NCBI GenBank assembly: GCA_021806545.1
Contig: JAJZXI010000006.1
Span: 1-40,260, forward strand
Reading direction: 5' to 3'
DNA from: Actinomycetes bacterium
GTDB lineage: Bacteria > Actinomycetota > Acidimicrobiia > Acidimicrobiales > Acidimicrobiaceae
Length of the DNA: 40,260 bases
Part shown: one piece after another, positions 1-40,260 of the stretch
Numbering within the stretch: position 1 is the stretch's first letter
Layout of the letters: each line of letters begins with the position of its first letter
The notes under the pieces: generated by a model
What the model saw: the letters and a program-made list of their open reading frames with translations, nothing else
Told to the model about the DNA's origin: nothing
Database searches by the model: none
Program-made: the position numbers and the translations under genes

Positions 1-114
1 AACCTGCTACATAGATACTTCGATCATGAGATCACTCTCTACACCCCTTACAGGGAAGTCCGGCGTATCCTGCTAGCTCGTTCATCCGGCGCAACTGAGC
101 GTCAAGGGGCATGA
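1..114 (+). CDS. 3' end of an unidentified reading frame cut by the window edge
   Basis: Frame 1 is open from the first base to a TGA at 112-114, giving 37 codons. The peptide is rich in Arg, Tyr and Leu and ends in a short Ser/Gly/Gln tail. Basic tails like this occur in many transposases and integrases, but I recognise no motif that assigns it to a family. It could be the true end of an upstream gene or a chance open frame. It is listed because it is the only plausible coding sequence before nadC. Its identity is unknown and confidence is low. Confidence 0.3.
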   Translation, partial: NLLHRYFDHEITLYTPYREVRRILLARSSGATERQGA

Positions 115-154
115 GTTGCAAGAGACCAAAATCTCTTATCAACCATGTGCGGAT

Positions 155-191
155 AAGCCTAAGGACTATGAGCAGTTATGCTTAGGTTTTT
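155..191 (+). terminator. Possible intrinsic terminator
   Basis: CCTAAG at 158-163 pairs with CTTAGG at 181-186 across a 17-base loop, and five T residues follow at 187-191. The stem is short, only half GC, and the loop is long, so it would be a weak terminator for the reading frame that ends at 114. Confidence 0.3.
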
Positions 192-274
192 GGGAGCAGA
201 TCTAGAGTCCACACAGCCACAGCAAAGCTCAACCGCATGAATAACCCCGGATCTCTTGGAGACCCAGTTACATA

Positions 275-309
275 AGAACCGGACGGTTCTCAAGCGTCCT
301 TTGAGAGCC
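275..309. repeat. Two overlapping, mutually exclusive hairpins
   Basis: AGAACCG (275-281) and CGGTTCT (284-290) form a perfect 7-bp inverted repeat around GA. The second arm also starts another stem: GGTTCTCAA (285-293) pairs with TTGAGAGCC (301-309), with one G-T pair and a 7-base loop. The two structures share bases and cannot form together, as in attenuator-type switches. No coding sequence or T run follows closely, so function is unknown. Confidence 0.5.
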
Positions 310-926
310 AAGCAGAGGACTCGGATACGGCCAACGGTGGTACGACGCCAAATGAAGCGTCGAATGACTCGTTGATGGAGGTGTGGGTGATGGATGAGTT
401 GGGATCCGGGAACGGTTAGCGTTAGGGGCGTCTCACAACGCAAGTGGACGTCGATGGGTTGAGATGACGAACTCGCGCGACATGTTGTTTTCGTTACGTT
501 ACGTTATGAACGAAGGGTGTTGTGAGCGACTCGGCAGCTCTGAATCTCAGTCGCTCCGCGATCGCGTGTTCCGTCTGTCAAAGGGTTGACCCCTTGGCAG
601 ACACATCGGTCCTGGTGGGCTCGAGCACACCAACCTTCGGCGGGTACTGAGGTGGCCGCGTGGTTCAAAGGACACTCGCCAATACTTTTTGCCCACTGGT
701 CATGGACGCGCACAGCACTATCGGCTAGGTGACACGAGCCGAATGACCGGAGGCTGTCACTTCTCGAATCCGTGAGCGCCCGGGGGGGTGAGACTCCTCG
801 CGGCCACTCGGCAGCCGTTAGCAGTGGACTCATAGGTTTCGAAGCACAACTCACTGCCACAGAGCACCCGGCGGAGAGGGTACCTATCAGCCAATCATCG
901 GCGAGTGTACGAAAACCACGAGCGAC

Positions 927-1796
927 TCAAACCTGAGGATAATCAAGCCCGAGATCGAGGATAGGGCAGGAGTGCGTCAATGCTCCAACCGAGATGTAGT
1001 CGACCCCCGTCTCCGCGATAGCTTGCAGGTTGTAAAGGCCGACGCCACCCGATACTTCGAGACGACAACGTCCTGCGACTCGCTCGACCGCCTCCTTGAT
1101 GGCGGCGACCCGCATGTTGTCCAGGAGGATGAGGTCGACCTCGAGCTCGAGGGCCTGTTCGAGCTGGTCGAGATTGTCCACTTCGACCTCCAGGGGTCGC
1201 GGCGGCTGGTGGCCGCGAGCACGGGCCACCAGGTCCTGCATCGAGGAGAAGGCGAGATGATTGTCTTTGATCAAAAAGGCATCCCAGAGGCCCAGGCGAT
1301 GGTTCTCGCCGCCGCCGCAGCGTACGGCGTACTTCTCTTGGGCCCGTAGACCAGGAGTTGTCTTGCGGGTGTCGCGAATGATCGCGGAGGTGTGCGCTAC
1401 CATGTCGACGTAGGTTCGTGTCATGGTGGCAACACCACTCAGGTGACAGATCAGATTCAACATCGTGCGTTCAGCGGCGAGCACGGTGCGCAATTCACCA
1501 CGGATGGAGGCGATGGTGGTATTGGCTTCGACCCTGGCACCATCGGTGATGATCGCAGAAAACGTTGGATGCGGGCGATCAAAGCGCGCTGCCGTCTGAG
1601 CGAGCACTAACGGTGCGACGGTCTCGCCAACAAAAACACCTGGCGCCCGCGCGACCAGGTCTAGTTGGATGATTCGTTGTTCGACCAAGGAACCGGTGAG
1701 GTCGACCGCGCGATCCCCGCCCGGATCATGAGACGGCGACGTCGGCTCTATCAGATCCTCATCGAGGGCAAGGTTAATGATCGAGAGCAGTGTCAT
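927..1796 (-). CDS. nadC: Nicotinate-nucleotide pyrophosphorylase (carboxylating)
   Basis: Quinolinate phosphoribosyltransferase, which converts quinolinate and PRPP to nicotinate mononucleotide, CO2 and PPi as the third step of de novo NAD synthesis in the cytosol. At 289 residues it has the usual family length. Signature segments are visible: DTRKTTPGLR (142-151), EKYAVRCGGGENHR (154-167), IKDNH (176-180), EVEVDN (203-208), LLDN (224-227) and SGGV (249-252), carrying the basic residues that bind quinolinate and PRPP. It starts with ATG, which overlaps the nadB stop by 4 bases (ATGA), so translation is probably coupled. It is the last gene of the nrtR-nadABC operon. No clear terminator follows. 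Identification is secure. Confidence 0.97.
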   Translation of the reverse strand: MTLLSIINLALDEDLIEPTSPSHDPGGDRAVDLTGSLVEQRIIQLDLVARAPGVFVGETVAPLVLAQTAARFDRPHPTFSAIITDGARVEANTTIASIRGELRTVLAAERTMLNLICHLSGVATMTRTYVDMVAHTSAIIRDTRKTTPGLRAQEKYAVRCGGGENHRLGLWDAFLIKDNHLAFSSMQDLVARARGHQPPRPLEVEVDNLDQLEQALELEVDLILLDNMRVAAIKEAVERVAGRCRLEVSGGVGLYNLQAIAETGVDYISVGALTHSCPILDLGLDYPQV

Positions 1797-3313
1797 GATT
1801 GCCTTTCTACGCGCCTTGGTGGCTGGGACTGATTGAACTCGATGCGGTAGTTAGGATTCTCGGTGATGGCATCGGACCTCGTGTGTGATCCGATGGTTCC
1901 GCGGCGGAGCGTCGCAGCTTGGATGGTCATGGCGACAAGCTCGCGTGCGCTCTGGAGTTCGCTGGCGAGGTAGGGGTTCATCTCGTTGCTCACGAGAGCC
2001 TCGAGCGCAGCCTGCGAGCGTTGGAGTGTCGGGTGGTCGCGCTCTACGCCCAGCCCAACATCGACAATTGCGCTTATTGCCGCGCGACTAGGGGCTCGAG
2101 GGCTAAGCGCGAGGGTCGAGGGGTAACGGAGGCGCTGGCGCAATGTCGGCCGATCCTTGATGTGCGCCGCGGCCCGTCGCCCGAATACGAGTCCCTCGAG
2201 GAGGGAGTTCGACGCGAGTCGATTGGCACCGTGCACACCGGAGTTGGCGCACTCGCCAACTGCGTAGAGTCCTTGGATGTTGGTCTCGCCGTGTGGTCCA
2301 GCTACGATCCCTCCGATGCTGTAATGGGCAGCAGGTCGAATCGGGACTGGCCCGTTAGCAAAGGGGTCATGACCATAGCGTCGGCAGGCCTCGAGAAAGC
2401 TGGGGAAGCGTTTGGCCAACGCAGCCGGACCGATTGGCTCCACATCAAGGAAGCTCATGCCCTGGTGTCGATGCATCGCCAGGGAGACCTTGTCGCGGGT
2501 CGCAAGTTCCCCGGCGGGATCGCTCGCAAAGAGGAAGCGCTTTCCCTCCGCATCGACGATCCACGCACCCGCGCCGCGTAGCGCCTCGGTCGCCAACGGC
2601 AAGGGGGAGCCTGTGAGGGCAATTGCGGTTGGATGGAACTGGGTAAACTCGAGATCCCCGAGGGTAGCACCGACCCGATAAGCGGCGACCATGCCCGTGC
2701 CGATGTTGCCGTCGGGTGAGGTGTGGTCACTCCAGAGCCCGGTAGCACCTCCAGTCGCAAGCACGACGCTCCGCGCCTTGAGTAGCACGAGCGAACCCTG
2801 CTGTTCGACGAGGGCGCCTTGCACGCAGTCGCCGTCGGTCACCAGCTGAACTAATCGGGCAGTCGTTGAGGTGATGTTGAGGCTCGCAGCCCGCCGGGCA
2901 CCCAGAACTCGCATCACGGCCAAACCGGTAGCATCGCCATCGGCATGCCAGATCCTGGCGCTTTGGTGTCCGCCTTCACGCTCGAGCGTCGGTTCGAAGA
3001 CGACGCCGAGCTCAACGAGAAACCTAATTGCCTCGGGTGCCCCTGATACCAGCCGGTGTACCTGATCACGATCGTTGAGTCTGGCACCGGCAGCGAGGGT
3101 ATCCTCGAGGTGGGCATCGATCTCACTCAAGCATGACTCAGCGGCGATCCCGCCCTTCGCCCAGTGGCTCGAGGTCTGGACCGCATCCTGGCTGATCATA
3201 GCGATGCGCAGCGTGGAGGGCAAGGACAGCGCGACGCTATGTGCCCCAATGCCAGCACCCACAATCACGACATCAAAGCCGGTCTCCTCACTCACCGGGA
3301 TCACAGCGTTCAC
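1793..3313 (-). CDS. nadB: L-aspartate oxidase
   Basis: FAD-dependent oxidase producing iminoaspartate from L-aspartate, the substrate of NadA. The N-terminal dinucleotide fold GAGIG is at 19-23, followed by the SSHWAKGGIAA segment (48-58, the family's FAD-contacting S-x-W-A-x-G-G-I-A-A). The flavoprotein core has EFTQFHPTA (222-230), RPAAHYSIGG (326-335) and GANRLASNSLLEG (362-374), and a helical C-terminal domain contains GSHTRSDAI (475-483). At 506 residues it is slightly shorter than the typical 530-540, mostly near the C-terminus, but all active-site blocks are present. It starts with GTG, overlapping the nadA TGA by 4 bases (GTGA). O2 or fumarate could serve as electron acceptor; the sequence does not decide. 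Confidence 0.96.
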   Translation of the reverse strand: MNAVIPVSEETGFDVVIVGAGIGAHSVALSLPSTLRIAMISQDAVQTSSHWAKGGIAAESCLSEIDAHLEDTLAAGARLNDRDQVHRLVSGAPEAIRFLVELGVVFEPTLEREGGHQSARIWHADGDATGLAVMRVLGARRAASLNITSTTARLVQLVTDGDCVQGALVEQQGSLVLLKARSVVLATGGATGLWSDHTSPDGNIGTGMVAAYRVGATLGDLEFTQFHPTAIALTGSPLPLATEALRGAGAWIVDAEGKRFLFASDPAGELATRDKVSLAMHRHQGMSFLDVEPIGPAALAKRFPSFLEACRRYGHDPFANGPVPIRPAAHYSIGGIVAGPHGETNIQGLYAVGECANSGVHGANRLASNSLLEGLVFGRRAAAHIKDRPTLRQRLRYPSTLALSPRAPSRAAISAIVDVGLGVERDHPTLQRSQAALEALVSNEMNPYLASELQSARELVAMTIQAATLRRGTIGSHTRSDAITENPNYRIEFNQSQPPRRVERQS

Positions 3314-4302
3314 GGCCGCGTCCAGATTCGGAGGCTGGGGTCGACCATTCGCTCGACAGCACGGCGCGCCTGGCCGACTACCGTTTCGTCAAGTGAAATC
3401 TCATCACGTGTCGAGGTGAGCGACTCGAGTAGACGCTCAGGTGTGATCCGATTCATATACGGACACTCAGCCCGTGGGTTCACGGCCTCAAAGTGCACCC
3501 GAGGGTTTGCTGCTCGCAGATCACTGAGAATCCCTATTTCGGTGGCTACGAGAACGTGGTCTTGGGTGGTCTTTCTGGCCTCGGCGATCATCTGGTTGGT
3601 CGAGAGGAACCGCACCCTATCCTGTGCGGAGTCTGCGAGCTCGTAGAGTGTGGAGGTGGTGCAACCGCACTCAGGGTGTACCATCAGGCTTGCCGAGGGG
3701 TACTCGTTCATTTTAGCCCGCAGCCTGTCTGGAGAGATATCGGCGTGGACGTGGCACTCACCCATCCAGATGTGCATGTTGGGATGGCCGGTGACGCGTT
3801 GGACGTGGGCACCGAGGAACTGGTCCGGCAGAAAAAGTATCTCGCGTTCTGCGGGGATCGAACTGACGACCTCCGGAGCATTTGACGAGGTGCAACACAC
3901 ATCCGAGAGTGCCTTGACAGCAGCAGAGGTGTTGACGTAGGCGACAACGATGGCTTCGGGGTGTTGAGCCCTCCACGCAAGCAGATCGGCCGCAGTGATA
4001 GAGTCGGCGAGAGAGCACTCTGCGTCATCGGCCGGAAGCACGACGCGCTTGTGTGGGGAGAGTAACTTTGCGGTCTCGGCCATGAAGCGCACGCCACAAA
4101 AGACGATGGTGGTGGCATCCGTGTCGCGAGCCTGTTGCGAAAGATAGAGCGAATCGCCGGTGATATCGGCCACCCGCTTGATCCAGGCAGGCTGGTAGTT
4201 GTGCGCGAGGATGATCGCATGATGTTGGTGAACTGCCTCACGCAGCTGGCGCTCGTAAGCCAGTGGATTCTGTGGCGGTGCAATAATGCTCATTATGAGC
4301 AT
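3310..4302 (-). CDS. nadA: Quinolinate synthase A
   Basis: [4Fe-4S] enzyme condensing iminoaspartate with dihydroxyacetone phosphate to quinolinate. The three cluster cysteines of the family are visible at C96 (AECSLAD), C212 (HPECGC) and C280 (RAECPYM), along with the AHNYQ segment at 33-37 and the ADITGDS segment at 45-51 that line the active site. Length (330) is normal. Two in-frame ATGs, at 4302 and 4293, both lie inside the 21-bp palindrome. Only four bases separate the nrtR stop from the first ATG, and no good Shine-Dalgarno precedes either, so initiation is by coupling or from a leaderless transcript. Cluster and neighbours make the function secure; the exact start codon is not. Confidence 0.96.
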   Translation of the reverse strand: MLIMSIIAPPQNPLAYERQLREAVHQHHAIILAHNYQPAWIKRVADITGDSLYLSQQARDTDATTIVFCGVRFMAETAKLLSPHKRVVLPADDAECSLADSITAADLLAWRAQHPEAIVVAYVNTSAAVKALSDVCCTSSNAPEVVSSIPAEREILFLPDQFLGAHVQRVTGHPNMHIWMGECHVHADISPDRLRAKMNEYPSASLMVHPECGCTTSTLYELADSAQDRVRFLSTNQMIAEARKTTQDHVLVATEIGILSDLRAANPRVHFEAVNPRAECPYMNRITPERLLESLTSTRDEISLDETVVGQARRAVERMVDPSLRIWTRP

Positions 4303-4304
4303 TA
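4284..4304. promoter_or_regulatory. Perfect 21-bp palindrome on the nadA start (likely NrtR operator)
   Basis: Arms TAATGCTCAT and ATGAGCATTA flank one central T, so 20 of 21 positions are symmetric. The palindrome contains both candidate nadA ATGs and ends just before the nrtR stop codon. The adjacent gene product is an NrtR-type repressor with a DNA-binding winged helix, and family members bind palindromes of about this size upstream of NAD genes. On the minus strand a TAGACT hexamer (4304-4309) directly abuts it and could be the -10 box of a nadA promoter with little or no leader. A bound repressor there would block nadABC. Binding by NrtR is inferred. Confidence 0.7.
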
Positions 4305-4306
4305 GT

Positions 4307-4996
4307 CTAGGACGCTGGGCAATCCTTCGAGCCCACTGGTCGGGTTACCCGATACAGCAGCGCGGGGCGCCCCGCGGTCTGAGTGACGACGATATCAAGT
4401 GGCTCGAGATAACCGGAATCGAGAATCTTTCGCCGGAAGTTCTGGGTATGAAGCGAGACCCCCAACAACATCTCCGTGCGCTGCTGGAGATAGGAGAGCG
4501 TAAAGGCTTCGGGTTCGATCTCTTGGATAACCGGTTTGCGATCGAGTGATCGGCGCAGTGTTGTGAGCGTCGCCAACAGGAGTTGGATATCGTGGTCCGA
4601 GAGCTGGCACGTTGGTGTGTCCCACTGCACCAAGTCTTCACCGTGACGGCGGTCCTCGTCCGGAAGGTGCTGATAAAGCGGGATCCACACCAGGCGTTCT
4701 CCATTGGTGAAGCGGCTCTTGGCAAAACCGTAGTAGCACAGCTCCGCGACGGCTGGCTGTCGTTCGAGGTCTTGGGTGGCGATGCTCTGGCTCAATGGCG
4801 AAACGGTCATGCCGATGGTGCGCACCAAGAAGTGTTCAGCAATCGCCTCTAACGGTCGATCGAGTGCCATGAGCGGAACCCTCAGCAGCGAGAGTCGACG
4901 GCCATCCGACCAGACCAGTACGTAGGGATCACGAGAGCCGAGTTGAAAAGGAATCACTACGAGGTCAACTGGTGGGCGTACAGTTGCATCCTTCAT
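4307..4996 (-). CDS. nrtR: NrtR-family (Nudix-related) transcriptional regulator of NAD metabolism
   Basis: A 229-residue protein with an N-terminal Nudix-like effector domain (about 1-150) and a C-terminal winged helix (about 150-225). The C-terminal part carries the family pattern FTLSYLQQ...NFRRKILDSGYLEP...GRPALLYR. In NrtR proteins the Nudix domain binds ADP-ribose or related NAD metabolites and controls DNA binding. The catalytic Nudix box is degenerate: the REUXEE core is replaced around the AEHFLVRTIGM segment, so hydrolysis is unlikely and a sensor role is expected. I chose ATG at 4996 because the 20 upstream residues of the longer frame look non-native. It lies 78 bases after the c-di-GMP gene and 4 bases before nadA. 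It probably represses nadABC. Confidence 0.9.
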   Translation of the reverse strand: MKDATVRPPVDLVVIPFQLGSRDPYVLVWSDGRRLSLLRVPLMALDRPLEAIAEHFLVRTIGMTVSPLSQSIATQDLERQPAVAELCYYGFAKSRFTNGERLVWIPLYQHLPDEDRRHGEDLVQWDTPTCQLSDHDIQLLLATLTTLRRSLDRKPVIQEIEPEAFTLSYLQQRTEMLLGVSLHTQNFRRKILDSGYLEPLDIVVTQTAGRPALLYRVTRPVGSKDCPAS

Positions 4997-5074
4997 ACCG
5001 GCAACATTACCAGGTCCCCAATCCCGCGGGCAGGAGCGCACGATATGTTGGCCCAAGAACTGATGTGCATCACC

Positions 5075-8000
5075 TCAGGCGAGCGCGGCGGGGTCGGGTT
5101 GGCCGTTGATGGCTTCGACACAGACTCTCTCGAACCAGTCAGTGAGTCGATCGACAAGCTCGCCAGGTGGAGTGTCAAAGGAATGGAGTTCGTTGTGCAG
5201 CGCTGCGCCGATCGAATCCGCGAGCCCGCTACGTTCAAAATAGCGAGTCAGGGGACACTCGCTAATCGGGCCACGGCGGAAGTGGCGAGGATTGTGCACA
5301 AACGCCCAGTGGTATGCCATCGCCCCGAGCAACGAATGGAGCTCGCCATCGTTATTGTGCTCATAGGAGTCGGCCCAGCCCAGGAGGTGATCGGTCGGCA
5401 TCGGGCGCGCGATATGAAAGCCTTGACCGTAGGTTGCACCCAGTCGAGCGGCCACCTCTGCCAGCGTAGCATCCTCTATGCCCTCCACCACCACCTCTTG
5501 ACCAGCGTCAATTGCTGACAGGATTAGCGTGCCAAGCAGGTTGAGGGCTGTGCGTGGGTGCCGCTTGATGCGCGCAACGAAGTTGTGATCGATCTTGATA
5601 GTGGTCGCAGGTATATCGATGAGCCGTAGCCAGTTCGAGTAGCCGGATCCCATGTCGTCGATCGCGAGTCTCACCCCCGTGGCCATGAGATCCTCCAGAT
5701 TCGCAGGGTTGGCGATGAGAGGATGCTGGTCGGTCTCGAGCAACTCGAGGATGAGGCGCTCCGAGGGAAATGCGTATCGCTGGAGTATCTCACGAAGCCA
5801 ATTGCCCAGCTCGGGCTTGGCGAGCGTGGTCGCATCGACGTTGATGGTGAGGTCCAGGAGTAAGCCGCCGGCTCGCCATCGTTGCTCAGCCGCCAGCAGT
5901 GCTTCAAGGCCGAGCCGGAACAACTGATAACGTTCGTTGGTTCCTTGGATACTGAGAAATGACTCCGGGCCAACGACCCTCCCGTCCGGGTGGGCAAGGC
6001 GAGCAAGACCCTCGACCTTGGCGAGCCGGCCGGTGGCGAGTTCGATGATTGGTTGGACATACATTCGCAGTCCGCCACTCAGCAAGAGCTCCCGGTAGGC
6101 AATCGCTTGCTCACGAGCAAGGACATTGATCGGGGTAGTGATTCGATAGAAGAGATTCTCCCAACGCTGTTTGAGATTGATGCAAAAGCGGCTCATCCAG
6201 TCCGACGAGAACTGTCCCGGCAACGTGCCAAAAACTAGCAGCAGACCGACGGGTCGCCCAGCAAGATTCTGAATCGGAAGTGCTACCGCCGTGCGAAGAC
6301 CGAGGCGTACGAGACGTTGATTTTGCTCCTCGGTCAGACCCCCGAGGGTGAGGTCGTCGACGACGACCATGCGTGACTCCCTCCACGCCTGGGCGGCGAA
6401 GAGCTGTCCATTCGGACTCGTGGGGTCTGCAGTGATCTCGCAACCAGGGGCATTGAAGACCTGAGCGATCTCTTGTCCACTGGGTCCCGAATAGGTCTCG
6501 ACCAGTAGAGCGTCATTGGCACGCTGCCGACACAGTGCAACGGCCGCGATCCCTCTCAGTTGACCAACGAGCTCCAGCTCCATCTGAACCGTATCGATCC
6601 AACCACCTGCATCGGTTGGAAGCGGGTTCGCGAAGATACCGAAGTAGCTATCGCTGATGGCACTCATCGCATCGAGTTGGGCAGCAAGATCGTCATCAAT
6701 TCGCCGTTCGATCACGCTGATTGCCTGTTTGACGCCTCGAGAGCTCGGGTTTGTCTGATTCAGCGCCTCCGTCAGAGCTAGGCGATAGGTATTCATCGAG
6801 TCAACCAGACCCGCCGCGTTGAGGCCGGTGAGCCAGTGGATGGCGCCGACGCGGGTCGCGGCCTGGTTGAGTGATGCGCGCTCCAGCTCTGGCATCAGGA
6901 TGGCGCCAAGGTGTTCGGCCTGTCGCTGCTTGAGGGTATGGTACTCGCCCTCGCTGAGACGGCCAAGTATTCGCTTGCCGGAGGACGACTCCTCAACGAC
7001 GTGATAGAACGCGGCGACCGCGTTGGCGATGAGCGTCGTAGTTTCGGTCAACTCACTCGCGATGATGGCCGCTGCCTCGACCCCATAGGCAGAGACCATC
7101 TGGGGCATCGGCGAAGGAACCGGGCTTGGAGAGCCAGCATCGGACAGGAGCGTCCACCACCGTTCGCGACGATCCTTGTTTTGCTTCGCGAGGTAGAGTG
7201 CGGCATCGGCGGCTCGAAGCAGGCCATCTGGATCGTCCGCATGGTCCGGGAACACGGCCACCCCGATACTCATCGAGACCGAGATGCCCTCGGTACCCTC
7301 CAACACAAATGGTGTCTCGACCGCGTGATACAGGCGGGCGAGCACCTGATCGAGCTCCTCCAACATCTGCTCCCTCACCGGATCGAGGCCGCTCAACAGC
7401 ACGACAAACTCGTCGCCAGCAAGCCTGACGATGACATCATCGGCAGGTAGTAGCCCGACGAGTCGTTGAGCGAGTTGGACGAGTAGCTCATCGCCGGCGT
7501 GGTGACCATAGCGATCGTTCACGGGTTTGAAGTCATCGAGGTCGATGACGCCAACAGCCAACGAACGATCACTTTGTCTTGCACGCACGATTGCACTCGC
7601 CAGGTGTCTGCTGAGCGCCCTGCGATTGGGGAGGCCGGTTAGCGCATCGTGTTCGGCAAGATAGCTCAGTTCATGCTCTCGCGCCTTGAAGTCCACGATG
7701 TTACGCGCGATCGCGGAGAGATATTGGACATGCCCGACCGAATCGCGGTGCGCCATCAGTACCATCGACAGGGGAAGCACGCTACCGTCCGGCCGCGTGA
7801 TGGTAACTTCCCCTTGCCATCGTCCGTTGGCGGCGGCCTCACGCACCGAGAGCAGGAACGAGTCTTGACCAGCGCGATCATGGATGAGATCGAAGAAGTG
7901 CTGTCCCTCGAGCCTGGCATCCCTCGCGAGGCCTAGGAGCTGGCGTCCTCCGTTGTTCAGGTAGATAAGGGTTCCGTTTCGATCGGTGATTCCTACGCCA

Positions 8001-9004
8001 TCTGAGGTGTTATCAAGAATCGCCAACAGACGCTCCTGGGCGTCGAGCGCTGCTCTCTCATCGGTGAGATCGACCTCGACGACTACGACCCCTACGGTTC
8101 GGGCATGTTCATCAAGGAGGCGGGTAGCTGAGACGTGCACCCATCGTTGGTATTCAGCCTGGCTCACCTGCAGTGTCTCCCAATCAATTCCCTCTTCGCC
8201 GGCGGATAACTTTTCGAGGCGCTCGACGAGGTGATCGAAGTTCGGGTCGCCAAAGACTATGGACGGATCCTTGCCCTGGACTGAATCGAGATCGAGTCCG
8301 AACAGACGAGCACAACCCTCGTTGAACCAGGTGATGTATCCCTGTGCGTCGAGTATGAATACGGCCTCTTGAACCTGTGCGATTGCAGCGGCAAGGCGAT
8401 GGCTCTGGAGCTGCTCGCGCATGGCAGTGATACCGTTTGAGAGATCGCCGGCAAGCCGTTCGAGCAGCAGCTGCTCTTCGATGCCGGGAAGCATTTGCTT
8501 GGCGAAGTACACCACCAGAATAGCATCAACGGAGTCCCGATAGAGGATTGGGAGGGCATGGACACCGGCCAGACCATACCGCTGGGCGGCTTGACGCCAC
8601 TGGTCATTTTGGGTCTCTCTGAGTGCGTGGGCGTCAAAGACGGGACCCCCGCAGCGCCATGCGCGACCTACGGGCCCCTCGCCGGCGGGCTCACCCTCGA
8701 GAATAGACACCTCGATAGCGTCGAGGTAACCACTCTGGCCGCAGCTCACAAGAGGTTGAACCGAGCCGTCCGCGGATGGGCGCCCAATCCAGGCGAGTCG
8801 GACCGGCTCCATCTGACAGATCAACTTGCATAGTTGAGCAAAAAACGTTTCCTCGTCAGGAGAGCTGTGTACCAACAGGCTCGCCCGGCCGAGAAGCTGT
8901 TGGTATTGGTTGTTGCGAGCGAGCCGCCTGCCGTAAGCGTTGCGCTGCACTCCAAATCCGACGGCGACGGTCAACACGGCGATGATCGCGAGTTCGCTTA
9001 CCAT
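5075..9004 (-). CDS. Multi-sensor GGDEF/EAL protein (GAF-PAS-PAS-GGDEF-globin-GAF-EAL-CZB-like)
   Basis: A 1309-residue c-di-GMP turnover protein. Domains in order: one N-terminal membrane helix (4-19); GAF (about 40-195); PAS (about 203-315); PAS (about 325-440); diguanylate cyclase (about 448-615) with active-site AGDEF at 529-533 and no RxxD inhibitory site in front; globin-sensor-like helical domain (about 640-790) with candidate proximal His723 in RVGAIHWLTG; second GAF (about 800-955); and EAL phosphodiesterase (about 968-1210) with EGLAR at 998-1002, N1055, E1087, D1116/D1117, K1137, E1174 and Q1194. The C-terminus (1222-1295) resembles the CZB zinc-binding fold, with possible ligands H1232, C1250, H1270 and H1274. 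Both enzymatic centres look intact. Inputs would be oxygen/haem, zinc and small ligands. Globin and CZB calls are by motif only. Confidence 0.9.
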   Translation of the reverse strand: MVSELAIIAVLTVAVGFGVQRNAYGRRLARNNQYQQLLGRASLLVHSSPDEETFFAQLCKLICQMEPVRLAWIGRPSADGSVQPLVSCGQSGYLDAIEVSILEGEPAGEGPVGRAWRCGGPVFDAHALRETQNDQWRQAAQRYGLAGVHALPILYRDSVDAILVVYFAKQMLPGIEEQLLLERLAGDLSNGITAMREQLQSHRLAAAIAQVQEAVFILDAQGYITWFNEGCARLFGLDLDSVQGKDPSIVFGDPNFDHLVERLEKLSAGEEGIDWETLQVSQAEYQRWVHVSATRLLDEHARTVGVVVVEVDLTDERAALDAQERLLAILDNTSDGVGITDRNGTLIYLNNGGRQLLGLARDARLEGQHFFDLIHDRAGQDSFLLSVREAAANGRWQGEVTITRPDGSVLPLSMVLMAHRDSVGHVQYLSAIARNIVDFKAREHELSYLAEHDALTGLPNRRALSRHLASAIVRARQSDRSLAVGVIDLDDFKPVNDRYGHHAGDELLVQLAQRLVGLLPADDVIVRLAGDEFVVLLSGLDPVREQMLEELDQVLARLYHAVETPFVLEGTEGISVSMSIGVAVFPDHADDPDGLLRAADAALYLAKQNKDRRERWWTLLSDAGSPSPVPSPMPQMVSAYGVEAAAIIASELTETTTLIANAVAAFYHVVEESSSGKRILGRLSEGEYHTLKQRQAEHLGAILMPELERASLNQAATRVGAIHWLTGLNAAGLVDSMNTYRLALTEALNQTNPSSRGVKQAISVIERRIDDDLAAQLDAMSAISDSYFGIFANPLPTDAGGWIDTVQMELELVGQLRGIAAVALCRQRANDALLVETYSGPSGQEIAQVFNAPGCEITADPTSPNGQLFAAQAWRESRMVVVDDLTLGGLTEEQNQRLVRLGLRTAVALPIQNLAGRPVGLLLVFGTLPGQFSSDWMSRFCINLKQRWENLFYRITTPINVLAREQAIAYRELLLSGGLRMYVQPIIELATGRLAKVEGLARLAHPDGRVVGPESFLSIQGTNERYQLFRLGLEALLAAEQRWRAGGLLLDLTINVDATTLAKPELGNWLREILQRYAFPSERLILELLETDQHPLIANPANLEDLMATGVRLAIDDMGSGYSNWLRLIDIPATTIKIDHNFVARIKRHPRTALNLLGTLILSAIDAGQEVVVEGIEDATLAEVAARLGATYGQGFHIARPMPTDHLLGWADSYEHNNDGELHSLLGAMAYHWAFVHNPRHFRRGPISECPLTRYFERSGLADSIGAALHNELHSFDTPPGELVDRLTDWFERVCVEAINGQPDPAALA

Positions 9005-9214
9005 AACTCGGCTCGACTCCGCCGCAGGCCTGTGTCAACGTCACGGTCGCCACCAAATGGCAAGCGCTTATGCATTCGACGTCGAGCCATGCTAGTAATA
9101 TCGCTCTCCCGCACAGATTCTTGATGTCGATTTCTCGGCGGTCCTGGCGAGCGAGCGCCCCCCTTCAAGCATGTTAGCATCACTCCAGAGCCCAGGCTTG
9201 AAAACGGACGATCG

Positions 9215-10525
9215 CTAGCCGGTTGTTCCTTCGCGGAGATCGTTGAACTGGTTCGAACGGTGCGAGATCCGCATCAAGATGGCCAGCAGGATGTAATTCG
9301 TGAGCAGTGAGGACCCGCCATAGGCGAGAAAGGGAAGCGTCATACCGGTGAGTGGGAGGACTCGTATCACGCCGGCAAGGATGAAAAAGGTCTGCAGTGC
9401 GAGGATGATCGTCATGGTCATCGCGAGCAGCGAGCTGAACTCCCCGTGCGCCCTGAGTGCGACCCGGAGTCCTGCACCAATGAGAAGGAGGAATGAGATG
9501 ATGATCGCGCTCGTGCCAAGGAGCCCGAGCTCCTGACCAAAGGCAGCAAAGATGAAGTCAGAGGTGGCGACGGGAACAGTCGGGTGACTGAGACCGAGGC
9601 CAGTGCCACTGAGCCCACCGATACCAAAGGCGTACTGGGCCTGTATCAGTTGGTACCCGGTGGTAGCGGCGTGCTTCCATGGATCGAGCCAGACCGAGAT
9701 ACGCTGATGAACCTGGGGAAGCACTGCACCCCCGACGACCAGACCGAGGACAAAGGTGACCGCACCAAAAAGCAGGTAGATCCTATTGCCGGTGCCAATC
9801 CACATCACGAGCACGAAGGTAACGAAGATCAGCAGAGCAAACCCTACGTCCTTCTCGACGGCCATGATAGCGAGTGCAAGACCAAAGGTGAGCGCGATTG
9901 GCCCGAAGCGGCGCAGTCCACCCCCCCGCAGTCGTGCCAGGAGGTCTCTCTTTTCGACCAGCAGTGATGTGAGAAAAATAGCAAGCAGGAGTTTGGAGAC
10001 CTCGACCGGCTGAAAGCTCAGGCTGCCGAGATGGACCCATAAGCGCTCGCCGCCGATGTTCTCCCCAATGCCAGGGAGCATCGGACTAAAGAGCAGTCCA
10101 ATGCCAAGAATCGCGAGCAGATACCGATATCGATCCAGTGAGTCTGGATTACGGACAAAAAAGATACACACGACATAGGCGAAGACCGAAATCAGGGTCC
10201 ACAGAGCCTGCAGGTGAGCCTGCGTAGGATCGAGCACTCCGATCATCACGTAACCAAGCCCGTTGAGCAGGGTAGCAAGTGGCAACAGGATGGCATCCGC
10301 GTCTGCTGCGAGATGTCGATTGGCAACGTGCGCTCCGAGGGGGACGAGCACCACGATCGTGAGCCATGGATTCAAGAAGTCGATATGACCGTTTGGGTGA
10401 AGTCCGTAGAAGCCCAGTACCCAAGCGAAGATTGTGACGATATCTGCGACGATGAGTAATTCGAGTTCACGTCGACGACGCTCATAGCCACGAGTACGTA
10501 TTCTCACCTGCTCCGTTGTTGCCAC
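9215..10525 (-). CDS. SEDS-family peptidoglycan glycosyltransferase (RodA/FtsW)
   Basis: A 436-residue polytopic membrane protein with about ten helices. The family landmark GGERLWVHLGSLSFQPVEVSKL lies around 158-179, and the conserved acidic residue of the large periplasmic loop is seen as D226 in EKDVGF. The C-terminal PFLAYGGSS motif is complete. SEDS proteins polymerise lipid II together with a class B penicillin-binding protein during elongation (RodA) or division (FtsW). Actinobacterial rodA genes usually sit next to a PBP gene; none is present here, so the subtype cannot be fixed. It starts with GTG at 10525. A TATAGT box about 8 bases upstream suggests a leaderless transcript. It diverges from ppk1. 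Confidence 0.93.
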   Translation of the reverse strand: MATTEQVRIRTRGYERRRRELELLIVADIVTIFAWVLGFYGLHPNGHIDFLNPWLTIVVLVPLGAHVANRHLAADADAILLPLATLLNGLGYVMIGVLDPTQAHLQALWTLISVFAYVVCIFFVRNPDSLDRYRYLLAILGIGLLFSPMLPGIGENIGGERLWVHLGSLSFQPVEVSKLLLAIFLTSLLVEKRDLLARLRGGGLRRFGPIALTFGLALAIMAVEKDVGFALLIFVTFVLVMWIGTGNRIYLLFGAVTFVLGLVVGGAVLPQVHQRISVWLDPWKHAATTGYQLIQAQYAFGIGGLSGTGLGLSHPTVPVATSDFIFAAFGQELGLLGTSAIIISFLLLIGAGLRVALRAHGEFSSLLAMTMTIILALQTFFILAGVIRVLPLTGMTLPFLAYGGSSLLTNYILLAILMRISHRSNQFNDLREGTTG

Positions 10526-10532
10526 GCTCTAA

Positions 10533-10554
10533 ACTATAGCTGGCCAGCTACACT
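10533..10554. promoter_or_regulatory. Divergent promoter region with 14-bp palindrome
   Basis: The 44-bp gap between the SEDS gene and ppk1 contains a perfect palindrome, TAGCTGGCCAGCTA (10537-10550). On the minus strand TATAGT (10533-10538) is a good -10 box, placing the start of transcription at or near the SEDS GTG. On the plus strand TACACT (10549-10554) is a plausible -10 box for ppk1, about 15 bases before its ATG. The palindrome overlaps both boxes, so one bound protein could control both directions. No matching regulator is encoded nearby. Confidence 0.5.
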
Positions 10555-10569
10555 GAACCGAGGAGCGAG

Positions 10570-12669
10570 ATGCGCCAATCCTTTGAATTGCCCTTAGAGC
10601 CCACGTCAGCGACGGCCAAGTACGAAGGCTCCCGTTACTTCAACCGTGAGCTCTCGTGGCTAGAGTTCGGTGCCCGTATCCTTGAGCTGGCCGATGATGA
10701 ACGCCTCGGCGCACTGCAGCGAGCGAAGTTCTTTGCGATTTTTGGCTCAGGGCTCGATGAGTTCTTTCAGGTGCGCGTCGCTGGCCTCAAGGACCAACTG
10801 CTCTCCCCGTTTACCATTCGCTCCACTGATGGCCTCACACCTCGCGAACAGTTGGGGGCGATTCGGTCGAGGTTGGTTCAGCTCCTCGAGGCAGCAGAGG
10901 ACAGCTTTGAACAACGACTCGTGCCGCGCCTGGCCCAGGTTGGCGTCAGTATTGAGCGCGTAGCTTCACTCTCCGACGCGACGCGCGCTCGCCTCAAGCG
11001 AGACTTTGAGGCCGGGCTTTATCCGGTGCTGACGCCACTGTCTGTGGATCCAGCGCACCCGTTTCCCTATATATCTAACCTGTCACTCAATCTCGCGGTG
11101 GCGGTACGCGAGCCATCTCACCATGAGGAGCGCTTCGCCCGCATCAAGGTGCCCTCGAACTTCCCGCGGCTCTACCCGGTGGGGAATGGAGCCTTCGTTT
11201 TGATCGAGGATCTCATCGAGTCCTTCGCCGGGCTGCTCTTTCCAGGGATGGAGATCGGAGAGACGGCACTGTTCCGGGTGACGCGTAACACCGACCTGGT
11301 GCTCGAAGAGGGCGAAGCGGATGATCTGCTCGCCCTCGTGGAGACCGAGTTGCGACGTCGTCGCTTCGGTCGTGCGGTTCGCCTTGAGATCGCCGCCAAC
11401 TCCTCATCAGCCATACGAGCACTGCTCGTAGAGGAGCTTGAACTTCATCGCGATGATGTCTACACCACGAGCCTTCCGTTGGACATGCGCTGTCTGTTCG
11501 AGGTGCACGATCTCGGACTCGACAGCGAGAGGGGACCGAGGGCCTTGGGTCGAACACCGCCGCCATTCTCCTATCCCGAGGGCGAGTCGGTTGATCTCTT
11601 TACCGCGCTCAAGGGCGGTGACGTGCTGGTACATCACCCCTATGACAGCTTCTCCTCCACGGTCGAACACTTCGTTGCAGCTGCGGCTCGCGATCCGGAT
11701 GTGCTCGCCATCAAGCAGACGCTGTATCGCACCTCTGGTGACTCCGCGATCGTTGATTCCCTGATCGACGCGGCCGAGAGTGGCAAGCAGGTCGTCGTCA
11801 TCGTGGAGGTCAAGGCTCGCTTCGACGAACTCGCCAACATCGGCTGGGCTCGAAAGCTCGAAGACGCAGGCGTACATGTCGTCTACGGCGTGGTTGGTCT
11901 CAAGACCCACTGCAAAGCCATCATGGTAGTTCGTCGTGAGAGCCAGGGGCTCGTCCGCTACTGTCATCTCGGAACGGGCAACTATAACGCCAAGACAGCC
12001 AGAAGCTACGAGGACTATGGCCTGTTCACCACCGATCCCGAGATCGGGTATGACCTCGGCGAGGTCTTCAACTATCTGACTGGCTTTTCGCGCCCGTCAC
12101 ATCTGACTAAGCTCGTGCTCGCGCCCACTGACTTGCGTGCGAGAATCGGCGCGCTCATCGCGCGTGAGACCGCTCGTGGAGCAGAAGGGATGATCTCCTT
12201 CAAGGTGAATGGCCTGGTCGATCCAGAGATCATCGAGGCACTCTACACGGCTTCAGGGGCCGGAGTGATGGTGAGGGGTTTGGTCCGCGGCATCTGCGCC
12301 TTACGTCCAGGCCAGCCGGGCCTCTCAGAGAATATCGTGATTCGATCCATCGTTGGCGAGTTCCTCGAGCACTCACGCGTGTTTGTCTTCGGAGATCCTC
12401 AGGACCCTGAGTCGGAGGTTCTCGTCGGGTCAGCTGATCTGATGCAGCGGAACCTTGATCGACGAGTCGAACTTCTATTTCCGCTCCAGGAGCCCGAGCT
12501 GCGACGCCGGGTGACCCAGATGCTAGCGCTGGAGTGGGAGGACGACACGAACGCCTGGACGCTCGACGCAATGGGGCATTGGCACCGGCCAGCGAGCGCC
12601 AAAGGCATCTCCGCTCAGCTCATCCTCAATAGCCCTTTGCAGGCCCGAGAGGCACCTCGTGGCTCGTGA
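10570..12669 (+). CDS. ppk1: Polyphosphate kinase 1
   Basis: Reversibly transfers the terminal phosphate of ATP to inorganic polyphosphate. At 699 residues it is full length for PPK1. The N-terminal domain has the typical YFNRELSWLEF opening (22-32). The two phospholipase D-like C-terminal domains carry the autophosphorylated histidine in GLKTHCKAIM (H447) and the second essential histidine in CHLGTGNYN (H466). Their 19-residue spacing matches the E. coli enzyme. A GAGGAG ribosome site precedes the ATG. It is the first gene of a tight plus-strand train. The CYTH gene begins within its last codons. Phosphate or stress control is expected, but only the palindromic promoter is visible. Confidence 0.97.
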   Translation: MRQSFELPLEPTSATAKYEGSRYFNRELSWLEFGARILELADDERLGALQRAKFFAIFGSGLDEFFQVRVAGLKDQLLSPFTIRSTDGLTPREQLGAIRSRLVQLLEAAEDSFEQRLVPRLAQVGVSIERVASLSDATRARLKRDFEAGLYPVLTPLSVDPAHPFPYISNLSLNLAVAVREPSHHEERFARIKVPSNFPRLYPVGNGAFVLIEDLIESFAGLLFPGMEIGETALFRVTRNTDLVLEEGEADDLLALVETELRRRRFGRAVRLEIAANSSSAIRALLVEELELHRDDVYTTSLPLDMRCLFEVHDLGLDSERGPRALGRTPPPFSYPEGESVDLFTALKGGDVLVHHPYDSFSSTVEHFVAAAARDPDVLAIKQTLYRTSGDSAIVDSLIDAAESGKQVVVIVEVKARFDELANIGWARKLEDAGVHVVYGVVGLKTHCKAIMVVRRESQGLVRYCHLGTGNYNAKTARSYEDYGLFTTDPEIGYDLGEVFNYLTGFSRPSHLTKLVLAPTDLRARIGALIARETARGAEGMISFKVNGLVDPEIIEALYTASGAGVMVRGLVRGICALRPGQPGLSENIVIRSIVGEFLEHSRVFVFGDPQDPESEVLVGSADLMQRNLDRRVELLFPLQEPELRRRVTQMLALEWEDDTNAWTLDAMGHWHRPASAKGISAQLILNSPLQAREAPRGS

Positions 12670-13402
12670 ACGAGAGCTCAAACGGCGACCCAAGGATCAT
12701 GACCGTGGGGTTGCAGTCGTCGAGGCTCTCTTGGATTTGTGTGGCAGACCTGGGCGCGAACCCGTTACGAAAAGGACAACTTCGCGGTATCTTGATACCC
12801 GATCGGGGGTGCTTAGACGCGGCGGCGTCGGGCTGCGTGCGAGGGGCGACTCGAGCGAGTCGCGGGCATGTTGGACAGTCAAGGTGGGAGCCATACCTGA
12901 CCAGCGCGGGCTGAGCGTAGCACATGAGTTCGAGGTTCGAGGGATTTGGCAGGAGATCCCTGCCGAGATTGCGCTTTCCCTTAGCCTGTGTGGTGTGGAC
13001 GGCGACTTCGTAGAGATCGTCCGCTTCACCACGACACGACAGCTTTGGGACGCCAGCTTCCTTGACGCACGTCTCGAGATCTGCCTCGATGTGGTCGCCG
13101 TTGAGCACCCTTGCAAGCTGGAATTCGTGGAGGTGGAGGTCGAATCCATCGATCAGCGCGTACTGGAGCGGCTCGGTGACGAGATCGATCGACGCTTTCC
13201 CGATGTTCCCCCGAGCGCGGCATCGAAACTGGCCACCGCGCTGAAGGGATGTCATCCCGATAGCCAAGGTGCTGGGTACACCTCGGTACGCATGGACCAA
13301 GAGCCAGATAGCGATCTCGGTGAACGCCTGGCTGGTCTCTTGGAGTTGGCTACGCCACTGCCGACACCCTGGAGGCGCCCGCCAACCTTCGGTCACGCAT
13401 GA
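12659..13402 (+). CDS. CYTH-domain phosphatase, likely (poly)phosphate hydrolase
   Basis: A 247-residue protein whose start shows the ExExK signature of the CYTH tunnel fold (E4, E6, K8), followed by alternating charged beta strands up to about residue 190 (LRARGD, WTVKVG, HEFEV, LEFVEVEVES). CYTH enzymes cleave triphosphate groups using divalent metals; bacterial members act on tripolyphosphate, thiamine triphosphate or adenylate-type substrates. The last 50 residues look unstructured and no CHAD domain follows. GTG at 12659 overlaps the ppk1 stop, and its own stop overlaps the ppx start (ATGA), so all three are translationally coupled. The position between polyphosphate synthesis and degradation genes suggests a short-chain polyphosphate substrate; this is inference. 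Confidence 0.85.
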   Translation: MARERELKRRPKDHDRGVAVVEALLDLCGRPGREPVTKRTTSRYLDTRSGVLRRGGVGLRARGDSSESRACWTVKVGAIPDQRGLSVAHEFEVRGIWQEIPAEIALSLSLCGVDGDFVEIVRFTTTRQLWDASFLDARLEICLDVVAVEHPCKLEFVEVEVESIDQRVLERLGDEIDRRFPDVPPSAASKLATALKGCHPDSQGAGYTSVRMDQEPDSDLGERLAGLLELATPLPTPWRRPPTFGHA

Positions 13403-14958
13403 GAGCGCGCCAGAATGTCAGCGACGTGATCGTTGCGGCGATGGACCTCGGATCGAACTCGTTTCACCTCGCGGTCGTCAAGGTTCGCCCCGACCTGACG
13501 CTCGAACCCGTGGCAAAGGAACGCGAGATGTTGCGCCTGGGCGAACTGGTCTATCGTGATGGCTGCTTCTCTCCGGAGAGTATCCAAGCAGCCGTGGAGA
13601 CCGTCGCCCGTTTCGTCACCGTCGGCGCCCGCTTTGGGGCTGACGTGATGGTGGCAAAGGCGACGGCAGCCTTTCGCGATGCGGAGAACTCGCAGGAGCT
13701 CATCGACGCCATCGCCGCGAGTACAGGCGTACATGTCCAGGTAATCAGCGGTCATGAAGAGGCAGCGCTGATCTTCGATGCGATACGTGCGGCGTGTCAC
13801 CTTGGCTCTCGACCCGTGCTCGGCGTCGATCTCGGTGGCGGAAGCTTGGAGCTGATGCTCGGCGATCAACGGCAGTTGATTGCTGCGCGAAGCCTTCGCC
13901 TCGGTGTCGGCAGGCTCAAGGTGAAATTCGCTGATAACCGCGATGCGCAGGTCGAGGAGTACCTCGCTCGGGAGCTCACCGAGCCACTGATGACCCTGGT
14001 CAACTACTCGCCAACTCGAGTGGTACTGACCAGCGGTACGATGAATGCTATTGGCCGCTTCGCGCTCTCGATCGATAGTGACCATGATGAGCTCGATGAC
14101 GGACTCCTGGCGCGTGCGGTTGGCCGTACCGCGTTGCTCGAAGCGTGTTCGAAGATCCTCGCGACGCCGGTTGCACAGCGCCCAGCGCTCAAGGGGATCG
14201 ATGAACGGCGGGCTGCGACCGTCGGTTACGGTGCCGCGATCCTGCGCCTTATCCTTTCGCGCGTAAAGGTTGATGAGGTCTGGCTCTGCTCGTGGGCGTT
14301 GCGAGAGGGCATCGTTCTCCACGAGGCGGCCAGTCAAGAGCATTTTGCCTTCTCCGTGGATCCATCGGAGCTGCGCGATGGATCGGTGCGCGAGTTGATG
14401 CTCCGCTATCGTGCCGATGTCGCACACGCCAACTTCGTAGCCCATCTCGCCGGTCGACTCTTCGACGATTTAATAGCACTGCACCAACTCCCGCCGGAGG
14501 CTCGGGATCGCCTGAGCGTGGCGGCCAAGCTCCACGACATCGGGGCCTTCGTCAGCCGTGACAATCACGATCGCCATGGCCAGTATCTCATCACCGCCTC
14601 ACCTCCACGAGGCTTCTCTCGACGCGAAATCGCGGTGATCAGCTCCGTCGTAGGATCGCATACCAAAGGTGACCTCCAGCGTGCACCAGAGCTTGACGCT
14701 GCTGATGCCCGCGAGATCGAGGTCAGTACCGCCCTGCTACGCATCGCCGATGCGCTCGATCGATCACATCAACAGCTTATTCACGCACTATCATGCACCG
14801 TTGACGGATCCCGTCTCGAACTGGCGGTCACCGCCGATACCGACCTCGGTGCTGAGATGTACGCTCTTCGACGCAAACGTCGTCTCCTCGAGACACTCTT
14901 TGGTCGATCAGTCCATGTCACGATCGCAGGCGTCGGCAGCGACCGCACGCTCGTCTAG
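13399..14958 (+). CDS. ppx: Ppx/GppA-family exopolyphosphatase with HD domain
   Basis: A 519-residue protein with the ASKHA ATPase-like fold of exopolyphosphatase/pppGpp phosphatase in the first 300 residues. MDLGSNSFHL (15-24) is phosphate loop 1, KATAAFRDA the substrate loop, and GVDLGGGSLEL phosphate loop 2. The C-terminal part is an HD-type helical domain, with H379/D380 in KLHDIGAF and further histidines in the DNHDRHGQYL segment. Such enzymes release phosphate from polyphosphate ends and may hydrolyse pppGpp. It overlaps the CYTH gene by 4 bases and lies 30 bases before pgi. With PPK1 upstream it would form a polyphosphate cycle. Substrate preference (polyphosphate versus pppGpp) cannot be told from sequence. 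Confidence 0.93.
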   Translation: MRARQNVSDVIVAAMDLGSNSFHLAVVKVRPDLTLEPVAKEREMLRLGELVYRDGCFSPESIQAAVETVARFVTVGARFGADVMVAKATAAFRDAENSQELIDAIAASTGVHVQVISGHEEAALIFDAIRAACHLGSRPVLGVDLGGGSLELMLGDQRQLIAARSLRLGVGRLKVKFADNRDAQVEEYLARELTEPLMTLVNYSPTRVVLTSGTMNAIGRFALSIDSDHDELDDGLLARAVGRTALLEACSKILATPVAQRPALKGIDERRAATVGYGAAILRLILSRVKVDEVWLCSWALREGIVLHEAASQEHFAFSVDPSELRDGSVRELMLRYRADVAHANFVAHLAGRLFDDLIALHQLPPEARDRLSVAAKLHDIGAFVSRDNHDRHGQYLITASPPRGFSRREIAVISSVVGSHTKGDLQRAPELDAADAREIEVSTALLRIADALDRSHQQLIHALSCTVDGSRLELAVTADTDLGAEMYALRRKRRLLETLFGRSVHVTIAGVGSDRTLV

Positions 14959-14988
14959 GATGGAGCTGACGATGGATCGGAGGAGAAC

Positions 14989-16644
14989 GTGCCGTATCCG
15001 GTTGCAGGGGAGTCCCCTCGAGATACTCCCCAGTGGAGCGCACTCGCTCAACACGCCAAAGAGATCAAACAGACCGATCTACGTCGGCTCTTCGCCCAGG
15101 ACCCGCACCGGCTTGACTGGAGTACGCTTGAGGTTGGCCCGCTATACCTGGATCTTTCGAAGAACCTGATCACCCAGGAGTCGCTCCGACTCCTGCTCGG
15201 GCTTGCTGAGGCTCGATATCTTCCTGAGGCGATCGGAGCGATGCTGCGTGGTGAGCACATCAACGTATCCGAGGATCGCGCGGTGTTGCATACGGCGTTG
15301 CGCCATGGTGCGACGATTGCTGGCCCCATTGACGGTATTGACGTCGATCACGAGGTCGAGTTGGTGCTCTCTCATATGGAGGAGTTCGTACGCTCGGTTC
15401 GTTCGAATCAGCGCGTTGGGGTCACCGGCAAGCCGTTCGAGACGATCGTCAATATCGGCATCGGCGGATCGGACCTGGGACCGGAGATGGTTACCATGGC
15501 TCTCCAGGATTTCAGCGACCCAAATCGTTCGATGCATTTTGTATCGAATATCGACCCGGTCGCCATCGGCTCCATCTTCAAGACATGCGACCCTGAGACC
15601 ACACTCTTTGTCGTGGTCTCCAAGACCTTTAGCACCCTTGAGACGCTGACGAATGCAACCGCCGCGCGCCAATGGCTCTCGCAGGCGCTCGCGGATCACC
15701 CTGGGGCGATCGAGAAGCACTTTGTCGCGGTGTCGACCAACGAGGCGTTGGTGCGCGAGTTCGGTATCGACCCCCAGAACATGTTCGGCTTCTGGGATTT
15801 CATCGGTGGACGATACTCCGTTGACTCCGCGGTTGGGCTCTCGATCATGCTGGCCATCGGGCCGGAGCGCTTCCGATCGTTCCTCCACGGGTTTGCAGCC
15901 ATCGATGAGCATCTGCGAGAGGCTCCACTGTCCGAGAACGCACCAGTACTGCTCGGGCTCTTGGCGGTGTGGTATCGCAACTTTTTTGGCGCGCAGTCAC
16001 AGGCGGTTCTTCCCTACAGCGAACGGCTTGCGAGGTTTCCTGCCTATCTCCAGCAGCTCACCATGGAGTCCAATGGCAAGTCGGTTCGCCTCGACGGTAC
16101 CACCGTCGACTATGGCACCGGAGCGATCTATTGGGGTGAGCCGGGAACTGACGGCCAACACGCCTTCTACCAGCTGCTGCATCAAGGAACTATCCTGGTG
16201 CCCGCGGACTTCATCCTGTTCGGAGAGCCCCTTGGCGGTCCGGATCCTCAGCAGGACCTCCTTTTTGCCAACGGACTCGCTCAGACGCGAGCGCTCGCTT
16301 TTGGTCGCAACGAGGAGGAGCTCGAGGCGCTCGGGGTTCCCGCCGCACTCCGTCCAGCACGGCGGATGCCGGGCAACCGTCCGACCACGACGATCGTGGC
16401 CCAGCGACTTACCCCCGAGGTCCTCGGTGCGCTCATCGCACTCTACGAGCACAGCGTTTTTACCCAAGGAGTGATTTGGGGCATCAACTCCTTCGATCAA
16501 TGGGGCGTCGAGCTGGGCAAGGAGCTCGCATCTGAGCTTGTACCAACGCTCAGCTCTCCGAGTGTACCAACGCTTAATACCTTGGATGCCTCGACCATTG
16601 AGCTAGTTTCACGATATCGACACATGAGAGGACGACCGACATGA
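14989..16644 (+). CDS. pgi: Glucose-6-phosphate isomerase
   Basis: Interconverts glucose 6-phosphate and fructose 6-phosphate. At 551 residues it belongs to the long, E. coli-type family. Visible landmarks are the phosphate-binding NIGIGGSDLGPEM segment, the catalytic glutamate region TMESNGKSVR (E360) and the C-terminal signature INSFDQWGVELGKEL. It starts with GTG at 14989 behind a strong GGAGGAG ribosome site. Its last codons overlap the tkt ATG by 4 bases. It feeds fructose 6-phosphate to the transketolase and transaldolase encoded next. No zwf or gnd is present in the window, so only the non-oxidative branch is represented here. Confidence 0.97.
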   Translation: MPYPVAGESPRDTPQWSALAQHAKEIKQTDLRRLFAQDPHRLDWSTLEVGPLYLDLSKNLITQESLRLLLGLAEARYLPEAIGAMLRGEHINVSEDRAVLHTALRHGATIAGPIDGIDVDHEVELVLSHMEEFVRSVRSNQRVGVTGKPFETIVNIGIGGSDLGPEMVTMALQDFSDPNRSMHFVSNIDPVAIGSIFKTCDPETTLFVVVSKTFSTLETLTNATAARQWLSQALADHPGAIEKHFVAVSTNEALVREFGIDPQNMFGFWDFIGGRYSVDSAVGLSIMLAIGPERFRSFLHGFAAIDEHLREAPLSENAPVLLGLLAVWYRNFFGAQSQAVLPYSERLARFPAYLQQLTMESNGKSVRLDGTTVDYGTGAIYWGEPGTDGQHAFYQLLHQGTILVPADFILFGEPLGGPDPQQDLLFANGLAQTRALAFGRNEEELEALGVPAALRPARRMPGNRPTTTIVAQRLTPEVLGALIALYEHSVFTQGVIWGINSFDQWGVELGKELASELVPTLSSPSVPTLNTLDASTIELVSRYRHMRGRPT

Positions 16645-18632
16645 CTGAGTTGAAGAGTGACTTCGGAGGCCTCAAGGGGCCTGATATCTACGATGTCGCG
16701 TCGAATGCGCTGCGTTTTTTGGCATTAGACGCGGTAGAACAGGCGAACTCCGGTCACCCTGGCACGCCAATGGCGATGGCACCGGTCATCTATCGACTCT
16801 TTACCCGTTTCTTGCGCCACGATCCCAAGCAGCCCGACTGGCCAGATCGCGATAGGTTTGTCCTCTCTGGCGGTCACGCGTCGATGCTCCTCTATGGTGC
16901 GCTGCACCTCAACGGCTACGATCTCACTCTGGAGGATCTGCAGCGATTTCGGCGCTACCCATCGAGATGCCCCGGCCATCCAGAGCGTGGCATGACACCG
17001 GGCGTGGAGGTGACGACCGGCCCGCTCGGCCAAGGGGTCGCCAACGCTGTTGGTCTCGCGCTCGCAGAGCGGCTCGCCGCCAACGAGTTCAATACCGATG
17101 AGGTCGCCATCGTCGATCATCGCACGTGGGTTCTCTGTGGCGATGGTGACATGATGGAGGGCGTTGCCTCCGAGGCATCGTCGCTCGCAGGGCATCTGCG
17201 ACTCGAGAAGCTGACCATTTTGTACGACTCAAACCAGGTCACACTGGACGGGCCAAGCTCACTCTCGCTCGACGAAGAGGTTGCAACGCGATATCTCGCC
17301 TATGGATTTCGGGTGCTTCGAATCACCGACGTCGATGACTTTGCACAGGTGGATGCCGTGCTCACCACGGCGACGCAGACGCGAGGGCAGCCAACTCTGG
17401 TGATCATGAACTCACATATCGGTATCGGTAGCCCCTTCCATGATGATCATCGTGCCCACGGAGCTGCCCTTGGAGCGGAAGCCGTACTCGCGACCCGCGA
17501 GCAACTCAACTGGCCCCATCCACCCTTCGTGGTTCCCGAGGAGGCATATGCTGCGTGGCGTTTGGATCGCGACTCTGGGTACACCACATGGGAGGCGGAC
17601 TGCGAACGCGCGCGCGTCGCTGGGCCAGATCGTTATCGAGAGTTTCGCCGCCGTGTCATCGAGGCCCGGCTGGGCGAGGGGTCGTTCGATCTCCCGCACT
17701 TCGATACCGGCTCATCAATATCGACACGCGTCGCGCTCGGGGCAACCCTACGTGCCGCTGCGGAGCGCCTGCCGGAGATCGTCGGAGGTGCGGCTGACGT
17801 GGAGAGTTCGACAGAGACCAAGCTCGCTGGTCAGGTTTCGTGGCCTACGTATGCGGGCCGAGACATCTACTTCGGCGTTCGCGAGCACGCTATGGCGGCG
17901 ATCACCAACGGCATTGCTGCCCATGGTGGCTTTCTCCCGTTTGCGAGTACCTTCTTCGTATTTTCGGACTATCTCAAGCCAGCTCTTCGGCTGTCCGCGA
18001 TCATGGAGTTACCCAGCCTGTTCATCTTTACCCACGACTCCATTGCACTGGGGGAGGACGGAACGACGCATCAGCCCGTAGAGCAGCTTGCCGCTCTCAG
18101 AGCAGTGCCGAATCTGGTGGTGCTTCGACCTGCGGATGCAAATGAGACCGCTGCGAGTGTTGCCTTTGCGATGCGGCGCAGCCAAGGTCCAACGGTACTA
18201 GTGCTCTCGCGCCAGGCCCTTCCCGTCTTGGCAGAGACGGTAGGTATCGACAGCCAGTCGCTCGGTGGGCATCGGCTGCACGAGGGTGGAGATCTCACCC
18301 TGGTGGCCACCGGCTCCGAGGTGTCCTTGGCACTCGAGGCAGCTCGGAGGCTCGAGGGCAAGGGAATCCATGCGCGCGTCGTATCGGTCCCCTCACTCGA
18401 GCTGCTGCGCGCACGCCCTCGTTCGGAGCGCGAGGAGCTGCTCGGTGCCGCACCGCGCATCGCGATCGAGGCCGCCTCTGCATTTGGGTGGTACGAGTTC
18501 GTCGACGCGGTTGTCGCGATGCACACATTCGGAGGATCTGGACGCAAGGACGAGGTTTTAGAGGCCTTCGGATTCACGCCTGAGAGGGTCGTGGAGTCGA
18601 TCGAAGCAATATTGAAAGGTGATGATAAGTAA
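16641..18632 (+). CDS. tkt: Transketolase
   Basis: Thiamine diphosphate enzyme moving two-carbon units between ketose and aldose phosphates. It is 663 residues, normal length. Visible: NSGHPGTPMAMAP near the N-terminus with the substrate-contacting histidine, the TGPLGQG loop, the ThDP motif GDGDMMEG running to the N of YDSNQ, the catalytic-glutamate region YFGVREHAMAAI, and the phosphate-binding FTHDSIALGEDG and histidine-containing GEDGTTHQPVEQL segments. ATG overlaps the pgi stop. It lies between pgi and tal, so the three enzymes are probably made together. Nothing appears missing. Confidence 0.97.
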   Translation: MTELKSDFGGLKGPDIYDVASNALRFLALDAVEQANSGHPGTPMAMAPVIYRLFTRFLRHDPKQPDWPDRDRFVLSGGHASMLLYGALHLNGYDLTLEDLQRFRRYPSRCPGHPERGMTPGVEVTTGPLGQGVANAVGLALAERLAANEFNTDEVAIVDHRTWVLCGDGDMMEGVASEASSLAGHLRLEKLTILYDSNQVTLDGPSSLSLDEEVATRYLAYGFRVLRITDVDDFAQVDAVLTTATQTRGQPTLVIMNSHIGIGSPFHDDHRAHGAALGAEAVLATREQLNWPHPPFVVPEEAYAAWRLDRDSGYTTWEADCERARVAGPDRYREFRRRVIEARLGEGSFDLPHFDTGSSISTRVALGATLRAAAERLPEIVGGAADVESSTETKLAGQVSWPTYAGRDIYFGVREHAMAAITNGIAAHGGFLPFASTFFVFSDYLKPALRLSAIMELPSLFIFTHDSIALGEDGTTHQPVEQLAALRAVPNLVVLRPADANETAASVAFAMRRSQGPTVLVLSRQALPVLAETVGIDSQSLGGHRLHEGGDLTLVATGSEVSLALEAARRLEGKGIHARVVSVPSLELLRARPRSEREELLGAAPRIAIEAASAFGWYEFVDAVVAMHTFGGSGRKDEVLEAFGFTPERVVESIEAILKGDDK

Positions 18633-19711
18633 TGCACGGAGTAAGGGAGCTCACCAAGCTGGGACAAAGCATCTGGCTGGACTCGATATCGCGGCAGCTG
18701 ATTGATTCAGGAACTCTGTCGCATTACATCAATGATGTTGGCATCACGGGACTGACCTCGAACCCTTCGATCCTGGCTCATGCGATCGGTCACTCCGACG
18801 ACTACAACGCAGCGCTGGCGCGCTTCGAGGCCCAAGGGGTGCACGACGCTGAGGAGATGGTCTATGAGTTGGCGATCGTCGATCTGACGGATGCGGCAAC
18901 CCTCCTCCACGATGTGTGGGAGAGGACCCAGGGAAGGGATGGCTTTGTCTCCATCGAGGTTCCGCCGGAGTATGCGAACGCGGTGCCGGAGACGATATCA
19001 TGGGCGCGACGCCTGCGGAGTCGCTTTGACCTTGGGAATGTACTCATCAAGGTGCCTGGTACTGCAGCGGGCACCCAAGCGATTCGCGAACTCATCGCTG
19101 ACGGTATTGGCGTCAATGTGACCTTGCTGTTTGGGGTCAAGCACTACGTTGCTGCCGCCACCGCCTTCCTCGATGGCCTCGAGCTTCGCCAACGTGCTGG
19201 ACTCAGTCTCGACGTGCCGTCGGTGGCATCGGTGTTCGTCTCACGGTGGGATTCAGCAGCCAATCCCCGGCTTCCCGACGGGCTCAAACAGCGCGCCGGT
19301 CTCACGGTGATGCAGGCCATTTGGGCGGCACACCAGCAGATCCTCTCGACTGAGCGTTGCCAGCAGCTATGCAATGGCTCCGATCGCATGCAACGAGTGC
19401 TGTGGGCCTCCACCTCGACGAAGGATCCCGCTTATCCAGACACCTTCTACGTCGCCGCCCTGGTGGCCCCGGGGACGGTGGACACGATTCCCGAGGCGAC
19501 GCTGCTGGCCTTTGATGACCACGGTGTGCCTGACTCGGTCCTTGATGACCCGCTCGCAGAGTCTGAGCTGATGAGTGCGCGCCTCGAGGAGGCTGGCCTG
19601 CATCTCGAGCAGCTTGCGGATGAACTCCAGGTGAACGGCGCGCAGAGCTTCACGGCCGATTGGAATGAGCTGCTCGACTCCGTTGCCCTCAAGCTCAAGG
19701 GCGCATCGTAG
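18632..19711 (+). CDS. tal: Transaldolase
   Basis: Transfers a dihydroxyacetone unit from sedoheptulose 7-phosphate to glyceraldehyde 3-phosphate. The Schiff-base lysine is K140 in NVLIKVPGTAAG. The N-terminal segment LGQSIWLDSISRQLI followed by GLTSNPSI, and the length of 359, are typical of the actinobacterial/cyanobacterial transaldolase subtype often encoded beside tkt. ATG shares one base with the tkt stop (TAATG). It is the last gene of the plus-strand train; the convergent peptidase gene ends 24 bases downstream with no obvious terminator between. Confidence 0.96.
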   Translation: MHGVRELTKLGQSIWLDSISRQLIDSGTLSHYINDVGITGLTSNPSILAHAIGHSDDYNAALARFEAQGVHDAEEMVYELAIVDLTDAATLLHDVWERTQGRDGFVSIEVPPEYANAVPETISWARRLRSRFDLGNVLIKVPGTAAGTQAIRELIADGIGVNVTLLFGVKHYVAAATAFLDGLELRQRAGLSLDVPSVASVFVSRWDSAANPRLPDGLKQRAGLTVMQAIWAAHQQILSTERCQQLCNGSDRMQRVLWASTSTKDPAYPDTFYVAALVAPGTVDTIPEATLLAFDDHGVPDSVLDDPLAESELMSARLEEAGLHLEQLADELQVNGAQSFTADWNELLDSVALKLKGAS

Positions 19712-19735
19712 GATCTCGAGGCGTATGCGCTAGGG

Positions 19736-20476
19736 TCAGCGCCTCGCGTGGGTGACCGAGAGCAGCCTCGTGGGGAGTGGCTCCTCGATGGTCGTGTCGT
19801 CGTGCCTTGCGACTTGGTAGGCCTGCTTCCCGCTGACCTCGCTCACCGCTTCGAGAAGCCGGGTGCCTTTGAAGACTAGGCCGGTACCGTCCTCGGTCGC
19901 ATAGCCATCGGGCAGACGTCCTTCGGCAATGAGTTGTCGAAACAGCGGACGGCGACGAGGCTCTGAATCGTAGTGGACGCCGTTCGAATAGGGCAGAAGT
20001 CCGAGGCCATTGGTGATGGGGGAGAGCTGTGGCGTGAAGGAGTCGGTCGTACCTCCGTAGTGCCAACAGAGTGAGCCAGCCGAGACACCAGCGAGGACAA
20101 CTCCATGGTGCCAGGCACGCTCAAAGGCATGGTCGAGGCCATGCAGACGCCAGAGTGCGAGCAGGTTCGCAACGCTCCCACCTCCGACCCAAACCACATC
20201 ATGGGCGAGTACCCAGCCGACAAGGTCATCGACATTGGGCATAGGAAAGAGCTTCAAGAGGTCGACGGTGATCCCCTCGACGCGGCCCGCCTCGATCATC
20301 CGCAGGCCGCTCGCACTCTCATCACCCATGGCCGTACCGACATAGAGGAGACTCGGCCTGGCCGCGCCAGAGAGCTCGAGCGCGTAGTTCAGCATTGGCC
20401 CAAAGGCTACCTCGGTGCGAGCGCCGCGTATGAGTCCACCGGATGTGGCGAGAATGGTTGGCTCTGTGTCTGACAT
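19736..20476 (-). CDS. Peptidase E-like S51 family hydrolase
   Basis: A 246-residue protein with the S51 nucleophile elbow GVSAGSLCW (S132) and a histidine in SNGVHYDSEPRR (H168) that matches the catalytic histidine region of dipeptidase E. Peptidase E cleaves Asp-X dipeptides; cyanophycinase is a longer relative acting on cyanophycin. The VWVGGGSVANLLALW segment (95-109) is the usual oxyanion-side motif. It has no signal peptide, so it is cytosolic. It could recycle Asp-containing peptides, perhaps those imported by the peptide transporter in this window, but that link is speculative. It is divergent from the GNAT gene over 59 bases. Confidence 0.88.
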   Translation of the reverse strand: MSDTEPTILATSGGLIRGARTEVAFGPMLNYALELSGAARPSLLYVGTAMGDESASGLRMIEAGRVEGITVDLLKLFPMPNVDDLVGWVLAHDVVWVGGGSVANLLALWRLHGLDHAFERAWHHGVVLAGVSAGSLCWHYGGTTDSFTPQLSPITNGLGLLPYSNGVHYDSEPRRRPLFRQLIAEGRLPDGYATEDGTGLVFKGTRLLEAVSEVSGKQAYQVARHDDTTIEEPLPTRLLSVTHARR

Positions 20477-20535
20477 AGCTCTATTGTAGGTAGTGAATCG
20501 ATGGTAGGAGACCTGTTGAGAACTGAGAAACTGTA

Positions 20536-21030
20536 GTGGCGTTGGAGGTTCGCGCTCTCGAGGCAGCTGACGCGATGCGAGCCGGTAACGTGCTCAGACG
20601 TGCCTACCGGCAGATCTATCCAGACGGCAACACGTATATCGATGAGGTTGCCGACGTCGAGCGTCGCCTCAGCTTGGCACTGGTACTTGGCTGCTTCCTC
20701 GACGGTCGACTTGGAGGCTGCGCAACGCTGGTACTCGATGAGCGCTCGACCTTCGCAGAGGAGCTGCTACACGGCGAAGCCGGCCTGCGTATGCTCGGGG
20801 TGGATCCCGATCTCCAGCACCACGGCATCGGATGGCTCCTCGTTGGAGCGTGTGCTAGGCGGGCTCGCTCCGCGGACCGACACGCACTCGTGCTGCACAC
20901 CGACACCAAAATGGTCGCGGCGCAACACCTCTACGAACGAGCGGGCTTTGTTCGCACCCCTGAACGGGACCTCACCCTCCCGGAGGTGACCCTCCTGTGT
21001 TACCGGCTCGACCTCGACGGGCGTTCTTGA
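20536..21030 (+). CDS. GNAT-family N-acetyltransferase
   Basis: A 164-residue single-domain GNAT protein. Acetyl-CoA-binding motif A is visible as LGVDPDLQHHGIGWLLV, with the Q-x-x-G-x-G turn, and motif B as AAQHLYERAGFVRTPE. The acceptor substrate cannot be read from sequence. The start is GTG at 20536, with only a weak ribosome site. The stop lies 15 bases before the hutH ATG, so the two are likely cotranscribed, which hints at an amino acid or amine substrate. Confidence 0.85.
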   Translation: MALEVRALEAADAMRAGNVLRRAYRQIYPDGNTYIDEVADVERRLSLALVLGCFLDGRLGGCATLVLDERSTFAEELLHGEAGLRMLGVDPDLQHHGIGWLLVGACARRARSADRHALVLHTDTKMVAAQHLYERAGFVRTPERDLTLPEVTLLCYRLDLDGRS

Positions 21031-21045
21031 GAGAAAGGCAGATAG

Positions 21046-22584
21046 ATGCAGATTCAACCTGGGGCAATAACGCTCCAACAGCTCCGCCTCGTGCGCGACA
21101 GGGTGAGCGAAATCGCCCTCTCGGGCGCAGTCTGGGAGTCCGTCGACACCTCGGCAGCCACCGTTAGCGCTATTGCACAGCGCAGCGCGCCTGCTTACGG
21201 CATCAATACGGGCTTTGGGCGTCTCGCGAACACTCAGATCCCACCCTCTGAGCTCTTGTTGCTGCAACGGAATCTCGTCCTATCCCACGCGGTAGGAGTG
21301 GGGGAGCCGCTACCTGATCCCGTAGTACGAATGGTGTTACTCCTCAAGATCGCCAGTCTTGCCCAGGGCTATTCCGGTGTCTCCTCTGCGGTTATTGAGG
21401 CCCTGATCGATCTCCTGGTTCACGACGTGCTTCCGGTGATACCCTCCCAGGGTTCAGTGGGCGCCTCAGGCGATCTAGCTCCCCTGGCCCATCTCGCCGC
21501 GATACTCCTTGGTATCGGCGAGGTCCGCGTCCAGGGCAAAGCGATGGCAGCGATCGACGGGTTAGCGTACCTCGACCGCTCACCGATGATCTTGGGACCC
21601 AAGGAGGGGCTTGCCTTACTCAATGGCACGCAGGTCTCCACCGCACTTGCGATCGAGGGTCTCTTCGCTATCGAACGGGCAGCCCTCGGCGCTGTTGTCA
21701 CCGGGGCCATGAGCGTCGATGCTGCCGCAGGCTCAGTGGTGCCCTTCGATCATCGCATACAGGCAGTTCGCGGTCATCGTGGTCAGATCGACGTCGCCCG
21801 GGCGTATCTTCGCCTGCTCGAGGGTTCGGGCATCGCCCAATGGCATCAGAACTGCGAGAAGGTCCAGGATCCCTACAGCCTTCGGTGCCAACCCCAAGTG
21901 ATGGGTTCAGTATTCGACACCCTGCGTTGGTGCGCACAGACGCTACTGGTGGAGGCTAACGGTGTCTCAGATAATCCACTGGTCTTCGTTGAGACCGGCG
22001 AAGTACTCTCCGGGGGAAACTTTCATGCTGAGCCGGTCGCCATGGCTGCTGACTTCCTCGCCATCGCAGCCAGCGAGATCGGCGGCCTTGCTGAGCGACG
22101 CATCGCGCTGCTCATCGACTCGACGCTGAGCGGCTTACCTCCATTTCTGGTCAAAGATGGAGGAGTGAACTCAGGCTTTATGATCGCGCACGTGACCGCT
22201 GCCTCGTTGGCATCGGAGAATAAGAGTCTTGCGCATCCTGCCTCAGTTGATTCGCTTCCGACATCGGCCAATCAGGAGGATCATGTCTCCATGGCCACAT
22301 TCGCCGCGCGACGGCTTGGCCCGCTGGCGCGCAATGTGGCGACCATTGTGGCGATTGAATTGCTTGCCAGTGCGCAGGGAATTGAGCTACGCGCGCCCGT
22401 GCCAACGAGTGCTGCCCTGCAACGCGTCATCGCGCGACTACGAGAGGTTGTCCCTCATTACGACGTCGATCACTACCTGGCCCCCGATATCGCAGCAGCA
22501 ACCGAGCTGGTTGCCCAAGGAGTACTAGCCGCGTTCGCCCCGATCGAACTCTCGGTCTGTCCCTCCCTCGGGGAGGCTCTATAA
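21046..22584 (+). CDS. hutH: Histidine ammonia-lyase
   Basis: Converts L-histidine to urocanate and ammonia. It is 512 residues, full length. The electrophilic MIO group forms autocatalytically from the A140-S141-G142 triad in GSVGASGDLAPLAHL. Other family segments present are YGINTGFGRL, ALLNGTQVSTALA, the QDPYSLRCQPQVMG block, SDNPLVF and the NQEDHVSM block. The histidine-type rather than tyrosine/phenylalanine-type pattern favours HAL, but aromatic lyases of this fold can look similar. No hutU, hutI or hutG lies nearby, so the rest of the pathway is elsewhere or absent. A GAAAGG ribosome site lies before the ATG. Confidence 0.92.
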   Translation: MQIQPGAITLQQLRLVRDRVSEIALSGAVWESVDTSAATVSAIAQRSAPAYGINTGFGRLANTQIPPSELLLLQRNLVLSHAVGVGEPLPDPVVRMVLLLKIASLAQGYSGVSSAVIEALIDLLVHDVLPVIPSQGSVGASGDLAPLAHLAAILLGIGEVRVQGKAMAAIDGLAYLDRSPMILGPKEGLALLNGTQVSTALAIEGLFAIERAALGAVVTGAMSVDAAAGSVVPFDHRIQAVRGHRGQIDVARAYLRLLEGSGIAQWHQNCEKVQDPYSLRCQPQVMGSVFDTLRWCAQTLLVEANGVSDNPLVFVETGEVLSGGNFHAEPVAMAADFLAIAASEIGGLAERRIALLIDSTLSGLPPFLVKDGGVNSGFMIAHVTAASLASENKSLAHPASVDSLPTSANQEDHVSMATFAARRLGPLARNVATIVAIELLASAQGIELRAPVPTSAALQRVIARLREVVPHYDVDHYLAPDIAAATELVAQGVLAAFAPIELSVCPSLGEAL

Positions 22585-22900
22585 CCCAGCACCTTGGGCC
22601 CATCAGCGAAAATCCGTATCATCACGATTACACAAGATGTTGCACCGATCGGCAGCTGGAGCAACGAATTAATGTCACTCCAGGTGAGCAATTGCTTGCT
22701 CTGCGTGAAGTTTGTTGTAGAAAATCGTGGGTCAATGATTTCCGCTAACAGGGCACGAAATAACTCCGATAACTGAGAGGGAAAAGCCCGTATTTCCTGT
22801 GATTCTGGTGGCGGAATTCGGGCGAGATCTCCTAGGCTTGAGGCGGACCGTTGCGTAGGCTCAGCTGTCGCAGCAGTGAACCTTGCCAAGGAGGGTGGAA
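22585..22900. other. Intergenic stretch, relatively AT-rich
   Basis: About 315 bases between hutH and the orphan nuclease-like gene. A minus-strand open frame (22473-22889) spans it, and its middle part has a fairly protein-like composition, but it runs deep into hutH and shows no domain, so I do not call it. No terminator with a T run and no convincing promoter were found. It ends with the AAGGAGG ribosome site at 22888-22894. Confidence 0.4.
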
Positions 22901-23887
22901 GTGACTGAACAGGTCATAGGAAGGCCGGTGCGGCTGTCAGCACGAGAAATTTGGGCCGGTGGTACGCGCGAGCTGATCAGCTGGTTTGCCGATCATCCGG
23001 TCGCGCTCGGCGACGTTCTCGACCTCTCACTCACCACGCTGGCGCAGCCGACCAAGGATGTGGCACGCGCGGCGGATCTCATCGGCGAAGATGTTGACGG
23101 CAGGTTGGTCGTGATTGAGGTGAGTCTGAGTCGTAGTAATAACTCGGGGCTCGGGCGTCTGATGAGCCACGTGAGTGCGCTGGGTGCAGAGACTGCGGTG
23201 TGGGTCGCTGACGATTTCGCCGCTGAGCACATCGGTGCCTTCGCGTGGCTCAATCGTTCGGGGGTTGCGCGCTTTTACCTGGTGCAGATCCAGGCGTTTC
23301 GTGCGCCGAGCGGGGCCGTCTCGCACGTGTTGACCCGAGTTCTTGGCCCGTCACGGCTGGTTCAGGCGGCCGAACAGGAGCGTCGCAGCATCGTCGAACG
23401 CAGCGAGCTGCGTCGTGCCTTCTTCGATCAACTCAACTCCCGCGAGGGTGGCACCGCCAGCGCGACGCGGGGAGAATCCTCTGTCATCCATCAATTGACG
23501 CGGCTCGCCGGCGTGACCTATAACTTCGTCGTCGAAGACTACCAGAGTGGTGCCGAGGTGCGCATCGCTGGCTCTGGCGAGCGTCAAGAATATGCCAGTG
23601 CGATCTTCGAGCGCCTGGTAGCGCAACGCGACGAGATCGAGGCTGCACTCGCTCCCGACGCACTACTCTGGGAGTCACTCGGACCTGGCCACTTCCGAAT
23701 TGCGTTGATGATTCCGGGAGGATTCGCATCGGCTGAGACCGACTGGGATGAGATCCAACTCCAGCTGGTCGAGGCCATGGGCCGACTCCGCAGAGCCTTC
23801 AAGCACGTACTGCGTTCGTTGGCGAAGTCCCAGTCCCAAACGCGCGCGCCGACAGCACTGCAAAGGCAGTCTCGACAATCGAATTGA
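22901..23887 (+). CDS. Orphan PD-(D/E)XK/DUF4268-like protein
   Basis: A 328-residue protein of unknown function. Residues about 45-135 resemble a PD-(D/E)XK nuclease-like core: a hydrophobic strand VVIEVS with the acidic residue (E73), then a LGRLMSHVSALGAETAVWVADDF helix-strand unit and an FAWLNRSG segment. The position where many nucleases have lysine is serine, so catalysis is uncertain. The C-terminal part (about 175-310) has the look of DUF4268: LWESLGPGHFRIAL followed by WDEIQLQLVEAMGRLRRAFK. I place the start at GTG 22901, because AAGGAGG lies 6 bases upstream and the longer TTG start would overlap that site. No methylase or partner is adjacent. A role in DNA repair or defence is only a possibility. 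Confidence 0.75.
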   Translation: MTEQVIGRPVRLSAREIWAGGTRELISWFADHPVALGDVLDLSLTTLAQPTKDVARAADLIGEDVDGRLVVIEVSLSRSNNSGLGRLMSHVSALGAETAVWVADDFAAEHIGAFAWLNRSGVARFYLVQIQAFRAPSGAVSHVLTRVLGPSRLVQAAEQERRSIVERSELRRAFFDQLNSREGGTASATRGESSVIHQLTRLAGVTYNFVVEDYQSGAEVRIAGSGERQEYASAIFERLVAQRDEIEAALAPDALLWESLGPGHFRIALMIPGGFASAETDWDEIQLQLVEAMGRLRRAFKHVLRSLAKSQSQTRAPTALQRQSRQSN

Positions 23888-23938
23888 ACAGCGCCCCGCT
23901 CTTCGTCGACATTCAACAGCCCTGAGCGAGTTCTTCGA

Positions 23939-24026
23939 TGGTGTCGGAGGCGGGACTTGAACCCGCACGACCTTAACGGTCACTAGGCCCTCAACCTAGC
24001 GCGTCTACCTATTCCGCCACTCCGAC
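23939..24026 (-). tRNA. tRNA-Leu (anticodon GAG)
   Basis: An 88-base class II tRNA. The acceptor GTCGGAG (24026-24020) pairs with CTCCGAC (23949-23943), followed by discriminator A and an encoded CCA at 23941-23939. The anticodon stem CTAGG/CCTAG encloses TTGAGGG, giving anticodon GAG (CUU/CUC codons). The long variable arm has the inverted pair GTGACC...GGTCGT-type stem, and the T loop is GTTCAAG-type. It lies between the orphan nuclease-like gene and the ABC ATPase gene, on the opposite strand. tRNA genes of this class are common integration sites, but no integrase or att repeat is visible here. Confidence 0.96.
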
Positions 24027-24101
24027 TCGAGAGAAACCATACTACCTACTTGCCAACCTGAGAGCCGACGCGCACGCGAAGTTTTCCCACCAGATCCTAG
24101 C

Positions 24102-24131
24102 TTCGACTATGCGTTTACCGGATATCATACT
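24102..24131 (+). promoter_or_regulatory. Possible promoter of the ABC ATPase gene
   Basis: TTCGAC (24102-24107) and CATACT (24126-24131) are separated by 18 bases and lie about 30 bases before the GTG start, with an AAGGGG ribosome site in between. The hexamers match housekeeping boxes only partly. Confidence 0.3.
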
Positions 24132-24160
24132 AGAGGGCCATTCACGTAAGGGGAACGAGC

Positions 24161-26200
24161 GTGCCACTTTTAGAGATCAACGACCTGCATACCAACATCC
24201 GGCTCCGCAAGGGTGAGGTCAGAGCGGTTGACGGCGTCAGCTTCGAGGTCAACGTTGGGCAGACCGTGGGTCTCGTTGGGGAATCGGGCTCGGGCAAGAC
24301 AATGACGGGAATGTCAATCCTTGGACTGCTGCCTACCGGCGGATATATTTCACAGGGTCAGGTCCTCTTTGATGGTGTCGACCTCGCGAAGCTATCGCAG
24401 ACAGAGATGCGCCGGTACCGCGGTAAGGAGATCGCCATGGTGTTCCAGGATCCGATGACCTCCTTGAACCCCGTGCTCACCATTGGCGATCAAATCAGCG
24501 AGACCGCACGCCTCCATCTGGGTATGAATAAGACGGATGCTGAGTCGCGCGCTATCGAGGTTCTCTCGCTCGTGGGCATGCCGAACCCCAAGGAACGCCT
24601 TACGTATTTTCCGCACCAGCTCTCAGGTGGGCTTCGCCAACGCGTGATGATCGCCATGGCACTGACCTGTGATCCAAAACTGCTGATCCTGGACGAGCCC
24701 ACAACTGCTCTGGATGTTACGATCCAGGCTCAGATCCTTGAGCTCCTCGAGGATCTCAAGGAGCGCCTCTCGATGGCCATGATCCTCGTCACGCACGACA
24801 TGGGGGTTATCGCGGGTCGTGCTGACGAGGTGGTCGTCATGTACGCCGGCAAGGTGGCCGAGTTCGCCACCTCGACTGAACTCTTTCGAGCTCCCTACCA
24901 TCCCTACACCGAGGCGTTGCTGGCCTCAATACCCCCTCTCGAGGGAGCAATTCCGGAGCGGTTGTACTCTATCCCGGGTCTACCTCCGGATTTGAGCACG
25001 GAGCTGATCGGCTGCCGCTTTGCGCCGCGCTGCCGATACGTACAGGATCGCTGCCGCATTGAGGAGCCAGAGCTTGATGCTCCAGACGGCTATTCGCACC
25101 CGTTCACCTGCTTTTACCCCGTTAGCGCACCCGATCGCGTCCCTGTTAGCATTACGCGACGAGATCAGGCCGCCTCCAAGACCGACCGTGAGGCGATCAT
25201 CGAGGTCGACCATGTCGTCAAGGAGTACCCCGTCACCAAGGGCGCACTTGTGCAGCGCAAGATTGGCACAGTCAAGGCGGTGACCGACGTGACCTTCTCC
25301 GTCTACCGAGGTGAAACCTTTGGCATCGTAGGTGAGTCCGGCTGCGGCAAGACCACGACCGGATCGATGATTGTCGGTCTCGAGGGTGTCACGGCCGGCG
25401 ATATCCGCTTCAAAGGTAAGTCAATCGTCAAGAATGGTGGCTCACATCTCAAGTCGGTGCGACGTGACCTCCAGTTCATGTTCCAAGATCCCTACGCCTC
25501 GCTCGATCCTCGGATGCGGGTGAAGGATATCCTCTCCGAACCACTGGTGATTCATCATCTCGGAACACAGCGCGAGCGTGATGCCACAGTAGCGCGTCTG
25601 CTTCGCGAGGTTGGCCTCTCGCCCTCGGCGGCAGACCGATATCCTCACGAGTTCTCGGGTGGCCAGAGGCAGCGGATTGGCCTCGCCCGAGCCCTTGCGC
25701 TGCAGCCGGAGGTCATCGTTGCAGATGAGCCGGTGTCGGCGTTGGATGTCTCCATTCGTTCCCAGGTGCTGAACCTGATGAAGGATCTCCAGCAACAGCA
25801 CAACTTGACCTACATTATCATCTCCCATGACCTATCCGTGGTGCGATTCATGGCCGATCGTATTGCAGTGATGTATCTGGGTAGGCTTGTCGAGCTCGGC
25901 ACCGAGGCGGATATCTTCCAACGCGCCAAGCATCCCTATACCCACATGCTCTTGGACGCTGTGCCAGAAGCCAATCCAGAGGTAGAAAAGGCCAAGGAGC
26001 ATGGCACGGTTCGTGGTGAGATCCCCTCGGCGATCACGCCGCCATCGGGGTGTCGTTTCCGAACCCGCTGCGCCTATGCCCAGGAGCGCTGCGCTGAAGA
26101 GTCACCTGAGTATACCCAGTATGGCGTCGAGCACTATGCGGCATGCTTCTTCCCGATGGCGCACGCGCCACGCTTTGCTGAAGTTGAGGCCGTCGGCTAG
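24161..26200 (+). CDS. Fused two-domain oligopeptide/dipeptide ABC transporter ATPase (DppD-DppF type)
   Basis: A 679-residue protein carrying two complete ABC ATPases that are usually separate genes. Domain 1: Walker A GESGSGKT (40-47), signature LSGGLRQRV, Walker [13 protein letters not shown]. Domain 2: Walker A GESGCGKT (391-398), signature FSGGQRQRI, Walker [13 protein letters not shown]. Each half ends in the cysteine-containing oligo_HPY element ([15 protein letters not shown] and [15 protein letters not shown]), diagnostic of peptide/nickel transporters. It would power import through the permease pair encoded at 32800-34717, which has no ATPase of its own. Start GTG at 24161 with a good ribosome site. 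It is monocistronic here; moxR converges downstream. Confidence 0.94.
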
Positions 26201-26241
26201 ACGAGGGCTCATAACGCTCTGCGCTAGTGTCTGTGACACAC

Positions 26242-26265
26242 GCGGTAACGCGGCCAGGTTACCGC
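26242..26265. terminator. Stem-loop between convergent genes
   Basis: GCGGTAAC (26242-26249) and GTTACCGC (26258-26265) form a perfect 8-bp stem with an 8-base loop, overlapping the moxR stop codon and lying 41 bases after the ABC ATPase stop. Neither strand has a T run after it, so it is not a classic terminator. It could act bidirectionally with Rho or protect transcript ends. Confidence 0.4.
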
Positions 26266-27251
26266 AGGAGCGGTGGCGGCGGGATGCTTCGTAGAATCCC
26301 TTCGAAGACCTCGTCAAGCAGGTGAGCACGTGGGTCGGCGGAGCTCCTCGAGAGTATCAGACGGTGCTTGACTACCAGCGGGGCGAGCCTGACCACATCA
26401 TCTGGTACCACGTAGTCACGGCTGTGCAGGAGCGCCCAGGCCTGGGATGCCCGATACAGGGCCAACGAGGCTCGAGGGCTCATGCCCAACTCAACCCGTG
26501 GAGATGTCCGTGTCGCCTCAGCGAGCCTGGCAATGTAGCCCCGCATAGCATCCGAGACATGGACCTCCCGTACCGCTTGCATGCGCGCCAACAGCTCGTC
26601 TCGGCTCATCACCGGCTCGACAGACGCAAGCGGCAACGCACGATCTGATTGGGAAAGTATGGCTGATTCCTCGTCTAGGGATGGATATCCCACGTTGAGT
26701 CGAAAGAGAAACCGGTCGAGCTGGCTCTCGGGCAAAGGGAACGTGCCCTCGTACTCGATCGGATTCTGCGTCGCCACCACCAAGAACGGTGGCTCAAGGG
26801 CATGTGTTACCCCGTCGACGGTAACCTGACCCTCCTCCATGACCTCCAGCAGGGCGCTCTGTGTCCTTGGTGAGGTCCGGTTGATCTCATCCGCAATCAC
26901 GAGATTCGCAAAGACCGGACCGGGGTGAAACTCAAACTGACGGGTTCCGGGATGGAAAATTGTCACCCCAGTGATGTCGGTAGGCAGCAGATCCGGTGTG
27001 CATTGGATGCGACGACAGGTCAAGTCCAGGCTCCGTGCGAGCATGGTAGCGACCGTCGTCTTGCCGACACCGGGAACATCATCGAGCAACACATGACCCG
27101 CGGCGAGCACCGCCGTCACCATGAACTCCATCAGGGGGCGTTTGCCAATCACCTTTTGCTCAAGGTTATCGACGATCCGACCAAGCTGGGGATCAAGCTC
27201 ATCCAAGGTATCTGAGATCGCCGAACGACTCCGCAACACAACCCCCCTCAT
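26259..27251 (-). CDS. MoxR-family AAA+ ATPase
   Basis: AAA+ ATPase of the MoxR/RavA group. From ATG 27251 it has 330 residues: Walker A GVGKT at 61-65 in HVLLDDVPGVGKT, the family's QCTPDLLPTDITG stretch, a Walker B region with VIADEINRTSPRTQSALLEVMEEG, sensor 1 ATQNP and the C-terminal lid with SPRASLALYRASQAWA. MoxR proteins act as chaperones and are typically encoded with DUF58 and transglutaminase proteins, as here, although they normally come first; here it is last, after a 0.6-kb gap. A longer frame from a TTG at 27344 exists, but its extra 31 residues and lack of ribosome site make it unlikely. Confidence 0.9.
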   Translation of the reverse strand: MRGVVLRSRSAISDTLDELDPQLGRIVDNLEQKVIGKRPLMEFMVTAVLAAGHVLLDDVPGVGKTTVATMLARSLDLTCRRIQCTPDLLPTDITGVTIFHPGTRQFEFHPGPVFANLVIADEINRTSPRTQSALLEVMEEGQVTVDGVTHALEPPFLVVATQNPIEYEGTFPLPESQLDRFLFRLNVGYPSLDEESAILSQSDRALPLASVEPVMSRDELLARMQAVREVHVSDAMRGYIARLAEATRTSPRVELGMSPRASLALYRASQAWALLHSRDYVVPDDVVRLAPLVVKHRLILSRSSADPRAHLLDEVFEGILRSIPPPPLLR

Positions 27252-27828
27252 CGCATGGCTGGCACCTGCTACCGATCCTACTGACTCGAGAGGGCAATTG
27301 GCAATCTTTCCTTCCCCGACCAGCTGATCGTGGGTGGGTTGCAAAGGGTTTTCAGCAATGATTCAGCATCGTCGCAAAGGCGAGTGCTGGTGAACTAGCG
27401 CTCACAAGCGCCCAGAACGAGCACACTCCGGTGACCGGGCACCAGCTCACACTGATAGATACGCAACCTCGATACCCTCTGGCCACCACTTCGACGCCGT
27501 GCGTGCTACCCATCGAAGCGGGCCGATGATCGATAGCTGCTTTCTCCGCGATTCGGTTGGGCTTTGACCACGCGAGCTTCTCGTCGCCGTCTTTGCGCGT
27601 GGTGATACCAGGGGAGTCGGCTGTAAGTCCCGATGCCGAATTCATGGCACCTGGGTGAGCTCACTCGTCGAGTGGTCCTATCCCTACTGGCACCGGTTGT
27701 CTGTATCGACAGAACGGAACGCGATCGGCGACGCCGCGTCGGCCCTGATGGGCCATCGTGGAATAACTAGGACCGTGGAATAACTAGGAACGGAGAACTC
27801 TGGGGTCCAAAGTCCCACGCATTGCGCG
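27252..27828. other. Intergenic region separating moxR from the transglutaminase gene
   Basis: About 0.58 kb with no supportable gene. A 97-codon minus-strand frame (27352-27645) has no domain or ribosome site. The region carries a 17-bp tandem duplication (27757-27790) and a small GGCCC/GGGCC hairpin (27741-27754). The moxR promoter is presumably here, but no clear box stands out. It interrupts an otherwise conserved gene set, so inserted or decayed DNA is possible. Confidence 0.4.
27757..27790. repeat. 17-bp tandem duplication
   Basis: CGTGGAATAACTAGGAC at 27757-27773 is followed directly by a copy at 27774-27790 differing only in the last base. Two units only, downstream of the transglutaminase stop. 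Confidence 0.85.
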
Positions 27829-29907
27829 CTAGGTGCGCCTTGACTGGCGCAGGCGGCGCGCTCTCCCCCTGATAGTGCGCCACAACCGACGAGCTTCGAG
27901 GCGTTGCTCAGGAGTCAGCGACCGCTCAGCGTAGAACGCGGTCTCGAACAGCCTCACCAACGGCCAGACGATAGCAGTGTCGTGGGGGAACTGGTTCGTC
28001 CAGCTCTCACCCCATTCCCGAGGACTGTCCGATCTCCAGTTGGGCCCAAAGCTACGGCGTGACAGACGTTGTAGGTCAGCCCACTGCTTGACCGTATCAC
28101 GCAAGAGAGATGATCGTCTGCGCCATTGCCACACGGCGATCGCGCCACTGACGAGAAGGAGCACCCCGATGCCGGCTAACTCCTCGCTCACAACGTTGCT
28201 GGAGCCATGCTGAGTGGTCCTGCGAGAGACCGTTGGGGCGGACACCTTGCGCAGGTGAGCTTGGGCGTTCAACGATGGAGCAGGTGCAGGCGCGACGACC
28301 GGGCTGGTTGGCGTGGGACTCGGGCGAGACGGTGATACGTTGGTGGTGGCCGCCACGGTCGAGTAGTGCGGGAAGTGAAAGCCAGGTGTCGGATCCACGG
28401 GGACCCAGCCATCCCCTTGGATCCAGATCTGCGCCCACGAGTGAGCATCCACTTGTCGGATCAGGTATCCACCAAGGCTCTTGACATAGGTGCCTGGATC
28501 GTAGCCGACAACCCAGCGAGATGGGATCCCGAGCGAGCGCATCATCATGATGAACGCCGTCGAGAACTGATCGCAGTAGCCTTGGTGGCCCACAAAGAGG
28601 AATTCGTTGACGATGTCACTCGTCGATGTGTGAACCTGATAGGAGTAGCGGTAATGCGTATCCAGGTAGTGCTTGATCATCATCGCGACGTTGAACGCTC
28701 CACTGGTTCCCGCTCCAACAACACGTCTCGCCAGTTCCCCCACCCGAGGGGATAGACCTGCGGGCAGCTCCAGATCGGCGCGCAGGCCCTGTGGGGCGAC
28801 TCCAACACCACGAGTGTCGAGGCTCCCAGGAGAGTAGAGGGGTTCCAAAGCGCTGACGGTATAGCTCCTCGCTCCTGGCGCGAGGATACGGCCCGACCTG
28901 GTGTGAACTATCGAGGTGAGAGAGAACTTCAGCGGTGCTCCCGTGTAGAAAAGGCTCGTGAACGGACGTCTGGCGAGATCGGTGATCGTAGCGTTGACAC
29001 GCACGGTGTGGCTGCCCTCGAAGTACGGACCGAGTATTGGGACGTCGCTCCCGCCGGCGAGCTGCTCAAAGGTAGACGACGGCCCCCTGTTTGACCAGCT
29101 CAATCCGTTGAACGTCGTGTAGGTAGCCGCCTGCCAATAATACGGGGCATTCGCATGTGCTACGAAGACAGGAGCCTGGTTCGGCACCAAGGAATGATCG
29201 ATCTCGGTAACACCGGCTCCGTACCCCGTCGTCGCAGTATTGGTGCCAAAGGCGGTGAGATAGCCCGACAGCAGTCCCCCAAGGTTCACCGGGGGATGCG
29301 ACGGTGCCTCGAAGCCGACGATCACAGGGATCAGCACCACGAGCACGCTCAGCGTATTGAGGACTCCTCGTTGATTAACGTCGGCACCAGCTCGCGTGAA
29401 CTCGCGGCGGTGAACCCAAACAAGGAGCGCGAGACCGATGGTCAGGTAGCTTGCGAGCGCGAACTCGGCTGGCAAATTCCATAGCGCATGACCGACGCAG
29501 ATCATGACGACACCTATCACCAAGAGGGCTACGACGCGGCGGTAGTTGTCACAGACACGAAATATCCCCCAACCCACCAGACAACCTAGCAACACGAACG
29601 GAGTAGCGACGTGGGCGCTGATCTGGGTCCACTGGCTTGGAGAGAGCGTGAGCAGTTGATGGACGACGCCGTGAAACGCAGCATCGATAGCCCCAAGTGG
29701 GACCCAGCGCCCCCACGCGAGGCATAGCTCGAGATAGAGCACCACCGACCAGTGCAGATACCGAAGCGACCAGTGGAGCCACTGGTCTCCCGCCTGAAGT
29801 AGCACGGGAGTGAGACTGAGGAAGAAGGCATCCGGATACCCTCCGGAGTGAACAAATGGCCACAAGAGGGCGCATGCCCATAGACCCAGCAAGGGAGACC
29901 TCTTCAA
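27829..29907 (-). CDS. Membrane transglutaminase-like protein (TgpA type)
   Basis: A 692-residue protein. About six N-terminal transmembrane helices (residues 1-200) are followed by a large external part with a transglutaminase-like fold, then one more membrane helix (about 585-605, GIGVLLLVSGAIAVW) and a basic cytoplasmic tail. The cysteine-protease-like triad is visible: C445 in HQGYCDQFSTAF, H489 in DAHSW and D505 in VPVDPTPG. This is the arrangement of TgpA/DUF3488 proteins, some of which are essential for envelope integrity; the substrate is unknown. It overlaps the DUF58 stop/start by 4 bases. A proline/serine/alanine-rich linker (about 525-570) sits between domain and last helix. Confidence 0.9.
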   Translation of the reverse strand: MKRSPLLGLWACALLWPFVHSGGYPDAFFLSLTPVLLQAGDQWLHWSLRYLHWSVVLYLELCLAWGRWVPLGAIDAAFHGVVHQLLTLSPSQWTQISAHVATPFVLLGCLVGWGIFRVCDNYRRVVALLVIGVVMICVGHALWNLPAEFALASYLTIGLALLVWVHRREFTRAGADVNQRGVLNTLSVLVVLIPVIVGFEAPSHPPVNLGGLLSGYLTAFGTNTATTGYGAGVTEIDHSLVPNQAPVFVAHANAPYYWQAATYTTFNGLSWSNRGPSSTFEQLAGGSDVPILGPYFEGSHTVRVNATITDLARRPFTSLFYTGAPLKFSLTSIVHTRSGRILAPGARSYTVSALEPLYSPGSLDTRGVGVAPQGLRADLELPAGLSPRVGELARRVVGAGTSGAFNVAMMIKHYLDTHYRYSYQVHTSTSDIVNEFLFVGHQGYCDQFSTAFIMMMRSLGIPSRWVVGYDPGTYVKSLGGYLIRQVDAHSWAQIWIQGDGWVPVDPTPGFHFPHYSTVAATTNVSPSRPSPTPTSPVVAPAPAPSLNAQAHLRKVSAPTVSRRTTQHGSSNVVSEELAGIGVLLLVSGAIAVWQWRRRSSLLRDTVKQWADLQRLSRRSFGPNWRSDSPREWGESWTNQFPHDTAIVWPLVRLFETAFYAERSLTPEQRLEARRLWRTIRGRARRLRQSRRT

Positions 29908-31004
29908 CGGCGTACTCGCTCACTCGAGTGCATCGAACCCAGAGCTGTTCGCCAGTCAGAGAGGCTGGTAACACCCCCGGCACCCACCGTGACGAAGGTC
30001 ATGGCCACTCCCTGCCAAGCGTCCCGACGCTCCCTTGTGCTGATAACGAGCATGTTGTGACCCCAGCGAAGCGCCTCATCATGCTCTCCACCATGCGGTA
30101 AGCCACTGAGGAAGTCCATCATCTTGAAGAGAGCGCCCCCACCAGCGGAGGATGGCGCACGACCCAAAGGCGCATCGAGCGCTGCGACGCGTAGCGGTAG
30201 CTGCGAACGACACGCTGCATGGGCCAACGATGCTGCGATCGAAACCGCAAGCTCCCAATCGAGTGCTGAGAAGTAGCGTGATGCATCAAGGACAACGATG
30301 AACTCCTCCGGGTCCTCTGGTTCGAAGTGCTTGACCTTGAAATCGCCGGTGTGAGCCGATGTCCTCCAATGCACGTGGGCGAGACGGTCACCTGGCACAT
30401 ATTCTCGGATGCCTTGGAGTTGGGTGATCTCCCTCTGGGAATGACGCAAACGCAGAGGTCGACCTTCCCAGCAAAGAGAGCTCTTTACCTCGTCACGGCG
30501 CAACGGCACGATCTTGGGCCAAATCTGAAGGCACAGAACTTCGGCATTGACGTGAAGTGTTCGTTCGAACACGCCAAAAATGTCGCCGGTAGACAACGTG
30601 ATATCGGTGAACTCGAGTGAACCACGCGAGAGCTCCGGAACGCGATAGTTGATGCTCTGCACACGGTTCCCGATGGTGGTGAGCACGAAACGAAATTCAG
30701 CTTCTCCTTGGGCACTTTGAAGACGATCCGTGACTACTAGATGCAGCCACGGCCAGCGTGTGGCGACCACTGTCAAAGAGACATCGAGCCGTCCGTCAGC
30801 GTAGTACGGGCCAGGCGCTACCGTTCGAGTAACGCGAACGCCCGAAAGTGGACCCAGCTGGCTGTAACCGAGTAATACGCACAGCACAGCGAGAAACCCA
30901 CACAGGTGCCAGGCCAAGGAGCCACCGAAAACCGCCGCGAACCCAAGTGATACAAGAGTACCGCCAATTAGTACAACCCCTCGGTGCCGGATGACCATTA
31001 TCAC
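29904..31004 (-). CDS. DUF58-domain membrane protein
   Basis: A 366-residue protein with two N-terminal membrane helices (about 8-50) and the DUF58 core, recognised by the segment YVPGDRLAHVHWRTSA followed by VKHFEPEDPEEFIVVLDASRYF. The latter starts a von Willebrand A-like fold with an imperfect metal site. DUF58 proteins work with MoxR ATPases and TgpA-type transglutaminases in a poorly understood envelope-linked system; all three are here, with DUF58 first. It starts with GTG at 31004 or ATG two codons later. TAGTGT lies about ten bases upstream and could be the -10 box of a near-leaderless transcript. Confidence 0.88.
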   Translation of the reverse strand: MIMVIRHRGVVLIGGTLVSLGFAAVFGGSLAWHLCGFLAVLCVLLGYSQLGPLSGVRVTRTVAPGPYYADGRLDVSLTVVATRWPWLHLVVTDRLQSAQGEAEFRFVLTTIGNRVQSINYRVPELSRGSLEFTDITLSTGDIFGVFERTLHVNAEVLCLQIWPKIVPLRRDEVKSSLCWEGRPLRLRHSQREITQLQGIREYVPGDRLAHVHWRTSAHTGDFKVKHFEPEDPEEFIVVLDASRYFSALDWELAVSIAASLAHAACRSQLPLRVAALDAPLGRAPSSAGGGALFKMMDFLSGLPHGGEHDEALRWGHNMLVISTRERRDAWQGVAMTFVTVGAGGVTSLSDWRTALGSMHSSERVRR

Positions 31005-31175
31005 CTACACTAGCAAATCTGCACGCCAGCGAACCGGAGAATCGCCAGCGACGCTCAGCTGAGAGGTCCCAAGCACTGGTTCGTCCCTTGGTCTGTGGGG
31101 GCTTAGTTCGCCAAGTGTGTGCCAGATCGGCAGATTTTGTCGACCTTGGCAAGACAGAACAAGGACACTACTTGA

Positions 31176-32741
31176 CTACTTGGACGGACAGGCCTTGGGA
31201 TCCCACCAACTCACCGGCTCAGATGAACTCCACAGGTTGGTGTTGGCGAGTTGTGTGACGCTTTGAGCGCTGCTCGCCGAACCTGAGCTTGAGCTCGATG
31301 AGCTTGAGCTCGATGCACTCGACGGTGGTGTCGCAACCGTAAAGGTTGATCCAGTCGTGAGGACCACATCGGCGGATTGTGAGCTCGGCCCTTGGGCCAT
31401 AATAGCCTGGCCCGTCAGCGAGGAGAGGACCCTCTCACCCATGGCGAGGTCCCCTGGACGGTACGATACGACCGCTTCAGAGTCGCTACCGGCATAGGTA
31501 GCATTCGAAACGCTCTGGATCTTGTATCCAAGCGCGTGCAGCGCCGTGGCCGTCTGCTGGGCCTCACCATTCACGCCAGAGCCATTGCGCACCGACACCG
31601 TCACCGAGCTTGGCTTGACCGCCTGGTAGTTCGTCGCACTGGACCCGAGGAACTTCGAGATCTGCGTGAGATCATTGGGCTGATAGGGGAGCACGATGGA
31701 TCCGGGAGCCTGATAATTGCTCGGATTAGCGAGATCGTGGAAGGTGCCATTCGGGATGATTACCGGCAGCGTCGTCGTTGGGATGGCACCAGGATTGACG
31801 TGGGAATAGGTGAGAGCGAGCGAAACGAGGTCGCTCAGCGTAAAGCCTTGATCCAGCTTGAGGGCCGGCAGGATAGAGCCCAAGAGTGCGTTGGCATTCA
31901 GGGGATTCGAGAGTGCCGAGGCCTTGATCTCCGAAGCGAGCACACGAAGAAAAATGTGGGTGCGCTGGATTCTTCCAAGGTCCCCCGTGCCGTCATACTT
32001 CCACGTACCGGTGCTGGGGTCATAATAGTACAGATGGCGGGCTCGAACCAGGGCAAGGGCCTGCGTCCCGTTAAGGTGCTGACAGCCGGGATGCGTGATG
32101 TTGAGTCCCGAGTAGTAGTCCTTCAGCTTCGTAGGGAAGTCGATGGTGATCCCGCCGAGGGTATTGACCACACGCTCAAAGGTGTAGAAGTTCAGCTCAA
32201 CATAGTGGCTGATAGGGATACCAAGATCCTGCTGAATCGCCTTGACGAGCATGGTTGGCCCAAACTTCAAATTGAGGTAGGAGTCCTCGGCGGAGTTCAA
32301 CGAGTCATCCACGCGCAATTGAAGCCCATGACCTCCGGGCATTGGCATCCAAAGGTCACGGGGAATCGAAAGCAGATAGGCCGTATGCTTGGCAGGATCG
32401 AGGTGAAGCACCATGGTGACGTCGCTGCGCCCACCGCCGACCTGTGAACACGTACCGAAATGGCTATGTTGCTTCTGGTAAAAGCTGGAGTATTTCTTGA
32501 GGGCGCAGCGACTGTTGTCCCCGACTAACAGAATGTTCTCCGGCTTTCCGCCAGCGGCTTGCGTCGTCAACCCATTGACATTGACCCGACCAATCTGGCC
32601 GTAACGATAGTGCACATAGACATAACCGCCGATCCCGAGGATGAGCACCAGAACGATGAACCCGGCAAGCACTGTCACGATCCGGCGGCGACGTCGCAGC
32701 TTCGAGGACTTGACGACCTTCTTTTGGTGTTGATGAGTCAC
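31176..32741 (-). CDS. LytR-CpsA-Psr (LCP) family cell-wall glycopolymer ligase
   Basis: A 521-residue membrane-anchored protein. A basic cytoplasmic start (1-20), one transmembrane helix (21-43), the LCP catalytic domain (about 65-300) with the conserved R105/D107 of GGRSDVTMV and SIPRDLW (R128, D129), then a LytR_C domain (about 375-465, starting VSVRNGSGVNGEAQ) and a serine-rich tail. LCP enzymes transfer polyprenyl-linked glycopolymers onto peptidoglycan outside the membrane, releasing the lipid carrier phosphate. The serine tract (about 473-490) is partly built of a 15-bp tandem duplication. It starts with GTG. It lies 58 bases downstream of the permease operon and 171 bases upstream of DUF58, so its transcription unit is unclear. 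Confidence 0.93.
   Translation of the reverse strand: MTHQHQKKVVKSSKLRRRRRIVTVLAGFIVLVLILGIGGYVYVHYRYGQIGRVNVNGLTTQAAGGKPENILLVGDNSRCALKKYSSFYQKQHSHFGTCSQVGGGRSDVTMVLHLDPAKHTAYLLSIPRDLWMPMPGGHGLQLRVDDSLNSAEDSYLNLKFGPTMLVKAIQQDLGIPISHYVELNFYTFERVVNTLGGITIDFPTKLKDYYSGLNITHPGCQHLNGTQALALVRARHLYYYDPSTGTWKYDGTGDLGRIQRTHIFLRVLASEIKASALSNPLNANALLGSILPALKLDQGFTLSDLVSLALTYSHVNPGAIPTTTLPVIIPNGTFHDLANPSNYQAPGSIVLPYQPNDLTQISKFLGSSATNYQAVKPSSVTVSVRNGSGVNGEAQQTATALHALGYKIQSVSNATYAGSDSEAVVSYRPGDLAMGERVLSSLTGQAIMAQGPSSQSADVVLTTGSTFTVATPPSSASSSSSSSSSSGSASSAQSVTQLANTNLWSSSEPVSWWDPKACPSK
31284..31313. repeat. 15-bp tandem duplication in the LCP serine tract
   Basis: TGAGCTTGAGCTCGA occurs twice without a gap (31284-31298 and 31299-31313). 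It is in frame and encodes serines, so copy-number change would lengthen or shorten the serine linker by five residues. Confidence 0.85.
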
Positions 32742-32799
32742 AATGCGAATAGGTTAGTGGGCACGCTAGCCTTGGATGCTTCCCAGATCTCAGTTGTTC

Positions 32800-33750
32800 T
32801 TAACGGCGTTGCAAGCGGACCTCAAGGGCGTCACGCATCGCGTCGCCGATGAAGTTGAACGCGAGCACGGTCAAGACGATGAGGATTCCTGGCGGGTAGA
32901 TCAACCACCAATAGCCATCGTAGATATAATTCACGCCGCCTGAGAGCATCGATCCCCAGTCAGCAGCAGGCGGTGCGAGGCCAAAACCAAGGAAACCAAG
33001 GGTTGCGAGGATGAGGATCGCGTTGGCGACCGAGAAGGTGGCCTGCACGACAACGACCCCAATGGTGTTGGGAATGATGTGGCGGACAATAGTGCGGAAG
33101 CGCCCACCACCCATGATTCTCACCGCGCGCACATACTCGCGAGTGCGCAAACTCAGCGTCTCACCCCTGACCAGCCTGGCGGCGGTCAGCCAAGAGACCA
33201 CCGAAATCGTGATGATCAACAACAGCACCGTCGGGTGATAGATAGTCTCGAGATACAGGAGGATGAAAATCGTTGGGATCGCCAACAAGACATCGACGAT
33301 ACGCATCATCACGGTATCGACCGCCCCGCCAAAAAAGCCGGAGATCGCACCCCACAGCGTGCCGATGATCGTAGACACAAGCGCCGACACAATGCCAATG
33401 ATCAGGCTATCCTGTCCGCCGGTCATGAGGCGACCCAGCACGTCACGTCCACTCGGATCGGTACCCAGTGGATGGCCAGGTCCCGGTGGAAGGTTGATGT
33501 TGTAGGTGGCTATCGTCGTGTCAGAGTGATAGAAGATCGGCCCGACGAAGCTGAAAAGCAACAGCAGGACCAGGAGCGATACACCGAGAATACCCAACTT
33601 ATTATCGAAGAATGAGCGAACGATAAGACGCCAGGCCGAGCCTGAACCCGTTACATCCCCACCCTCCGGGACGCTTGCACCTGGCGTACTCGCAAAAGGC
33701 GCAGCAAGTTCGCGCTCAAGCTCTGGGTTGAGATCTTCGGTGATTGACAC
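32800..33750 (-). CDS. Peptide ABC transporter permease (DppC/OppC type)
   Basis: A 316-residue inner-membrane protein from GTG at 33750. An N-terminal cytoplasmic stretch of about 60 residues leads to a first helix (NKLGILGVSLLVLLLLFSFVG begins it), the family's PLGTDPSGRDVLGRLMTGGQDSLIIG segment, then five more helices. The ATPase-coupling EAA loop reads EYVRAVRIMGGGRFRTIVRHIIPN. An upstream ATG-type frame to 33804 would overlap dppB by 32 bases. I prefer the GTG because a GGAAGGAA ribosome site precedes it. It is the last gene of the SBP-dppB-dppC operon, with no ATPase gene following. Confidence 0.92.
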   Translation of the reverse strand: MSITEDLNPELERELAAPFASTPGASVPEGGDVTGSGSAWRLIVRSFFDNKLGILGVSLLVLLLLFSFVGPIFYHSDTTIATYNINLPPGPGHPLGTDPSGRDVLGRLMTGGQDSLIIGIVSALVSTIIGTLWGAISGFFGGAVDTVMMRIVDVLLAIPTIFILLYLETIYHPTVLLLIITISVVSWLTAARLVRGETLSLRTREYVRAVRIMGGGRFRTIVRHIIPNTIGVVVVQATFSVANAILILATLGFLGFGLAPPAADWGSMLSGGVNYIYDGYWWLIYPPGILIVLTVLAFNFIGDAMRDALEVRLQRR

Positions 33751-33772
33751 AGTAAAACGATTCCTTCCTGAC

Positions 33773-34717
33773 TCAATAACGCACGCGCGGGTCAAGGGCC
33801 GCATAGGCGATGTCAGCGAGCAGATTACCTAAAACGGTGAAGATCGCCACGATCAAGGTGATCCCGAGTGCCGTGGGGTAGTCCTGACTGGTGAGTGCGG
33901 TGATGTAGTCAGAGCCGATCCCCGGGAAGTTGAAGAGAAACTCCGTGATAAGGCCGGCCGTCAGCACTGCGGGCAGCGTCAACCCGATCAGGGTCACGAT
34001 CGGAATCAGCGAGTTTCTCAGCATGTGCTTGAAGAGAACCACGCGTTCGGATAACCCCTTGGCCCGCGCGGTTCTGATGAAATCCTGGGCAAGGGACTCG
34101 ATGGCAGAGGAGCGCATGAAGCGAGAATAGCCCGCGAAGTTGACCAAAGCCAGCGTTGCGATCGGGAGGATGAGTCCAGTCGGTTGGGCAAGAATCTGTC
34201 CCACCGTGGACCCCTGGGGTGCCTCTGCGGGAAAGACGTGGAAGTACTCGGAGAAGAGCAGGATGAGAAGCTCGCCGAGGAAGAAGGTAGGCATCGCGTA
34301 CAGGATGAACGAGACGCCGGTGATCGCCTGATCGCTCGCCCTGTTACGGCGCACCGCCTGGAGTATGCCGATCGGAACCGCCACGACGATCGAGATCAAA
34401 AGCGCGACACCGACCAGGAGAAACGACTTCGGCGCGTCACGCTTGAGGATGGAGCCTACCGATTCGTTGAGCTTATAGGAGGTCCCGAGCGTGTGTTGCC
34501 AGACGATCTCGTAGAGATAGTGCCATAGCTGAATGTAGAAGGGCTTGTTGAGATCGTTTTGCACGATAAAGGCATGAACCACCGCAGGCGAAGCGTGCAC
34601 GCCGACGATAGCTCGCGCGGGATCGGGCAAGAGCGACTGCAGAATGAACATGATAATCAACACGCCAACCAGCACCACAATGGATTGCAAAATTCGGCGG
34701 ATGGTATAACCAACCAT
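33773..34717 (-). CDS. Peptide ABC transporter permease (DppB/OppB type)
   Basis: A 314-residue permease with six membrane helices. The opening MVGYTIRRILQSIVVLVGV is typical of DppB, as are the LNKPFYIQLWHYL periplasmic loop, the coupling loop DFIRTARAKGLSERVVLFKHMLRNSLIP and the closing LLADIAYAALDPRVRY. I start it at ATG 34717, which has an AGAGGGG site 9 bases upstream; a longer frame adds eight unlikely residues. It lies 22 bases before dppC. A 12-bp stem-loop separates it from the upstream binding-protein gene, which probably lowers permease expression relative to the binding protein. Confidence 0.93.
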   Translation of the reverse strand: MVGYTIRRILQSIVVLVGVLIIMFILQSLLPDPARAIVGVHASPAVVHAFIVQNDLNKPFYIQLWHYLYEIVWQHTLGTSYKLNESVGSILKRDAPKSFLLVGVALLISIVVAVPIGILQAVRRNRASDQAITGVSFILYAMPTFFLGELLILLFSEYFHVFPAEAPQGSTVGQILAQPTGLILPIATLALVNFAGYSRFMRSSAIESLAQDFIRTARAKGLSERVVLFKHMLRNSLIPIVTLIGLTLPAVLTAGLITEFLFNFPGIGSDYITALTSQDYPTALGITLIVAIFTVLGNLLADIAYAALDPRVRY

Positions 34718-34752
34718 GGCGTCCCCTCTAACAACAAACAATCAATGATAAG

Positions 34753-34798
34753 TGATGGTCCCGAACTCCAGCGTAGTTGCTAGCGCTCGGGACCATCA
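34753..34798 (-). promoter_or_regulatory. Intercistronic 12-bp stem-loop
   Basis: TGATGGTCCCGA (34753-34764) and TCGGGACCATCA (34787-34798) are perfectly complementary across a 22-base loop, which itself has short complementary ends (AGCG/CGCT). It lies between the binding-protein stop and the dppB start. The minus strand continues T-rich but without a strict T run. Such hairpins protect upstream mRNA or partially terminate, giving excess binding protein over permease. Confidence 0.7.
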
Positions 34799-34835
34799 GT
34801 CATCGTGAACCTATCGCGTTACCCAAACGTTGAGG

Positions 34836-36695
34836 TTACTTCGTAAAGTACCAGGTCTCAGGGGTGAGGTTCAGGTACGGGTTCTGGGTCACTCCACCGA
34901 GCTTGTTCGAGATCAGCGAAATGGCATAATCAGGCGAGGGCTGGTAGATAACCGGGAGCTGCTGGACCATGAAGTTCTGATAGGCGTTCAGCGCGGCCTG
35001 CGGGCTAGATGACGTGTGCGTCGCCGCAATCAGCTTGTTGGCCTCTGCGCTTGAATAACTGCCATAATTCGCACCCGAACCTGCGCCAAATAGCTCACCA
35101 CCAGTCGGGTAGTAATCCGGGCTGTATACCCAGCCACCGACCCAGTTCTCCATCTCCCACTTACACGAGGCCTGCGTCGGCTTACACGGCACTGCGTTGG
35201 TGATGACCGTGTTGAAGGTCGCCGAACTCAGGCTGATGTTGATACCAGCCTGCTTGGCGGCTGACTGGTATGCGTCCATCTCCTGGGTAGCGAAGGCGTT
35301 GCCCGAGGCGTACTGAAGGTTCAGGTTCAGCGCAAGGCCCTTGGTGACACCCTTGCCACACTGGGTGGCACTCGTACCCGGACTCTCACAGGTCATCACG
35401 CCGTTGACCATCTTCCATCCATGGGAGGTGAGCAGGTTCTTGGCGGCCGAGACCGAGTAGGGATAGGGGTTGGTCTTGGAGTTCGCGTCGGCGAAGGGGT
35501 TCGCGGGGGCGAGTGGAACCGGCGAATAGCTCGGAACCGCGTAGCCCTTCAGGAAGCTCGACATCCAAGCGGGCTGATCGACGAGGTGCTGGAGCGCCTG
35601 GCGGAAGTAGAGCTGCTGGAACACTGGCCCATAGGTCGGGTTGTTGTAGTTCTCAACCCAGTAGGTAAAGCCGAGGTCGATCCACGGCTCGACCTTGTAA
35701 CCGATCGACTCGACGTAGGGCTTCTGCGAGAGGTCCGTAACCGGCAGGTAACCATAGGTGATTGCGCTGTTACCAGCGCGAAGCACGTTGAACTCAGACT
35801 GCGCCTGAGAGAATGGGAGTTCGACGAACTGCGAGAGGCTCGGCTTGACCGGGCCTGTGTAGCTGGGGTTCGGCACGAAGACGGCCTTACCAGCGGTGGT
35901 GAAGCTCGAGAGCTTCCATGGACCATCGACCACCGACCAGATTGGACTGGTTGCGTACGTCGAGAGATCACTCGCCTGTCCGTTGAGGAACTTGTAGACC
36001 GCCTGAGCCCCTGCCGTGGTGGTGTCGGGCAGATTCGGTGCCGTTGGGCTCGGTGCCGGCTGCGAGAGCGAGGTCCGATCCCATGCCATCGGCAACGGGG
36101 TGATCTGGGAGAGTTCGTTATAGGTGAACCACGTCGGGCTGTAGGACTTGTTCAGCTGGAAGACGACCGTTGAGGCGTTCGGTGCCGAATAGGACACGAC
36201 GTTGTCCGGGAAGTCACCTGGAACATAGGCCGCCCACGCGGTCTTGTTGGCCTTGAGAAGGTTCATCCAGAAGATGACGTCCCGCGAGGTAAGGGTCTCA
36301 CCATCGGACCACTTGTACTTCTTCAAGGTGATGGTGACCGTCTTGTTGTTGTTCGAGTACACCGGTGGGTTCGCGACGGAGAGACTCGGATTGATTTCGG
36401 CCTTGTTGCCGACACCGAAGAAGTACAGCGGGCGATACATCAGGATCTGGAACTGTGAGGTATTATCGACCGAGAAGTTCGCACTCGGCGTCAGCGGGAA
36501 GATGTAGTTCGGACTCGCCCCTGGTGCCTCGGCGAAGTAGGCCGTACCACCCTTGACCTTGGTGGCGGTACTCGAGGTACTTGAGCTTGACGTTGACTTC
36601 GTCGTCGAACTCGAGCCACACGCTGCCAACAGCATGGCTGCTGCTGCGGTGGTCCCGATGATTGCGGCGCTCCTGCGCCTAGATGTCTTCTTCAT
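34836..36695 (-). CDS. Peptide-binding lipoprotein of an ABC transporter (SBP family 5)
   Basis: A 619-residue extracytoplasmic solute-binding protein. The signal peptide MKKTSRRR...AAAAMLLAAC has a lipobox with C26 as the lipidated residue, followed by a Ser/Thr linker (27-45) and the family 5 fold. Recognisable segments include VTITLKKYKWSDGETLTSRDVIFWMNLLKAN and, in the middle, YFRQALQHLVDQPAWM. The long Trp/Tyr-rich domain is typical of oligopeptide-binding proteins. ATG 36695 is preferred to upstream starts because it gives a clean signal peptide. It is the first gene of the operon with the two permeases, divergent from the MFS gene over 256 bases. The ligand is unknown. Confidence 0.94.
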   Translation of the reverse strand: MKKTSRRRSAAIIGTTAAAAMLLAACGSSSTTKSTSSSSTSSTATKVKGGTAYFAEAPGASPNYIFPLTPSANFSVDNTSQFQILMYRPLYFFGVGNKAEINPSLSVANPPVYSNNNKTVTITLKKYKWSDGETLTSRDVIFWMNLLKANKTAWAAYVPGDFPDNVVSYSAPNASTVVFQLNKSYSPTWFTYNELSQITPLPMAWDRTSLSQPAPSPTAPNLPDTTTAGAQAVYKFLNGQASDLSTYATSPIWSVVDGPWKLSSFTTAGKAVFVPNPSYTGPVKPSLSQFVELPFSQAQSEFNVLRAGNSAITYGYLPVTDLSQKPYVESIGYKVEPWIDLGFTYWVENYNNPTYGPVFQQLYFRQALQHLVDQPAWMSSFLKGYAVPSYSPVPLAPANPFADANSKTNPYPYSVSAAKNLLTSHGWKMVNGVMTCESPGTSATQCGKGVTKGLALNLNLQYASGNAFATQEMDAYQSAAKQAGINISLSSATFNTVITNAVPCKPTQASCKWEMENWVGGWVYSPDYYPTGGELFGAGSGANYGSYSSAEANKLIAATHTSSSPQAALNAYQNFMVQQLPVIYQPSPDYAISLISNKLGGVTQNPYLNLTPETWYFTK

Positions 36696-36911
36696 TGGTT
36701 CCCCAATTCCTCCCATGTATTCCGTTCCCGAGCGCATCGAACGCGCAGGGGTCGAAGCTATGTTACGCTATCTCTGCATGAAATGCGCCATCACCGACGT
36801 GGGTTCTTCGAGATTTCACACAATTCTTTAGCATTATCCCAGCGAATTCCGGGCAATTATGCAGGTAGACTGGAACTTTACAGCATACTGAATATTTGCA
36901 TCGACGGTAAG

Positions 36912-36928
36912 CTTAAGGAAATCTTAAG
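36912..36928. promoter_or_regulatory. Paired CTTAAG sites upstream of the MFS gene
   Basis: Two self-complementary CTTAAG hexamers (36912-36917 and 36923-36928), spaced by five bases and each followed by G, lie 24 bases before the MFS start in the divergent gap with the binding-protein operon. Their 11-base spacing places them on one helix face, as for an operator. No regulator gene is adjacent; function is inferred. Confidence 0.4.
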
Positions 36929-36951
36929 GTTTCATATGGAGAAGGTGAACG

Positions 36952-38127
36952 TTGGGAGTCAATCAGGATCGTCACAGCACGGTTGTGTTGGTGCTCTCGA
37001 TTGCGGCGACGACCGTCACAACCCTGCCCGTCTTTCTTACCGGTGCGCTGGCCGTGGTGATACGCCAGCACCTTGGGCTGAGCTCAACCCAACTGGGCCT
37101 TCTCGTCGCCGGCTTCTTTTTGGCGGCAGTCCCGGCATCGCTCATTATCGCACCGAGAGTTGCCGCGATCGGCGCTGAGCGGATCATGCGCGTCGCCGGT
37201 CTGGCTACGAGCCTGGCCCTGCTGTCGATCGCCGCGTTCGGTCAGTCCTTCTTCGTCATTCTCGGTGCGTTACTCGTGGCGGGTGCCGCCAATGGATCGA
37301 TGCAGCCGGCGATGAACCTCTATCTGGCGAACCGAGTGAGACTCGCGCGCCAAGGCTTCGCCTTTGGAGTCAAGCAAGCCGCCATTCCGGTGTCAACCCT
37401 GCTTGCTGGCGTCTCGGTGCCTTTGGTGGCGCTGGCCTTTGGCTGGCGCTACGCCTACCTCGGGGCCGCGATCCTTGCGCTGGGCGTGACAGCGCTGTTG
37501 CCTCGATCAGATCCCGCCCTTCGAGCCGCCGGTGAGCGTCCACCGAGAACCACCGTCGTGCTCAAGCCGTTGATTTTCCTAGCCGTGGGCATCGGCCTCG
37601 GCGCGGGAGCGGCCAACGGACTGGGCGCGTTTTTCATCAGTTCGACCGCCTCCATCGGCGTATCGCTCGGAACGGCCGGATATCTTGCCTCCGTCGGAAG
37701 CCTCGCATCGCTTATCACTCGCATCGCTTCGGGTTACTTCGCCGATCGGCGCAATGGAAATCACTTTGTGGTGGTGACGATCATGCTCTCCATCGGTGCT
37801 GTTGGCTATATCCTGCTTTCACTCGGTCAACGCCCGCTGGTGGTGCTCGCTGCTGTACTCGCGTACGCCGCAGGATGGGGCTGGAATGGTCTTTTCAACT
37901 TTGCCGTTGCGTGGACACATCCGAAGGCTCCAGGTCATGCCACCGGCATCACCCAAGCGGGAGCATTCGCAGGCTCAGTCTTTGGGCCACTCGCTTTTGG
38001 TATCGTGGTCGATCACCTCGGCTATGCGGATGCATGGCGCTTTGCTGCGCTGCTGGCTGTTGCGGCAGCGGTAGCAGTGATGATCGGGCGCTCGCTCTTG
38101 CTCCAAGAGATCGCCGCACGCGAATAG
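36952..38127 (+). CDS. Major facilitator superfamily transporter
   Basis: A 391-residue protein with about twelve membrane helices. The N-terminal half has the LSSTQLGLLVAGFFLAAVPASLIIAPRVA stretch corresponding to helices 2-3 with the family's loop, and the GVKQAAIPVSTLLAGVSVPL segment in helix 5 resembles CynX/NimT-type MFS carriers for small organic anions or nitroimidazole-like compounds. The second half has LITRIASGYFADRR, the repeat of the MFS loop motif. TTG 36952 is used as start because GGAGAAGG lies 9 bases upstream. Substrate is unknown. It is a single gene, convergent with the PAP2 gene 20 bases downstream. Confidence 0.88.
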   Translation: MGVNQDRHSTVVLVLSIAATTVTTLPVFLTGALAVVIRQHLGLSSTQLGLLVAGFFLAAVPASLIIAPRVAAIGAERIMRVAGLATSLALLSIAAFGQSFFVILGALLVAGAANGSMQPAMNLYLANRVRLARQGFAFGVKQAAIPVSTLLAGVSVPLVALAFGWRYAYLGAAILALGVTALLPRSDPALRAAGERPPRTTVVLKPLIFLAVGIGLGAGAANGLGAFFISSTASIGVSLGTAGYLASVGSLASLITRIASGYFADRRNGNHFVVVTIMLSIGAVGYILLSLGQRPLVVLAAVLAYAAGWGWNGLFNFAVAWTHPKAPGHATGITQAGAFAGSVFGPLAFGIVVDHLGYADAWRFAALLAVAAAVAVMIGRSLLLQEIAARE

Positions 38128-38146
38128 GCCCTACCACCGTGTCGAC

Positions 38147-38821
38147 TCAATCGAGCAGGGGTGTCAAGCGAGTGATCAAGACACTGAGCAAGCGAAGAGA
38201 GGGGAGTCCTGCGCGCCTCGTATACGCGCCTATGGAAAGCCCAACCACCGAGCCCATTACTACGTCCGTCGGCCAGTGTACGCCCGAGTAAATTCGCGAG
38301 GCTACTACGCCGACCGTCAGCGGCTCAAACAGCGCTACTAAGGCAGTGGGCTGCCCCCCGAGCCCTGCTACAAAGGCGACCGAGCCGGCAGCATGGGTCG
38401 ATGGGAACGAGTCCGAGGGCCGATGGTCAACCAGGCGGTCGATCGCCACCGACGACGTTGCAAACGGACGCGTACGTGGAGCTATCTGAGCTATCGCTCG
38501 CGCGCACGCAACGGCGCTCGCTCCAGCGAGTACGGATCGGACGATGCTCTCCCGTCCCGCCTCGTCATCGGGATCGAGTCCGTACCAGGCGGCGATGAAC
38601 CCAAGTGCATAGAGTTCAGGGGCATTGTCCGCGAGCAGAGCGGCGAAGCGATCCATCAATGGCCAGCGCGTGTGCAGCGCTGACACCGCGCCAACAACCG
38701 TTCGATCCAACCTCCCGACGGCTCCGCAGGTGGCAACGATGATATCCTTCGGTGAACGTAGTGTCACGGCACTCACCATAATCGCCCGAGCAGTGCGCCT
38801 GTTCGCAGATGATAGCGCCAC
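38147..38821 (-). CDS. PAP2-family membrane phosphatase
   Basis: A 224-residue membrane protein with the three PAP2 phosphatase motifs: ARAIAQIAPRTRP (motif 1, KxxxxxxRP type but with Ala in place of Lys), PSTHA (motif 2, PSGH with Thr replacing Gly) and SRIYSGVHWPTDVVMG (motif 3). This matches undecaprenyl-diphosphatase (BcrC)-like and phosphatidylglycerophosphatase relatives; the lipid-carrier recycling role would fit the wall genes in this window but is unproven. The missing motif 1 lysine makes activity slightly uncertain. The start could be GTG 38821 or ATG 38779; neither has a strong ribosome site. The 240 bases upstream to the next gene hold nothing I recognise. Confidence 0.8.
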   Translation of the reverse strand: MALSSANRRTARAIMVSAVTLRSPKDIIVATCGAVGRLDRTVVGAVSALHTRWPLMDRFAALLADNAPELYALGFIAAWYGLDPDDEAGRESIVRSVLAGASAVACARAIAQIAPRTRPFATSSVAIDRLVDHRPSDSFPSTHAAGSVAFVAGLGGQPTALVALFEPLTVGVVASRIYSGVHWPTDVVMGSVVGLSIGAYTRRAGLPSLRLLSVLITRLTPLLD

Positions 38822-39061
38822 AGGCTGAGACCGAGTTCTCGCGGCTGAACTCTTGCGCTACGCGTGCAACCAACGACATCGGCCAAACTGGTCGCGCACG
38901 GCCGCTACGATCTCGCATGCCTCGCCACGAGGCCATCGGACGCCGACCCCCAACACCACGACGGCTACGAATTCGCCAGCGATGACAACTCAAGGCAGCC
39001 TCCGACACTATGGGGCTAGCCGGCGCTCGAGCTCCAGCTTCGCCTCACCGTAACGTTTGAC

Positions 39062-39844
39062 TCAACGGTCAGACCACTTCGGGGTCCGCTTCTCGAGAAA
39101 TGACGCCATGCCCTCTTGAGCATCGTGAGTTTGAGACGCGCCTGCCATCGCAGCAACAGCGATCGCGTACGCGTCATGGACGGGTAGATCGAGCTGCTGG
39201 TAGAGGGTCCGTTTCCCGAGTGCCTTCGAGTAACGCGAGCCTCGAGTAGCTCGCTCGAGGAGCTCAAACGCCGCGGGTTCGAGGTCATCTGGCTCGACTA
39301 CGCGATTGATGAGCCCCCAGTCACGCGCCGTGGCGGCATCGATGACATCTCCAGTGAACGCCAACTCGGCTGCGCGCTTGCGCCCAATACTGTGGCCAAT
39401 CGCTACCATCGGCGTATGGCAGAACCAGCCGCCCTTCCCTCCGGGAGCCGCAAAGCCAGCGTTAGCCGACGCAACCGCAAGGTCGCACGTGGCAACGAGC
39501 TGTGCTCCGGCCGCAGTCGCCAAACCATGGACTCGGGCAACGACCGGCTGGGGCGTTGTGGTAATGGTCTGCATCAGGCGGGTGCAGGTCTCAAGCAACC
39601 GGTGCATGTAGGCGTAATCCTGTCCGGCCATCTCAGAGAAGTCATGCCCTGCACAAAAGACCGGTCCCGCCGCCGCCAAGATGACGCCACGGCTATCGGA
39701 GGATGCGACCTCAACAAAAGCATCACACAGCTCCTCCATATGAGAAAGCGAGAGTGCATTTCGCTTCTCAGGCCGATTCATTGTAATGACGGCAAAGTCC
39801 CCCGCAACGTCAAGCAGAACGTGACGGCGATCACGGTGTTCCAT
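39062..39844 (-). CDS. Enoyl-CoA hydratase/isomerase-family protein lacking both catalytic glutamates
   Basis: A 260-residue crotonase-fold protein from ATG 39844, with ribosome site AAAGGGGG 5 bases upstream. The longer frame to 40009 is rejected because its 55 extra residues are unlike the family. Family segments include MNRPEKRNALS, FCAGHDF (oxyanion loop 1) and HGLATAAGAQLVATCD (oxyanion loop 2). The two glutamates that activate water in classic enoyl-CoA hydratase align with Q115 and G135 (AAPGG where FGxPE is expected). It therefore probably does not hydrate enoyl-CoA and resembles the ECHDC3-like branch, whose reaction is unclear. It is a single gene, with an IS110 remnant upstream. 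Confidence 0.88.
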   Translation of the reverse strand: MEHRDRRHVLLDVAGDFAVITMNRPEKRNALSLSHMEELCDAFVEVASSDSRGVILAAAGPVFCAGHDFSEMAGQDYAYMHRLLETCTRLMQTITTTPQPVVARVHGLATAAGAQLVATCDLAVASANAGFAAPGGKGGWFCHTPMVAIGHSIGRKRAAELAFTGDVIDAATARDWGLINRVVEPDDLEPAAFELLERATRGSRYSKALGKRTLYQQLDLPVHDAYAIAVAAMAGASQTHDAQEGMASFLEKRTPKWSDR

Positions 39845-39977
39845 CGGTACCCCCTTTGATCGGATTCTATCAAGTTCACCAAAGCGATGCCAGACGCGAC
39901 ACGAGTACCCACTCTCGAACATACATTGAGCGGCGCAGTGGCCGCGCTTCCAAAGGGAAGCGGAGTAGCGCTGTTGA

Positions 39978-40260
39978 GCCCACCATGCCTTCGTCGCCAA
40001 ACAGATCATCGACCATATTGACTATCTAGATGCCGCGATCGAGGCACTCACCCAAGAGATCTGCGAGCGTCTCGTCCCTTTTGAGATTGGGGTCGCTCTG
40101 GTATCCTCCATTCCGGGTATCTCTGCCACCACAGCACAGGTCATCATCGGGAGAGACTGGAGGTGATATGTCAAAGTTCCCAACGGCTGAACACCTCTGT
40201 GCCTGGGCTGGACTAGCACCTGCTAGTTATGAGTCAGCCGGCAAGCGTCGCTCCGCAGGT
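39978..40260 (+). pseudogene. C-terminal remnant of an IS110-family transposase, frameshifted
   Basis: The frame opened after a TGA at 39975-39977 encodes a helical segment (HHAFVAKQIIDHIDYLDAAI) and then SSIPGISATTAQVII, the helix-hairpin-helix part of the Transposase_20 domain. It stops at 40164-40166. A shift of one base near 40149-40153 restores the expected continuation ETGGDMSKF...LCAWAGLAP...ESAGKRR, open to the window edge. The N-terminal DEDD catalytic domain is absent upstream, so this is a truncated, inactivated copy (or a sequencing error adds one base). The intact right end lies outside the window. Confidence 0.85.

Follow-up and report, generated by a model that had tools for sequence, protein, structure and literature searches.

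A putative NadQ-type operator on the nadA start codon, paired with a compact NadQ-like regulator, in Acidimicrobiaceae

Results

In a genome close to Ferrimicrobium (Acidimicrobiaceae), the beginning of the NAD synthesis genes is probably occupied by a NadQ-like repressor. We analysed 40,260 nucleotides of this genome (contig JAJZXI010000006.1 of assembly GCA_021806545.1; hereafter, the window), in which a perfect palindrome lies on the beginning of nadA. The palindrome is very likely the operator of a compact NadQ-like repressor encoded just upstream, which would shut off nadABC at a near-leaderless promoter. The type of switch is already known from other bacteria; here, the repressor is shortened and the switch is placed right on the start codon. 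The evidence consists of the sequence itself, its conservation, the pairing of site and regulator at nadA across phyla, the predicted fold of the regulator and conserved -10 boxes. The features concerned are as follows.

927..1796, minus strand: nadC, quinolinate phosphoribosyltransferase (domain/family matches)
1793..3313, minus strand: nadB, L-aspartate oxidase (domain/family matches)
3310..4293, minus strand: nadA, quinolinate synthase, starting at the conserved second ATG (NadA PF02445, E 5e-104; junction alignment)
4284..4304, no strand: putative NadQ-type operator, 21-bp perfect palindrome TAATGCTCATTATGAGCATTA (sequence, fit to the NadQ consensus, conservation)
4296..4296, minus strand: inferred nadA transcription start, A (from the -10 spacing)
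4304..4309, minus strand: -10 box TAGACT, part of the putative nadA promoter (junction alignment)
4307..4996, minus strand: compact NadQ-like regulator, 229 aa, Nudix-like N domain and NrtR/NadQ winged helix with LHTQNFRR (domain, profile and structure searches)
5004..5009, minus strand: -10 box TAATGT, part of the putative, operator-free regulator promoter (conservation)

The palindrome at the start of nadA

The regulator gene, nadA, nadB and nadC all lie on the minus strand and are tightly packed. As originally described, TAATGCTCATTATGAGCATTA has perfect 10-bp arms and, at 4284-4304, covers both in-frame nadA ATGs (minus strand, 4302-4300 and 4293-4291); it is the sole match within the window, even when three mismatches are allowed. 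The stop codon of the regulator gene is at 4309-4307, leaving two bases, rather than the four first counted, between stop and palindrome, and a -10-like hexamer overlaps both. On its own, the palindrome has no significance: dinucleotide-shuffled versions of the window contained, on average, 0.725 perfect inverted repeats with 10-bp arms and loops of 0-10 bp (0.075 with a loop of 1 only), so the bare repeat proves nothing, and it is conservation that gives it significance.

The original prediction had named a lack of conservation in relatives with the same operon as evidence against itself. We ran this search and the idea survived it, since the site is found at the same regulator/nadA junction in 6/6 congeners searched and, with the window, in 7/7 genomes of the genus. 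The sites of the six congeners differ at no more than 2 of the 20 arm bases. Each congener genome has one exact match to the core, in every case at the regulator/nadA junction, and the window genome has one additional exact core match, within coding sequence; the junction site is the only one kept as an exact match across the seven genomes. Sister genus g5 has degenerate versions of the site in the same place. Half of the site consists of nadA codons, so coding constraint may account for part of its conservation; the upstream half-site is conserved though it falls outside the nadA coding sequence if the second ATG is used.

Among matches away from the junction, that additional exact core match of the window genome (G000, contig 155), inside a CDS resembling a proteasome accessory protein, and a match on contig 153 of G016, inside a gene resembling lepA, were taken as chance. 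Sites with two mismatches differ from genome to genome and are, in several genomes, not commoner than a control pattern. As a separate observation, TATACCCAACATGATCATA is unchanged in 6/7 genomes of the genus (G000:C126:35608-35626 and one place each in G001, G003, G004, G005 and G006).

The site equals the NadQ consensus and recurs beside the regulator

The consensus published for NadQ from seven proteobacterial lineages is ttATRCTCannntGAGYATaa (PMC5343134), and the window site matches it at 14/14 core positions. It also adjoins NAD biosynthesis genes and the regulator gene, as a NadQ operator should. The motif had been suggested to be possibly lineage-specific; that suggestion is not supported, given its identity with the proteobacterial consensus and its recurrence in nadQ-nadA gaps across Actinomycetota and in some Pseudomonadota. 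The window site differs from the mycobacterial NrtR operator, which is GTTTTCGA-N7-TCGAAAAC (PMC6800001), and NrtR sites vary by lineage.

Across several phyla, an operator-like site lies between the genes in 28/30 loci at which nadA adjoins a gene for a NadQ/NrtR-type regulator; a site was counted if shuffled gaps matched it at p ≤ 0.02; four of the 30 loci belong to genomes that are also counted among the relatives. The 28 include the Brevibacterium site TTATGCTCATACTGAGCATAA. One of the two loci without a site comes from a genome of sister genus g7, in which the site is changed, and the other encodes a protein that has no QNFRR helix and groups with NrtR/AraR proteins. A set of 20 nadA loci from relatives lacks a regulator hit next to nadA, and 0/20 have a site with fewer than four mismatches. 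Where the sites carry substitutions, these mostly respect the R and Y positions of the protein-site consensus. The nadQ-nadA gap that holds the site is often 200-400 nt wide in other lineages, enough to accommodate a promoter. At some loci, the nadQ-nadA gap contains tandem operator-like sites whose starts are 21-23 bp apart (L131, 2890 and 2913; L157, 1941 and 1964), and similar pairs occur in L130, L156 and L169.

The regulator is NadQ-like and compact

The only Pfam match of the regulator is the NrtR/AraR winged helix (PF21906, 60 bits). We looked for a Nudix box in the protein and found none, and its recognition helix, LHTQNFRR, is of the NadQ type. The original prediction took the regulator for an NrtR, a reading that our searches do not support: among proteins of solved structure, the nearest in sequence is NadQ of Agrobacterium, and the site is that of the NadQ consensus. 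A single-sequence search returned NadQ 7q91 at 2.7e-13, AraR at 2e-4 and NrtR at 0.07, and a profile that includes NadQ relatives reached 7q91 at 3e-106. With the NadQ profile, the score of the window protein is 92 bits, versus 64 with the NrtR/AraR profile, whereas for the two g5 proteins the two profile scores are about equal. Against the NCBIfam NrtR equivalog cut-off of 400 bits, the window protein scores 29.8.

The predicted structure (pLDDT 88) comprises a Nudix-like domain and a winged helix. The best hits in a structural comparison are the NadQ entries 7q91-7q94 (native protein and complexes with ATP, DNA and NAD; Z 18.6-19.8), with AraR and NrtR (3gz5/3gz6) within about 1 Z of these scores. 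At 229 aa, the protein lacks ~90 aa relative to NadQ (about 300-340 aa), among them the RYELLYEAGL segment of full-length NadQ, which its near relatives also lack. An unrooted tree places the compact group in a separate supported clade beside the NadQ and NrtR/AraR groups. Because of the missing ~90 aa and this clade of its own, we call the protein NadQ-like rather than a strict NadQ orthologue.

Directly upstream of the regulator gene is a GGDEF-EAL-like gene encoding 1309 aa (window 5075-9004, minus strand). The six congeners have relatives of it beside nadQ, with 58-65% identity over the C-terminal 500 aa.

Conserved -10 boxes precede both nadA and the regulator gene

Leaderless genes of Actinobacteria are recognisable by a TANNNT box about 12 bp ahead of the start codon (PMC3160421), and in M. 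tuberculosis, the -10 element is TANNNT centred 7-12 bp before transcription starts (PMC3898074). The TAGACT box at the junction shares its first three bases with the nadQ stop codon TAG and its last base with the first of the operator. It reads TAGACT in 6/7 genus genomes and TATACT in one (TAKACT, 7/7), with TAGTGT or TAGAGT at the same place in g5, and in 7/7 genomes it ends 10 nt before the second nadA ATG. This ATG is present in all congeners; the first, at 4302, is missing in one (ATA instead). An A located 3 nt before the second ATG, the presumptive transcription start, is invariant in the genus. Together, these features suggest that nadA transcription is near-leaderless. A genome-wide search for the leaderless signal was uninformative, as its spacing peaks of 7 and 10 came almost wholly from this locus in the seven genomes.

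The regulator gene is preceded by TARYGT-N7-ATG in 7/7 genus genomes. We looked for an operator before it in the same seven genomes, and the best site has at least 5 mismatches among 14 core positions, in agreement with the original statement that there is no second copy upstream. The idea of an internal operator that leaves the regulator free is likewise supported, because the site lies inside the cluster and the regulator gene has its own conserved -10 box with no operator.

Sister genus g7

In the two g7 genomes, the recognition helix is VHAPNARRR (G012) or LHPGNTRRR (G018), and the nadA junction has no such site. Instead, the palindrome ATATGCGCAnnTGCGCATAT occurs before the regulator gene, once per genome (G012:C1:983471-983490, locus L182; G018:C95:561-580, locus L183), with one base changed in G018. 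This joint change of helix and site fits a link between the protein family and these palindromes, and we regard it as a lead from two genomes.

Discussion

We propose that a dimer of the compact NadQ-like regulator binds TAATGCTCATTATGAGCATTA. The operator starts on the last base of the -10 box and spans both the presumptive transcription start and the start codon of nadA, so that the bound repressor would block RNA polymerase at the near-leaderless nadA promoter. De novo NAD synthesis through nadABC would thus be switched off in cells well supplied with NAD or energy. The repressor gene appears to be transcribed from a near-leaderless promoter of its own, 0.7 kb upstream; as that promoter has no operator, the repressor would be made regardless. 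We infer binding, repression and transcript ends from the evidence above, and the ligand by analogy with NadQ: it may be ATP, or else a nucleotide related to NAD. NadQ is described as ATP-responsive in the title of Minazzato 2022, cited in PMC11452294.

Could the internal site instead act as a roadblock to read-through from nadQ, rather than as a block on a nadA promoter? The tight packing of the genes in one direction would suit such a role. However, the -10-like box holds a constant position with respect to the site in 9/9 genomes compared, whether over the nadQ end or in the spacer, and the wide gaps seen elsewhere can accommodate a promoter; we consider a roadblock unlikely. We give about as little credence to the idea of a diverged NrtR, responsive to ADP-ribose, whose use of a NadQ-like site would be coincidental. 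The shared winged-helix family, the closeness of the 3gz5/3gz6 structural scores and the position of the compact group outside both NadQ and NrtR/AraR are all compatible with it, but the missing Nudix box, the NadQ-type helix, the higher NadQ profile score and an operator equal to the NadQ consensus rather than to GTTTTCGA-N7-TCGAAAAC argue against it. That the palindrome arose by chance, or serves as an RNA hairpin (terminator or attenuator), is highly improbable: although about 0.7 perfect repeats of such size are expected per window, this one is conserved with the regulator over genera and phyla, its substitutions mostly preserve the R/Y consensus of a protein site, and a 1-base loop is poor for RNA.

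The operator reading, which we prefer, places a NadQ-type operator on the NAD synthesis genes of acidophilic Actinomycetota and other lineages of a phylum in which NrtR is the regulator studied so far. A wider proposal, for which we see even chances, is that Acidimicrobiaceae have a compact third NrtR/NadQ branch, which retains the operator code of NadQ without a segment of the canonical protein and represses from a leaderless start codon, and that in g7 helix and operator changed together while the site moved before the regulator gene. Owing to its small size, the regulator could serve as a minimal model for locating the ligand-sensing part of NadQ, and the g7 pair of changed helix and changed site as a natural test of how the winged helix reads DNA.

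Among known systems, AraR of Bacteroides resembles the window regulator in fold and winged-helix family, but it controls arabinose genes and its recognition helix is DKRNFRK. NrtR of Mycobacterium smegmatis, also a repressor of nadABC, has the same targets, a Nudix-like domain and a related winged helix; in contrast to the window, its operator is different, nrtR is on the opposite strand and represses itself, and the ligand is ADP-ribose (PMC6800001). The NadQ (COG4111) regulon of Proteobacteria shares the operator consensus, the nadABC targets and an adjoining regulator whose winged helix carries QNFRR and whose Nudix-like N domain has no Nudix box. The window system departs from it in a regulator shortened to 229 aa and belonging to its own clade, in an operator set on the nadA start codon, with nadA apparently near-leaderless, and in its Acidimicrobiaceae host.
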